This document shows positions 1-48,585 of a DNA stretch of 48,585 nt, in pieces. The notes below the pieces were generated by a model that was not told where the DNA came from, did no database searches, and was given only the letters and a program-made list of their open reading frames with translations. The first letter of the stretch is position 1, and each line of letters starts with the position of its first letter. The DNA is from a virus. Position numbers and translations under genes: made by a program. The stretch lies in the IMG/VR virus record IMGVR_UViG_3300017726_000010, positions 1 to 48,585 of that record; one strand, 5' to 3'.

Positions 1-86
1 GTACCTCTTTTTGTTTGAGATGGACTTGATGTGTCTTTAGCGCCTAGTGCTGTTAGTGTATCTATTGCTAGTTTTTCTTCGTTCAT
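1..86 (-). CDS. Partial small early protein, runs off left edge
   Basis: The reading frame starts at an ATG at position 86 and is open for 28 codons to the window edge, beginning MNEEKLAIDTLTALGAKD. It follows the 89-310 gene by 2 nt and so probably belongs to the same leftward transcript. The C-terminus is missing and I do not recognise it. It is kept because the frame is open, correctly oriented and tightly spaced like its neighbours. Confidence 0.55.
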   Translation of the reverse strand, partial: MNEEKLAIDTLTALGAKDTSSPSQTKRG

Positions 87-88
87 AT

Positions 89-310
89 TTATTGTTTTAT
101 TAGCCAATCACCCCATATTAACTCTTTTTGCGTAAGATCATAATACCATACATCGCCAAATGTACAGATAGATCTTATCTGCTCAATAGTTAAGTCAGAG
201 TAATGGTCTTTGGTTTTAAGGTTATCAATTAGCCAGTTGACAGACTGATACTCTTCAGCATTTTCTTTCATCTTGGCTTTGATATGTGGTTTTAATTTAT
301 CGTATAACAT
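89..310 (-). CDS. Hypothetical early protein, 73 aa
   Basis: A small, charged and aromatic protein with no signal peptide or membrane segment. It starts with an ATG only 5 nt downstream of a copy of the 31-nt early promoter-like element (316-346), which supports the start. The middle has a Lys/Glu-rich helix-prone stretch and the C-terminus is Trp-rich (WYYDL, WGDWLI). Position and size suggest an early host-interaction protein; this is inference and no family is recognised. Confidence 0.7.
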   Translation of the reverse strand: MLYDKLKPHIKAKMKENAEEYQSVNWLIDNLKTKDHYSDLTIEQIRSICTFGDVWYYDLTQKELIWGDWLIKQ

Positions 311-315
311 ATTTT

Positions 316-346
316 TATTATCTTATAGTGTTCGTATTTAGTTTGT
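316..346 (-). promoter_or_regulatory. Early promoter-like 31-nt element, copy 1
   Basis: On the minus strand this reads block ACAAACTAAATAC, an 11-nt spacer (GAACACTATAA), then block GATAATA. It lies 5 nt before the ATG of the 89-310 gene and touches the 3' end of the HAD phosphatase gene. The spacer reads ACACTATA, like the core of SP6/T7-class promoters. Seven other copies with the same block spacing lie to the right. Confidence 0.7.
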
Positions 347-347
347 A

Positions 348-797
348 TTACTGTAATAGTGGATTAAATATAGGTATACCATACGATTCAAACATTGCTT
401 GATTATCAATGTTATCATCAATAGATAAAACTATTTGCTCAATACTAATATCTTGTAATAGCTCTTGTAATTTAGACTCTTTCCATAAGCTAGACTTTTG
501 AAATACTTTATTTTTTTCTTTAGTTATTAATTGATCAAAAGGTATGTTGTTCTTAACCAACCACTTACGTGTAGCTATATCCATATAATATGGCCTAGCT
601 GTCATTACTATTATTTTAGTATTAAACATTTTTAGTGTTTGAGCTAAATCTACTACATGATCTTCAGGTAAGTCGTATTCAACTAGCTTAGGATCAAATA
701 ATATATTAAAATTCATGCTACCTGATTCCATTGCTTTGTTTCTACGATGCTCTAAAGTGCATAGAGTATCATCCATGTCAAATATAGCGTAATTCAT
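348..797 (-). CDS. HAD-superfamily phosphatase / nucleotidase-like
   Basis: A 149-aa protein with haloacid-dehalogenase-type phosphatase motifs. Motif I FDMDDTL lies near residues 6-12, with Asp7 as the predicted nucleophile and Asp9 as the acid/base. Motif II is VMTARP with Thr66. A Lys-rich segment near 92-100 could supply motif III. Motif IV is SIDDN with Asp126 and Asp127. These small phage HAD proteins resemble the 3'-phosphatase domain of T4 polynucleotide kinase and 5'-nucleotidases; the substrate (nucleic acid 3' end or nucleotide) cannot be decided here. Start and stop overlap the upstream 794-988 gene by 4 nt (ATGA), implying coupled translation. It is the best-defined enzyme in the early region. 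Confidence 0.85.
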   Translation of the reverse strand: MNYAIFDMDDTLCTLEHRRNKAMESGSMNFNILFDPKLVEYDLPEDHVVDLAQTLKMFNTKIIVMTARPYYMDIATRKWLVKNNIPFDQLITKEKNKVFQKSSLWKESKLQELLQDISIEQIVLSIDDNIDNQAMFESYGIPIFNPLLQ

Positions 798-988
798 ATT
801 TTTGCTTTTTTAGTCATAGATTTTACTTTATCTTTCAAGTCTTTTGAGATCATAGTATAAAAACCAGGTGCAAATATAGATGTTTTACCTTCTTTTTCTA
901 ATTCTAATATATCTTTTTCTACTTGAGCTACATAAAATTGTAGCGCATCTATAATAAGATTTGACTCCATTCCGTTAAATTTCTTCAT
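794..988 (-). CDS. Hypothetical protein, 64 aa
   Basis: A small Lys-rich protein with a predicted helical first half (residues about 8-35) and a basic C-terminus (KDKVKSMTKKAKI). It overlaps the HAD gene by 4 nt on one side and the 988-1398 gene by 1 nt on the other, so the three are probably translated together. No family recognised. Confidence 0.65.
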   Translation of the reverse strand: MKKFNGMESNLIIDALQFYVAQVEKDILELEKEGKTSIFAPGFYTMISKDLKDKVKSMTKKAKI

Positions 989-1398
989 TACTTTAGTTTT
1001 TGTATTACTTTATGTATTATTTTACCATGATTTTCATGATAAAACTCAAACCATTCGTCTTCAAATAGTTCTAAACCTGCTTCAGTTAAGTATTCTGTTG
1101 AGTCAAATACATAGTGATTATTCATTCCATCACAAACTGCTTGAAATATTAAGTCATATATGTGACCATCTAAATTTTCTACTATTTGATCAACGGTTTT
1201 ATCTACATCTGCGTGAGAAAAAGGATTTCTATAAAAGTTTTCACCTTTTAATTCAAGTTGATGTTCAGCTATTGCTTTAGCTGTAGACTCACTACATGGA
1301 TGAGTTCTGTCGTCTTTAACTTTTTCTGTTTGAATATCTAAAGCTCTTTGATACTCTTTTGATTGTCTAATTTCATTTAGCGTTCTATTTTTTGCCAT
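988..1398 (-). CDS. Hypothetical protein, 136 aa
   Basis: A soluble protein with a basic N-terminus and an acidic, aromatic C-terminal half (EDEWFEFYHENHGK), with no membrane segment. It shares 1 nt with the downstream gene and overlaps the upstream small gene by exactly 14 nt, so the first 14 nt of this gene also encode the end of its neighbour. Function unknown. Confidence 0.7.
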   Translation of the reverse strand: MAKNRTLNEIRQSKEYQRALDIQTEKVKDDRTHPCSESTAKAIAEHQLELKGENFYRNPFSHADVDKTVDQIVENLDGHIYDLIFQAVCDGMNNHYVFDSTEYLTEAGLELFEDEWFEFYHENHGKIIHKVIQKLK

Positions 1399-1543
1399 TT
1401 TTCTTAGATTTTAATTGATTAAACGCTTGTTTCAACTGTGCGATCTCAGTTTGACACTTTCTTATTTGTTCTTTATTGCCTCGATCTTGATAGAATTTTG
1501 TCCAAGAATACAAGTTTTCGAGTTGTTTTGTTATTTTATTCAT
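1385..1543 (-). CDS. Short helical protein, 52 aa
   Basis: Starts at ATG 1543 and ends with TAG at 1385. The product begins MNKITKQLENLYSWTKFYQD and continues as a Lys/Gln-rich predicted single helix. It is supported by a copy of the promoter-like element 14 nt upstream and a 14-nt overlap with the next gene. Helical, charged and without Cys pairs or membrane segments, it may act as a small binding protein; function unknown. Confidence 0.65.
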   Translation of the reverse strand: MNKITKQLENLYSWTKFYQDRGNKEQIRKCQTEIAQLKQAFNQLKSKKNGKK

Positions 1544-1557
1544 ATATTATTAATATA

Positions 1558-1588
1558 TATTATCAAATAGTGATCGTATTTAGTCTGT
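1558..1588 (-). promoter_or_regulatory. Early promoter-like 31-nt element, copy 2
   Basis: Minus strand: ACAGACTAAATAC, 11-nt spacer, GATAATA. It lies 14 nt upstream of the 1385-1543 ATG and is embedded in the last codons of the 1563-2000 gene, whose C-terminal residues LNTITI are encoded by the element. Confidence 0.7.
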
Positions 1589-2000
1589 GACATAGCATTT
1601 TTATCTTATTATACTGTAATTCAGATATTTCTGCTTTGTCTAGCGCTCGATCGAGATAGCGCTGTGCAATATCTTTGTCAACATCTAAGTAATCCATGTA
1701 AGTTTTACCTATTTGCTCGAACAAAACGTCGTTACCTACATAAGTAGTTGAGCATCCATGAAGTATTTTAGCTTTACGTTGACTAGACCCACCAGCCATA
1801 GATCTTAGTATACCGAAGCCAGCTCGTTTAGTTAACTTACTAGCTTTGTCTGCATCTTCACGTGACATAACTTGTATTGAGTTGCCTGTTTTATGGTTTA
1901 TGGTGTCGATGCAGCCAAGTTTTTGAACTGTTGAGCAGTCAACACACACGGTATAGCCAAGATCTAATCTTGCTTGTGGAATTTTATGTGTACATTTCAT
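1563..2000 (-). CDS. Hypothetical protein with possible N-terminal zinc site, 145 aa
   Basis: The N-terminal 25 residues contain Cys3 and His5 followed by a CVDC pair near residues 19-22, a spacing compatible with a small zinc ribbon. The rest is basic and helical with a Gly/Ser turn (AGGSSQRK) and a charged C-terminus. The ATG is 5 nt after a promoter-like element (2006-2036), and the 3' end is built from the next copy (1558-1588). It could bind nucleic acid, but no family is recognised. Confidence 0.7.
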   Translation of the reverse strand: MKCTHKIPQARLDLGYTVCVDCSTVQKLGCIDTINHKTGNSIQVMSREDADKASKLTKRAGFGILRSMAGGSSQRKAKILHGCSTTYVGNDVLFEQIGKTYMDYLDVDKDIAQRYLDRALDKAEISELQYNKIKMLCHRLNTITI

Positions 2001-2005
2001 GTATA

Positions 2006-2036
2006 TATTATCTATTAGCGTTCGTATTTAGTTTGT
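2006..2036 (-). promoter_or_regulatory. Early promoter-like 31-nt element, copy 3
   Basis: Minus strand: ACAAACTAAATAC, spacer GAACGCTAATA, GATAATA. It is 5 nt upstream of the ATG of the 1563-2000 gene and forms the end of the 2008-2130 reading frame. It is closest to the consensus of all eight copies. The segment AATACGA plus TAATAG resembles T7-class promoters. Confidence 0.75.
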
Positions 2037-2130
2037 GTTTTGTTTTACGAGTGTATTTCTTTTTATTTTTATACACATTAGGCTTCATAGCATCATATAT
2101 TTCTTTCATTGTTATTTTAATATGTTTCAT
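2008..2130 (-). CDS. Small very basic protein, 40 aa
   Basis: Opens at ATG 2130 and ends at TAA 2008. The product begins MKHIKITMKEIYDAMKPN and continues with a Lys/Arg/Tyr-rich tail. The same frame stays open about 26 codons upstream without an ATG, through residues GGDIKTGLVRAFRG. The true start may therefore be a TTG or other non-ATG codon, or this may be the displaced 3' part of the interrupted gene at 2181-2393. A GGGAGGAG stretch upstream is the strongest Shine-Dalgarno-like sequence I noticed in the early region. Confidence 0.45.
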   Translation of the reverse strand: MKHIKITMKEIYDAMKPNVYKNKKKYTRKTKHKLNTNANR

Positions 2131-2180
2131 ACCACGAAAAGCCCGTACCAAACCTGTTTTAATATCTCCTCCCTGAGTAT

Positions 2181-2393
2181 TTAAAACGACAGTTTAATAC
2201 GAGCTGGCCTTATTTTAAATTGTAAGGCACCATGTTCGTCAGTTGTTTGTCAACTTGTTATGTAAGTAAGGCCTTTGTAGTTGAACCAGCTTGTATAGTC
2301 GTCTGGTATATTATTAATAGTGTAGCCTTTTAATAGTTTGCCATTTAATCTTATTAGTGACCTGTCGCTTGGGTAAAATTTAATTGTTTTCAT
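2181..2393 (-). pseudogene. Small gene interrupted by one in-frame TGA
   Basis: ATG at 2393 opens a frame of 47 codons (MKTIKFYPSDRSLIRLNGKL and onward) that stops at TGA (2252-2250), then continues in frame for 22 codons to TAA at 2181. The extension (QTTDEHGALQFKIRPARIKL) has the same composition as the first part, and TGA sits where TGG (Trp) would fit. TGA is a normal stop elsewhere here, so genome-wide recoding is unlikely. A nonsense mutation, sequencing error, or read-through at the leaky UGA-C context are the options. The start overlaps the 2380-2571 gene by 14 nt. If the TGA is a true stop, the product is 47 aa. Confidence 0.5.
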
Positions 2394-2571
2394 TGAAATT
2401 ATTTACTATTTTTCTTATTCTCATACCTAATTCTTGATCATTAGGTGTACTTTTTACGTGCTCTTGTATCATTAAGAACATTACTGCTTTTAATGTTTTA
2501 GAGTCTTCCATTTCGTGTTTAGTTAATACATTATCAACATCCCACTCTTTTCCTCTGTTAATCACTGCCAT
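2380..2571 (-). CDS. Hypothetical protein, 63 aa
   Basis: A small protein with an acidic N-terminal half and a helical, Lys/Asn-rich C-terminal half; no Cys or membrane segment. Both ends overlap neighbours by exactly 14 nt, and both overlaps start ATG and end TTAA. Function unknown. Confidence 0.65.
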   Translation of the reverse strand: MAVINRGKEWDVDNVLTKHEMEDSKTLKAVMFLMIQEHVKSTPNDQELGMRIRKIVNNFNENN

Positions 2572-2728
2572 TTTCTAGATCTATTATTAGTTCACCTTCA
2601 TATATTTTTCTTGCTTGGTTTAGTGCATAAGTCCACTTTTGCCATTCTGTTCCACATTTCTGTGTCCAACCGTAGATACCATCCTGTATATCATTAGCGA
2701 TTGCTTCAATTGCTTTTTGTTCTGTCAT
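2558..2728 (-). CDS. Small Trp-rich protein, 56 aa
   Basis: ATG at 2728, TAA at 2558. The product begins MTEQKAIEAIANDIQDGIYG and contains three Trp within a dozen residues (GWTQKCGTEWQKW), then a helical acidic end. It starts 4 nt after the stop of the 2733-2954 gene and overlaps the next gene by 14 nt. Coding is supported by close packing and coherent composition; function unknown. Confidence 0.6.
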   Translation of the reverse strand: MTEQKAIEAIANDIQDGIYGWTQKCGTEWQKWTYALNQARKIYEGELIIDLENGSD

Positions 2729-2732
2729 ATTA

Positions 2733-2954
2733 TTATTTTAAATCTTCGTTAGTCATTGGTTGAAAGAGCTCACTTCTCATATACTTTACTATTTTTACTG
2801 TCATTTCATTGAATAAATTCATGTAAGCATCATTAGTTTCTGGAAAGTTTTCATGCTCTTGTAGTTCATATTCTAGCTCATTAGCTAGTTTTTCGTATAG
2901 TGAATCAACTACTCTCCAAGTAATTTCATCTTTTTCTTCGTTAGTTAGTTTCAT
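2733..2954 (-). CDS. Acidic helical hypothetical protein, 73 aa
   Basis: A Glu-rich, almost entirely helical protein (EEKDEITWRVVDSLYEKLAN and onward). The start lies 1 nt after the stop of the lipoprotein gene. The nucleotides before its ATG read GCTAATAGATAAT, identical to the downstream half of the early promoter-like element but without the AAATAC block. An acidic DNA-mimic or regulator is conceivable but unsupported. Confidence 0.65.
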   Translation of the reverse strand: MKLTNEEKDEITWRVVDSLYEKLANELEYELQEHENFPETNDAYMNLFNEMTVKIVKYMRSELFQPMTNEDLK

Positions 2955-2955
2955 A

Positions 2956-3114
2956 TTATCTATTAGCCCATGTTTGACATTCTACTTTTTGACAATAATC
3001 TTTATGGAATTTATTATCATAAACTCTATAAGAAGTTGAACAAGATGTTGCAAGTGCTATTAGTGTTATCATTAGTATTCCGAATACTATTGGAGCTATA
3101 TTATTTATTTTCAT
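2956..3114 (-). CDS. Small phage lipoprotein, 52 aa
   Basis: ATG at 3114, TAA at 2956. The N-terminus has a short basic/polar start, a hydrophobic segment (IVFGILMITLIALATSC) and a lipobox LATSC with Cys25 as the probable lipidation site. The mature part is about 27 residues with two further Cys near positions 41 and 46. Such proteins are exported and anchored in the outer or inner membrane; in phages they can act in superinfection exclusion or as o-spanins. Its location in the early cluster, far from the lysis genes, favours exclusion (inference). It overlaps the 3101-3367 gene by 14 nt. Confidence 0.7.
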   Translation of the reverse strand: MKINNIAPIVFGILMITLIALATSCSTSYRVYDNKFHKDYCQKVECQTWANR

Positions 3115-3367
3115 TATTTATTTTATTTATTAGTTCGTCTATTTCGTCGTAGTTAAAAGTAGAATAGACTTTGTCTACTTGTTTTTGTACATAGTTGTAC
3201 GTAATTTCTTTTAGTGGTCTGCCAAACAGTGATACAATAAGATTTCTTGGGTTCCAACCATAAGGTGATCTAGTTTTATTATATATTAGTAATTTACCTG
3301 TGCTGTCGCCGTAATCTATGATTGTTAAGTTGTCTGTTTGTATATATTTCACATTTTTATTATCCAT
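3101..3367 (-). CDS. Hypothetical protein, 88 aa, uncertain start
   Basis: A soluble protein with a beta-prone N-terminal half (YIQTDNLTIIDYGDS) and a helical acidic C-terminus. The ATG at 3367 lies inside promoter-like element copy 4, at element positions 22-24. If transcription begins near the downstream block, this ATG would be missing from the mRNA and an in-frame GTG five codons later (3352) becomes the likelier start. Function unknown. Confidence 0.65.
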   Translation of the reverse strand: MDNKNVKYIQTDNLTIIDYGDSTGKLLIYNKTRSPYGWNPRNLIVSLFGRPLKEITYNYVQKQVDKVYSTFNYDEIDELINKINNENK

Positions 3368-3388
3368 TAGCGATTGTATTTAGTTTGT
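3358..3388 (-). promoter_or_regulatory. Early promoter-like 31-nt element, copy 4
   Basis: Minus strand: ACAAACTAAATAC, spacer AATCGCTAATG, GATAATA. It spans the 3' end of the 3367-3645 gene and the annotated start of the 3101-3367 gene. Block spacing is identical to the other copies. Confidence 0.7.
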
Positions 3389-3645
3389 ATATTATTTGTT
3401 TCAAATTTTATAATTAAATCTTCAGCTTGATTTAAATGTTCTAAGTAAGAATTAGCTATTGTTGAATTTAATCTATTATTATATAAATCCCAAGCGATCC
3501 ATTCTTTTACATCTTGAATATTACCTAAAGCTTCGCTTAATAAATATTCATTACTTTCTACTGAGTACACTACTGTACCATCTTTTTTAGCTGGTGATAC
3601 TAGTAAAGAACTAGCTATTCCAATTGTTAATATAATTTTATTCAT
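3367..3645 (-). CDS. Secreted hypothetical protein with signal peptide, 92 aa
   Basis: The N-terminus (MNKIILTIGIASSLLVSPAKK) has the n-, h- and c-region pattern of a signal peptide with possible cleavage after SPA. The mature part, about 73 residues, is acidic and helical. An exported protein in an early cluster suggests action on the host envelope, such as blocking other phages; this is inference. It overlaps the upstream gene by 4 nt and the downstream gene by 1 nt. Confidence 0.7.
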   Translation of the reverse strand: MNKIILTIGIASSLLVSPAKKDGTVVYSVESNEYLLSEALGNIQDVKEWIAWDLYNNRLNSTIANSYLEHLNQAEDLIIKFETNNIQTKYNR

Positions 3646-3842
3646 AGTATTTTATTTAGTATTTCATACACATCATCTTGTTGAGTTTTATTTAGTGTCA
3701 TAAAAACACCATTAGCTTCACCAGGATAATCGAGTACATGGTTTATACATTGTTGAGTCATTTCTGCTTCATGAACAGTTTTGTCCATTTCTGCAAAGGC
3801 TTTTGACCAAGACCAATTTGAAGGATTATTAGTATTATACAT
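3642..3842 (-). CDS. Hypothetical protein, 66 aa
   Basis: A small acidic protein with a Trp/Asn-rich start (NNPSNWSWSKAF) and a helical remainder. It overlaps the signal-peptide protein gene by 4 nt, so the two are probably co-translated. No family recognised. Confidence 0.65.
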   Translation of the reverse strand: MYNTNNPSNWSWSKAFAEMDKTVHEAEMTQQCINHVLDYPGEANGVFMTLNKTQQDDVYEILNKIL

Positions 3843-3847
3843 AGTTG

Positions 3848-4132
3848 TTATTTTTTATAGTTTAAAATTCCTAGTTCTTCACATAGTTTATCAGTTTCAC
3901 TTTGATAATCTTCTTGTTTCCAAAATGGAGCTAACCACTTTGGGTTGTTTACCATTTCATCATGACACCATTGTTTCTCATTGTCACCAAGTTGATAATA
4001 GTGCATATCAAATTCTGACATAGCTATTTTATCTATTGTAGTATTTAAATTATTCATTTTTATTATTTTATTTAGTAACTGAGTGAAGAATCGAACCTCA
4101 CTACTAACCATTTCAGTTATGTGCTCAGTCAT
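3848..4132 (-). CDS. Hypothetical protein, 94 aa or 69 aa from internal Met
   Basis: The long form starts at 4132, but its first 20 or so codons overlap a sequence that looks like the 3' end of a tRNA gene. An internal ATG at 4057, preceded by an A/T-only leader (AATAAAATAATAAAA) like other starts here, gives 69 aa beginning MNNLNTTIDKIAMSE. I favour the shorter form. The C-terminal part is acidic and Trp-rich (EKQWCHDEMVNNPKW). Function unknown. Confidence 0.6.
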   Translation of the reverse strand: MTEHITEMVSSEVRFFTQLLNKIIKMNNLNTTIDKIAMSEFDMHYYQLGDNEKQWCHDEMVNNPKWLAPFWKQEDYQSETDKLCEELGILNYKK

Positions 4133-4138
4133 ATATTC
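4076..4138 (-). other. tRNA-3'-end-like sequence (T arm plus acceptor strand)
   Basis: On the minus strand, TGAGG-TTCGATT-CTTCA forms a five-pair T stem with a canonical seven-base T loop, followed by CTCAGTT and A as a 3' acceptor strand and discriminator. A strand GACTGAG able to pair with that acceptor lies only about 48 nt upstream, too close for a whole tRNA: no D arm or anticodon arm fits between them. It may be a degenerate tRNA, or a tRNA-derived attachment site acquired from a host. No integrase is visible in the window. Confidence 0.35.
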
Positions 4139-4186
4139 ATTATGTTTATACTCTCTAAAGTATGACTATCAACTAAGAGTTTTATA

Positions 4187-4217
4187 TATTATCTAAGAGT
4201 AGTTGTATTTACTCTGT
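4187..4217 (-). promoter_or_regulatory. Early promoter-like 31-nt element, copy 5
   Basis: Minus strand: ACAGAGTAAATAC, 11-nt spacer, GATAATA. The TAA inside the first block is the stop codon of the 4209-4448 gene. Downstream lies a leader of about 54 nt (to 4132) or 129 nt (to 4057) that contains a short hairpin (ATACT/AGTAT) and the tRNA-like sequence. Confidence 0.65.
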
Positions 4218-4448
4218 AATTTCTGCTAATTCTCTACAGAATTTTGGAACAGTATTACTATTTGTATAAGATTTGTACTGTTGAAAACAAGGCATACTTT
4301 CAAACTTTTCTTGAAATGTAGTATATACTTCATCATGATCATAAGTGAATGTTTGATCTTTTTTGTTAGTAAAAGTAATTATTGTATTATTACCTATTAA
4401 TGATTTTCTGATTACAAATCTTTTTGTTGTTAGTTTATTATTTGACAT
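4209..4448 (-). CDS. Hypothetical protein, 79 aa
   Basis: A basic, Thr/Asn-rich protein with probable beta strands in the first half (RFVIRKSLIGNNTIITFTNK) and an acidic helical end. Promoter-like element copy 6 lies 40 nt upstream of the ATG. Function unknown. Confidence 0.65.
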   Translation of the reverse strand: MSNNKLTTKRFVIRKSLIGNNTIITFTNKKDQTFTYDHDEVYTTFQEKFESMPCFQQYKSYTNSNTVPKFCRELAEITE

Positions 4449-4488
4449 AGTTATATTTTTTATTTATTTAGTTTAGTTTATATATTAT

Positions 4489-4519
4489 TATTATCTGTTT
4501 GTTATTGTATTTAGTTTGT
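4489..4519 (-). promoter_or_regulatory. Early promoter-like 31-nt element, copy 6
   Basis: Minus strand: ACAAACTAAATAC, spacer AATAACAAACA, GATAATA. The outer blocks are perfect but the spacer differs from copies 1-4, showing that the blocks, not the middle, are under constraint. It lies 40 nt upstream of the 4209-4448 gene. Confidence 0.7.
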
Positions 4520-4522
4520 AAA

Positions 4523-4762
4523 TTATTTTTGATGTATTAATTGTGAGTTAATTGTTTTGTTAAAAGTAATATTATTTGTATAATATTTTAAAGTTTGTTT
4601 TAATGAATTTAAATTAATGTAAGTGTAAGATTTAAATTTTATAATTTGATTAAGTGGTATATTTTGAAAATATGTTGGTAAGTTATGAGGTTGAAAAGGT
4701 ATGTATATATTATTATTTAGTTTTAATATATGTAATGAGTTGATTTTTAATTTATTAGTCAT
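4523..4762 (-). CDS. Asn/Ile-rich hypothetical protein, 79 aa
   Basis: Composition is extreme (Asn, Ile, Lys, Leu, Tyr), following the high A/T content of this stretch. No membrane segment or motif. It is supported as a gene by an element copy 13 nt before the ATG and another just after the stop. Confidence is lower than for neighbours because the low-complexity composition could mislead. Confidence 0.55.
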   Translation of the reverse strand: MTNKLKINSLHILKLNNNIYIPFQPHNLPTYFQNIPLNQIIKFKSYTYINLNSLKQTLKYYTNNITFNKTINSQLIHQK

Positions 4763-4775
4763 ATTTTTTTTATTA

Positions 4776-4806
4776 TATTATCTATTTAAGTTAGTATTTG
4801 GTTTGT
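4776..4806 (-). promoter_or_regulatory. Early promoter-like 31-nt element, copy 7
   Basis: Minus strand: ACAAACCAAATAC, spacer TAACTTAAATA, GATAATA. It is 13 nt upstream of the 4523-4762 ATG. The 110 nt on its upstream side (4807-4916) hold no gene I can support. Confidence 0.65.
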
Positions 4807-4916
4807 AGTTTGTGAGTGTATGTTTGTTTATTAGTTTAATTTAGTTAGTAGGTACAACACTTGTCCTCTCTATTATTTACAATAGTGAATGTTAAAATTA
4901 GTTTATATTTAGTTAA

Positions 4917-5165
4917 TTAAATAATAATGTAGTCTAATTCTAGCTCATCAGTATGAATTGAATAGTTAATATTATGTTGATTTAATAGTTGGATAGTTTC
5001 AGGCCAATTTGTTGTGTATTCAAATAGAATGAAAGTATTGGATTTAAATTTAGACATGTCAATATTATTTTCTTCAAAGAAATTATCTGAGTCAATTATG
5101 AAATTAATTTCTGATTGATTGTTTAGAATTTTATTTAATTGATTGTATTTTAAATTAATAGTCAT
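4917..5165 (-). CDS. Acidic hypothetical protein, 82 aa
   Basis: The first gene of the leftward cluster. The protein alternates predicted strands and helices (NFIIDSDNFF, NTFILFEYTTNW) and ends in an acidic hydrophobic tail (DELELDYIII), suggesting a small folded alpha/beta domain. Element copy 8 lies 34 nt upstream. As the gene nearest the divergent region it may be among the first expressed (inference). No family recognised. Confidence 0.65.
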   Translation of the reverse strand: MTINLKYNQLNKILNNQSEINFIIDSDNFFEENNIDMSKFKSNTFILFEYTTNWPETIQLLNQHNINYSIHTDELELDYIII

Positions 5166-5628
5166 ATTATATATTTAAGTTATTTAGTTTATTTGTATAT
5201 ATTATCTTATTAGCATCGTATTTAGTTTTTAAATTTAGAAAACTTAAAACATAAACTATAATTTTAAATTTAATATATATTAATATAAGAAAAGCTAAAC
5301 GTAACTGTCTGGAAACCAAAACATTAAGCGGACTCGGCCAAAACAAAACCGTTTTGTAATTAGTTGATAGTCAGGGAGATAGGGGCCCAACACCTAAGTT
5401 TTATATATCTTACAACTGTGACAATAGGGTGTTAAACCTTATATAATAAAAGGCTTATGTCACACTAATTAATAACATTATTATTTCCACTATACTTTTA
5501 ATTATACTTACTATTTTATTTATTTTATCTAATTTATCCATATATATTATATGCTAATAATTTCTTTTGTTTAAGTAAAAATGAGTGTTTTTCTGTGATA
5601 TACTAATTTAAGACTAAAACTATAAATT
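5166..5628. other. Divergent intergenic region with potential RNA structure
   Basis: 463 nt separate the leftward early genes from the rightward late genes, with no supported ORF. Apart from promoter copy 8, it contains an island clearly less A/T-rich than its flanks (about 5290-5465). Visible pairings are a perfect 7-bp stem TGTGACA (5417-5423) with TGTCACA (5458-5464), enclosing ATAGGG/CCTTAT (5424-5429 with 5437-5442). An alternative pairs AACACC (5389-5394) with GGTGTT (5428-5433), and CAAAAC/GTTTTG forms a hairpin near 5340-5355. A GGGGCCC run lies at 5382-5388. It could hold a noncoding RNA, an origin, or late transcription control; the sequence does not decide. Confidence 0.5.
5200..5230 (-). 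promoter_or_regulatory. Early promoter-like 31-nt element, copy 8
   Basis: Minus strand: AAAAACTAAATAC, spacer GATGCTAATAA, GATAATA. It is the rightmost copy, 34 nt upstream of the first leftward gene (4917-5165), and marks the start of the leftward transcription domain. No copy was found to the right of it on either strand. Confidence 0.7.
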
Positions 5629-5874
5629 ATGGCATATCAACTAGGAGATAAATCAGCAATGAGAATGGACGCAGTGGCCTCAGGAGAGCAGTCACTAGAG
5701 TTTGGCCCAGGTGGAGGATTCCTAGGCGGAATATTCGGAATTGGCGGAGGAAAGAAAAAGAAGAAGAATAAGTCTTTTAAATCTTGTAATGGTTTCTACA
5801 AGGACGGGCAATGTTATAGAAACAGGAAAGCCTATAGAGAAACTAAAAAATACAACAAGAAAAAGAATTATTAA
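5629..5874 (+). CDS. Small Gly- and Lys-rich protein, 81 aa
   Basis: The first gene of the rightward domain. A Gly-rich hydrophobic middle (FGPGGGFLGGIFGIGGG) is followed by a run of Lys and a basic, Tyr-rich tail with Cys at two positions. The Gly-rich patch could be a membrane-active or flexible linker segment. The sequence before the ATG (ATTTAAGACTAAAACTATAAATT) is A/T-only apart from isolated G/C and faintly recalls phage promoters. Function unknown; perhaps a small virion component. Confidence 0.65.
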   Translation: MAYQLGDKSAMRMDAVASGEQSLEFGPGGGFLGGIFGIGGGKKKKKNKSFKSCNGFYKDGQCYRNRKAYRETKKYNKKKNY

Positions 5875-5876
5875 AC

Positions 5877-6119
5877 ATGTCTAAATTATCGGCTAAAGCT
5901 AGAGCAGCTAAAAAGAAGAGAGATCTAGCGTATGCTAAGACAGATGATAGGCGCAGAAAGAAAGCGCACAACCAGAGGGAAAGAAGAAAAGCAGCTAAGA
6001 AGCATGGTAAAAGATGGTTAATAGGAAAAGACTATGACCACAAAGATAAAAGATTTGAATCAGTGAAGAAGAACAGAGGCAACGACGGTAAGGGAACTAA
6101 AAAAGAACGTAAAAAATAA
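5877..6119 (+). CDS. Highly basic small protein, 80 aa
   Basis: Nearly half of the residues are Lys or Arg, with no hydrophobic core except a short segment (RWLIGKDYDHKDKRF). Such proteins are usually nucleic-acid-binding or disordered. It lies 2 nt after the preceding gene and 11 nt before the first fibre-like gene. A DNA-condensing or virion-associated role is possible but not shown. Confidence 0.6.
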   Translation: MSKLSAKARAAKKKRDLAYAKTDDRRRKKAHNQRERRKAAKKHGKRWLIGKDYDHKDKRFESVKKNRGNDGKGTKKERKK

Positions 6120-6130
6120 ACTAAAGACTA

Positions 6131-7531
6131 ATGGCAGTAATATATTCTTACAAAAGGAAAGCATTACCTGGTTTAGATGATACATTGGTTATTTCCGATA
6201 TATCAGACAGAAATAAAACCAAGCAAATAACTATATCTAGTGTAAGAGAAGCCATTGATGTTGTTGATAAAATTACAGCTACAGCTCCTTTAGCAGTAAG
6301 TGCCGAAACCGGTGACATCAACATAAGTATTTCTGACGTAATTCCAACAAAACTTGGTGGAACAGGACTAAGCACTATAGGAAACGCGAACCAAATACTA
6401 GCTGTAAACGCAGACGGTACTGGACTAACATACATCGACCCTACAAGTGGCGGCGGTAGTATATCTATTAAAGAAGACGATGTAGAAAAGATAGCAGAAG
6501 CTACTTCTTTAAATTTTAAAAGCGGTTTATCTGTATCAGTTGATGGAACTCAAGCAGACTTAAACGCAGTATACAACACTAATTTAGGTGATGACACAGA
6601 AATGGCAGCAACAATTGGTGGTTTTATTGACGGAACAAAAGTTTCTGACATAAAAGCCATGAATTTAGTGCAAATGTGGGACACTTTATTGTTTCCTACT
6701 GTTTTACCGCAATATTATCCAGCTACTTTAGCTTTATCAAGCACGGTTACAGGAATAAAAGAGATAGGGTCGACAGTTAGTCCAAATTTAACAGTTGTAG
6801 GAACAGACAAAGACGCTGGTAAATTCACTTTTTTATCAATTTCAAGAGGCGGATCAGAATTACACAGCATTTCAAACCCATCCGGAACTACAACAACGCC
6901 ATTAAGTCAACAATTTGGCTTCGACAACGACAATAACCCCAATCAAACATATTCAACGTCTAAAATAGACAAAGATTACACAATTCCAGCACCCACAGGA
7001 AACGCAACAAGTACAACAACTACTTATTCTGCGGTTGGGGACTACACTGCTGGGCTTGCTTTAAGAGATAACAAAGGTATTTATGATACTAGACCGCCTG
7101 CTATAGGAACGTCCTCTGCTCCTCAAGCACCTCAAAATGGTAAAGCATCAAATAATAGGACAATTACTGGTTATTACCCATATTACTATGGTAAATCATC
7201 AACTCAATTAACACAGCAAGAAATAGCAGACTTAATATTAAATGGAGACCCATCAGTAAATAAGGTTTTAGCTAATAGCGCTGGAAGTTTATCAATGAAT
7301 TTCGACGCTGATGGTGAATGGTGCTGGTTTTTAACTTACGAAAAGTTTTCTAATAAAACAGCTTGGTATGCTACAGCATTAAACAACGGTACAATAGGGC
7401 AACAATCAGATGATTTGTTTCCTTTACCAGTAACACAACAAATAAAATCAAACAACAACTTGTGGAACGTGAACTTTAAAGTTTATATTGCCACTAAAGT
7501 AACTACAATAATAAACGCAACAATTTCATAA
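6131..7531 (+). CDS. Tail fibre/adhesin-like structural protein A, 466 aa
   Basis: The N-terminal module (about 1-40, MAVIYSYKRKALPG, then DDTLVISDIS) is shared in outline with the 11733-12815 protein and probably anchors to the virion. A typical fibre linker follows (KLGGTGLSTIGNANQILAVN), then a central strand-rich module and a C-terminal domain with YYPYYYGKSSTQ and GEWCWFLTYEKF. That C-terminal domain is clearly homologous to the 7535-8860 product. The abundance of Thr, Ser, Asn and Gly and the predicted beta structure fit host-surface recognition. No enzymatic motif is visible. Function is inferred from architecture and context. Confidence 0.7.
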   Translation: MAVIYSYKRKALPGLDDTLVISDISDRNKTKQITISSVREAIDVVDKITATAPLAVSAETGDINISISDVIPTKLGGTGLSTIGNANQILAVNADGTGLTYIDPTSGGGSISIKEDDVEKIAEATSLNFKSGLSVSVDGTQADLNAVYNTNLGDDTEMAATIGGFIDGTKVSDIKAMNLVQMWDTLLFPTVLPQYYPATLALSSTVTGIKEIGSTVSPNLTVVGTDKDAGKFTFLSISRGGSELHSISNPSGTTTTPLSQQFGFDNDNNPNQTYSTSKIDKDYTIPAPTGNATSTTTTYSAVGDYTAGLALRDNKGIYDTRPPAIGTSSAPQAPQNGKASNNRTITGYYPYYYGKSSTQLTQQEIADLILNGDPSVNKVLANSAGSLSMNFDADGEWCWFLTYEKFSNKTAWYATALNNGTIGQQSDDLFPLPVTQQIKSNNNLWNVNFKVYIATKVTTIINATIS

Positions 7532-7534
7532 ATC

Positions 7535-8860
7535 ATGGCAATAAATTTAAGTGATAATATATTAGCGAAAACCACAGCTCCGGGTGACGCTAAATACGGA
7601 CCATATACAGGAGCAGACTTAGCAGCTGCGAAATCAGCAGCTACAACCTACTTGCAAGCTTCTTTTAGATATGAAGGTTTAACAGTTGGTCTAATAATTG
7701 GATCTAACCCCATTGTTGAATATTGGTTTCAGGGTGGTGTAGCTGACAGTAACTTAGTTCTTAAATCACAAGGTGGTGGAGATGTAGCTGTTAAAAGTGA
7801 TGGTGTTTCAGTTCAAACTGCTGCTGATGAATTTGATTTTGTATCTGGTATTAAAGCTACAGCGGTAAGTGGAACAGATGGTGTTACGATAGACACTGTT
7901 TTTAATACATCGATAGCTGATGATGTTGAATCAATAGCTTTAGGTGGTATTACTTCACCTACAAAAGCTAGCGTATTAAAGACAAAAACTATGGTAGAGT
8001 TAATGAATGAATTATTATTTCCTACACAACTTCCTACATATACATTACCAACTTCTGTTATTGCTGTATCTGGAATGGCTGCTTCTCAAGAAATAGGAAG
8101 TGAAGTTAATATAATTTCAACTGGAACAGGTGTTAAAAATGACTGCGGAAGTATAACGCAGGTAGAAATACAAGCAAACTTAAATGGTGCAGGTTATTCA
8201 AAACTAGCTAGTGGAGCTGGAACTGCTACAAAGCCAGCAGATGTTCCAAATCAGTTTTTTACTAACCCTAACAATCCTAACGCAGGTGCAACTTTAACAT
8301 TTACACAATCTAAGTATATTGTACCAGCACCAGCCTCAGGAACTAATTCAACGTTTTCATGGAAAGCAAAGAGTACTTTCACTGATGGAGATGCTAAACA
8401 AAATAACAAAGACCAACAAGATACTAGGGCATTAGGAACAAGTGTAAATAATCCACAAATAGGTAGAGTAATTACTTCATCAGCAATAACTAAAAGAGGA
8501 TATTGGCCTTATTACTGGGGTAAGTCTGCTACTCAACAATCAGCTGCTGAAGTAGCATCACTAATAGGAAATGGAACTTATAGTACTAAGCAAGTTGGAT
8601 CTGCTGCTGGTACATTAAACATGAATTTTGCTGCTGCTGGTGAATGGGTTTGGTTTGCAATACCTGAAGGTTATAATACTAAAACAGAGTGGTATGTGTC
8701 TGCATCTAACTTTGGTAATATAGGCGCTGAACCAACTGATTTATTTGCAGCTGGCTCAATACAGTCTATAGTTTCAGAAGATGGTTATTGGACAAAAAAC
8801 TTTAAAATATATGTAGCTCAAAAAGTTACAACCATTGGTACAGCTCAAATAAGAGAATAA
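7535..8860 (+). CDS. Tail fibre/adhesin-like structural protein B, 441 aa
   Basis: The N-terminal about 75 residues (MAINLSDNILAKTTAPGDAK) are near-identical in pattern to those of the next gene. The centre and C-terminus match protein A, including LLFPTQLPTYTLP, GYWPYYWGKSATQ, GEWVWF and a KIYVAQKVTTIGTAQI ending. The gene therefore looks like a splice between two module sets. It starts 4 nt after the previous stop. Predicted beta-rich, no catalytic motif; probable receptor-binding or capsid-fibre protein. Confidence 0.7.
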   Translation: MAINLSDNILAKTTAPGDAKYGPYTGADLAAAKSAATTYLQASFRYEGLTVGLIIGSNPIVEYWFQGGVADSNLVLKSQGGGDVAVKSDGVSVQTAADEFDFVSGIKATAVSGTDGVTIDTVFNTSIADDVESIALGGITSPTKASVLKTKTMVELMNELLFPTQLPTYTLPTSVIAVSGMAASQEIGSEVNIISTGTGVKNDCGSITQVEIQANLNGAGYSKLASGAGTATKPADVPNQFFTNPNNPNAGATLTFTQSKYIVPAPASGTNSTFSWKAKSTFTDGDAKQNNKDQQDTRALGTSVNNPQIGRVITSSAITKRGYWPYYWGKSATQQSAAEVASLIGNGTYSTKQVGSAAGTLNMNFAAAGEWVWFAIPEGYNTKTEWYVSASNFGNIGAEPTDLFAAGSIQSIVSEDGYWTKNFKIYVAQKVTTIGTAQIRE

Positions 8861-8866
8861 TAAAAA

Positions 8867-9409
8867 ATGGCTATAAATCTAAGTGATAACGTACTTGCTA
8901 AAACAACTGCCCCTGCAGATGCAAAGTATGGTCCTTATTCAGGAGTTGACATAGCTGCAGCGAAAGCTGCGGCTATATCATACTTAGATGCTAGTTATAG
9001 ATACAAAGGTCTTACCGTAGGTTTAGAAGTAGGAGGTGAAATATTTGAATATTGGTTTAAAAAAGGAATTGCCGACAATGAGCTAATAATAAAACTGGGA
9101 GGCGCTGCTGGTGTTAAGGTAAGCGACGATGGTACAGAAATATTGGCCGATGCTGATGAATTAAATTTTAAAGGTTTAATAAAAGCATCTTTAGTAAATG
9201 GAATAGTTGACATAACTTCTGATACTTATGTACATGCTAATACTTCTAATAATAGCTGGACTGTAAACCATAACCTTGGTAAATACCCTTCTGTAACTGT
9301 AATAAGTAAGTCTGGGGAAGAAATATTTGGTGAACTAAGTTTCACCGATGTAAACACGATACAATTGGATTTCAGCGAGGCCGTTGAGGGTAATGCGTAT
9401 CTTAATTAA
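8867..9409 (+). CDS. Short fibre-like protein C with NHNLG module, 180 aa
   Basis: Residues 1-110 parallel protein B (MAINLSDNVLAKTTAPADAK). The C-terminal 65 residues are different: NSWTVNHNLGKYPSVTVIS, ending in FSEAVEGNAYLN. That NHNLG-type beta module recurs at the ends of many phage fibre and baseplate proteins. Sharing an N-terminus with B but not its C-terminus makes it a probable alternative or accessory tip. Spacing to B is 6 nt. Confidence 0.7.
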   Translation: MAINLSDNVLAKTTAPADAKYGPYSGVDIAAAKAAAISYLDASYRYKGLTVGLEVGGEIFEYWFKKGIADNELIIKLGGAAGVKVSDDGTEILADADELNFKGLIKASLVNGIVDITSDTYVHANTSNNSWTVNHNLGKYPSVTVISKSGEEIFGELSFTDVNTIQLDFSEAVEGNAYLN

Positions 9410-9432
9410 CAATTAACATAAAATAAATAAAA

Positions 9433-10830
9433 ATGGCGATTAAATTTTTATCGAGCTTAGATTTAGGCTCAAATGCTGTAAGCGGTCTCGTTGTAGAGAG
9501 TGGAAATACTCTTCCAACGGGTACGGTCGCTACAGGTAGATTATATCAAAAAGGCGCAGACATGTTTTACTACAATGGATCAGCCTTCGAGCAATTAAAC
9601 GGGCAGTCGTTTCAGTTAAGTGCTGCTACTTCTAGTGCATTAGGTGGTATTAAAATAGGTGCTACTAATTTACAGAGTAAAAGCTACGCTGTACAATTAG
9701 ACGCGTCAAATGCAGCTTTCGTTAGCGTTCCTTGGACAGATAGTTCAACAGGTACTTTAGCTATTGAAGTAGATGGAACTTCAGTTGTTTCAGATATTAT
9801 TGGTGGAACATTAGATTTTAAAGGCGGAACAGCTATTGACGTTGCACACTCAGGTACAGGTGATTTAACATTCAACCTTGATTTAACTGAATTATCAACT
9901 GGTTCTACTGCTGCTTCTACTGACTTGTTATCAGGTGTTTTTGCAAGTGGTCAAAAATCTGTACAAGGTAATGTTGCAATTAGTACAATTACATTAGACA
10001 AGTTTGGTGCTCCCGCTGCAGACTTAGCAATGAACAGTAAAAAGATTACTGGTCTTGCTAATGGTGCGACAGCTTCACAAGATGCTGCTACTGTAGCTCA
10101 AATGGAATCTGCTATTAGTAATGCTGTTACTAACGGTATGGAGTTCAAAGGTGGATTAAATCCATCTAGTGGAAGTTTACCTCAAGCAGGAGTTGTTGGT
10201 GATACTTATGCTATGATAACCGCAAAAGGTAACTTTGGTGGAATATTTAGTATAGATCTTGAACCAGGTGATTTGATTATTTGTCAAACTGCTTACGCTA
10301 AAGGTGCTTCACCAACTGAAGCAAACTGGGTAGAAGTTCAAACTAACTTAGATTTAGTTGATGCATCTGCTTCTGTAAAAGGTATAGCTAGTTTCTCTGA
10401 TTCAAACTTTACTGTTTCTTCTGGTGATGTTGTAATGACTGATAAGCTAAGTGCTAACAGCACAACTGCAGGAAGCGCTACTAAAACTGTTGCAGTAACA
10501 GCAAACAAGCAAGGTATCATTACAGCTTTAGGTGATCAAGACATAGCAATACCAGCTACACAAGTTACTGACTTTGCTACAGAAGGTACTAAGTTAATTA
10601 CAAACCGTGAATGGGTTGGACAAGCAACCGCTGGTACAGGTACAAACGTACATGACTTTGCTCACGGCTTGAAAAGCGAATCAGTTGTAGCTCAACTTTG
10701 GGAGAAATCTACAAAAACTATGGTTATGGCAGAAATACGTGTTAAAGATACTAACACATGTCAAGTTGTATATGCTGAAAATGTAACCGAGTACAATTTG
10801 TACGAGCTTAGAGTTACATTAATAGACTAA
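9433..10830 (+). CDS. Tail fibre protein D, 465 aa
   Basis: It opens MAIKFLSSLDLGSNAVSGL, a common start of phage fibre proteins, followed by a GRLYQKGADMFYYNGSAFEQ module. Then come the fibre linker KKITGLANGATASQDAATVA, a globular segment (MEFKGGLNPSSGSLPQAGVV) and a C-terminal domain with FAHGLKSESVVAQLWE. The tail domain echoes the NHNLG family (HGL, then strands). It ends before a strong hairpin terminator, so it may close a fibre sub-operon. Receptor recognition is the likely role. Confidence 0.75.
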   Translation: MAIKFLSSLDLGSNAVSGLVVESGNTLPTGTVATGRLYQKGADMFYYNGSAFEQLNGQSFQLSAATSSALGGIKIGATNLQSKSYAVQLDASNAAFVSVPWTDSSTGTLAIEVDGTSVVSDIIGGTLDFKGGTAIDVAHSGTGDLTFNLDLTELSTGSTAASTDLLSGVFASGQKSVQGNVAISTITLDKFGAPAADLAMNSKKITGLANGATASQDAATVAQMESAISNAVTNGMEFKGGLNPSSGSLPQAGVVGDTYAMITAKGNFGGIFSIDLEPGDLIICQTAYAKGASPTEANWVEVQTNLDLVDASASVKGIASFSDSNFTVSSGDVVMTDKLSANSTTAGSATKTVAVTANKQGIITALGDQDIAIPATQVTDFATEGTKLITNREWVGQATAGTGTNVHDFAHGLKSESVVAQLWEKSTKTMVMAEIRVKDTNTCQVVYAENVTEYNLYELRVTLID

Positions 10831-10859
10831 TGTTTATAAAACTTACAAGTAAAACAAAT

Positions 10860-10891
10860 AATAGCAGCGTTGTTAATTCAGCGCTGCTATT
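10860..10891 (+). terminator. Hairpin terminator after fibre protein D
   Basis: A perfect 10-bp inverted repeat AATAGCAGCG/CGCTGCTATT with a 12-nt loop, followed by an A/T stretch but no long T run. It lies 30 nt after a stop codon and just before the (ATTAA)3 leader of the next gene, as expected of a terminator or mRNA-processing/stability element. Confidence 0.65.
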
Positions 10892-10892
10892 T

Positions 10893-10907
10893 ATTAAATT
10901 AAATTAA
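10893..10907 (+). repeat. (ATTAA)3 leader abutting start codon
   Basis: Three tandem ATTAA units end immediately before the ATG at 10908. Comparable pentanucleotide leaders precede the genes at 13205, 22939, 28874 and 31527. In an SD-poor phage this may act as an unstructured translation-initiation region. Confidence 0.7.
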
Positions 10908-11720
10908 ATGGCAGTAAAAATATTACAAGGAGTTGAGATAATCGGAGTTAGTACTTTTGGATCTTCAAGTGATCCAGCTTTATATGTAGATAGTGCTAAT
11001 AAAAAAGTAGGTTTTAGAACTAATGCACCGTCAGCAGCTTTTGATGTTAATGGTACAATGAGAGTTAGAAATCAATTAAATGTTGGACACACAACAGAGC
11101 AAAATTTATATGTAAATGGAAACGGCTCTGCAGGTGGTCAATATGTTAAAATGGGTAACTACGGTTCTGCTAATTACTTTGGTGTAACAGGTTCGGAAAA
11201 CCAACCTAAATATACATCAGCTTTTGGCAGTGGAGGAAAAATAGTAGAAGATAGTAGATTAGTTACAATTAAACTTGCAGGTAGTGGTGGTAAAGGATGG
11301 ACTTGTGGCCCATCTTCTCCAAAAACATTAATATCTTCACCAGGTAATAATAGTATATTAGTTCCAAGAGAAGTTTTAATATATAGATCAAATTCAGAAT
11401 CAGGCGAAGGTTGGTCAAAAAATGGAAACATAGGAGCTTGGATTGGAAATGTAAATGGATCTATGTATGCAGAACACTTTCAAATACCGTTAGAATTTTG
11501 TAAAATGAGTTCAACTGGTTTTTGGGCTGCGCCAGGGCCTTTGGCTTGGCCGGCGAGTTTTGCAACAAACTGGCAAACATCATGGGATATGAATAAAGCC
11601 CTAATGTTTGGAACTAGTTCTGTTGTAACAAACCAAGGTGATTGGTATATTCAACTAAGATACAGCGTAATAAACGTAACTGCTGGAATAACTGGTAATG
11701 TTGACATTACAGTAAATTAA
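10908..11720 (+). CDS. Fibre/tip-like structural protein E, 270 aa
   Basis: The N-terminal part (MAVKILQGVEIIGVSTFGSS, then NKKVGFRTNAPSAAFDVNGT) is the repeat-rich head found in intramolecular-chaperone fibres and bacterial surface proteins. The C-terminal 150 residues form an unrecognised domain rich in Trp, Gly and Ser (GKGWTCGPSS, FWAAPGPLAWPASF). It starts after a terminator and an (ATTAA)3 leader and therefore may be expressed separately from genes A-D. A host-binding tip is the most reasonable inference. Confidence 0.65.
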   Translation: MAVKILQGVEIIGVSTFGSSSDPALYVDSANKKVGFRTNAPSAAFDVNGTMRVRNQLNVGHTTEQNLYVNGNGSAGGQYVKMGNYGSANYFGVTGSENQPKYTSAFGSGGKIVEDSRLVTIKLAGSGGKGWTCGPSSPKTLISSPGNNSILVPREVLIYRSNSESGEGWSKNGNIGAWIGNVNGSMYAEHFQIPLEFCKMSSTGFWAAPGPLAWPASFATNWQTSWDMNKALMFGTSSVVTNQGDWYIQLRYSVINVTAGITGNVDITVN

Positions 11721-11732
11721 AAAAAAATTAAA

Positions 11733-12815
11733 ATGGCGATAATATATAATTACCCTATAAAGACAGAGGTATCAACAAGCGATCAGATCTTAATATCTGA
11801 CTCACAAGATGAGTTTGAGACAAAAGTAATATCAGTAGGTTCTTTACCTGGTGTTGCTGGAAGTGTATCTAGTTTTACCGGAGGTAACACGGGATTACTT
11901 CCTAACACTGCTGAGTTTGGAGATATTGTTTTGTCAGGGGTATTATCAATATCTGCCGGTGGCACAGAAGCAACAACAGCGCAAGAAGCTATAAATAAAA
12001 TATCAGCAGTCAGTGAAGCGCCTGTTAACAGTGTCTTAACAAGTAACGGTACTAATGCTATCTGGAAAGCAATTCCAAACAACCTTTTAATTACATCACC
12101 AAATGGCTCAGTTTACGAGATAACTGTTGATGATGACGGTAATTTAGGTACTATTCTTCAAAATGATGGTAATGGCGACGGTGATGGCGATACTGGTAAT
12201 GGAGATGGTGATACTGGCAGCGGTGATGGCGATACTGGTAATGGCGACGGCGATACTGGTAATGGCGACGGCGATACAGGCAATGGAGACACAGGTGACG
12301 GTGACGGAGATACAGGTAATGGAGATGGCGACGGTGACACAGGTGATGGGGATAGTGATGGTAATGATGGAGACACAGGCAGCGGTGATGGTGATACCGG
12401 AAGTGGTGATGGTGATAAAGATCCAGTGGATGGTGACGGAGACACTCAAGACCCAGACCCAGACCCAGACCCAGATCCAAATGATCCAATAGACGATGAT
12501 AAAGATCCAGATCCAGATCCAGATCCAGATCCAGATCCAGATCCAAATGATCCTATAGATGACGATAAAAATCCAGATCCAATTGACCCGGATCCAACAG
12601 ATCCTATAGATGACGGAGACGGTGATGCTATTGTTGACGATAATAAGGGCGATGGTGATACAGTAGTAGATCCAGACCCAGACCCAAATGACCCAATTGT
12701 TGATGACAATAAAGGTGGCGATGACAACACAGGTGGTGACACAGGCAGTGGCGACACTGGCAGTGATACCGGCAGCGGTGACAGCAACGACGCTGACAGC
12801 AACAAAGGGGGATAA
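11733..12815 (+). CDS. Fibre-like protein with very acidic Asp-Gly / Asp-Pro repeat tail, 360 aa
   Basis: Residues 1-130 resemble fibre protein A at the N-terminus ([20 protein letters not shown] and a [20 protein letters not shown] linker). From about residue 140 to the end the protein is low complexity: first a six-residue-period GDGDTGN/S array, then DPDPDPDP runs separated by NDPIDDDK, then a shorter GDTGSGD array. Nearly all charges are acidic. Such repeats can bind calcium, as in thrombospondin-type-3 and RTX-like proteins, or act as an entropic brush. The gene replaces a normal receptor-binding tip with this tail. Long ORFs on the other frames here are shadows of the repeats. Confidence 0.7.
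12165..12810 (+). repeat. Coding minisatellite, GAT-rich
   Basis: The DNA consists of imperfect units such as GGCGATACTGGTAATGGC (18 nt) and GATCCA/GACCCA (6 nt) in several blocks. Synonymous third-base variation between units shows that the protein repeat is maintained while the DNA drifts. Repeat copy number probably varies by recombination or slippage. Confidence 0.75.
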
Positions 12816-12823
12816 TGTAGAAA

Positions 12824-12841
12824 ATCACTTTAACAAGTGAT
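12824..12841 (+). terminator. Weak hairpin after acidic-repeat gene
   Basis: A 7-bp stem ATCACTT/AAGTGAT with loop TAAC, 8 nt after a stop codon and followed by an A/T-rich spacer without a T run. It may be a weak terminator or a 3'-end stabilising hairpin. Confidence 0.35.
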
Positions 12842-12880
12842 AGTAATAAATAACCAACGTTTAACTTAAAACCAAATACA

Positions 12881-13171
12881 ATGACGTTTTTATATACCCG
12901 CACTAATACGTGGACTAGTGCACCACAACCAAACGAAGAAACCATTAAGTTATGGGAACATATTACCAAAAAATCAAACTGGAGAATTGTTCAATTACCT
13001 AATGGGTTTTTACAAACCGAATACAAACACCTAGATTCTGACGAATGGACAGATGTTACTAGAAGAGAAACTATTGATGGTGCTGAAAAAGCTATCGATG
13101 CTTCAATAGAACATTATGCTAAAAAGTTAGAATTTACCAAAGGACCGAAAGTAATTAAAACCTTCGAGTAA
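12881..13171 (+). CDS. Hypothetical protein, 96 aa
   Basis: A compact soluble protein with three Trp and mixed strand-helix pattern (NWRIVQLPNGFLQTEYKHLD, then a helical end with EHYAKKLEF). It sits alone between the acidic-repeat gene and groEL. No motif recognised. Confidence 0.65.
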   Translation: MTFLYTRTNTWTSAPQPNEETIKLWEHITKKSNWRIVQLPNGFLQTEYKHLDSDEWTDVTRRETIDGAEKAIDASIEHYAKKLEFTKGPKVIKTFE

Positions 13172-13189
13172 AGTATTCACAACAATTAT

Positions 13190-13204
13190 ATTAAATTAAA
13201 TTAA
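13190..13204 (+). repeat. (ATTAA)3 leader abutting groEL start
   Basis: Three ATTAA units end at the base before the groEL ATG. The arrangement is the same as at 10893-10907. Confidence 0.7.
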
Positions 13205-14752
13205 ATGCAAGAATTAAAGTTAGTTAAAAACCTGACTTTTGGCGAAACTGCCAGGGGTCAGGTATTAACTGGCGTTGAAAAACTTACTAATGCTGTAGGT
13301 TCAACGCTAGGAGCAAGTGGAAAATGTGTTATATTAGAAGATAACGAAGGTAAACCACAAATTACAAAAGATGGAGTTACTGTAGCTAACAGTATAACAT
13401 TAAGAGATCCATTGGAAAATATTGGAGCTACGCTAATTAAGCAAGCAGCTCAAAGAACAGTATCAGACGCAGGTGACGGAACAACCACTGCTACAGTATT
13501 AGCAAAAGCTATACTAGATGAAGCAGAGTCTCATTCTTTGTTAGATGATGAGAGAGTAATGAGAGAAGGTATAAACAAAGGCGTTGATAATGTTGTTAAA
13601 TACTTAAATAAAGTATCTAAAAAAGTAACAGGTAAAAAAATTGATCAGGTAGCTACTATATCGGCTAACAACGATAAAAAACTAGGGTCGATAATTGGGC
13701 AAGCGTTTAAAATGGTTGATGAAACTGGGGTTGTTATGATGGAAACAAATGAACAGCCAGAAACATCAGTAGAGTTAATAGAAGGAGTTCAATACGATCA
13801 ACCACTAAAAAATAACCACTTTATTACCAACAAAGAAAAAGGAACGGCTGAGTTAAATAATCCGCTAGTACTCATCGTTGAGTCACAAATACCCAACATA
13901 AGGAAAATTCAGTCGATCCTTGAATATATTATAAAAAATAATAAAAGCTTACTTATTATTGCAGATGTTGATCAACAAGTGGTTTCCGCGTTGGCAATGA
14001 ACAAGAAGAAGGGTAACATAAAGGTCAACATAGTAAGCGCACCAGTATATGGAATCAGCAAAAAAGATACATTATCAGATCTATGTGCTGTGACTGGTGC
14101 TACTCTTATTAACGAAGATCTAGGCGATGATATGGATTTAATACAACCAGAGCATTTAGGTTCATGTGTAAAATCTGTTACTAGCCATGAGGACACTATA
14201 ATACAAGTTGACACATCTGAAAAGCCAGAAGTTGAGGATCTAATAAAAATGTTAGAAAATCAAATAAAGAAAACAACTAATCCCAACATATTGGTTAGGC
14301 TTGAAAAAAGATTAGCTAAATTAAAAGCTAAAGTTGCAGTAATAAAAGTAGGGGCCAATTCTGAAATAGAACTAAAAGAAAAGCTTGATAGAGTTGAAGA
14401 TGCTATTTGTGCTACAAAAGCAGCGATTAAAGAAGGTATAGTACCAGGTGGTGGTATAGCTTTATTGAATGCTAGTAAAACACTAACACCAAAAAGTATA
14501 GGCGAAGAGGTATTGTATCAAGCAATACAAAGACCTTATAAGCTTATATTAGAAAACGCAGGAGTAAAAGAATATGTAGACCCAGACGAAGATGGTAGAG
14601 GTTTAGATGTTATTACTGGTACAAGCGTAGATATGGTAAAAGCAGGAATTATAGATCCTTTATTAGTTACAAAAAGTGCTTTAAAAAATGCAGCTTCTGT
14701 AGCTACTACCATATTATCAACTGATTGTGTAGTTAACAACATTAGAGTATGA
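13205..14752 (+). CDS. groEL: Phage-encoded GroEL chaperonin (HSP60), 515 aa
   Basis: Full-length group I chaperonin. Residues 30-60 carry the nucleotide-binding region (NAVGSTLGASGKCVILE, then ITKDGVTVA). GDGTTTATVLA lies near 90-100, and the VEDAICATKAAIKEGIVPGG block retains the catalytic Asp equivalent to E. coli Asp398. The apical domain (LIEGVQYDQPLKNNHFITN) aligns but has lost the usual RGYxSPYF pattern, and APGFG is replaced by APVYG. The C-terminal GGM tail is absent and the protein is about 30 residues shorter than bacterial GroEL. It overlaps groES by 4 nt. It probably folds phage virion proteins. Confidence 0.95.
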   Translation: MQELKLVKNLTFGETARGQVLTGVEKLTNAVGSTLGASGKCVILEDNEGKPQITKDGVTVANSITLRDPLENIGATLIKQAAQRTVSDAGDGTTTATVLAKAILDEAESHSLLDDERVMREGINKGVDNVVKYLNKVSKKVTGKKIDQVATISANNDKKLGSIIGQAFKMVDETGVVMMETNEQPETSVELIEGVQYDQPLKNNHFITNKEKGTAELNNPLVLIVESQIPNIRKIQSILEYIIKNNKSLLIIADVDQQVVSALAMNKKKGNIKVNIVSAPVYGISKKDTLSDLCAVTGATLINEDLGDDMDLIQPEHLGSCVKSVTSHEDTIIQVDTSEKPEVEDLIKMLENQIKKTTNPNILVRLEKRLAKLKAKVAVIKVGANSEIELKEKLDRVEDAICATKAAIKEGIVPGGGIALLNASKTLTPKSIGEEVLYQAIQRPYKLILENAGVKEYVDPDEDGRGLDVITGTSVDMVKAGIIDPLLVTKSALKNAASVATTILSTDCVVNNIRV

Positions 14753-15009
14753 AAGCGGTAGGTAAGTATATAGTTATAGATCCTATCAAAGAAGTTGATA
14801 CGACTACAAAAGGAGGTTTAATTCTAGCTGAAAAGCAAAGAGAAGATATAAGATACAGAAGAGCTAAGGTTGTAGAACCTGGCTCTGATGTAAAAGCGTT
14901 AAACAAAGGTGATGAAGTTTATTACGACAGGTCAGCGGGTTTTAACATAGAGATTAAAAAAGAAAACTATAAAGTCATTAAAGAACATGACGTTGTAATA
15001 ATACTGTAA
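14749..15009 (+). CDS. groES: Phage-encoded GroES co-chaperonin, 86 aa
   Basis: Matches the GroES fold: strand start VGKYIVIDPI, a mobile loop with the KGGLIL motif (GGIVL in bacteria), AKVVEPGSDV, KGDEVYYDRS and the closing KVIKEHDVVIIL. Length is slightly below the usual 95-97. The ATG overlaps the groEL stop (ATGA), giving groEL-groES order, opposite to the bacterial groES-groEL order. Partner of the adjacent GroEL. Confidence 0.92.
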   Translation: MKAVGKYIVIDPIKEVDTTTKGGLILAEKQREDIRYRRAKVVEPGSDVKALNKGDEVYYDRSAGFNIEIKKENYKVIKEHDVVIIL

Positions 15010-15020
15010 AAAAAAAAGAT

Positions 15021-15752
15021 ATGCCAAGAAAAGATGTAGAAAGAATGCAAAGGACTGTTGGGAAATTAAAAAATCCACAACCAGAAATGGGAATGCCTGA
15101 TCAAATGGAATCTAGACCTATAGCTGATATGTCTTCGGCTAATACAATGAAAACAGGCTCTATAAGAAAGGTTGCAATGCCTGAAAAGACACAACCTGAA
15201 CTTGCTAAGGATTATGAAATGTCTAAAAGAGCTAGAAAAAAGAATCCAACTTTAAATGAAGCTACAACGGCTGTTAAATTAGGTATTAATAAAACTGCTC
15301 AAGAAGCAGCATCTATTACTAAAGTTAAAATAGCTGATAAAGCGAGAGAAATATTTGCTCCTAACACAACTGTAAAGAGAGAATATGCTGATCCAACTAG
15401 AGTTACCTTAAGCGATGGATCTAAATTAGGTGACAAGAAGACTGTACAGAAATTAGACAAAGATGGAACAGTTTTAAAAACTAAAACAAAACAAGTTGTT
15501 TCTAAAGTTCCTGGTAAGCCTGGTACATTTGGCGAGAATATATCAGGTGTAGTTTCTATAAATAAAAGTAAAAGAAGTAAGTATGCTGATGAAGGAATTG
15601 AAGGTTTTACAAATAAAAGAACTAGATATAGAAAAACAAAATCAAAAGCAAAACAAAAGGAAGGTTTAAAACATTTTGGAAATGTTGTTGGAATGACTGG
15701 AGGATTTGTTGGTAGTCTTGCTGCTCTAATAGGATTAAACGGAGGTAAGTAA
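15021..15752 (+). CDS. Basic, mostly disordered hypothetical protein, 243 aa
   Basis: A Lys/Thr-rich protein with few hydrophobic residues except a C-terminal segment (GNVVGMTGGFVGSLAALIGL) that resembles a membrane-interacting or fusion-like helix. The body has strand-turn repeats (RVTLSDGSKLGDKK). Possibly a virion-associated or DNA-binding protein. It starts 12 nt after groES; no family recognised. Confidence 0.65.
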   Translation: MPRKDVERMQRTVGKLKNPQPEMGMPDQMESRPIADMSSANTMKTGSIRKVAMPEKTQPELAKDYEMSKRARKKNPTLNEATTAVKLGINKTAQEAASITKVKIADKAREIFAPNTTVKREYADPTRVTLSDGSKLGDKKTVQKLDKDGTVLKTKTKQVVSKVPGKPGTFGENISGVVSINKSKRSKYADEGIEGFTNKRTRYRKTKSKAKQKEGLKHFGNVVGMTGGFVGSLAALIGLNGGK

Positions 15753-15761
15753 TAAACAATA

Positions 15762-16205
15762 ATGTTAAGATTAACTTCTTCAGATTTAAAGGAAATAGGT
15801 TTATTAAAACATTACAGGATCATAAGAAAATGGGCTTGTAAAAACAACAATTTAAACGATGCTGACTTAGAGTTACTGATTTATTTAGATTCTATTGAGC
15901 ATTTTAACAAAGATGATTTTAAAAGAGGTACATATTCTTATAGCTGGGATAACAGACGCTGGAACAGATTATTGAAACAAGGGTGGATTATAGTGTGGAG
16001 AGAAAGAAATCGCACAACCCAAAAATATCATATATATAAAGTTTCCTTAAAGTGTAAACAGCTAATAAGTAGAATGTATCGTATCATGTTAGGTGAAGAA
16101 GATATAGTTAAAGGTAAAATAGATAAAAGTAATAAATATATTCATAAAGTAATCTCTAAATCTATAGATTACTTAAATAAAGATAAAACAAGAGGATATG
16201 TCTAA
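15762..16205 (+). CDS. Winged-helix-like DNA-binding protein, 147 aa
   Basis: The order of helices and a two-strand wing fits a MarR-type winged helix: LTSSDLKEIGLLKHYRIIRK; a helix pair NDADLELLIYLDSIEHF; a turn with WDNRRWNRLLKQGWIIVWRE; then strand QKYHIYKVS. It could be a late transcription regulator, though winged-helix folds also occur in terminase small subunits. It is basic and without membrane segments. Its 3' end overlaps the next gene by 8 nt. Confidence 0.6.
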   Translation: MLRLTSSDLKEIGLLKHYRIIRKWACKNNNLNDADLELLIYLDSIEHFNKDDFKRGTYSYSWDNRRWNRLLKQGWIIVWRERNRTTQKYHIYKVSLKCKQLISRMYRIMLGEEDIVKGKIDKSNKYIHKVISKSIDYLNKDKTRGYV

Positions 16206-18036
16206 ATTAAGCAAAAAAAACAGACAAGTTAGAAAACAAGCACCGACTAAAGCGGTAGGGGCAATAGCTGCCGTAGGAGCAAAAGTTCTACCTGCCATAG
16301 CTAAATTTGCTGCTAGTAATCCAGAGGCTACTAAAAAGGCTGGCGGTCTTATTAAAAATATGATTGCTAAAAAAAATAACAAAGAAGAGGTTGCTCAATC
16401 TGGATCTGCTGATCCTAAAATTAATTCTAGCAGCGGCTCTTTTGGTGCTTATCAACCTTTAGCAGCCCCAATGTCTCCATTTGCTAAAATAACTAATATA
16501 GACGCTAAAGCTTTAAATCACGATGTAGTAGGTTCTAATATGAAAGTTAGTGGATCTTTAAGTGATCCTACAAGAAACGTTCCAAACACTGCAGTAGGCG
16601 CTGTAACTGCAACAAAACAAAATAGCGCTGTAATTGATGGAACTACTTATACTACTAGTGAGAGTACAGCAAGCGTTAATCCATCAACTGGAAACATGTC
16701 TAAGCCACCTGCTAGTAACAGTAATAAATCAAAACCTACTAGCGATGGTAAAAGCACATCTAACCCAAATAATGCTAAAAATGCTGTTGAAAGTTCTAAA
16801 TCTACTAGTGATGGTGTAAATACTAAGTTTAATCCTAATTTAATAGGTAAAGATACTCAATATGGTATAAACCATAAGCCTTACTGGGAAGATGTGTCTA
16901 AAGATCCAAATAAGCCAAAGTGGAAAAAAAGAAATATAATAATTGTACGTGACGTTGAAGGCGAGATAAAAAAAGGAAAGAAAATTAGTCGTACTAATCC
17001 TTTTGGTAAGCCTGAAGCTAAGCCCGCAAATAACCCTCCACCAAAGTCAACGAATAATCCTGCGCCAGTTAAACCTGATCTAAACAAGAAGACATCTAAT
17101 ACAGACCCAGGTGCACAAGGATACCTCAAAATTAGTAATCCTTTATTTCAAGAAGGCTACAATAATAAAGGTAAGTGGTTTCCAGGATTAAACAATGCTG
17201 TTAATAAAAGAACAGAAATGAGAGAAAAGGGTGATGAAGTTGGCGAAGCTCATTATCAAGCTATAATAGACAAACTCAGAAGTGCAACTGATCTTAATAA
17301 AACTCAGAATAATTCTAAACAAAAAAAATCTGAATATTTAGGAGAGTTTGATCAAAGTGGTGTTCAAGTAAGTAGTAGAAAAGGAGACGCTGGTAATACA
17401 AAAAGCATTCACAAAACTCACTCAGGTGGTAACACAAACATAGTATCTTCTAAAACTAGTAATAATACTAAAGCTGTAAAACCATCTATTAGCTCAAATG
17501 TTAAAGGAAATACGAGCAATGTTAAGGATGTTAATAAGCCTGAGATAATAACTAATAAAAACGGTACTTTTAGAAGAGTTAAAGGCGCGGACAATGTTGT
17601 AACAAGCTTTGAAAAGATTTCTTCTTTGGGTGGTGATAATGTTTTCAATATACCAAAAAAGAAAAAAGCTGATTTTTCAAACTTTGCAGGAATTTCACCT
17701 TTTGATCCTAATAAAAAGCTTGATGTACAAAGCGGATTAAGTAAAAATCCTGGAACAACATCTACTGCTAACATTGCTAGTGGACAAGAAGTACAACTTA
17801 ATCCAGCTGCTCCAAAACCTAAGACAGAGGGTAACAAGCCTAAGCAATCACCAGAACCAACTGGTGGAAAAGGAGTGAAAAAAGTTAAAAAAGACCTTTT
17901 CAAAGAAAGAAAAAAGTCTGATAAAAAGTCAAAAACTACAAAAACAAAAAAGAGCACAAAGAACAATAAAAATAGAAGAAGTAATAATGGTATTGTTAAA
18001 GTAGGTAAAAACCCTTTATTCTCAAGTAAAAAATAA
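16198..18036 (+). CDS. Disordered Ser/Asn/Lys-rich protein, 612 aa
   Basis: After a basic start and an Ala-rich hydrophobic segment (AVGAIAAVGAKVLPAIAKFA), the protein is long, low complexity and Ser/Thr/Asn/Pro/Lys-rich with a very basic C-terminus (KKSTKNNKNRRSNNG). It contains SKPTSDGKSTSN-type repeats and short Trp-containing islands (PYWEDVSKDPNKPKWKK). It lacks any catalytic motif. It could be an ejected or internal virion protein, or an assembly scaffold. The 229-aa frame on the opposite strand is a shadow. Confidence 0.6.
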   Translation: MSKLSKKNRQVRKQAPTKAVGAIAAVGAKVLPAIAKFAASNPEATKKAGGLIKNMIAKKNNKEEVAQSGSADPKINSSSGSFGAYQPLAAPMSPFAKITNIDAKALNHDVVGSNMKVSGSLSDPTRNVPNTAVGAVTATKQNSAVIDGTTYTTSESTASVNPSTGNMSKPPASNSNKSKPTSDGKSTSNPNNAKNAVESSKSTSDGVNTKFNPNLIGKDTQYGINHKPYWEDVSKDPNKPKWKKRNIIIVRDVEGEIKKGKKISRTNPFGKPEAKPANNPPPKSTNNPAPVKPDLNKKTSNTDPGAQGYLKISNPLFQEGYNNKGKWFPGLNNAVNKRTEMREKGDEVGEAHYQAIIDKLRSATDLNKTQNNSKQKKSEYLGEFDQSGVQVSSRKGDAGNTKSIHKTHSGGNTNIVSSKTSNNTKAVKPSISSNVKGNTSNVKDVNKPEIITNKNGTFRRVKGADNVVTSFEKISSLGGDNVFNIPKKKKADFSNFAGISPFDPNKKLDVQSGLSKNPGTTSTANIASGQEVQLNPAAPKPKTEGNKPKQSPEPTGGKGVKKVKKDLFKERKKSDKKSKTTKTKKSTKNNKNRRSNNGIVKVGKNPLFSSKK

Positions 18037-18040
18037 AGAT

Positions 18041-18481
18041 ATGTCATATAAAATGAAAAAATTACCAGCACCTGGTAGATATAATCAAAAAGGTGAAGAG
18101 TCACCAAATAAATTCATAGGAAAAGCTATTCAAGGAACAGTTGGCCTTATAAAAGGTTTTGCTGATAAAGACTTAAAGGGACAAGGTTTTAAAGCTAGAG
18201 CTGGTAACGCTCTAAAAACAAGTGCTAACGCTGTTCTTGGTACTGACGTTTTTGAAACTCAAGATATGCAAGCTGCCAATGAAAGTGGTGGTGGAAGTGA
18301 AGAGCTTACAGCAGCTGTAGAAGAGTTATCTGAAAAGGTTGATAAAAACGCATATGACATTAGCACATTAGGTTCAGGTGCGGGATCTGGATTAACTTAT
18401 AAAGGAAAAATATACGACAAAGAAGCTGAAGCTAAATCTTCTGGGCCTCTTGCTAAAACAGGTTGTTCTAAAAAATATTAA
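18041..18481 (+). CDS. Hypothetical protein with coiled coil, 146 aa
   Basis: A basic N-terminal half is followed by a Gly/Ser linker, a predicted short coiled coil (EELTAAVEELSEKVDKNAYD) and a compact C-terminus with one Cys. The start is 5 nt after the preceding stop. A trimerising structural protein is possible; unrecognised. Confidence 0.6.
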   Translation: MSYKMKKLPAPGRYNQKGEESPNKFIGKAIQGTVGLIKGFADKDLKGQGFKARAGNALKTSANAVLGTDVFETQDMQAANESGGGSEELTAAVEELSEKVDKNAYDISTLGSGAGSGLTYKGKIYDKEAEAKSSGPLAKTGCSKKY

Positions 18482-18498
18482 TAAATAAAAACTAAATT

Positions 18499-18654
18499 AT
18501 GAAAAAGTCATACGAGTGTGTTACTCAAGCATGCCACATCCCTGAAGATAAAAATATGAAAAAGATGGGCGATTCTTGCTCTTTACCTGGGTTTTCAATT
18601 GAAGCTCCTGAATACAAAGGTAACGCAGCTTTAAACGCTCAAAGAGTTAAATAA
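18499..18654 (+). CDS. Cys-containing small protein, 51 aa
   Basis: ATG at 18499, TAA ending at 18654. The product begins MKKSYECVTQACHIPEDKNM and has three Cys and one His within the first 30 residues, compatible with a small zinc-binding or disulfide-stabilised fold. The stop shares one base with the start of the next gene (TAATG). It has no signal peptide. Function unknown. Confidence 0.6.
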   Translation: MKKSYECVTQACHIPEDKNMKKMGDSCSLPGFSIEAPEYKGNAALNAQRVK

Positions 18655-18812
18655 TGGGCATAGAGGACATAAAGTTATATTGTTTAAATATAACATCGGC
18701 TACCATAGTGGGACTAGGTTGGCTTGAGCCTGTGTTGTCTATACTACTATTATTAGTAACTATTGGGTACACTACTAACAAGTGGTACTTAATGAATAAA
18801 GGTAAAAGATGA
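18654..18812 (+). CDS. Small membrane protein, holin candidate, 52 aa
   Basis: The product begins MGIEDIKLYCLNITSATIVG and contains a hydrophobic middle including LEPVLSILLLLVTIGYTT, followed by a basic tail (NKWYLMNKGKR). One strong and one weaker membrane segment are predicted by eye. It is coupled by 4 nt (ATGA) to the amidase gene, the usual place for a holin or pinholin. Two other membrane proteins nearby compete for that role, so the assignment is tentative. Confidence 0.6.
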   Translation: MGIEDIKLYCLNITSATIVGLGWLEPVLSILLLLVTIGYTTNKWYLMNKGKR

Positions 18813-19222
18813 GAAGCATAAACGAAATTATTATACATTGCTCTGCTACTAGAGAAGGTCAAGATATATCAGTTGATACTATTAAAAAATGGCACGTTGA
18901 AGGTAGAGGTTGGTCAGACATAGGCTATCATTTCTATATTGATATAAATGGTAAAATATGGAAAGGAAGAGATATAGATCGATCAGGGGCTCATTGTAAA
19001 AATCACAATAGAAATTCAATAGGGGTGTGTTATTGCGGAGGCGTAGAGGCTGACGGTAAAACACCAAAAGACACAAGAACAGAAGCGCAAAAAGAAAGTC
19101 TATTACATGTGTTGAAAACATTAATGGCTATGTTCCCGCTTGCTACTATTTATTCACACAATGAGTTTGCTAATAAAGCATGCCCATCATTTGACGCAAC
19201 TAATGAGTACAAAGATCTCTGA
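18809..19222 (+). CDS. N-acetylmuramoyl-L-alanine amidase (T7-lysozyme-type endolysin), 137 aa
   Basis: Amidase_2 family. IIIHCSAT at residues 7-14 gives zinc ligand His10. WSDIGYHFYI near 35-44 holds the conserved Tyr40. SHNEFANKACPSFDA near 116-130 gives His117, Lys123 and Cys125, matching His17, Tyr46, His122, Lys128 and Cys130 of T7 lysozyme. The domain is complete without a wall-binding extension. It cleaves the amide bond between the muramoyl sugar and the L-Ala of peptidoglycan. T7 lysozyme also inhibits T7 RNA polymerase, but nothing here tests that. It sits in a lysis cluster between membrane proteins. Confidence 0.93.
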   Translation: MRSINEIIIHCSATREGQDISVDTIKKWHVEGRGWSDIGYHFYIDINGKIWKGRDIDRSGAHCKNHNRNSIGVCYCGGVEADGKTPKDTRTEAQKESLLHVLKTLMAMFPLATIYSHNEFANKACPSFDATNEYKDL

Positions 19223-19616
19223 AAACACAAACATACAACTTGACTTAAAAACTGTTATAGCTATAATATCAATTACAGCATCTTTTGTTGGTATGTATTA
19301 TACATTACAAGCAGATATTGAAGAAGCTAAAACATTACCGCCAACTGAAGTTACACGATTAGAATACGAACTAAAAGAAAAGTGGAACGAGGAAATGATA
19401 ATGTCTCTAAAAGAAAGTGTTGAAGTAATGCAACAAGAGGTTGATATACTTAGTGAAGAGGTTAAGATAACGTCTACTATGATACAAGACGGTACTGAGG
19501 CAGATAGCAAGCTAGACGAGCTAAACAAGCAGTTGGAAGAATTAAGAAATAAAAAACCTAACACTAGAGTTATAGTTAAAGAGGTTAAAGTAGATAAAAA
19601 AGGTAGAAAATTATAA
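19203..19616 (+). CDS. Membrane-anchored coiled-coil protein, spanin-like, 137 aa
   Basis: The ATG at 19203 (MSTKISENTNIQLDLK) is chosen over the longer frame from 19140, which lies wholly inside the amidase gene. A single membrane segment (TVIAIISITASFVGMYYTL, about 14-32) is followed by a charged, heptad-rich helix to about residue 120 and a basic end. That matches an inner-membrane spanin (Rz-like) or a long structural holin accessory. It overlaps the amidase by 20 nt and meets the next gene at one shared base. Role is inferred from layout. Confidence 0.65.
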   Translation: MSTKISENTNIQLDLKTVIAIISITASFVGMYYTLQADIEEAKTLPPTEVTRLEYELKEKWNEEMIMSLKESVEVMQQEVDILSEEVKITSTMIQDGTEADSKLDELNKQLEELRNKKPNTRVIVKEVKVDKKGRKL

Positions 19617-19852
19617 TGAAAGAAGTACTAGAGCTAATAAGAGAATTTGGATTATCGCTAGTAATAGCAGTGGCAGCTTCATACGCTTTATATAAGTTTT
19701 TCTTTTTTAGTATTAGAGAGGTTAAAACAACTTTTGAAAAAAGGCACGAGACTATGGCTAAAAACATGGAGGAGGTTAAAGTTGGTTTAGCTGAAATAAA
19801 ATCAGACTTAAAAGTTTTAGTAGAATTTTTAAAATCATATAAAAAATCATAA
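19616..19852 (+). CDS. Small holin-like membrane protein (BhlA/UviB type), 78 aa
   Basis: One N-terminal membrane segment (FGLSLVIAVAASYALYKFFF, residues about 10-30) is followed by a charged amphipathic helix (EKRHETMAKNMEEVKVGLAE). This is the pattern of BhlA/UviB-type holins and of small phage membrane accessories. It directly follows the spanin-like gene. Holin function is probable but there are two other holin candidates. Confidence 0.6.
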   Translation: MKEVLELIREFGLSLVIAVAASYALYKFFFFSIREVKTTFEKRHETMAKNMEEVKVGLAEIKSDLKVLVEFLKSYKKS

Positions 19853-19854
19853 TC

Positions 19855-19998
19855 ATGAGTGGAAGTCCGTTTCAAAGAGCAAAAAATTCCTGTTGGCCTG
19901 GATATAGAGCTGAAGGTAAAAAGAAATCGCCTAGTGGTAAAAAAACTAAGAGTGGAAAACCTAAGATGGTTAACAACTGCGTTAAAATAAAACAATAA
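19855..19998 (+). CDS. Short basic protein, 47 aa
   Basis: ATG at 19855, TAA at 19996-19998. The product begins MSGSPFQRAKNSCWPGYRAE, then a Lys-rich tail ending NNCVKIKQ with a second Cys. A short Cys-Pro-Gly-rich head with a basic tail recurs in marine phages. Function unknown. The stop shares one base with the next ATG. Confidence 0.55.
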   Translation: MSGSPFQRAKNSCWPGYRAEGKKKSPSGKKTKSGKPKMVNNCVKIKQ

Positions 19999-20282
19999 TG
20001 TATACTCAGCCAAGTAGTCCTTTTCCTAAAAAAGGTAAAATAAGAAAAACTACAAAAGGTAAGGGAAGAAACTTTAGAACAACTGAGGAGGGTGCTGGAA
20101 TGACTTCTAAGGGAGTTAAAGAATATAGAAAGAAAAACCCAGGTAGTAAACTTAAAACTGCTGTAACTGGAAAAGTTAAACCAGGTAGTAAAGCAGCTAA
20201 AAGAAGAAAATCATTTTGTGCTAGATCAAAAGGTTGGACAGGTGAAAGAGGTAAAGCCGCTAGACGTAGGTGGAAATGTTAA
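19998..20282 (+). CDS. DUF6321-like basic protein, 94 aa
   Basis: The core GMTSKGVKEYRKKNPGSKLK, the following TAVTGKVKPGSKAAKRRKSF and the final ARRRWKC are the conserved pattern of a short phage protein family (I recall it as DUF6321). It is very basic with two Cys. The family is common in marine phages and its function is unknown; nucleic-acid binding is plausible. Confidence 0.75.
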   Translation: MYTQPSSPFPKKGKIRKTTKGKGRNFRTTEEGAGMTSKGVKEYRKKNPGSKLKTAVTGKVKPGSKAAKRRKSFCARSKGWTGERGKAARRRWKC

Positions 20283-20292
20283 AAAATATATT

Positions 20293-20520
20293 ATGTGGAA
20301 ATTAACAAAACAATATTTAAAAGATGTTTGGTCTTTACTTTGGAGTAAAACTAGCATAGACGAAAAAGCATTAGCTACTTTAAAAGAGATTAAGAAAAGA
20401 TATAAACTTACAGCTAAAGAATTAAATGACGTTGCTAAAGCTATAAAAGAAGTAGGTAATCAAATAGGGGATATTGACGATGCTGTAAAAGGTAAAGCTA
20501 GAAAAGGTAGAAAAAAATAA
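20293..20520 (+). CDS. Hypothetical helical protein, 75 aa
   Basis: Start chosen at ATG 20293 (MWKLTKQYLKDVWSLLWSKT), after an A/T-only leader; the longer frame from 20218 overlaps the DUF6321-like gene throughout. The protein is an amphipathic helix-rich basic chain (KRYKLTAKELNDVAKAIKEV) ending in Lys/Arg/Gly. Function unknown. Confidence 0.6.
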   Translation: MWKLTKQYLKDVWSLLWSKTSIDEKALATLKEIKKRYKLTAKELNDVAKAIKEVGNQIGDIDDAVKGKARKGRKK

Positions 20521-20521
20521 A

Positions 20522-20830
20522 ATGGCATTTAAAATAAAACCACCTTACGAAATAGACAACACACCTGTTTACTTAACTAAAGAAACAGAAGATGTGTTAG
20601 GAAGAGCTAACAAGTCTGGAAGTATAAGTTTAAACTGTGAGGTTACAGATCCTAAATTGATAAAAAAAGTTTGTGATCACGAAAAAGTACATTTAGATCA
20701 AATAGAAAGAGGTGATTTAACTTACGACGATGATTACGTCGTGTGGAAAGGTAAGAAATATTCAAGAGCTGAAATGAAAGAAGGCTGCAAGTCTTTACCA
20801 TGGGAAAAAGAAGCTTACGATAAAGAATAA
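20522..20830 (+). CDS. HExxH zinc metallopeptidase-like protein, 102 aa
   Basis: CDHEKVHLDQ places HEKVH at residues 53-57, a canonical HExxH zinc site, and Glu95/Glu97 in PWEKEAYD near the end could be the third ligand, as in gluzincins. The small size suggests a minimal or DUF4157-like peptidase, or a non-catalytic relative. Its position between lysis genes and holin suggests a lysis or virion-maturation protease (inference). Two Cys (39, 89) add possible structural stability. Confidence 0.65.
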   Translation: MAFKIKPPYEIDNTPVYLTKETEDVLGRANKSGSISLNCEVTDPKLIKKVCDHEKVHLDQIERGDLTYDDDYVVWKGKKYSRAEMKEGCKSLPWEKEAYDKE

Positions 20831-20834
20831 TAAA

Positions 20835-21176
20835 ATGGAAGTATTTAACAAACCCCCTAAAAGAAAAAAAATAAAAACTAAAGGTAACTTTAATAGAACC
20901 ACAAAGCAAAAAGACAAACATCAAAAGACTAAAACAAACCCAGGTGTTTGGAATGCTTTTAAAAAATGTTTTGGACTTACGGCAGATGGAGGTTCTTGTG
21001 GAAGCGGAGCAGAAAACCCTATCACTTTTAATGCTGGGTTTAGATCTTTACCTCCAGATGTTCAAAGTCAAATAGATCCTGAAGGAAAGGCGGATAAAGC
21101 TCCTGCTACTTATAAGCAAGAGCAAGGTAAAGCCCCTATGTTAAGAAATTGTGGAAGTTCTAGATACAAGAAGTGA
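20835..21176 (+). CDS. Basic hypothetical protein, 113 aa
   Basis: A basic N-terminus (about 40 residues, Lys-rich) leads to a Gly/Cys/Pro-containing middle (GGSCGSGAENPITFNAGFRS) and a short C-terminus. There is no membrane segment. The 3' end overlaps the 3TM holin gene by 4 nt. Unrecognised. Confidence 0.6.
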   Translation: MEVFNKPPKRKKIKTKGNFNRTTKQKDKHQKTKTNPGVWNAFKKCFGLTADGGSCGSGAENPITFNAGFRSLPPDVQSQIDPEGKADKAPATYKQEQGKAPMLRNCGSSRYKK

Positions 21177-21625
21177 TGAGTAAGAAGAAATTAAAAGATA
21201 CTAAGGTTGGAGCTTTTTTAGCTAGTAAAGCTCCTAAAGTTTTAGACGCTGTAGGCGACATACTTCCAGACCAAGGCACTTTAGGTATTGTAAAAAATTT
21301 AATATCAAGTGATAATAAGATTAAAGCAGTAGACAAAGAGCAGGCCATGAAGTTGATAGAACAAGACTTAGTAGAACTTAAAGAAATATCAAATAGATGG
21401 AGTTCAGATATGAAGTCTGATTCTTGGTTAAGCAAAAACACAAGACCTTTAACTTTAATATACTTAACGTTTGCTTCAACGATATTAATAATAATAGATT
21501 CATTTCACACTCTATTCGATGTAGATACAGCGTGGGTTGAATTATTAAAAACTTTACTAATTACAGTATATGTAGCGTACTTTGGATCCAGAGGCGCTGA
21601 AAAAATAACAAAAATAAAAAAATAA
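21173..21625 (+). CDS. 3TM holin (GTA-type holin family), 150 aa
   Basis: After a cytosolic helical region come the signature RWSSDMKSDSWLSKNTRPLT, a membrane segment LIYLTFASTILIIIDS, and WVELLKTLLITVYVAYFGSR. This matches the holin family named '3TMs, for gene-transfer release' (Pfam PF11351 as I recall it). These proteins form lesions in the inner membrane that release endolysin. The protein carries an N-terminal extension. It is the strongest holin candidate of the window. Confidence 0.8.
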   Translation: MMSKKKLKDTKVGAFLASKAPKVLDAVGDILPDQGTLGIVKNLISSDNKIKAVDKEQAMKLIEQDLVELKEISNRWSSDMKSDSWLSKNTRPLTLIYLTFASTILIIIDSFHTLFDVDTAWVELLKTLLITVYVAYFGSRGAEKITKIKK

Positions 21626-21629
21626 AAAA

Positions 21630-21959
21630 ATGGCAAGAGGAGTAACAGGAAATTTCCAAAGTAACCCAAGGGTATTTGCTCACGATGCGGTATCTTTAGT
21701 GACTAATCCAGCTGCTGGTGGAACATTCGTCAAGAACTACACGTTTGGTGATCCAATACCAGGAACAGAAAGTGAGTTTTCAAACGGTGTTTGTTTATAC
21801 ATAGGTAAAGACATTGCACAGCTTGATGTAGTAATGGAGTCGGGAGAGATATGCGTGTTTAATAACGTAAAAGAAGGTATGTTTTTACCCATCTTAGTTA
21901 AAGCTGTAAGAAGTGCAGGTGGCATACTTAATGCGGGAGAACTAGTAGCACTTTATTAA
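21630..21959 (+). CDS. Probable small virion (decoration-type) protein, 109 aa
   Basis: A compact beta-rich, Gly/Val-rich protein (MARGVTGNFQSNPRVFAHDA, then GKDIAQLDVVMESGEICVFN and FLPILVKAVRSAGG). Size and pattern fit head-decoration or capsid-surface proteins with repeated strands. Assignment rests on composition and its location between lysis and structural genes; no diagnostic motif. Confidence 0.55.
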   Translation: MARGVTGNFQSNPRVFAHDAVSLVTNPAAGGTFVKNYTFGDPIPGTESEFSNGVCLYIGKDIAQLDVVMESGEICVFNNVKEGMFLPILVKAVRSAGGILNAGELVALY

Positions 21960-21960
21960 T

Positions 21961-22125
21961 ATGTGGTTAGGTATAGGTTATACAATTCCTCATCAAGGAG
22001 ATAAAAATCTTAACAGAGTAACCAATAAAGAATACTACCTGTTACACGAGGATGGTAGAATACTTGACTTAGCTTACCCTTATGTTGGATCACTAGAAAT
22101 AGCAGAAGCTCCAAACCCAGTTTAA
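21961..22125 (+). CDS. Small hypothetical protein, 54 aa
   Basis: ATG at 21961, TAA ending at 22125. The product begins MWLGIGYTIPHQGDKNLNRV and ends in EIAEAPNPV, with no signal peptide. It starts 1 nt after the preceding stop. Aromatic and turn residues suggest a folded mini-domain, possibly a structural accessory. Function unknown. Confidence 0.6.
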   Translation: MWLGIGYTIPHQGDKNLNRVTNKEYYLLHEDGRILDLAYPYVGSLEIAEAPNPV

Positions 22126-22139
22126 AATTAAAAGAAATT

Positions 22140-22859
22140 ATGGCAAATGTAAGAATATCAGATTTAGCATCTGAGGTAGATTTAAGTAAAATTCAAGGTC
22201 TTGTTGGTTATGTAAACACAACAACTCAAGGCGTATATGACACAGTTAAAATAAAAGGAGATCCTTTTAACAGTTCTAAAAACTTTGTTGTTTATAATGC
22301 CAGCAGTGATATACCAGTCACTGGATCACCTACAGATTTCGTTCATAGAACAGAGCTAACACCAAACGGTATTACAACGTATTATGATAACATGCTAATA
22401 GAGGGTAAATCTCTGGGAACACTTAAAGCAAAAGGAATTACCGTTGATGCAACTTTTAGTTATGGAGGTGGACAAGGAGGTCCTCCAAGTGCTATAGAAT
22501 TAAAAACTAGCACTAACTCAGGTAATGAAGGTTCTATATTAATATCTTCAAACGGCGGTGGTGCGAAGGCTGCTATAAGACTTAGATCAAAAAAAGAAAT
22601 TCAAATAGATTTACATACTATTGGTGGTGCGAGCGCCCCTGTTGTAGGTGATTTTTTGAAAGCAAAAGATACAGATGGTAATATAGAGTTTGGTGAGTTT
22701 GAAGCTGGTGAGTTAAATATAAAAGCTACTCAAGAGAACGACTTTGACGGTTCTAAAGGTAACTGGACTATACAAGTTGGGACAGCTGATGATGAACTTT
22801 ACGCAGTTAATAATGATACTGGTAATAAGTTTAGAATATCGCTGGAACCTTATACATAA
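22140..22859 (+). CDS. Fibre-like structural protein, 239 aa
   Basis: Beta-rich with a Gly/Pro-rich bend (SYGGGQGGPPSAIEL) and repeated strand-turn units (TSTNSGNEGSILISSNGGGA). The end resembles fibre tails (GNWTIQVGTADDELYAVNND). The N-terminus (MANVRISDLASEVDLSKIQG) is of the type attached to virions. It lacks the modules shared by the 6131-12815 group. A second fibre or head-fibre is the best guess. Confidence 0.6.
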   Translation: MANVRISDLASEVDLSKIQGLVGYVNTTTQGVYDTVKIKGDPFNSSKNFVVYNASSDIPVTGSPTDFVHRTELTPNGITTYYDNMLIEGKSLGTLKAKGITVDATFSYGGGQGGPPSAIELKTSTNSGNEGSILISSNGGGAKAAIRLRSKKEIQIDLHTIGGASAPVVGDFLKAKDTDGNIEFGEFEAGELNIKATQENDFDGSKGNWTIQVGTADDELYAVNNDTGNKFRISLEPYT

Positions 22860-22865
22860 TAGTAA

Positions 22866-22877
22866 ATAAGCGCTTAT
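22866..22877 (+). repeat. 12-bp perfect palindrome ATAAGCGCTTAT
   Basis: A symmetrical 12-mer lies 7 nt after the stop of the 22140-22859 gene, in a 79-nt intergenic space that otherwise holds only A/T-rich sequence and an (ATTAA)4 leader. It could be a protein-binding palindrome or a short hairpin. A faint similarity to the early element (AAATA, CGCT, ATAGGTAAT) is not convincing. Confidence 0.4.
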
Positions 22878-22913
22878 ATAGGTAATTATATAAATACAAC
22901 AATAACAATAACA

Positions 22914-22933
22914 ATTAAATTAAATTAAATTAA
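22914..22933 (+). repeat. (ATTAA)4 leader before start codon
   Basis: Four ATTAA units, then ATAAA, directly before the ATG at 22939. It is the longest of the five pentanucleotide leaders in the late region. Confidence 0.7.
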
Positions 22934-22938
22934 ATAAA

Positions 22939-23193
22939 ATGTCAAAATCAAAAGCAAAAAAAGTAACAAAAAAAGAGTTAGAATCTATTAAAGAAGCTCA
23001 AAGCGGTTTATCTGGTTTACTTAATGAAATAGGTAAGCTTGAGTACACTAAGATACTAAGAACTAAAGAGCTCGAAGAGAACAGTTCCAAAATGGAAACT
23101 ATTAAATTAGATTTGGAAAAAAAATACGGAGCTGTAAATATAGATTTAGAAACAGGCACTATATCTCCATTAGTTACTAATGAAGAAAATTAG
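22939..23193 (+). CDS. Coiled-coil protein, 84 aa
   Basis: Almost entirely helical and charged (KKELESIKEAQSGLSGLLNE, then TKELEENSSKMETIKLDLEK), as in small coiled-coil assembly or chaperone proteins. It opens the block leading to terminase and overlaps the next gene by exactly 14 nt. No family recognised. Confidence 0.65.
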   Translation: MSKSKAKKVTKKELESIKEAQSGLSGLLNEIGKLEYTKILRTKELEENSSKMETIKLDLEKKYGAVNIDLETGTISPLVTNEEN

Positions 23194-23404
23194 AAAAATT
23201 AGCATAGGTTCTGACTACAAGAATGATGCAATGCATTATTCTGTAGGTCAAGAAGTTTATGGTGGACATATAATTAGTGATATTCTTTTTGAAGATAGTG
23301 ATCAGTCTTATAATATTTTTATTTCTAAAAATGATGAGGTTTTACCTTGGAAAAAGTTTAATAAAAATATGTCTGTTTCGATTGAGTTTGACTTGAAGTA
23401 TTAA
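23180..23404 (+). CDS. Hypothetical protein, 74 aa
   Basis: A small protein with alternating strands (YGGHIISDILFEDSDQSYNI) ending in Lys/Phe/Asp-rich sequence. Its start overlaps the coiled-coil gene by 14 nt and its stop shares one base with the next ATG. Possible partner of the downstream GroES-like protein; unrecognised. Confidence 0.6.
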   Translation: MKKIRKISIGSDYKNDAMHYSVGQEVYGGHIISDILFEDSDQSYNIFISKNDEVLPWKKFNKNMSVSIEFDLKY

Positions 23405-23997
23405 TGAAAAGTTTATATAGTTTTATTGTAAGACCTTTAAGTGAAAGATATGAAAATATCAAAAAAATTGAAGGAAAAAATCTTATCATTAATTCAAGTA
23501 TTGAAGATCATAGGTTTGTTAGTAAAAAAGCTGTTGTTGTTTCTACTCCAGCAGCTTTTACCTCAAAGATAAAAGTAGGTGATAAAGTTTACGTACATCA
23601 CAATATATTTAGAAGATGGTATAATATAAGAGGTGAAGAGAAAAACTCTTCAACACATTTTAAAGATAACTTATATTTTGCATATCCTGATCAAGTATAT
23701 ATGTATAATTTAACATCTCACTTAAACTACTGCTTTGTTAAACCAATTAAAAACCAAAACTTATTAGAGAATAGAAACGAGCAACCTAACGTTGGTATAG
23801 TGAAATATACTAATAATGCTTTAGAAGCCATAGGAATAACACCTGGGACGCTTGTAACGTTTACACCTGACTCTGAATTTGAGTTTATTATAGAAGGTGA
23901 AAGACTTTATTGTATGAAATCAAATAACATAGCTTTAACGCATGAATACCAAGGAAACGAAGAAGAAAATAATCCAAGCTGGGCAAAAGGCTATTGA
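23404..23997 (+). CDS. Tandem GroES-like protein, 197 aa
   Basis: Two halves each resemble the GroES fold. The first is YSFIVRPLSERY, a variable loop region, AVVVSTPAAFTSKIKVGDKV and YVHHN. The second is YCFVKPIKNQNLL, a loop, VGIVKYTNNALEAIGITPGT and FEFIIEGERLYCMKSNNIAL, which matches the GroES closing strands (IDGEEYLVLRESDILAV type). If correct, a single chain replaces two GroES subunits, analogous to double-domain plant cpn20. It ends inside the gene preceding terminase. The phage also has a canonical GroES, so this one may have a different partner or role. Confidence 0.6.
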   Translation: MKSLYSFIVRPLSERYENIKKIEGKNLIINSSIEDHRFVSKKAVVVSTPAAFTSKIKVGDKVYVHHNIFRRWYNIRGEEKNSSTHFKDNLYFAYPDQVYMYNLTSHLNYCFVKPIKNQNLLENRNEQPNVGIVKYTNNALEAIGITPGTLVTFTPDSEFEFIIEGERLYCMKSNNIALTHEYQGNEEENNPSWAKGY

Positions 23998-24217
23998 AGA
24001 ACTAATTAAGGTAGCAAAAGAGAAGATTGTTGACTCAGACGACGACATAAGCGCTGATAGATTAAAAAATGCTGCCGCTACTAAAAAGCTAGCTATAATG
24101 GATGCTTTTGAAATACTTCAACGTATAGATGCAGAGGAAGATATGTTAAATGAAAAACCTAAAGAAGTTAAAGTAGAAAAAACTTTTAAAGGTTTTGCAG
24201 AAGGGAGAAGTAAGTGA
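23942..24217 (+). CDS. Terminase small subunit candidate, 91 aa
   Basis: A helical, charged protein (KKKIIQAGQKAIEELIKVAK, then ATKKLAIMDAFEILQRIDAE) immediately before the large terminase. Small terminase subunits in Bacteroidetes podoviruses are often short and diverged, so position and fold class suggest this role; no diagnostic motif. The gene overlaps the GroES-like gene by 56 nt and terminase by 4 nt (GTGA). Confidence 0.5.
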   Translation: MNTKETKKKIIQAGQKAIEELIKVAKEKIVDSDDDISADRLKNAAATKKLAIMDAFEILQRIDAEEDMLNEKPKEVKVEKTFKGFAEGRSK

Positions 24218-26430
24218 GTTACCAGCAAACTCTTTGGAAAGAAATTAAGGACATTGTTAATCCTAAAATATTAGCTAAAAACAATAGGTTTAAAAAATGG
24301 GAGTATGGTTATAACTCTGATTATGATTTTATAGTAATAAGTAAAACAGGTGAAATTGGACAAATCATTGAAATACAAAATCTCAGGATTGCTTTACCAG
24401 CAACAGATGAACCGTTTAAACGAAGTAAAAAAGAAGCGGAACAATATTGGGAAAAGCAAGAATACCCAAAAGAACTAAGCAAAATAAAAAGCAGATTTGA
24501 TTGGGAAGAGTACCCATCAGATTTTAAAGAAAAATGGTATGACTATATCGACAAAGAATTTAAGCGTAGAGAAGAAGGTTTTCATTTCTTCAACCGTGGC
24601 AATCCTGTATATATTACTGGTACTCATTACATGTACTTGCAATGGTCAAAAATCGACGTTGGGGCACCAGACTATAGGGAATCAAACAGACTCTTCTTTA
24701 TATTTTGGGAAGCATGTAAAGCAGACGCAAGATGCTATGGTATGTGTTACCTTAAAAACAGACGATCTGGATTCTCTTTTATGTCAAGCGCGGAACTTGT
24801 CAACCAAGCTACAATATCTTCCGATGCTAGATTCGGTATACTTTCCAAGTCTGGAGCCGATGCCAAAAAAATGTTTACAGATAAAGTTGTCCCAATATCC
24901 GTTAATTATCCGTTTTTCTTCAAACCAATTCAAGACGGTATGGATCGGCCAAAAACTGAGTTGGCATATAGGGTTCCGGCATCCAAACTTACTAGAAGAA
25001 AGCTGGAAACGAATGAACAACTTAGAGAACTAGAAGGACTTGATACAACTATTGACTGGAAAAACACGGGTGATAACTCTTACGATGGTGAAAAGCTAAA
25101 ACTATTAGCTCATGATGAAAGTGGTAAATGGGAAAGACCTGACAATATATTAAACAACTGGAGGGTTACAAAAACTACATTAAGACTAGGATCTAAGATC
25201 GTGGGTAAATGTATGATGGGCTCAACATCAAATGCTTTAGACAAAGGTGGAGACAATTTTAAAAAATTATACGAAAGTTCAGACGTTGTTAAAAGAAATA
25301 GAAACGGACAAACGGCTTCTGGACTCTATAGCTTGTTCATACCTATGGAGTGGAACTACGAGGGATTCATCGATACTTACGGATTGCCTGTATTCATTAG
25401 AGGACAAAATAGTGTCAAAGGAGCAGATGGTTATGAAATTACAACAGGAGTTATTGAACACTGGGAAAATGAAGTCGAAGGTTTAAAAGGAGATCAAGAC
25501 AGTTTAAACGAATATTATAGACAATTTCCAAGAACTGAACAGCACGCGTTTAGAGATGAAACTAAAAATAGTTTATTTAATCTAACTAAAATATATGAGC
25601 AAATAGACTATAATGAAGAGTATGATAATAAATTAAAAATAACTAAAGGTAGTTTTTCTTGGGCAATAGAAGGTGAAAAAGTTATTTTTAACCCAAACAA
25701 TAATGGTAGATTTTTAGTGTCTTGGATACCACCACTAGAGCTACAAAATAAAGTAATTATAAAAAATGGCATTAAATACCCTGCTAACGAACACGTTGGA
25801 GCTTTCGGCTGTGACTCTTATGATATTAGCGGTACTGTTGATGGTCGCGGCTCTAAAGGAGCATTACATGGACTGACAAAGTTTAGTATGGAAGAAGCTC
25901 CTGCTAATATGTTTTTTTTAGAATATATAGCTAGACCTCAAACAGCAGAGCTGTTTTTTGAAGATGTTTTAATGGCGCTTCATTTTTATGGAATGCCTAT
26001 ACTTGCTGAAAATAACAAACCTAGATTATTATATTATTTAAAAAGAAAAGGTTATAGAAAATTTAGTATAAACAGACCTGATAAAGTATGGAACAAGCTT
26101 TCCATTACAGAAAAAGAAATAGGTGGTATACCAAACTCAAGTGAAGATATTAAGCAAGCTCACGCTGCTGCTATAGAAAGCTATATAGAAAGTTATGTGG
26201 GTATTAAAGAAGAAGTACATGGAGATATGTATTTTCAAAAAACATTAGAAGACTGGTCTCAATTTAATATTAACAACAGAACTAAGCATGATGCTTCTAT
26301 AAGCTCAGGTTTAGCTATAATGGCTTGTAATAAAAATAGATATGTACCAGTAGATAAAAGAACTACAAAGTCTATTAACTTAGGTATAAGAAGATATGAT
26401 AATGAAAGTTATGTTTCAAAAATGATATAA
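24214..26430 (+). CDS. terL: Terminase large subunit, 738 aa
   Basis: The ATPase part contains a Walker-A-like LKNRRSGFSF near residues 180-188, a Walker B KLLAHDE near 296-301, and MMGSTSN as the coupling motif. The nuclease part shows FGCDSYDISG (about 531-540), ILAENNK, and HDASISSGLAIMAC near the end, giving the acidic residues of the RNase H-like fold. It cuts and pumps DNA into the procapsid. The start codon is GTG, overlapping the preceding stop. Length is at the upper end for TerL. The 178-aa and other frames within it are shadows. Confidence 0.93.
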   Translation: MSYQQTLWKEIKDIVNPKILAKNNRFKKWEYGYNSDYDFIVISKTGEIGQIIEIQNLRIALPATDEPFKRSKKEAEQYWEKQEYPKELSKIKSRFDWEEYPSDFKEKWYDYIDKEFKRREEGFHFFNRGNPVYITGTHYMYLQWSKIDVGAPDYRESNRLFFIFWEACKADARCYGMCYLKNRRSGFSFMSSAELVNQATISSDARFGILSKSGADAKKMFTDKVVPISVNYPFFFKPIQDGMDRPKTELAYRVPASKLTRRKLETNEQLRELEGLDTTIDWKNTGDNSYDGEKLKLLAHDESGKWERPDNILNNWRVTKTTLRLGSKIVGKCMMGSTSNALDKGGDNFKKLYESSDVVKRNRNGQTASGLYSLFIPMEWNYEGFIDTYGLPVFIRGQNSVKGADGYEITTGVIEHWENEVEGLKGDQDSLNEYYRQFPRTEQHAFRDETKNSLFNLTKIYEQIDYNEEYDNKLKITKGSFSWAIEGEKVIFNPNNNGRFLVSWIPPLELQNKVIIKNGIKYPANEHVGAFGCDSYDISGTVDGRGSKGALHGLTKFSMEEAPANMFFLEYIARPQTAELFFEDVLMALHFYGMPILAENNKPRLLYYLKRKGYRKFSINRPDKVWNKLSITEKEIGGIPNSSEDIKQAHAAAIESYIESYVGIKEEVHGDMYFQKTLEDWSQFNINNRTKHDASISSGLAIMACNKNRYVPVDKRTTKSINLGIRRYDNESYVSKMI

Positions 26431-28851
26431 ATGAAAATAAACACAAATTTTAATAGTTCATTTCCAAGTCAGCTTGTTTCAAACGAAGAAAAAGCTAGTT
26501 TAGATTATGGCCTGCAAGTTGCAAAAGCTATAGAGGGAGAATGGTTTAAAGTTGATGCTGGGGCTGGTATGAATGACAGGTTTAGAACTAACTACAACAA
26601 TTTTCATAGACTTAGATTATATGCTAGAGGTGAACAGTCAATACAAAAATATAAAGATGAATTATCTATAAATGGTGACTTGTCTTATTTAAACTTAGAT
26701 TGGAGGCCAATACCAATAATACCTAAGTTTGTTGATATTTTAATAAATGGAATATCTTCTAAAGATTACCAAATAAAAGCCTTTGCTCAAGATCCAGCTT
26801 CTCTAAAACAAAGAACTGACTATGCTGCTAACTTACTAAGAGACATGCAAGCTAAAGATCTTTTGATGAAATTAAAGAACACAGCTAACATTGATGTGTT
26901 TAATGTTGACGACCCTGACAAGCTTCCTGAAGACGAACAAGAGCTTGACTTGCATATGCAATTAGACTATAAACAGTCAATAGAAATAGCAGAAGAAGAA
27001 GCTATAAATAACACGCTTTCAAGAAATAAATATGATTTAATAAAAAGAAGGTTAGTAGAAGATTTAACTGTTTTAGGCATAGCCGCAGTTAAAACAGGCT
27101 TTAATAGATCAGAGGGCGTTAAGGTTGAGTATGTTGACCCAACTAATATTGTTTATTCTTACACTGAAGATCCTAATTTTGATGATTTATATTATGTAGG
27201 TGAAGTGAAGTCAGTTAGCTTGCCAGAGCTTAAAAAACAATTTCCATATCTTTCAGAGCAAGATCTTTCTGAAATACAAAAATATCCAGATTCTTATAGT
27301 TACGGAAGAAATTTTAGTGACAGGCAAAACGATGATACAGTTCAAGTGTTATATTTTGAATATAAAACTTTCACTAATCAAGTGTTTAAAATAAAGCAAA
27401 CAGCTCAAGGTTTAGAAAAGTCTTTAGAAAAAGGAGATGATTTTAATCCACCAGAAAATGACTCTTTTGATAAAGCTTTTAGATCAATAGAGGTTTTATA
27501 TACGGGCGCTAAAATATTAGGTCACAACAAAATGTTGAACTGGAGAATAGCTGAAAACATGACAAGGCCTAACAGTAATACTGTTAAAGTTAATATGAAC
27601 TACAATATTGTAGCTCCTAAAATGTATAAAGGTAGAATAGAGTCTACTGTTAGTAGAATAACAGGTTTTGCTGATATGATACAAATAACACATTTAAAGC
27701 TACAACAAGTATTGTCAAGAATGGTTCCAGATGGTGTGTATATGGATGTAGATGGTTTGTCAGAAGTTGATCTTGGTAATGGAACTAGCTACAACCCTGC
27801 AGAAGCATTAAATATGTATTTTCAAACTGGTAGTATTGTAGGTAGGTCAATGACACAAGACGGTGGTATGAACCCGGGTAAAATTCCAATACAAGAACTA
27901 CAAACCTCAGCAGCTCAGTCTAAAATAGGATCTCTTATACAAACTTATCAATATTACTTACAAATGATAAGGGATGTGACAGGATTAAATGAAGCAAGAG
28001 ACGCTAGCACGCCAGATAAAAACGCGTTAGTAGGTTTACAAAAGTTAGCAGCTGCTAATTCAAATGTGGCTACAAGACATATACTTCAATCTTGCCTGTA
28101 TTTAACTTTAAGAACTTGTGAAAATGTTGCATTGAGAATATCAGACTCTTTAAAGTTTTCTTTAACAAACGAAAGTTTAAAGTATAGTATAAGCTCTTAT
28201 AATGTAGGCACGCTTGCAGACATAGATAATTTACATCTAAGAGATTTTGGTATTTACTTAGAGCTAGAGCCTGACGAAGAGCAAAAAGCTATGTTAGAAC
28301 AAAACATACAGGTGGCTCTTCAAGGCGGAGGTATAAACTTAGAAGATGCTATAGACATTAGGCAAGTTAAAAACCTAAAATTAGCTAACCAAATGCTTAA
28401 GCTTAAAAGAAAGCAAAAAGCTAAAGCTGATCAAGAGGCACAGCAAGCTAATATACAAGCTCAAGCTCAAGCAAATGCTCAATTAGCAGAACAAACTGCT
28501 TTAGCTGAAACTCAAAAACAACAAGTGTTAACTGAACAAAGTATACAGTTAGAAAAAATGAAATCAGAGTTTGCCACTGCTAAAATGAGAGAAGAAGCTC
28601 AAATAAAAATGCAATTAATGGAGCAGGAGTTTCAATATAACATGAAATTAAACTCATCTAAGCTAAATCAAGATAACGAAAAATTAAAAGAAGTTGAAGA
28701 TCGTAAAGATCAAAGAACAAAAATACAAGCCTCTCAACAAAGTGAAATGATAGATCAAAGAAAAAATAACTTAACACCAATAAACTTTGAATCTGCCGGT
28801 AATGACACTTTAGATGGTGGCTTTAATCTAGAACAGTTTGTTCCTAGATAA
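26431..28851 (+). CDS. Portal protein, 806 aa
   Basis: It follows terminase without a gap and has the size and order of podovirus portals. The core includes RTNYNNFHRLRLYARGEQS, a RRLVEDLTVLGIAAVKTGFN region and VEYVDPTNIVYSYTEDPNFD, the classical portal wing-stem sequence. A long C-terminal Gln/Ala/Lys-rich coiled coil (about 645-770) suggests an extended barrel. The portal ring forms the DNA entry pore and head-tail junction. Confidence 0.9.
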   Translation: MKINTNFNSSFPSQLVSNEEKASLDYGLQVAKAIEGEWFKVDAGAGMNDRFRTNYNNFHRLRLYARGEQSIQKYKDELSINGDLSYLNLDWRPIPIIPKFVDILINGISSKDYQIKAFAQDPASLKQRTDYAANLLRDMQAKDLLMKLKNTANIDVFNVDDPDKLPEDEQELDLHMQLDYKQSIEIAEEEAINNTLSRNKYDLIKRRLVEDLTVLGIAAVKTGFNRSEGVKVEYVDPTNIVYSYTEDPNFDDLYYVGEVKSVSLPELKKQFPYLSEQDLSEIQKYPDSYSYGRNFSDRQNDDTVQVLYFEYKTFTNQVFKIKQTAQGLEKSLEKGDDFNPPENDSFDKAFRSIEVLYTGAKILGHNKMLNWRIAENMTRPNSNTVKVNMNYNIVAPKMYKGRIESTVSRITGFADMIQITHLKLQQVLSRMVPDGVYMDVDGLSEVDLGNGTSYNPAEALNMYFQTGSIVGRSMTQDGGMNPGKIPIQELQTSAAQSKIGSLIQTYQYYLQMIRDVTGLNEARDASTPDKNALVGLQKLAAANSNVATRHILQSCLYLTLRTCENVALRISDSLKFSLTNESLKYSISSYNVGTLADIDNLHLRDFGIYLELEPDEEQKAMLEQNIQVALQGGGINLEDAIDIRQVKNLKLANQMLKLKRKQKAKADQEAQQANIQAQAQANAQLAEQTALAETQKQQVLTEQSIQLEKMKSEFATAKMREEAQIKMQLMEQEFQYNMKLNSSKLNQDNEKLKEVEDRKDQRTKIQASQQSEMIDQRKNNLTPINFESAGNDTLDGGFNLEQFVPR

Positions 28852-28860
28852 TTATTAACT

Positions 28861-28875
28861 ATTATATTATATTAT
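28861..28875 (+). repeat. (ATTAT)3 leader merging with start codon
   Basis: Three ATTAT units, the last of which contributes the AT of the ATG at 28874. The same layout recurs before 31527. Confidence 0.7.
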
Positions 28876-30025
28876 GTCAAAAGTCGAAGTAAAACAAGAG
28901 GGTGACTTTAAAATTAAAAAGAAACCTAAAAAATTGGTAAATCAAGATAAAGATGCTAAAATTGATTTATCTAGAAACAAAGAAAAAGAAAACGTAGATG
29001 CTAAAATTAATTTAGCTGAAAAACCAGTTGAAAAAGTAGAGCAACCAGTAGTAGAACAAGTTGCAGAAAAAACTGAAACAGAAAAACCAACAGAAGAAAA
29101 ACCAGAAAAAGAAACTTCGCCAATACAAGAGTTAACTGTTCAAGAAAAAGAGCAAGTTAAAAAAGTAGAAAATAAAGTAAAGGAAGCGATAAGAGATGAA
29201 AAAGTTTTAGGCAAACAACTACCTGAAAACATCGAAAAGTTAGTTTCATTTATGGAAGATACAGGCGGAACTGTTGAAGACTACGTTAGAATAAGCGCTG
29301 ACTACAGCGATATTGATGATAAAGCTCTATTAAGAGAATATTATAAAAATACTAAACCACATCTTGATCAAGGAGAAGTAGATTTTATTATGGAAGATAA
29401 TTTTTCCTATGATGAAGAAATGGATGAAGAGCGAGACATAAAGAAAAAGAAACTCGCTTATAAAGAAGAAATTGCTAAAGCCCGTACGTTTTTAGACGGC
29501 TTGAAAGATAAATATTATGCTGAAATTAAAAATAGGCCTAATGTTACTAACGAGCAGAAAAAAGCTATGGACTTTTTCAATAGATACAATGAGGATCTAG
29601 CACGTGTAGATGAAGTTAGACAGAGTTTTACTAATAGAACTAAAGATTTTTTTCAAGACGACTTCAAAGGTTTTGAGTTTAACGTCGGAGAAAAAAGATT
29701 TAACTATAGGGTAAATGATGTTGATTCAGCTGTTAATAAGCAGTCTAATATAGATAACTTTTTAAGTGACTTTATAGAAGACGGTGAAATTAAGAATATG
29801 GATAAATATCATAAAGCTCTTTTCGCTGCACGAAATGCTGATACTATAGCAAATCACTTTTACGAACAAGGAAAAGCTGATGCAACTAAAGACATTATGT
29901 CTAAATCTAACAATATTAATGACGAACCTAGGAAAGTTTCCAACGGGGAAGTATTTGTAAACGGATGGAAAGTTAAAGCTATATCAGGTATAGATAGTTC
30001 TAAATTGAAAATTAAAAAACGATAA
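28874..30025 (+). CDS. Probable capsid scaffolding protein, 383 aa
   Basis: A highly charged Lys/Glu-rich N-terminal third, central helices (KPHLDQGEVDFIMEDNFSYD) and a basic end (KVKAISGIDSSKLKIKKR), with few hydrophobic residues. This is typical of scaffolding proteins. It sits between portal and major capsid protein, where scaffold or protease-scaffold genes usually lie. No protease motif seen. Assigned by composition and synteny. Confidence 0.7.
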   Translation: MSKVEVKQEGDFKIKKKPKKLVNQDKDAKIDLSRNKEKENVDAKINLAEKPVEKVEQPVVEQVAEKTETEKPTEEKPEKETSPIQELTVQEKEQVKKVENKVKEAIRDEKVLGKQLPENIEKLVSFMEDTGGTVEDYVRISADYSDIDDKALLREYYKNTKPHLDQGEVDFIMEDNFSYDEEMDEERDIKKKKLAYKEEIAKARTFLDGLKDKYYAEIKNRPNVTNEQKKAMDFFNRYNEDLARVDEVRQSFTNRTKDFFQDDFKGFEFNVGEKRFNYRVNDVDSAVNKQSNIDNFLSDFIEDGEIKNMDKYHKALFAARNADTIANHFYEQGKADATKDIMSKSNNINDEPRKVSNGEVFVNGWKVKAISGIDSSKLKIKKR

Positions 30026-30045
30026 CAATTAAAAATTAGAAAAAA

Positions 30046-31470
30046 ATGGCGGGACAATTCGCAAACAACGATCCAAAGGGAAGATTTTCAATCTCTCCTA
30101 TGCCAGCAGAGTCTAAGTTCGTTACTCAACAAAATTATCTTAATTTTCACGACGGCTCAGCTGATTGGACACAACAATTTCTACCAGAACTTTACGAAGC
30201 AGAAGTAGAAAGATACGGAAACCGAACTTTAGGTGGTTTCTTGAGAATGGTAGGTGCAGAAATGCCTATGACTTCTGACCAAGTAATTTGGTCTGAACAA
30301 AATAGACTACACATTGGTTATAGTGACGCAAAGGTTACATCTGGTACTAAAATTGAAATTACATTACCAAACGACGAGCCAACTTGCGCTGTAAGAAAAG
30401 GTGCTACTATTGCTGTTAATGATGCAGCAGGTAAAGAAACTATCAAAGCTAAAGTTACAGCTGTGACTGTTTCTGGAGCTGGTAGTGATGCATCACCTTA
30501 CAAAGCTGAATTAACAGTGGTAGCTTATGGTTTAACTGACATCAACGACAAAATAGCTAACGATACTGCTGTTAAACTATTTGTTTATGGTTCAGAGTTT
30601 TCTAAAGGAAGCGCTGGAATGATTGGTGCTTTACAACCTAAGTTTACTTCTTTCGCTAACAAGCCAATTATTATTAAAGATAGATACGAAGTTAACGGTT
30701 CTGATGCCTCTCAAATTGGATGGGTTGAAGTTGCTACTGAAGACGGAACATCTGGATACTTATGGTACTTAAAAGCAGAATCAGAAACTAGATTAAGATA
30801 TGATGATTATCTTGAAATGGCAATGGTTGAAGGTATTACTAACGATGGTGGTAATGCTGGTGAAGAAGGTACAGAAGGTATGTTTGAGGCTATTGAAAAA
30901 AGAGGAAATGTATACACTGGATTTGCTGCCACACAAGGTTTAGATGATTTTGATAAAATCTTACAAAACCTAGACAAGCAAGGTGCTATTGAAGAAAACA
31001 TGTTATTCTTAAACAGAGCTATGAACTTAGACTTTGATGATATGTTATCTGAAGTAGGTGGTGTACAGGGAACTGGATCTGCTTATGGTCTTTTTGACAA
31101 TGACGCTGATATGGCTCTTAATTTAGGATTTTCAGGTTTTAGAAGAGGTTCTTATGACTTCTACAAAACTGATTGGAAATACTTAAATGACCCAACTACA
31201 AGAGGTATGTTTGCTGACATTGATGGTGTTTTAGTTCCTGCTGGAACTTCTACAGTTTACGATCAAATGTTAGGTGCAAACATTAGAAGACCGTTCTTAC
31301 ACGTAAGATATAGAGCTTCTGAAACTGAAGATAGACGTTACAAGTCTTGGATTACTGGATCTGTCGGTGGTGTTTACACTAACGATGTTGATGCAATGGA
31401 AGTACATTTCTTATCTGAGAGATGTCTTTGTGTTCAAGCTGCTAACAACTTCTTATTATTCAAGAAGTAA
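30046..31470 (+). CDS. Major capsid protein, 474 aa
   Basis: The N-terminal part (FLPELYEAEVERYGNRTLGG, then MVGAEMPMTSDQVIWSEQNR) resembles the major capsid protein of crAss-like and related Bacteroidetes podoviruses. The rest is beta-rich with many Gly/Thr/Ala and a C-terminal Trp/Arg-rich segment (LHVRYRASETEDRRYKSWIT). Placement after scaffold, a terminator right after the stop, and length support the call. It should form a HK97-fold icosahedral shell. Confidence 0.85.
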   Translation: MAGQFANNDPKGRFSISPMPAESKFVTQQNYLNFHDGSADWTQQFLPELYEAEVERYGNRTLGGFLRMVGAEMPMTSDQVIWSEQNRLHIGYSDAKVTSGTKIEITLPNDEPTCAVRKGATIAVNDAAGKETIKAKVTAVTVSGAGSDASPYKAELTVVAYGLTDINDKIANDTAVKLFVYGSEFSKGSAGMIGALQPKFTSFANKPIIIKDRYEVNGSDASQIGWVEVATEDGTSGYLWYLKAESETRLRYDDYLEMAMVEGITNDGGNAGEEGTEGMFEAIEKRGNVYTGFAATQGLDDFDKILQNLDKQGAIEENMLFLNRAMNLDFDDMLSEVGGVQGTGSAYGLFDNDADMALNLGFSGFRRGSYDFYKTDWKYLNDPTTRGMFADIDGVLVPAGTSTVYDQMLGANIRRPFLHVRYRASETEDRRYKSWITGSVGGVYTNDVDAMEVHFLSERCLCVQAANNFLLFKK

Positions 31471-31482
31471 AAACACAATTAT

Positions 31483-31506
31483 GCTAGGGCGCGAAAGCGC
31501 TCTAGC
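31483..31506 (+). terminator. Strong hairpin terminator after major capsid gene
   Basis: GCTAGGGCGC, loop GAAA, GCGCTCTAGC: a 10-bp stem with one G-U pair and a GNRA-type tetraloop, 12 nt after the capsid stop codon. The following sequence is A/T-rich. It should stop or attenuate late transcription and could stabilise the abundant capsid mRNA. Confidence 0.8.
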
Positions 31507-31513
31507 TATTTAT

Positions 31514-31528
31514 ATTATATTATATTAT
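31514..31528 (+). repeat. (ATTAT)3 leader merging with start codon
   Basis: Three ATTAT units end in the ATG at 31527, 8 nt after the capsid terminator stem. It is identical in register to the leader at 28861-28875. Confidence 0.7.
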
Positions 31529-32309
31529 GGAAACAAAAGAAAAAAAGACTACAGCTAAGCCTGTAGCAAAAGATACCTGGGAATATAGAGACAGGTTATA
31601 CGTATTAAAAGGTGATAAAAAACCTTTAACACACACTATAGGTGCTAAACACACGGCTAAAAAACCTTTAATGTATTGGGACGAAGAAGAAAAAACTAAT
31701 AGAGAGCTTAGATATGCTACTAATCAAGATTCTTGTTTTGTAGACAAACAATCAGGATCAGCAACATTAGGTCATATAGTTTTTCAAGATGGTGTATTAG
31801 CAGTTCCTAAAGAAAAAACAAACCTTCAAAAACTTTTAAGTATGTATCATCCACTAAAAGATGTTATATACTTTGAGGAAGACAAGGTAAAAGAAGCTGA
31901 AATAGATTTAAGCTGGATAGAGGCTGAAATACAAGCGTTAAACGCGGCTACTAGTATGGACATAGATCAAATGGAAGCTATACTAAGAGTTGAGATAGGA
32001 TCTAATGTATCAAAGATGGCTTCTAAGGAGATAAAAAGAGATTTACTTATATTTGCTAAAAGAAATCCTGTTTTATTCTTAGAGTTAGCTGAAGATCCAA
32101 ATGTTGAACTTAGAAACATAGCTGTTAAGGCTGCTGAAATGAGCATAATAAAACTTAGCGCTGATCAAAGAAATTGGTCATGGGGTAGTAGCAATAAAAA
32201 GCTAATGCAAGTTCCTTTTGAAGAAAATGCATTTTCGGCTATAGCTGTTTGGTTTCAGACTGATGAAGGTTTAGAAGTTTTAAAATCTATACAGAAAAAA
32301 CTTAAATAA
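31527..32309 (+). CDS. Head-completion/connector candidate, 260 aa
   Basis: The N-terminal half is beta-rich and basic with Gly/Thr turns. A helical central region (EIDLSWIEAEIQALNAATSM) is followed by a repeat-like helical segment (LFLELAEDPNVELRNIAVKA) and a C-terminal Trp-rich part. No enzyme motif. Synteny (capsid, this gene, connectors) points to a head-completion or neck protein (inference). Confidence 0.55.
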   Translation: METKEKKTTAKPVAKDTWEYRDRLYVLKGDKKPLTHTIGAKHTAKKPLMYWDEEEKTNRELRYATNQDSCFVDKQSGSATLGHIVFQDGVLAVPKEKTNLQKLLSMYHPLKDVIYFEEDKVKEAEIDLSWIEAEIQALNAATSMDIDQMEAILRVEIGSNVSKMASKEIKRDLLIFAKRNPVLFLELAEDPNVELRNIAVKAAEMSIIKLSADQRNWSWGSSNKKLMQVPFEENAFSAIAVWFQTDEGLEVLKSIQKKLK

Positions 32310-32326
32310 CAAGTGATTATAAATAC

Positions 32327-32355
32327 GAGGGGTTACACAAGTAGCCTCTCTTTTT
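32327..32355 (+). terminator. Rho-independent terminator
   Basis: GAGGGGTTAC, loop ACAA, GTAGCCTCTC, then TTTTT. A 10-bp stem (two G-U pairs) with a T run, 18 nt after a stop codon: the best intrinsic terminator of the window, ending the capsid-region transcript. Confidence 0.85.
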
Positions 32356-32367
32356 AAAATATTCATA

Positions 32368-33132
32368 ATGGCAATAAACGTAAATGATGTATACCAAACT
32401 GTTTTGCTTATATTAAACAAAGAGCAAAGAGGCTATATGACGCCTCAAGAGTTTAATAAAACAGCAACGCAAGTACAGAGAAGAATATTTGAAAGATACT
32501 TTGAAGACTTAAACCAACAACTTAGAGTTTCTCAAAGTGAGTTTGATTATGCAGATAGAGTTGCCAATATTGATGAAAAAATAGCAGAGTTTAAAACAGA
32601 GGCAGTTATGAATGCTGCAGCTGCTACAGAACCTCCATATTACAGATTTTTTGAATGTCCAGGTAATTTATACAGAATAAATACTGTTACATTTGACAAG
32701 GCTACATTTCCTCCAGTTCCTACACAAAGCCCACCGGCTTTTCCAATGACAGAGACTGCCGCAGAATTACAAAGAGTAGGTAGAACAGAGTTTTATAACA
32801 TAAATAAATCTCCACTTACAAAGCCAGACTTTGATTGTCCCATATACTTATATGAAGACAATAAGGTTATTCCTTTTCCTAACAACATGAACCTATTAAG
32901 AGTTTCGTATGTTAAAAAGCCTAATGACATACAATGGGCTTTTACTACAATAGCTAATGGCGCTTATGTGTATGATCAAAGTAACTCTGTTAATTTTGAA
33001 TTACATAATTCAGAACAAATAGAAGTAGTTATAAATATATTACTTTATGCTGGTGTAGTAATAAAAGATCCTTCAATAGTTCAAGTGGCTACTAATGAAA
33101 TACAGCAAGAAGAAGTAAACGAAAAACAATAA
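32368..33132 (+). CDS. Head-tail connector/adaptor candidate, 254 aa
   Basis: Beginning with a helical domain (MAINVNDVYQTVLLILNKEQ, then FNKTATQVQRRIFERYFEDL), it continues with strand-rich segments (RFFECPGNLYRINTVTFDKA) and a helical C-terminus. Podovirus adaptors of about this length form the ring under the portal. Assigned by order in the late block and overall fold impression; no unique motif. Confidence 0.6.
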   Translation: MAINVNDVYQTVLLILNKEQRGYMTPQEFNKTATQVQRRIFERYFEDLNQQLRVSQSEFDYADRVANIDEKIAEFKTEAVMNAAAATEPPYYRFFECPGNLYRINTVTFDKATFPPVPTQSPPAFPMTETAAELQRVGRTEFYNINKSPLTKPDFDCPIYLYEDNKVIPFPNNMNLLRVSYVKKPNDIQWAFTTIANGAYVYDQSNSVNFELHNSEQIEVVINILLYAGVVIKDPSIVQVATNEIQQEEVNEKQ

Positions 33133-33135
33133 TAA

Positions 33136-34341
33136 ATGGGACTTATAACAGAACACAACGGTCAATACTACGCTGGTCAACAAGTACTGGATAAGATGTC
33201 AACAGCTAACCCTGGTGACTCTTTGTTTATAAATGGAGGTATATGGGGATTTGATACCACACCAACAAGTGCTTATGATTTGCCAAAAATACAAACAGGT
33301 ATTAACCTTTTGTTTACTCAAGTTGCTTCAAGCTCTAACTTTACAATATATTATAGACCCACAAGCTCACCTACATACGTGGAAATAGATGAAGCGTTAA
33401 TTAGAGTATCTAATGAATATACCGGTGAAATTGAAATATTACCTCCAGATGTTAACTTTATTTATGATGGCTTTTTCTATATAGAATTAAAAAAGTTTGC
33501 TGTAAATAATAACTATGGTAATTATAGGTATATAAAACTAAAAGAATTAGTAAACAACTTTATAGTTGGTTACGTAGGGGAAGATAAGTTAATAAGAAAA
33601 GTTAAAAAACAAGATATTCTTTTTCATGCTAAAAGAGGTCTTCAAGAGTTTAGCTACGACACATTAAATACAGTAAAGTCTCAAGAAATAAATATACCAA
33701 TAAGCCTTTCTTTTCCTCTTCCTCAAGATTACGTTAACTATGTAAAACTATCTTGGATAGATCGAGTAGGTGCTAAACATGTCGTTTACCCAACTAGAGT
33801 AACTTCAAACCCTACTGACTTACCTCTTCAAGATGGTCAAGGTAATTATATACAAAGTTCTTTCGGAGATAATACGCTGGCTGAGCAGTCTTTAACTGAA
33901 ACAGCTTGGAATAGTATAAATGGAAATGGCTTAGCCCCTTCAGATTATAGAATATCACCTAGACAAGGTTTAATGGGTCAGAAATATGGACTACAACCAG
34001 AAGAAGCTAATGTAAATGGAAAATTCACAATAAATGAAAGATTAGGCTCAATATCGGTATCAAGTGACTTAGCTGGTAAGCTTGTTATATTTGAATACAT
34101 ATCAGACGGATTAGCTTATGATGAAGATATGTTAGTTCCTAAGATGGCAGAGCAAGCTTTATATATGCATATAATGCACGGGGTGCTTTCTACAAGATCT
34201 CAAGTTCCTGAATACATAGTGAGTAGATACAAGAGAGAAAGATCAAGCACTTTAAGAAACGCTAAAATAAGATTAAGCAATATTAAAACAGAGGAAATAG
34301 CTCAAGTATTTAGAAACAAATCTAAATGGATTAAACATTAA
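33136..34341 (+). CDS. Tail tube / adaptor protein, 401 aa
   Basis: Mostly beta-structured with conserved-looking turns (NPGDSLFINGGIWGFDTTPT) and a C-terminal helix (RYKRERSSTLRNAKIRLSNI). Placement between the 254-aa connector and the 1182-aa tail protein fits a T7 gp11-like tail tubular protein A or its crAss-like equivalent. It starts 3 nt after the preceding stop. Function from synteny. Confidence 0.6.
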   Translation: MGLITEHNGQYYAGQQVLDKMSTANPGDSLFINGGIWGFDTTPTSAYDLPKIQTGINLLFTQVASSSNFTIYYRPTSSPTYVEIDEALIRVSNEYTGEIEILPPDVNFIYDGFFYIELKKFAVNNNYGNYRYIKLKELVNNFIVGYVGEDKLIRKVKKQDILFHAKRGLQEFSYDTLNTVKSQEINIPISLSFPLPQDYVNYVKLSWIDRVGAKHVVYPTRVTSNPTDLPLQDGQGNYIQSSFGDNTLAEQSLTETAWNSINGNGLAPSDYRISPRQGLMGQKYGLQPEEANVNGKFTINERLGSISVSSDLAGKLVIFEYISDGLAYDEDMLVPKMAEQALYMHIMHGVLSTRSQVPEYIVSRYKRERSSTLRNAKIRLSNIKTEEIAQVFRNKSKWIKH

Positions 34342-34343
34342 GT

Positions 34344-37300
34344 ATGGCCGAAGTAAAGAATACTTTTATGGCGTCTAAGATGAATAAAGACTCAGACTCC
34401 AGAATTGTACCTAACAACGAATATAGAAACGCTACAAACATATCTGTAAGCAGGTCAGAAGGATCAGATGTTGGTGCTCTTGAAAATATAAAAGGAAATG
34501 AAATTTTAAAACAACTTGACGGTAACAGGTTGTATAACTATGGATTTGAATGTATAGGTTTTTGTAAAGATGAAGCCAATGATAAGTTGTTTTTATTTAT
34601 TACTAACTTTGTTGATTCTTCTAATTTAGTAGTTCCTAGTAATTTACAAACAGAATTTACTCACGTACCCGTTGCTCCAGTAAGTAATATGTCTTGTCAG
34701 ATTTTAAACGTTGATTTAAAAACTAATACACATTCAGTAGCTGCTCAAGGTAATTGGTTAAACTTTTCCAAAACGAATAGAGTAGAGGCCGTTATAATAG
34801 AAGATCAATTATTTTGGACTGACAACAGGAACCAACCTAGAAAGTTAAATATAAACGGAGGTCTGTACAGTAGTGAGGACCACGTTTCTTTAGCAAAATA
34901 CTACCCATACCAACCAATAGAACTTCATACAAGAAGCGTAGCAAACCCTGTTACAACTATGGTCAATAAAACTAATAAACTCTTAACTTATTCTATTACT
35001 GCTATTTCTGACGCTGGTGGTGGAACTCTTTTAACAAACCCTGGCAGTAGTACTAATATGGTTTTACCTTTAAGGTATAAAGATAATTTTGAGTTGTTTA
35101 ATGAAGATTATTTAGGATCCAATAAAGCTAAATTTTTAACATCAAAAGATATACCAGGCTTATCTAAGAATAACTCTGTAACAGTTGTATCTGTGTCAAA
35201 TGGTAGTTACTCTGGTATAGATTATAAGCTTGTTACTTTAAACGGTAATAATGGTGATTTAGTAAAAATATTTGATGCTGTTAACGGTACTACAGGTAAT
35301 AACACTGGTATAAAATTTTATTTCCACTACGAAAATCCAGATTATAGCAACTCTTTTGCTGGAGACTCTGATTTTTTGAAAAAGAAGTTTGTTAGGTTTA
35401 GTTATAGATTTAAGTTCGATGATAACGAATATTCTTTAATAGCTCCTTTTACACAAGCTTGCTTTATACCAGAGCAATTTGGTCATTTCTTAGACTACGA
35501 CGATGCAAGAATTAAAAACTCAGGTCACGTTTCATTTTTTCAAAACTTAGTACAGCAAATATCACTATTTGTGAAATTACCTTGTAACGTTGATGATCTT
35601 GATAATATTTTTCATATATCAGATTTAGAAATACTATATAAAGAAGATAAAGGCACTAATATACACGTAGTCGAATCCTTAAGCGTGGAAGATCTTATAT
35701 CTAACTTTCCTAATAACGACTACATAGAGTATCAATACATAGGCAACAACCCAATAAAAGTATTGCCTGAGCAAGAAAACACTAGAGTTTATGATAAAGT
35801 ACCTGTTAGAGCTCTTACAATGGCTTCTGTAGGTAATAGAGTTGTTTTTGGTAACTATATAGATAGACAAAGTTTTCCAAAATCAATACCTTACAGAGTT
35901 AATTCAGGTTTTAAACTAGATTACAACGAAACATCAAAAACAGGTGTAGCTTCTAGAGAGTATCCATTGCACTCTTTAAAACAGAATAGAACTTATCAAG
36001 TTGGTTTTGTTTTAGCAGATAGATATGGTAGACAATCTGAAGTAATATTATCTAGTTACGACGTTAGTAGTGTTGTTGATGGTGGTAAAAACTTTGGAGC
36101 TTCATCTTTATATGTTCCATACATACCTGAAGCTGGGACAGGTATACAGCTTTGGTTTGGTAACTCGCTGAAAATATATTTAGATGATAAAATAGAACCT
36201 GGTGATTCAAACTCAAGAACTAAGGGATTATACGATCCAGTTTATAATCCACTTGGATGGTACTCTTATAAAATAGTTGTAAAACAACAAGAGCAAGATT
36301 ATTATAATGTATATTTGTCAGGTATAAACTCTTTAACTCCTAAAACTATAAAAACTAGTTCACCTACAGAAATAAAATATTTATATCAAGCTAGCGAAAA
36401 CAAAGTTCAAGTAGAACTTTCTGGTGATAATATAAACAAAATACCTAGATCTTTAATAAATGTAGGTCCAAGAGATAGTAAATTTGCAGGTAGCGATGTT
36501 TCATTATTTCCAAGAGTAAATCCTAAAAACTTTAAAGTTAACTTGATGGCTTTTCCAGGAGATGAACAACCTTTTAAAGCTGACACTGTTTCTACTATAG
36601 CTGCTTTCAACGATTACAACCTAGAGACTAGTGATATGTGGGATTTTTACAATGATGGCATACCACTAACTAGTTCTGCTTCTTTACCTATAGCAACAAT
36701 AACTTCTTCTAACTCTTTTAGAATGGGTCCTGACGGTTATGAAGACAGCAATGGAGACCCTAGCCCAGGCTACGTTAATGCTAGGTTTCAGACTTTAGCT
36801 GTTTATGAAACGGAACCTGTAAAAAGCGAGATAGATATATATTACGAAACAAGTACAACTGGTTTAATATCTCAATTAAACGCAGCGCAAGATATTGTTG
36901 CTGACCCTGGAGGTTTTCAAGATACTGATGGCAATGATACTTCACAAGGAGACTCTTTACAGTATTTACAAAAAGAATCTATGGCTACTGGTTCAGATGT
37001 AACCTTACCTTTCGCTTTAACAAACACTAGCGGACAAACAATAGTTGAACCACACACAGTAACACTAGACTCTGTAATAACATCTACAGGTAGTAATATT
37101 GCTAGTAAGTTCACTTTATCAGGTTCAAGCGGCTCGTATGTTGTAAAAACAGCTGCAGAAGATTTTGTATTTTTACAAAATAATCCAACATTTACTTTTA
37201 ATTTTACAGCAACAATAACTTCCTCTGGAACTACTACTTCTTTATCTTTCATAGGTGAATTAATAAATGAAAAACCTTATTTCAATAATCCAAACTTTAT

Positions 37301-37892
37301 AGGTTACAATAATAATAACGTTGTTATGTGGTTCCCTGGTGAAAATGGAAATCCTAACATAAACGGTAGCGGAAGCCAAAATAATCCTATAAACTTCTTT
37401 GTAACTGGTCAAAATCCTAGTGGAGTGTATGGAACTCAAGGAAATGACTTTAGTGTAATGAAGTACATAGGAACCCCAGTAACCAACTATTTTCCTCCAC
37501 CACCTTCTAGTGCTGCCATAACGTCTGACGAAAACTATTTTTATAACGGAGCTAAACAAGGAAATTTAGCAACAGGGAGTGTTTACAATGTTAATGGTGC
37601 TGAGCTATACTGGAAAGCGGAAATAAGCAATGTAGCAGGTGCAGATGGAAACATAACTAGATTCGCTAGTAGCAACCACACAAACATGTTTAGACTATAC
37701 ACAATAATGCCACATTCATACATAGTATTAAATAAGCAAACTATAAACGGTTTTATTAGCAGTGGTCAAGTATCTACAAATACTGTTTATAAAATTAAAA
37801 TAACTATGAGTGATTGTGATCCTAACCAAACAGGAATAATAACAGGTGGCTCACAGTTTGACTATTTATCTACATACGTAAAATTCATATAA
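34344..37892 (+). CDS. Large tail tubular/stabilisation protein, 1182 aa
   Basis: The N-terminus (ASKMNKDSDSRIVPNNEYRN, then EGSDVGALENIKGN) is the opening of the tail-tube/stabilisation proteins of podoviruses and crAss-like phages. The protein is beta-propeller-like or strand-rich over its length, with repeated Tyr/Asn/Gly turns and a late low-hydrophobicity region. It probably forms the tail nozzle. It abuts the next gene with one shared base. Confidence 0.75.
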   Translation: MAEVKNTFMASKMNKDSDSRIVPNNEYRNATNISVSRSEGSDVGALENIKGNEILKQLDGNRLYNYGFECIGFCKDEANDKLFLFITNFVDSSNLVVPSNLQTEFTHVPVAPVSNMSCQILNVDLKTNTHSVAAQGNWLNFSKTNRVEAVIIEDQLFWTDNRNQPRKLNINGGLYSSEDHVSLAKYYPYQPIELHTRSVANPVTTMVNKTNKLLTYSITAISDAGGGTLLTNPGSSTNMVLPLRYKDNFELFNEDYLGSNKAKFLTSKDIPGLSKNNSVTVVSVSNGSYSGIDYKLVTLNGNNGDLVKIFDAVNGTTGNNTGIKFYFHYENPDYSNSFAGDSDFLKKKFVRFSYRFKFDDNEYSLIAPFTQACFIPEQFGHFLDYDDARIKNSGHVSFFQNLVQQISLFVKLPCNVDDLDNIFHISDLEILYKEDKGTNIHVVESLSVEDLISNFPNNDYIEYQYIGNNPIKVLPEQENTRVYDKVPVRALTMASVGNRVVFGNYIDRQSFPKSIPYRVNSGFKLDYNETSKTGVASREYPLHSLKQNRTYQVGFVLADRYGRQSEVILSSYDVSSVVDGGKNFGASSLYVPYIPEAGTGIQLWFGNSLKIYLDDKIEPGDSNSRTKGLYDPVYNPLGWYSYKIVVKQQEQDYYNVYLSGINSLTPKTIKTSSPTEIKYLYQASENKVQVELSGDNINKIPRSLINVGPRDSKFAGSDVSLFPRVNPKNFKVNLMAFPGDEQPFKADTVSTIAAFNDYNLETSDMWDFYNDGIPLTSSASLPIATITSSNSFRMGPDGYEDSNGDPSPGYVNARFQTLAVYETEPVKSEIDIYYETSTTGLISQLNAAQDIVADPGGFQDTDGNDTSQGDSLQYLQKESMATGSDVTLPFALTNTSGQTIVEPHTVTLDSVITSTGSNIASKFTLSGSSGSYVVKTAAEDFVFLQNNPTFTFNFTATITSSGTTTSLSFIGELINEKPYFNNPNFIGYNNNNVVMWFPGENGNPNINGSGSQNNPINFFVTGQNPSGVYGTQGNDFSVMKYIGTPVTNYFPPPPSSAAITSDENYFYNGAKQGNLATGSVYNVNGAELYWKAEISNVAGADGNITRFASSNHTNMFRLYTIMPHSYIVLNKQTINGFISSGQVSTNTVYKIKITMSDCDPNQTGIITGGSQFDYLSTYVKFI

Positions 37893-39892
37893 TGAGTTAT
37901 ATATTAGAAGTAAAGTATTTTAACACTTTTGTTCTTAAAAAAGTAGCTATTAGAGGCGAAAAAGTATATACTGTTAAGCCAAGACCTGACTGGGACGATG
38001 TTGCTGATCCTATACCAGGAATTTACGAAGCTGGCCCTACCGGTGGATTTTTTGGTTTACCTTGGGATCCTGCAGGTTATCCTGAGTTTCCTACTACAAC
38101 ATTTGCGAATGTATCAGCTAACCCATCTGACACTTGGTATATGAATGGTTTAGGTTTCTCTTTAGAGGAGTCTAGAATACAAGGAGGTTATAATAGTGAT
38201 ATAGTAGGTCAAGGTGTTAGAGCTTACTTAGTAGATGCTGACGCTACTTCTCAAAGAAGAAAATCTTCTCTTATATATTCAGGCCCTCTCAACAATAGAA
38301 CAGATGTTAACAAAACTAATGTATTTAGTGTAGGCGAAGATATTACAAGAACTATTCAACCAGAGTATGGATCTGTTAATAAAATACACTCCGACGATGG
38401 AAATCTTTTAGTTATACAAGAGAATAAAACTAGTCAAGCTCTAATAGATAAAGACGTTATATACACTGCTGAAGGTGGACAAGTTACTACAGCTGGTAAA
38501 GTTGTAATTGGTCCTGTTACTCCATACGCTGGTGATTACGGAGTAAGTAACAGTCCTGAAAGTTTTGCTCATCACGGCTTTAGAAAATACTATTCTGATA
38601 AAAATAGAAATGCAATAATAAGATTATCAAGAGACGGTATTACTGAAGTATCTGAATATGGTATGTTTGATTATTTTAGAGATACCTTAAATTCTATAGA
38701 TCAAAATTATAGAAATATAGATTTATGTTTTAGCCAGCCAGAAAGTTTAGACTTTTTTAAAGCTGACGGCACTATAGGTGGTGTTGGAGATATAATACAA
38801 GGTGTTGAAATATGGAGAGATCCTCAAGATTTATGGACTACAATATCTCCAGGCATGACCATTATGAATAGTGGTAATCCCACTATATATTATGTATCTC
38901 ATGTAGAGTATTTAGCTACACCGGAGAAAATTAAAGTTTATTTTTCTGAAGAGTTTCAGTTACAGTCAGGCATGCTTCCTGAACTTTGTTTTAGAGCAGT
39001 TGTTAAAGATTCTATAAAGGGAGCTTGGGATAGTCACAATAAGTGTTATACTGTATCTATTCAAAGGTATTACAAGCAAGCTGTAACTTTTGATACTCCA
39101 GAAGGTGAGCAAGGTGAAAAAGCTAGCTCAGAAGGAATTAAAATAGATTTTCAAACGTTGAATTATGACGAAAGAGTAAAAGGTTGGGTAAGTTTCTTTA
39201 CTTATGCTCCTGATCAGATGTTTAGCTTTAAAAATAAATTTTACAGCACTAAAACTTTAGTTGAAAATGAAATTATATACGACGACAAAGGAGATCCTTT
39301 AGGTACTCAAGCTGGAAAGTCTGGATTATTCCAACATTATTCAGATAATGTCAATAGAGGGGAATTTTACAAAGTAACAAGTGATAGTAATATTACAACC
39401 GTGTTAAATGCTAATCCTCATGTAGTTAAAAACTTTAAAACAGTAAATTACGAAGGGTCTAACGGTTGGGAGTTGGCAATGATGTATTCTAGTCAAACAG
39501 GTACTGACTCAGTTACGTTGTCTTATGACTCTAATAATCCAGCTACAATAAAAAATGTAGATACGGCTAATCAAATAAAAAGTTTTTACGAAGGCGCTTT
39601 TACAGTTCAAGAACAAGCAGGAGCTCAACCTATAGTTACTCAGTTCCCAGACACTCTACCAGCTAGCACACAAATATTAAGAGGTGGTTTTGATAGAAAA
39701 GAAAATAAATACTTTTCAAATATTAAAAATGCCTCAACAGTAAAACCAGGTGAGGTTGTTTTTGGAACAGCGTCTTCAGGTATAAAAGGTTTTTACTCAA
39801 TCGTAACTTTAAAAACAGACTCTACTACTGATTATGGAGGTATGAAAGAAATGTTTTCAGTTGGATCTGAGTTTGTAATATCATCTTATTAA
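37892..39892 (+). CDS. Second large tail tube/stabilisation protein, 666 aa
   Basis: Strand-rich, with SLIYSGPLNNRTDVNKTNVF, VNKIHSDDGNLLVIQENKTS and AIIRLSRDGITEVSEYGMFD, which match the stabilisation/tail-tube class of crAss-like phages (dry-sequence recognition, not a search). Together with the preceding gene it probably completes the tail barrel. No enzyme motif. The start overlaps the previous stop by one base. Confidence 0.75.
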   Translation: MSYILEVKYFNTFVLKKVAIRGEKVYTVKPRPDWDDVADPIPGIYEAGPTGGFFGLPWDPAGYPEFPTTTFANVSANPSDTWYMNGLGFSLEESRIQGGYNSDIVGQGVRAYLVDADATSQRRKSSLIYSGPLNNRTDVNKTNVFSVGEDITRTIQPEYGSVNKIHSDDGNLLVIQENKTSQALIDKDVIYTAEGGQVTTAGKVVIGPVTPYAGDYGVSNSPESFAHHGFRKYYSDKNRNAIIRLSRDGITEVSEYGMFDYFRDTLNSIDQNYRNIDLCFSQPESLDFFKADGTIGGVGDIIQGVEIWRDPQDLWTTISPGMTIMNSGNPTIYYVSHVEYLATPEKIKVYFSEEFQLQSGMLPELCFRAVVKDSIKGAWDSHNKCYTVSIQRYYKQAVTFDTPEGEQGEKASSEGIKIDFQTLNYDERVKGWVSFFTYAPDQMFSFKNKFYSTKTLVENEIIYDDKGDPLGTQAGKSGLFQHYSDNVNRGEFYKVTSDSNITTVLNANPHVVKNFKTVNYEGSNGWELAMMYSSQTGTDSVTLSYDSNNPATIKNVDTANQIKSFYEGAFTVQEQAGAQPIVTQFPDTLPASTQILRGGFDRKENKYFSNIKNASTVKPGEVVFGTASSGIKGFYSIVTLKTDSTTDYGGMKEMFSVGSEFVISSY

Positions 39893-39903
39893 AAAATAAA
39901 ATT

Positions 39904-40671
39904 ATGGGCGGACAACTAAGCATAGGAGCTTTAAGCAGCATAGGAAAACTTTTAGGAGGTTCATCAGAGATGGTGGGTAATATAGTTGCTGGTAGAAGAA
40001 TGAAAAAAGAAATGAAAAGACAAGAGGAGCTAAAAGATGCTGCTCAAGAAACTTTAGACGATTTAAAAGAAAACAGACAAGCTATAGTCAACCCATACTC
40101 TGATACTAAGGAGATGAGAATGGATAATCCGTATGCTAATTTAGCTGTAGCTACAGAAGCCGCTACTATGCAAATGGAGCAGGCTGACATTGCTTTAGCT
40201 AATACTTTAGATACCTTAAGAGAAACAGGCTCTTCTGCAGGTGGAGCAACTGCTTTAGCAAATGCAGCATTAAAAAGTAAAAGAGGTATTACAGCTAGTA
40301 TACAACAACAAGAAGCTACTAATCAACAACTATCAGCTAAGGGTGAAATGCAAGCTCAACAGCTTACGCAAGCTGAAAAAGCTAGAGTACAAGAAAATCA
40401 AGCTCAAGGTAAAGCATTTATGTTTAATGCTCAGGAAATGAGAGAAGCTGCTGATATATCAAGAGCTGCTTCAGAGGTTGATTATTATAGAGGAATGCAA
40501 GATTATTATGCCTCTGCAAGAATAGGTCAAGGTGCTAGAACAGCATCGTCTATGATGAACTTTGCTGGGTCTACTACTCAATATATTGCTGGAGGCAAGA
40601 TGGCTTCGACGCAACCAGGAAATGCTTTTCAAGACTATGCTAACTCATCTAATCCTTTCATAGGTGGATAA
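39904..40671 (+). CDS. Internal virion (ejection) protein, 255 aa
   Basis: Ala/Gln/Met-rich and helical (MQMEQADIALANTLDTLRET and QAQQLTQAEKARVQENQAQG), with a Gly-rich start (GALSSIGKLLGGSSEMVGNI) and no disulfides. This is the composition of T7 gp14/gp15-type ejection proteins, and it sits directly after the tail proteins. Probably released into the host with DNA. Confidence 0.65.
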   Translation: MGGQLSIGALSSIGKLLGGSSEMVGNIVAGRRMKKEMKRQEELKDAAQETLDDLKENRQAIVNPYSDTKEMRMDNPYANLAVATEAATMQMEQADIALANTLDTLRETGSSAGGATALANAALKSKRGITASIQQQEATNQQLSAKGEMQAQQLTQAEKARVQENQAQGKAFMFNAQEMREAADISRAASEVDYYRGMQDYYASARIGQGARTASSMMNFAGSTTQYIAGGKMASTQPGNAFQDYANSSNPFIGG

Positions 40672-40695
40672 TAATATTTTAAACAATAATTAATT

Positions 40696-42792
40696 ATGGC
40701 AGTAACAGCATCAAACGCTTACAAAGGCTCTTCTTACGGAGGTAAAATATCCACTCCCAGACTACCTAACATTGGTCAGGAGATGGCTAATATTAGTAAT
40801 ACTGAAATAACCAGACAGAGAGAAGAAAGAATTAGAATGAAAGAAGTTAAGGCTGCTAGAGATGCTAATAGAAAAGCAATACTAGACTTACAAAAGCAAG
40901 ACGCTGCTTTAGCTGGTAAAATGTTTGACAAGGTATCTAGTGTAAAAGGAGGCGGTGAAACATTTCAAGGCAAGCAAAACGACTATTGGAACAACCAAAT
41001 AAATGAAGTTGTAAAAATAAGACAAGGCATGCAAAAACTTCCAGGTGAAGAAGGATATATAGACCCTGTTGTTGGCGCTAAAATGATAACAAATATAAGT
41101 AACTCTATTGATACTTATACAACCGGTATGTCAGAGGCTGCTGCAGAAGCTATAGAACTCAAAGAATCGTTAAGATTTGGAATAGGTGAAGAAAATGCAA
41201 TAAGTGTTACTAACATGAACTTAAATGAGGCTAAACTTCTACAAGACTGGGTGAACGGTGAAAGCGGTGTTGGTATAATTTCTAATGATTTAGGTCAAAC
41301 AATATTAAAAGATAAAAACGGAACTGTATTTAATGTTGACGAATATCTTGTAGCTAAAGACTCTGATAGAGATATGTTTTTACGAGTTCCTGAATACAAA
41401 GATAGATTAACCTCTTATGCTAAATCTAGGCTTGGTGGTGTAGACAATGATAAAACTTTAAGTACTGATTTTTACTCTTATACTAAGACAGACAATGGAG
41501 GCGTTAATTATTCTACATTAAAAGTTAACACTAAGGCTATGGAAGGTTTAGTAGATGAAATAGCTAAAACTGATACAACTATAAAGAAAATGGCTGAAGA
41601 TCCTATTTATAGTAAAGTTTATTGGGCAGATGTGCTAGAGCAAGACACTGAGTGGACTGGGTCTGATGCTCAAAAGGCTGAAATGAGACAAATGCTAGCT
41701 CAAGAATCAGTAGATATGGTTAGAAAGTTAAACGGTACTGAAAGAGATGAGTCTATAGTTGGTGATCCTAAAATATACAAACCTAGCTCTCCTAGAGGTT
41801 CTAATAATAAAAACAATCCTGTAGTTGGAAATACTACTTTTGATAAATTTGTTGGAGACGTTAATGACGACATAAACCCTATGGTTGAAGATTTAACATC
41901 TTCTACTCCTGGTGAACTTCAAGAAAAATTTGAAACTTATAAAGAAAATTATAATAAAAAGCTGGCAAACGCTACTATAGAAAAATCTGGTGATGATGTT
42001 AAAGTATATATAGGTAGAGTGACTGAGCAAGTTTTTAATGACGATGGTGAAGAAGTTACACAAGTTAAAGAACCTGGAACAGTATTTAATTTAGGTAATG
42101 GTAAAGGATATAGAAACTTTATAGAATATTTAGAAGGAGGTAAGTTTAACAGTAAAGACAACATGAAGTTTGGTCCTGAAATAGAATCTTATTTAGACAA
42201 CTTAGAAAAAGGCTACAATAGTAGTGTAGCTACAAAAAGTGCTGTAAGTAAAAATACCACAACAGCTGTAAATTTAGTAAAAGAATTCCAAAGCTCAACT
42301 GATCAAGTTGGTAGACCTGTATTTACAACAACACAAGTTATGCGTGGATTAGGAAATGGAACGTTTCAAAAAGCTGACTCAGCAGATTCAGGACAACAAA
42401 ATTTAAAAGCACTTTTTGGTAAAGGTGTTTTTGATAGATATTCAGGAGGAGACGAAAGTATAATGTATCCTATAAATCCATTTTTAAACAAAGATTATGG
42501 TAAAGGTGTAAGAGAACAAGAAGGTTTATTTAAAATGACTGGTGCTGCTCCTTTAATGCAGGACATAATATCAATAATAAACAGAGCTAAAAATTATCCT
42601 CAATTTGCTGATCTAGAACTAACACACGAAGGAAACCCAATTGGAATAACTCTAAAAGATTTATTTACTGACAAAGCTACAACAGCTTCTCAAAGATATG
42701 ACTTTTACGATGCATACCAACAAATAGTTTTACCATACATAAATGCCGTGGCTAACGGTGAAAAGCTTCCATTACAAAGTTTTATAAAATAA
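40696..42792 (+). CDS. Large internal virion protein, 698 aa
   Basis: A mixed helical and strand protein with a charged N-terminal coiled coil (about 25-75) and many Asp/Glu/Lys, no signal peptide, no Cys. It lies between the 255-aa ejection protein and the giant ORF, the usual spot for ejection proteins. No catalytic motif noticed. Confidence 0.6.
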   Translation: MAVTASNAYKGSSYGGKISTPRLPNIGQEMANISNTEITRQREERIRMKEVKAARDANRKAILDLQKQDAALAGKMFDKVSSVKGGGETFQGKQNDYWNNQINEVVKIRQGMQKLPGEEGYIDPVVGAKMITNISNSIDTYTTGMSEAAAEAIELKESLRFGIGEENAISVTNMNLNEAKLLQDWVNGESGVGIISNDLGQTILKDKNGTVFNVDEYLVAKDSDRDMFLRVPEYKDRLTSYAKSRLGGVDNDKTLSTDFYSYTKTDNGGVNYSTLKVNTKAMEGLVDEIAKTDTTIKKMAEDPIYSKVYWADVLEQDTEWTGSDAQKAEMRQMLAQESVDMVRKLNGTERDESIVGDPKIYKPSSPRGSNNKNNPVVGNTTFDKFVGDVNDDINPMVEDLTSSTPGELQEKFETYKENYNKKLANATIEKSGDDVKVYIGRVTEQVFNDDGEEVTQVKEPGTVFNLGNGKGYRNFIEYLEGGKFNSKDNMKFGPEIESYLDNLEKGYNSSVATKSAVSKNTTTAVNLVKEFQSSTDQVGRPVFTTTQVMRGLGNGTFQKADSADSGQQNLKALFGKGVFDRYSGGDESIMYPINPFLNKDYGKGVREQEGLFKMTGAAPLMQDIISIINRAKNYPQFADLELTHEGNPIGITLKDLFTDKATTASQRYDFYDAYQQIVLPYINAVANGEKLPLQSFIK

Positions 42793-42798
42793 TACTAC

Positions 42799-45700
42799 AT
42801 GTACGAAATAAACGGCGAAACATTTTCTGAAAGTCAAATTAAAGAACTTGCCGCTTTAGAAGGTTTAACTTTTTCTGATTACTTAGCTAAGAACAAGGCT
42901 AAAGTAATGCAGTATAATGTAAAACCTGAAACAAAGCCAGAAATAGTCAAAGAAGAAAAACAACCGGTAACTACTGAGAATAACGACGTAGATTTAGATC
43001 CAGATGAAAAGTTTATATACACTGAGTTTATGAAACCTGTAATTAACCAAGACGGTTCTAGTGATAATGAAGATTGGAATCAAAGTTTAGAAGGTAAAAA
43101 CTGGTGGTTAAATAACTGGGATAACACTAACTCAGTTATGCAAGGTAAGCCAGCGTCTGAAGGCTTTGAATTTATAAAACTTGACAAACCAATGTCTTCT
43201 GGAGAGATTGATCCTTTCATGACTAAACCTATAATGCAAGCAGGCAAGCAGTTGATAGAGGATTTTGGTTACGAATTTGAAACTGAAGAGGAAAAAAATA
43301 CAGAAGCTATATTTCAAGATGAAAAAATGTTAGCTAATGTTGATTATGGTGTTTATTTAGGAGGTCAATACCAAGAAACTTTTGAATTAAACAAAGAGAT
43401 TGGTAAGTTATTATACGAAAATAAAATATCAAGAAGTTCTATACAAAACGAAGACGGTACTTTTAATATACCAAATAAAATAATAAATCAAGCTCAGCAA
43501 AACGTTATATTAAATAATATAGAGGTAGCTGAGACTTACACTAGTGTTCCAGCTCAAAAAGCAAGTCAACTAAATAGAAACTTGCAGTCTTTAAAAGACG
43601 AGTTAACATTACTTCAATTAAAAAAAGCTCCTCAATCAGAGCAGCAAGAAATCTTAAAACAAATATCTTCTTATAAGAAAGAGCTACAAGAAATAAGAAA
43701 CCAAGAACTAGTTAGCTTTAGTGAAGATGGTGTTCCTAGCCAGTGGTATGATCCTACTAAAGGTAAAATTATAAAAAGATCTTCAGCTTCTAGTGATGAT
43801 GTGGAAAATGAATCTTACAAAAGTGCACAAGCTGAATCAGTTTGGGGTGACAGCACGTTAGAAGAAATGTACACTGCTGAAAATAAACTTGTAAATGAGG
43901 TTGCTTATTTAGCTGGTAAATTAGGTAGATTTGAAGATGATGACTCTCCGTTTGCATTACAAAGAAAAAGCAACATGGCTGGAGGAGGTCTTGTTCCTGG
44001 TCTAAAGTATATTAATAAAAATGACATATTAGCTAGAAAATATAATGAAAAGCTAGATCAATTAATGATTGTTCAAAGGTCAATAGCTTTAAATTATAAA
44101 CCTACAGACGCGGAAGAGAACGTAAACTTTTTAGATATATTTGGTCAAAGTGTTGTAGATAAAGTAAGTGATGTTAATAAAGCTTTAGGTGGCCCAGGTG
44201 TTCCTTATAGAGATAAAGATCTAAGAAAAACTGATGAGATGGAACAGTTTTATAACTTTACTAGAGAGAGACTAGGAGCTGAAAGATCTAAAGAAATTGA
44301 AGATAAAATTAATCCAGGTGTTATAGAGCAAACTACAGGTGAAGGTTTATTAGGTTTTGCTCAAATAGCTTTAGAATTTGGATATACTAGAAAAGCTATA
44401 GGTCCTCAGAAGCTAAAGCAAATGGAAAACTTCTTTGAAAAAGCTATAATGAACAGCAAAAGACTTGGTAAATACCAAAAGCCTATAGCTAAGTTTACTA
44501 CAGCTGTCGCTACAGAAGCTGCAGTAATAGAAGCTAGAAATAAAGTTATGGAACCGTTAGGTGAGGAAAGAATGAATCCTTTGTTTGCTATTGGTGCTGC
44601 TGGAACTGGTAGTTTGTTAAAAGGAACTACTAACAAGATGTTGAAATCTCCATCGTATAGGAAAGCTTATTATCAGTTAAGTAAAGGCTCTAAAACTTTC
44701 AACAACATAGTAAATGGAATTACAAAGCCAACTGTTGGAACTGGCGTAATGACAGCTGGTCAGCTAGGTGAAACTATACTTGCTGGTCATGATTTAGATA
44801 CAGACGGAGATGGAAATGTAGATATTCTTCAACTAGACAACCTTGTATCTACTTGGATGATGGTTGCAGCACTTGGTACTGTAAACCTAAGTAAAGGTCT
44901 TCAAGACATGAAAAGAGCTATTAAAAATGACGTAGCTTTTTACAGAGGTGAAATGAACGCTAATGCTAGTGGTGGTGCTAGAGCATTAGATTTGTTAAAT
45001 AAGTTTAAATCAAAAACTAAAGATGCTAATGGTTTTGAACTTAGTGAGCTTTCTGAAGCTGAGGTAGAGTCTAGGTTTGAAGAGTTAATTAAAAAAGAAG
45101 GTTTAGATCAAGAAAATTTAACAGAAAAGCAACAAAAAAGAAAGAAAGATTTAGAAACTGCTAAATACAATTTAAAGCAAGGGTTAAAACTTCAGGAATT
45201 TGAATCAAGCCTAAGAGATGAAGGTGGAGAGCAATTAATGGCTGATACGTATGCTGTTGGGAAATTGATGGCTAATGGATCAGAAATACCTACAGATATA
45301 GCTATAAAAGCATTATCTGTACCTAACATGGATAGAACAGCTGGAATAATATTAGATCCAAGAGGTCCTTTTTCTGGCAACAACAGGGCTAGAACAGAGA
45401 TATTAGGAAATCTAAGCTTGATGCATGAGTGGATAATTCAAGGTAGAGAGCGTGGTATACAAGATGGCACGAAAGCTATGTCAACTTGGTTTGATTATGC
45501 TAGGGATTTAAGTAATAAAAAGAAACAAATAGGAGAGTTGTTGGCAATTGATGATGGAGTAGATAGATCTAGTGAAATAAATTCTTTAAAAAAATCAATA
45601 GAAGAAATTGAAAAATCATCAAATAATTTTGCTAAAGAAGAAGCATATAAAAATAGAAAGTCTTTACAGCAAAAAGTGTTAGATACTTATGGAGACGGAG

Positions 45701-48585
45701 TAAACTTAAAAGACGTAGAATACAAACCTTTAGGCCCAGACGAATTTAAAAAAGCTTTAGTAGAAGAAGGGATAAAAACAGACGAATCCGATACTCAAGG
45801 TTTTTTCTTAGGGAAGTCTAAATCTGGTAAACCCGTTATATATATAAACGAAAAGCATGCATATGATACTTATGCAACTTCTTTAGATATACATGAAATA
45901 ACACACCCGTTATTTGATAATGTTTTAGACAAAATGTCAAAAGCTAAAGCTACAGCTTTTATAAAAGAATTTAAAAACTCTTTACCTGCCAGTGTTAAAG
46001 AACAAGTAGATTCAATACTAAACAATAGAGGTTTAGGAGAGTTTGACAAAGAGGTAGTAGCTATAACTTCTGAAGTAATAGCTGGTGGGACTTTTGCATC
46101 TAAAAATTCATTTAGCAAAGCAGGTGAAAAAATAAGTATATTAATGGAGAGCAATACTCCTTTTAAAAATTTAGACTTTAGCAAAGGTGCAGATGCTTTT
46201 GAATTTATTAAAAGGTTTTCTCAAGGCGTTAGGCTTGGCAATACAAGCCCAGAAGTTCAAGCTAAAGCTGAGCAAATGCTAAAAGATTTTGATCCTAATA
46301 TGTCTAAAGAGCAAATGCAGCGATCTAATAAAGAGCTTGATGGTATAGTAGGAGGTAAAAGAGATGGCGTGTATAGCATTAGCAACGAAGCATGGAAAAA
46401 GAAATCTGAGTCAGTTGTTAGAGATTTATTAAGCAAAAACAATAATAATATAAAAGAAATATTTAATAAATACATAGGTTCTAAAATTGGAGCTAGTAAT
46501 TTAAAAGCAGGTAAAGAAGCTTTTATGCAAGAGGTTAGATCTAAACTTGCTAAAGATATTGCAAGTTTTAATCCTGAGCAAAATAACTCTTTTGGTGGAT
46601 ACATAATGCCTAGAATTAATTTTAGAAAAGGAGACGTATTAAAAGGTGAGTTTGGCATAAAGAAGGGATCTGAGGTATCTTTAGATAGAGCACCAGAAGA
46701 AACTTCTAGAGAAATAAAATCATTAGAGTCTGGATTTATATCACCAGAAGAAGCTACTGACATTGCTTTAGCTAAAGATAGAGAAGTAAAAAGTGAAAAG
46801 CCAAAAACTATAATAGATAGAACTGGGTTACCTAAAGAGGTAGAAGTAAATAACGAAAAGCAAAACACTGGTGAATATGTAAAAGAGGTTTCTTTAAAAA
46901 TTAGATTTGATAAGCTATCAGATATTTCTAATGTAGGAGGACCTAATCAAAGTATGTCTAACTTTTTAAGAGACATAAGAAAGCAAGTTGTTCAAAGTAG
47001 AGATATAAAAGAAGGACCTATATATAAATCAATGGGCACTGGTAAAAGCTTAGAAAACTACTACAATGAAAACTTTGAAAAAATAGTTAAGAACATACAG
47101 TCTTCTTACTTTAGTGATATAGCTGCTAGAGAGTTTAATAAAAAAGGATCAACAACATTACCTAAAGGTATGGTTCAGAAGTCTGTTGGCGGACAGCTGG
47201 TAAAAGATGCTAGTGGCAAAGCTGTAGATTTTATACCTCGATATACTAGCGATTGGTTTGGTAAAACTACTGATAAAATGATAAAGTCTCTACACGGTGT
47301 TACTTCTCAACCTGAATTTATAAGAATAAACCCAACGTTTGACTTTAACTCGCCAGCTAATAAAAAAGCTTTTTTCGAGACTTTTAAGGCACAAACAAGG
47401 AAACAGGGCATAGCAGGTCAATTGATGGGTAAAGCTGTCGTAGAGCAGATACTAGAATCATCTGGAACTAACGATGCTATAGACTCTAGATTAAAAGATT
47501 TAACTGAGCTAACCGGTAGAGAATTACAAAGTGATTTTAGACAAAAACTAAAAAGTCAGATAGCTAGCGCTGAGATAAGTAGATCAACTAAGAGAATATT
47601 CGATTTAGATGCTGAGGACTTTAATAACTACATAAAGACATATCAACCATATGTAATTGCTGCCGTAGATAAAGTAAGATTTAAAGATGAGAAAGCTTTA
47701 GCTAAAGAAATAAAAATTGCCTTACAAAAGGGTGATAACGAAATGAATAGAATAAACGGATCTATTATTAATACTCCTAGAGATAAAAAAGGTAATATAG
47801 AAACTAAAACTTCTAACGATTTAGCTAAAACATTTATGAGGTTTTCTAAGCTATTTGATGCATCGGAAAATCCTGACCTTACAGAGTCTTCTAAAATGGA
47901 CTGGATAATAGATAGAAATGCTATTACTAACACTGAAAAAACTTTAGACAAAGTTTTAGGAACTGAAAGCTTAAGTAAAAACAAACATGCTGCAGAGTCT
48001 GAAACTGTTACTAGACTTAGAAATGCCGCTAGAGACTATATAGAGGATAAAATAATAGAAGAAGCATTTGGTGTTGGTGGTTTAGAGACTGGTGTAGGTT
48101 TAGCAAAAGCTTTAGAAAATAATATTGCATTAGCTATGAGAGTTGGAAGTCATCACTATGATGCTTCTAAAATTGTTGATGGTGGTTATAAAGATCCTAT
48201 AACTGGCGAGATAATTTTACAACCTGACGGGACAAATAGATTTAACTTTTTCACTGGAAAAGTTGAGTATGCCCAAATGTTAAATGAAATAGCTGCTAGT
48301 TTTGGTTATACTACTTATTTAGATTTTAATTTTTATGAAGACAGGAGAGTTAGAAAATCTGCTAAAGAAAGAGTTTTTAAAACTGGTGTAGTTGGACTAA
48401 CAGATCTAGAGTTAAGAAAAGACGGTATACAAATATTTAGCTTAGAAGGTAATAAGTATTCAGAAAAAGACATTTCTTTAAAATCTGTAAAAGGAAAAAC
48501 AGAAGTATCTAAAGATGGTGAAGCTGACTTTACAGAAAAACAATTACAAGATAGTAGAGATACAGCTGTTGAAGCTAGAAAAGAA
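42799..48585 (+). CDS. Giant virion protein with HExxH motif, partial (at least 1929 aa)
   Basis: ATG at 42799 opens a frame that stays open to the window edge. The start MYEINGETFSESQIKELAAL has the Gly/Glu opening seen in large phage ejection proteins. Residues 665-680 (DLDTDGDGNVDILQLDN) are a dockerin/EF-hand-like calcium loop. Residues 1032-1036 (HEITH in DIHEITHPLFDNVL) form a zinc-peptidase HExxH, with a Glu in AITSEVIAGG downstream as possible third ligand. Much of the rest is helical and charged. It looks like a polyvalent, multidomain protein injected with DNA, as in podoviruses and crAss-like phages. Reverse-strand frames within it are shadows. Confidence 0.8.
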   Translation, partial: MYEINGETFSESQIKELAALEGLTFSDYLAKNKAKVMQYNVKPETKPEIVKEEKQPVTTENNDVDLDPDEKFIYTEFMKPVINQDGSSDNEDWNQSLEGKNWWLNNWDNTNSVMQGKPASEGFEFIKLDKPMSSGEIDPFMTKPIMQAGKQLIEDFGYEFETEEEKNTEAIFQDEKMLANVDYGVYLGGQYQETFELNKEIGKLLYENKISRSSIQNEDGTFNIPNKIINQAQQNVILNNIEVAETYTSVPAQKASQLNRNLQSLKDELTLLQLKKAPQSEQQEILKQISSYKKELQEIRNQELVSFSEDGVPSQWYDPTKGKIIKRSSASSDDVENESYKSAQAESVWGDSTLEEMYTAENKLVNEVAYLAGKLGRFEDDDSPFALQRKSNMAGGGLVPGLKYINKNDILARKYNEKLDQLMIVQRSIALNYKPTDAEENVNFLDIFGQSVVDKVSDVNKALGGPGVPYRDKDLRKTDEMEQFYNFTRERLGAERSKEIEDKINPGVIEQTTGEGLLGFAQIALEFGYTRKAIGPQKLKQMENFFEKAIMNSKRLGKYQKPIAKFTTAVATEAAVIEARNKVMEPLGEERMNPLFAIGAAGTGSLLKGTTNKMLKSPSYRKAYYQLSKGSKTFNNIVNGITKPTVGTGVMTAGQLGETILAGHDLDTDGDGNVDILQLDNLVSTWMMVAALGTVNLSKGLQDMKRAIKNDVAFYRGEMNANASGGARALDLLNKFKSKTKDANGFELSELSEAEVESRFEELIKKEGLDQENLTEKQQKRKKDLETAKYNLKQGLKLQEFESSLRDEGGEQLMADTYAVGKLMANGSEIPTDIAIKALSVPNMDRTAGIILDPRGPFSGNNRARTEILGNLSLMHEWIIQGRERGIQDGTKAMSTWFDYARDLSNKKKQIGELLAIDDGVDRSSEINSLKKSIEEIEKSSNNFAKEEAYKNRKSLQQKVLDTYGDGVNLKDVEYKPLGPDEFKKALVEEGIKTDESDTQGFFLGKSKSGKPVIYINEKHAYDTYATSLDIHEITHPLFDNVLDKMSKAKATAFIKEFKNSLPASVKEQVDSILNNRGLGEFDKEVVAITSEVIAGGTFASKNSFSKAGEKISILMESNTPFKNLDFSKGADAFEFIKRFSQGVRLGNTSPEVQAKAEQMLKDFDPNMSKEQMQRSNKELDGIVGGKRDGVYSISNEAWKKKSESVVRDLLSKNNNNIKEIFNKYIGSKIGASNLKAGKEAFMQEVRSKLAKDIASFNPEQNNSFGGYIMPRINFRKGDVLKGEFGIKKGSEVSLDRAPEETSREIKSLESGFISPEEATDIALAKDREVKSEKPKTIIDRTGLPKEVEVNNEKQNTGEYVKEVSLKIRFDKLSDISNVGGPNQSMSNFLRDIRKQVVQSRDIKEGPIYKSMGTGKSLENYYNENFEKIVKNIQSSYFSDIAAREFNKKGSTTLPKGMVQKSVGGQLVKDASGKAVDFIPRYTSDWFGKTTDKMIKSLHGVTSQPEFIRINPTFDFNSPANKKAFFETFKAQTRKQGIAGQLMGKAVVEQILESSGTNDAIDSRLKDLTELTGRELQSDFRQKLKSQIASAEISRSTKRIFDLDAEDFNNYIKTYQPYVIAAVDKVRFKDEKALAKEIKIALQKGDNEMNRINGSIINTPRDKKGNIETKTSNDLAKTFMRFSKLFDASENPDLTESSKMDWIIDRNAITNTEKTLDKVLGTESLSKNKHAAESETVTRLRNAARDYIEDKIIEEAFGVGGLETGVGLAKALENNIALAMRVGSHHYDASKIVDGGYKDPITGEIILQPDGTNRFNFFTGKVEYAQMLNEIAASFGYTTYLDFNFYEDRRVRKSAKERVFKTGVVGLTDLELRKDGIQIFSLEGNKYSEKDISLKSVKGKTEVSKDGEADFTEKQLQDSRDTAVEARKE

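Follow-up and report, generated by a model that had tools for sequence, protein, structure and literature searches.

What kind of element lies between the two diverging gene sets of this phage, a structured RNA or a site in the DNA from which transcription is controlled? The window analyzed here is a 48,585-base viral record from a phage with terminase and portal genes, both resembling those of Flavobacterium elemo phages, Cellulophaga phages and the uncultured MW202828. Small leftward genes fill approximately positions 1-5165, and rightward genes, including those for the terminase, the portal and other virion proteins, run from 5629. According to the list of open reading frames, the first gene on the leftward, early side encodes 82 aa (4917-5165, minus strand, ATG at 5165) and the first on the rightward, late side encodes 81 aa (5629-5874, plus strand, ATG at 5629). 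Within the leftward block, the plus strand of 4400-4860 is nearly free of C (10 C in 461 bases and none in 4500-4649, against a window median of 67 C per 461 bases), so that the leftward gene at 4523-4762 has an almost G-free message; a relative, L009, has a similar C-poor stretch near 3900-4200. Among the rightward genes, 11733-12815 encodes a protein whose long tail is of low complexity and consists of GDGDTG and DPDPDP repeats.

A preliminary description had singled out 5240-5470 as a less A/T-rich island without ORF, carrying a perfect 7-bp stem, a GGGGCCC run and alternative hairpins, and had read it as a structured RNA or control region. The perfect inverted repeat is present (TGTGACA at 5417-5423 and TGTCACA at 5458-5464). 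The island exists by local standards only: the GC content of 5285-5475 is 34.6%, compared to a local mean of 21.4% (191-nt windows across 4000-5629), but that of the whole window is 33.3%. No ATG-initiated ORF of at least 50 aa was found, although a 59-aa ORF with a TTG start overlaps the region on the minus strand (5167-5346); a search for tRNA found none. The GGGGCCC run lies at 5382-5388 but is not kept among the near relatives listed in the alignment, which do retain the dyad described below. The less A/T-rich stretch that holds this run and an AACACC (5285-5400, plus strand) is loosely alike among relatives and falls outside the conserved dyad. Taken alone, the features of 5240-5470 are no more than chance would provide. 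Perfect 7-bp inverted repeats within 80 bp occur twice there, against a shuffle mean of 2.4, and 304 of 500 shuffles contain as many; the folding energy of 5280-5475 is ordinary on the plus strand (z = -0.12) and on the minus strand (z = -0.86).

A dyad conserved among related records

Related DNA was obtained by fetching 80 loci from viral contigs through a homologue of the product of the window's second rightward gene (80 aa). At the nhmmer inclusion threshold, 18 of the 81 loci that made up the search file had a match to window 5285-5475, and comparison revealed a common core, GTGACAwwAG....TTA-spacer-TA..A.AGGCwwTGTCAC. A profile then detected more copies in many further loci, and the search profile was built from 74 distinct copies scoring at least 24 bits. 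Two alignments were hand-picked against near-duplicates: A1, consisting of the window and 14 relatives, and A2, consisting of 40 copies, the window's included. A sequence-only model built from the 40 copies of A2 was then run at a cut-off of E <= 0.01 against 48 records, namely the window and 47 mostly longer records from the 80 fetched loci. The dyad was found in 44 of the 48, window included, and it is because of this conservation that it rises above chance. The four records without it (G001, G012, G038 and G039) also lack the helix-turn-helix gene discussed below, and of these only G001 (68 kb) extends far on the early side. A second set gave the dyad in all 30 records, with 2 to 12 matches per record when both strands are counted; as this set had previously been fetched through the helix-turn-helix gene, its 30/30 does not constitute an independent test.

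Window 5150-5900 gave no match at the DNA level against phage records, the 80-aa protein found none there, and the first late protein, used as a scan query, recovered no relatives. Among annotated relatives, no dyad match was convincing, the best having an E value of 1.2, across the whole sequences of MW202828, elemoA and phi40:1 and the fetched stretches of phi13:2 (44 of 72 kb) and Gundel_1 (50 of 79 kb). An exact 16-mer scan gave a single match, in L082, which was left out on account of its unrelated setting.

Two arms: helix or half-sites

The dyad occupies window positions 5415-5466, 52 bp in all, as two 20-bp arms around a 12-bp spacer. Alignment A2 and arm-by-arm base counts define the left arm (5415-5434) as a half-site AGTGYGACRWTAG-N4-YTA and the right arm (5447-5466) as its reverse complement, while the spacer (5435-5446) varies in sequence and length among relatives. 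The window dyad matches the model at 5414-5467 with an E value of 1.4e-13, the window copy being itself one of the 40 from which the model was made. Across these 40 copies, both arms invariably have G-A-C at arm positions 6-8, G at 13 and T-A at 19-20. Positions that are free to vary do so alike in both arms, position 9 being A or G, position 5 T or C, and position 17 mostly A, G or C. The arms differ at positions 14-15, where the left has G or C followed by T, G or C and the right, read in reverse, has C followed almost always by C; the dyad is therefore imperfect. Such shared base preferences are the pattern expected of two like half-sites for one protein, and a dyad of two like half-sites is what the operator of an autoregulated helix-turn-helix protein would be expected to contain. 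Outer length ranges from 44 to 48 bp among 28 strict copies, so that arm spacing varies by several bp and the arms do not keep a single rotational phase. This would be odd for a rigid dimer; it could be accounted for by a flexibly tethered helix-turn-helix, by bending of the DNA or by two dimers that bind separately.

An RNA stem and a DNA operator can be told apart by asking whether the arms change jointly or independently. The structured RNA or switch-like leader that the preliminary description had favored, in which the dyad and the GGGGCCC stretch would form alternative hairpins, can draw on several observations: six of the seven arm pairs are invariant in the window and 14 relatives, the arms of A2 pair in 77.6% of cells, compared to 24.5-45.3% in slid registers, and a promoter-like element directly before the dyad would have the dyad transcribed. 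In-register pairing far above that of slid registers shows that the arms are complementary, as they are in any dyad. When the copies were shuffled, the picture reversed. Mean pairing in the shuffles was 79.4%, and 499 of 500 shuffles paired as highly as the real alignment; double changes affected 2 pairs, against 5.7 in the shuffles, and the A2 covariation score was reached by 495 of 500 shuffles. Where column 12 (A or G) faces column 50 (T or C), 10 of the 40 copies are unpaired, and only the combination of A opposite C fails. The alternative pairing, between AACACC (5389-5394) and GGTGTT (5428-5433), is present in the window and not conserved in the 14 relatives, where, with the window, 52.2% of cells pair and no double changes occur, against 1.0 in the shuffles. 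RNAalifold predicted no pair with a double change, and Rfam gave no match, either for the window at gathering score or for 5150-5640 at E values up to 10. Thus neither compensatory changes beyond those of shuffles, in the dyad or in the alternative pairing, nor membership of a known RNA family was found, and with fold energies that are ordinary as well, we rejected the structured RNA on the folding of both strands, Rfam, RNAalifold and the pair counts; we regard it as very unlikely. The preliminary description is in this respect only partly confirmed in its observations and partly supported in its interpretation: it had seen a real feature and most likely misread its nature.

Positions of the copies and promoter-like motifs

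In the divergent early/late region the dyad precedes the first rightward gene, and many relatives have a second, at times a third, dyad in the leftward early region. A second copy in G014, at 503-554, lies near the far end of that record. The 12 records of at least 61 kb that contain the helix-turn-helix gene have dyads at two to four places each: two in G008, G009, G032 and G043, three in G013, G018, G021, G022 and G029, and four in G016, G019 and G024.

Directly upstream of the window dyad lies a putative promoter element, TATATATCTTA (5402-5412, plus strand), at the same place as TATATATCT, TATATTTA or TATATTTG in several relatives; TATATATCT or TATATTT(A/G), which some relatives have immediately ahead of the dyad, appears promoter-like too. 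On the early side, a minus-strand motif resembling an early promoter, AAAACTAAATACGA...GATAATATATA, is predicted at 5196-5229, and similar motifs stand before other leftward genes of the window. Repeats of a motif like ACAAACTAAATACGA...GATAATATATA, which looks like an early promoter, occur on the minus strand before several leftward genes, in the regions 311-347, 2001-2379, 4449-4522, 4763-4916 and 5166-5414. On the late side, a block that may be a late promoter, AAAAATGAGTGTTTTTCTGTGATATACT (5577-5604, plus strand), has a near-identical counterpart after the dyad of L009, and variants of it lie 9-33 bp after the dyads of many relatives. Motifs predicted from sequence to be promoter-like are therefore present on both sides of the window dyad, the early-type motif ending approximately 208 bp to its left and the late-type block starting approximately 110 bp to its right. 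The other half of the preliminary description, a control region between divergent gene sets, fared well: the conserved dyad has an early-promoter-like motif on one side and a late-promoter-like block on the other, and copies occur at other control points.

Motif flanks were counted for 79 distinct copies, leaving out minus-oriented and duplicate copies. The late-type box was defined as [TG]A[TC]G[CT]GT[AG]AT[AT].TATA, matched with up to two changes no more than 55 bp to the right of the dyad, and the early-type motif as ATATATTATC, matched with up to one change no more than 115 bp to its left. A late-type box accompanied 28 of the 79 copies and an early-type motif 20, with no copy having both, compared to 0.6% and 5.7%, respectively, of random positions; the other 31, the window's among them, have neither inside the set distances. 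Since the motifs were defined from these same flanks, the counts show the arrangement and are not independent proof of it.

Several early-region copies (L018:1920-1973, L030:2417-2471, L027:1173-1225 and similar ones) are preceded by A runs and followed by T runs, and such copies may double as two-way terminators. That the dyad as such is a bidirectional intrinsic terminator is nonetheless extremely unlikely, because the window copy ends in CACACTAATTAATAAC and lacks a T run, as do many divergent-region copies, because the middle of the stem is often mismatched, and because neither the gap between diverging genes nor a start codon is a place where one would expect a terminator. The combination of a stable stem and a U run is thus absent from the window copy, T runs being confined to some of the others.

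A helix-turn-helix gene at further copies

Copies deeper in the early region point to a protein. In nine of ten such cases the dyad and the start of a gene encoding approximately 206 aa overlap; in the remaining one, G018, the dyad is located approximately 1.1 kb upstream of that gene. The protein has a C-terminal helix-turn-helix (HTH). In four members examined with Pfam, HTH_11 matched with E values of 7.9e-5 to 0.043, all below the curated cut-off, and no other family rose above cut-off in these four; across 54 members, HTH_11 reached an E value of 0.01 or better in 46. A structure model computed from the 54 sequences has a mean pLDDT of 89.9 and a pTM of 0.82, a first model having been poor. 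Structural alignment matches its residues 147-205 to DtxR-type regulators, sigma region 4 and other proteins with Z scores up to 5.8; these alignments would indicate an HTH and no more, and matches with Z below 8 may reflect only a common arrangement. The HTH_11 matches and model residues 147-205 together provide the DNA-binding domain that a regulator should have. Foldseek returned no solved structure at E <= 0.001 and one viral model, A0A516MIB4, at 2.4e-10. A sequence search of solved structures gave at best a designed protein (E 0.0035) and weaker matches, and PHROGs gave nothing better than a family of unknown function (E 0.0016) in three members.

The dyad profile used here came from early- and late-region copies only, and matches at the HTH gene are therefore out of sample. 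Across the 48 records the HTH gene is complete in 16 and present as a fragment at the contig edge in one. All 16 complete genes have a dyad, lying across the gene start in 14 and approximately 1.1 kb upstream in two (G018 and G025). On the same stretch, the nearest other copy is approximately 5-9 kb away and the copy at the early/late junction up to approximately 11 kb. A scan with the protein alone found 337 relatives, and the 80 best-matching loci were examined. A dyad (E <= 0.05) was present in 79 of these 80, at the gene start in 76 and approximately 1.1 kb upstream in three, with E values from 4.4e-13 to 0.013; the single miss, L198, is a locus that begins inside the gene. Counted among the 76 are L189 and L190, where only the right half of the dyad matches at the gene start, and in L168, L170, L174, L183 and L185 the best score was obtained in reverse. 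By hand comparison, 13 of the best 80 loci lie in contigs already met in the first fetch; the remaining 67 gave 66 with a dyad at the gene start and one that begins inside the gene. Conservation of the right arm at the gene start is partly driven by the protein, part of that arm being coding. Of 10 loci from genome contigs, 8 have a dyad at the gene start, one of them weakly (E 0.0019), and the two misses are partial, distant matches. These contigs come from mixed metagenome bins, several of them Bacteroidota, which is only a hint at hosts. A site at the regulator gene's own start is hence a property observed in relatives, as the window ends before the gene.

The dyad is also found in records without the gene. 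No HTH gene match was obtained in 27 of the 44 dyad-bearing records, window included; on the early side, these 27 stop within approximately 7.4 kb of the 80-aa gene. Gene-less records of considerable length are among them (G004, 59 kb; G046, 55 kb), and a search of their far ends gave no match, which speaks against an operator for this protein. A relative of the window's early protein at 1563-2000 is present in 13 records, all with the dyad, and in all 10 of the 13 that were tested the terminase is 80-88% identical to the window's. (In two records, G041 and G044, the terminase match is split into two pieces, which may reflect an insertion, a frameshift or an assembly error.) Five of the 13 have the HTH gene, each with a dyad at the gene start. 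In G085 and G084 the gene lies 7.1 and 7.4 kb, respectively, from the nearest other dyad on the same stretch; in G079, G080 and G081 the gene and the other copy sit at the two ends of the contig, a distance of 7-11 kb should the contig be closed. The remaining eight end within approximately 7.8 kb of the junction dyad on the gene side, where the window has 5.4 kb.

We conclude that the dyad is probably the operator of an autoregulated phage HTH transcription factor at an early/late switch. This reading draws on what was computed directly, namely the conservation of the dyad, its like half-sites, the lack of RNA covariation, the promoter-like neighbors and the linkage to the start of the HTH gene. 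A leftward early gene, off the end of the window and in relatives at a distance of roughly 5-11 kb, would produce the protein of approximately 206 aa, which would bind both 20-bp arms of the 52-bp dyad. At its own gene it would sit across the start codon and most likely act as a repressor, shutting the gene. At the junction copy, and at an early-promoter copy where one is present, it would set the moment at which transcription passes from the leftward early genes to the rightward late genes, and may act on the late genes with either sign.

A gene directly after the HTH gene may contribute. In G024 (L092) the HTH gene is followed by a sigma-factor-like gene (phrog_351, E 4.6e-21; L092:3827-4588) and then by Erf-like and exonuclease-like genes, and a sigma-like ORF lies near in 76 of the 80 protein-fetched loci, three of the four misses being short loci. 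Judged by this resemblance its product is a candidate late sigma factor, and it perhaps acts jointly with the HTH protein in the change-over. A more elaborate proposal, which we put forward only tentatively and think rather less likely to hold than to fail, is that a hitherto undescribed family of switch proteins with a C-terminal HTH binds unusually long, variably spaced dyads at two to four places over approximately 10 kb (its own gene, an early promoter and the early/late junction), that these are looped into one early-to-late switch, and that the phage sigma factor encoded just after takes over the late promoters.

Binding at a start codon could also take place in RNA. Some phage translational repressors block translation by binding a hairpin at the start codon, and in most loci the right arm of the dyad contains the start codon of the HTH gene, so that the protein might bind its own transcribed hairpin and block translation. 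Copies in the early and divergent regions lie away from start codons, the arms show no pairing preference, and the C-terminal domain resembles DNA-binding HTH domains, all of which make such an RNA operator most improbable. The presence of several copies per genome and the resemblance of the HTH to the resolvase HTH (HTH_7) would instead suit a replication or recombination site, such as an origin, partition or resolution site, for some other protein. Here the copies lie near promoter-like motifs and at the start of a regulator-like gene, their spacing varies, and no recombinase catalytic domain was found among the Pfam matches listed, so that we give this explanation hardly any weight against a transcriptional operator.

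A phage operator with an autoregulated regulator is an already known kind of system. Repressors of the lambda Cro/CI kind are autoregulated HTH proteins with operators at their own gene and at divergent control promoters. By analogy, the HTH protein proposed here would likewise have operators at its own gene and in a divergent control region, but with a 52-bp dyad, 20-bp arms, variable spacing and copies kilobases apart. In phi29, protein p4 binds sequence-specifically to imperfect inverted repeats between early and late promoters (sites CTTTTT-15 bp-AAAATG), repressing early and activating late transcription (PMC3100819). The dyad would be alike in placing imperfect inverted repeats between early and late promoters, here predicted from promoter-like motifs, whereas the p4 sites are shorter and the present protein, of approximately 206 aa, carries its HTH at the C-terminus and has one of the dyads where its own gene begins; the likeness would be an analogy of layout only, and we do not claim membership of a p4-like family. 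A literature search of limited depth found no published account of gene timing in this phage group or of this switch. Relatives of the HTH protein are common in viral contigs, with 337 in one scan. Through the dyad, an uncharacterized protein family gains a likely function and target, together with a simple test that needs one protein and one 52-bp DNA.

Two annotated relatives share the genome layout. Elemovirus elemoA (NC_055852) and Cellulophaga phi40:1 (KC821612) have related terminase and portal genes and diverging leftward and rightward blocks, but differ in having no convincing dyad, and a regulator match, weak and partial, was seen only in the gp57 region of elemoA. The protein encoded in that region (L085:20131-21036), close to where the rightward genes begin, has a weak likeness to the central part of the HTH protein, with E values of 2.5e-5, 1.1e-4 and 0.028 in three comparisons, and is possibly a distant counterpart of it.
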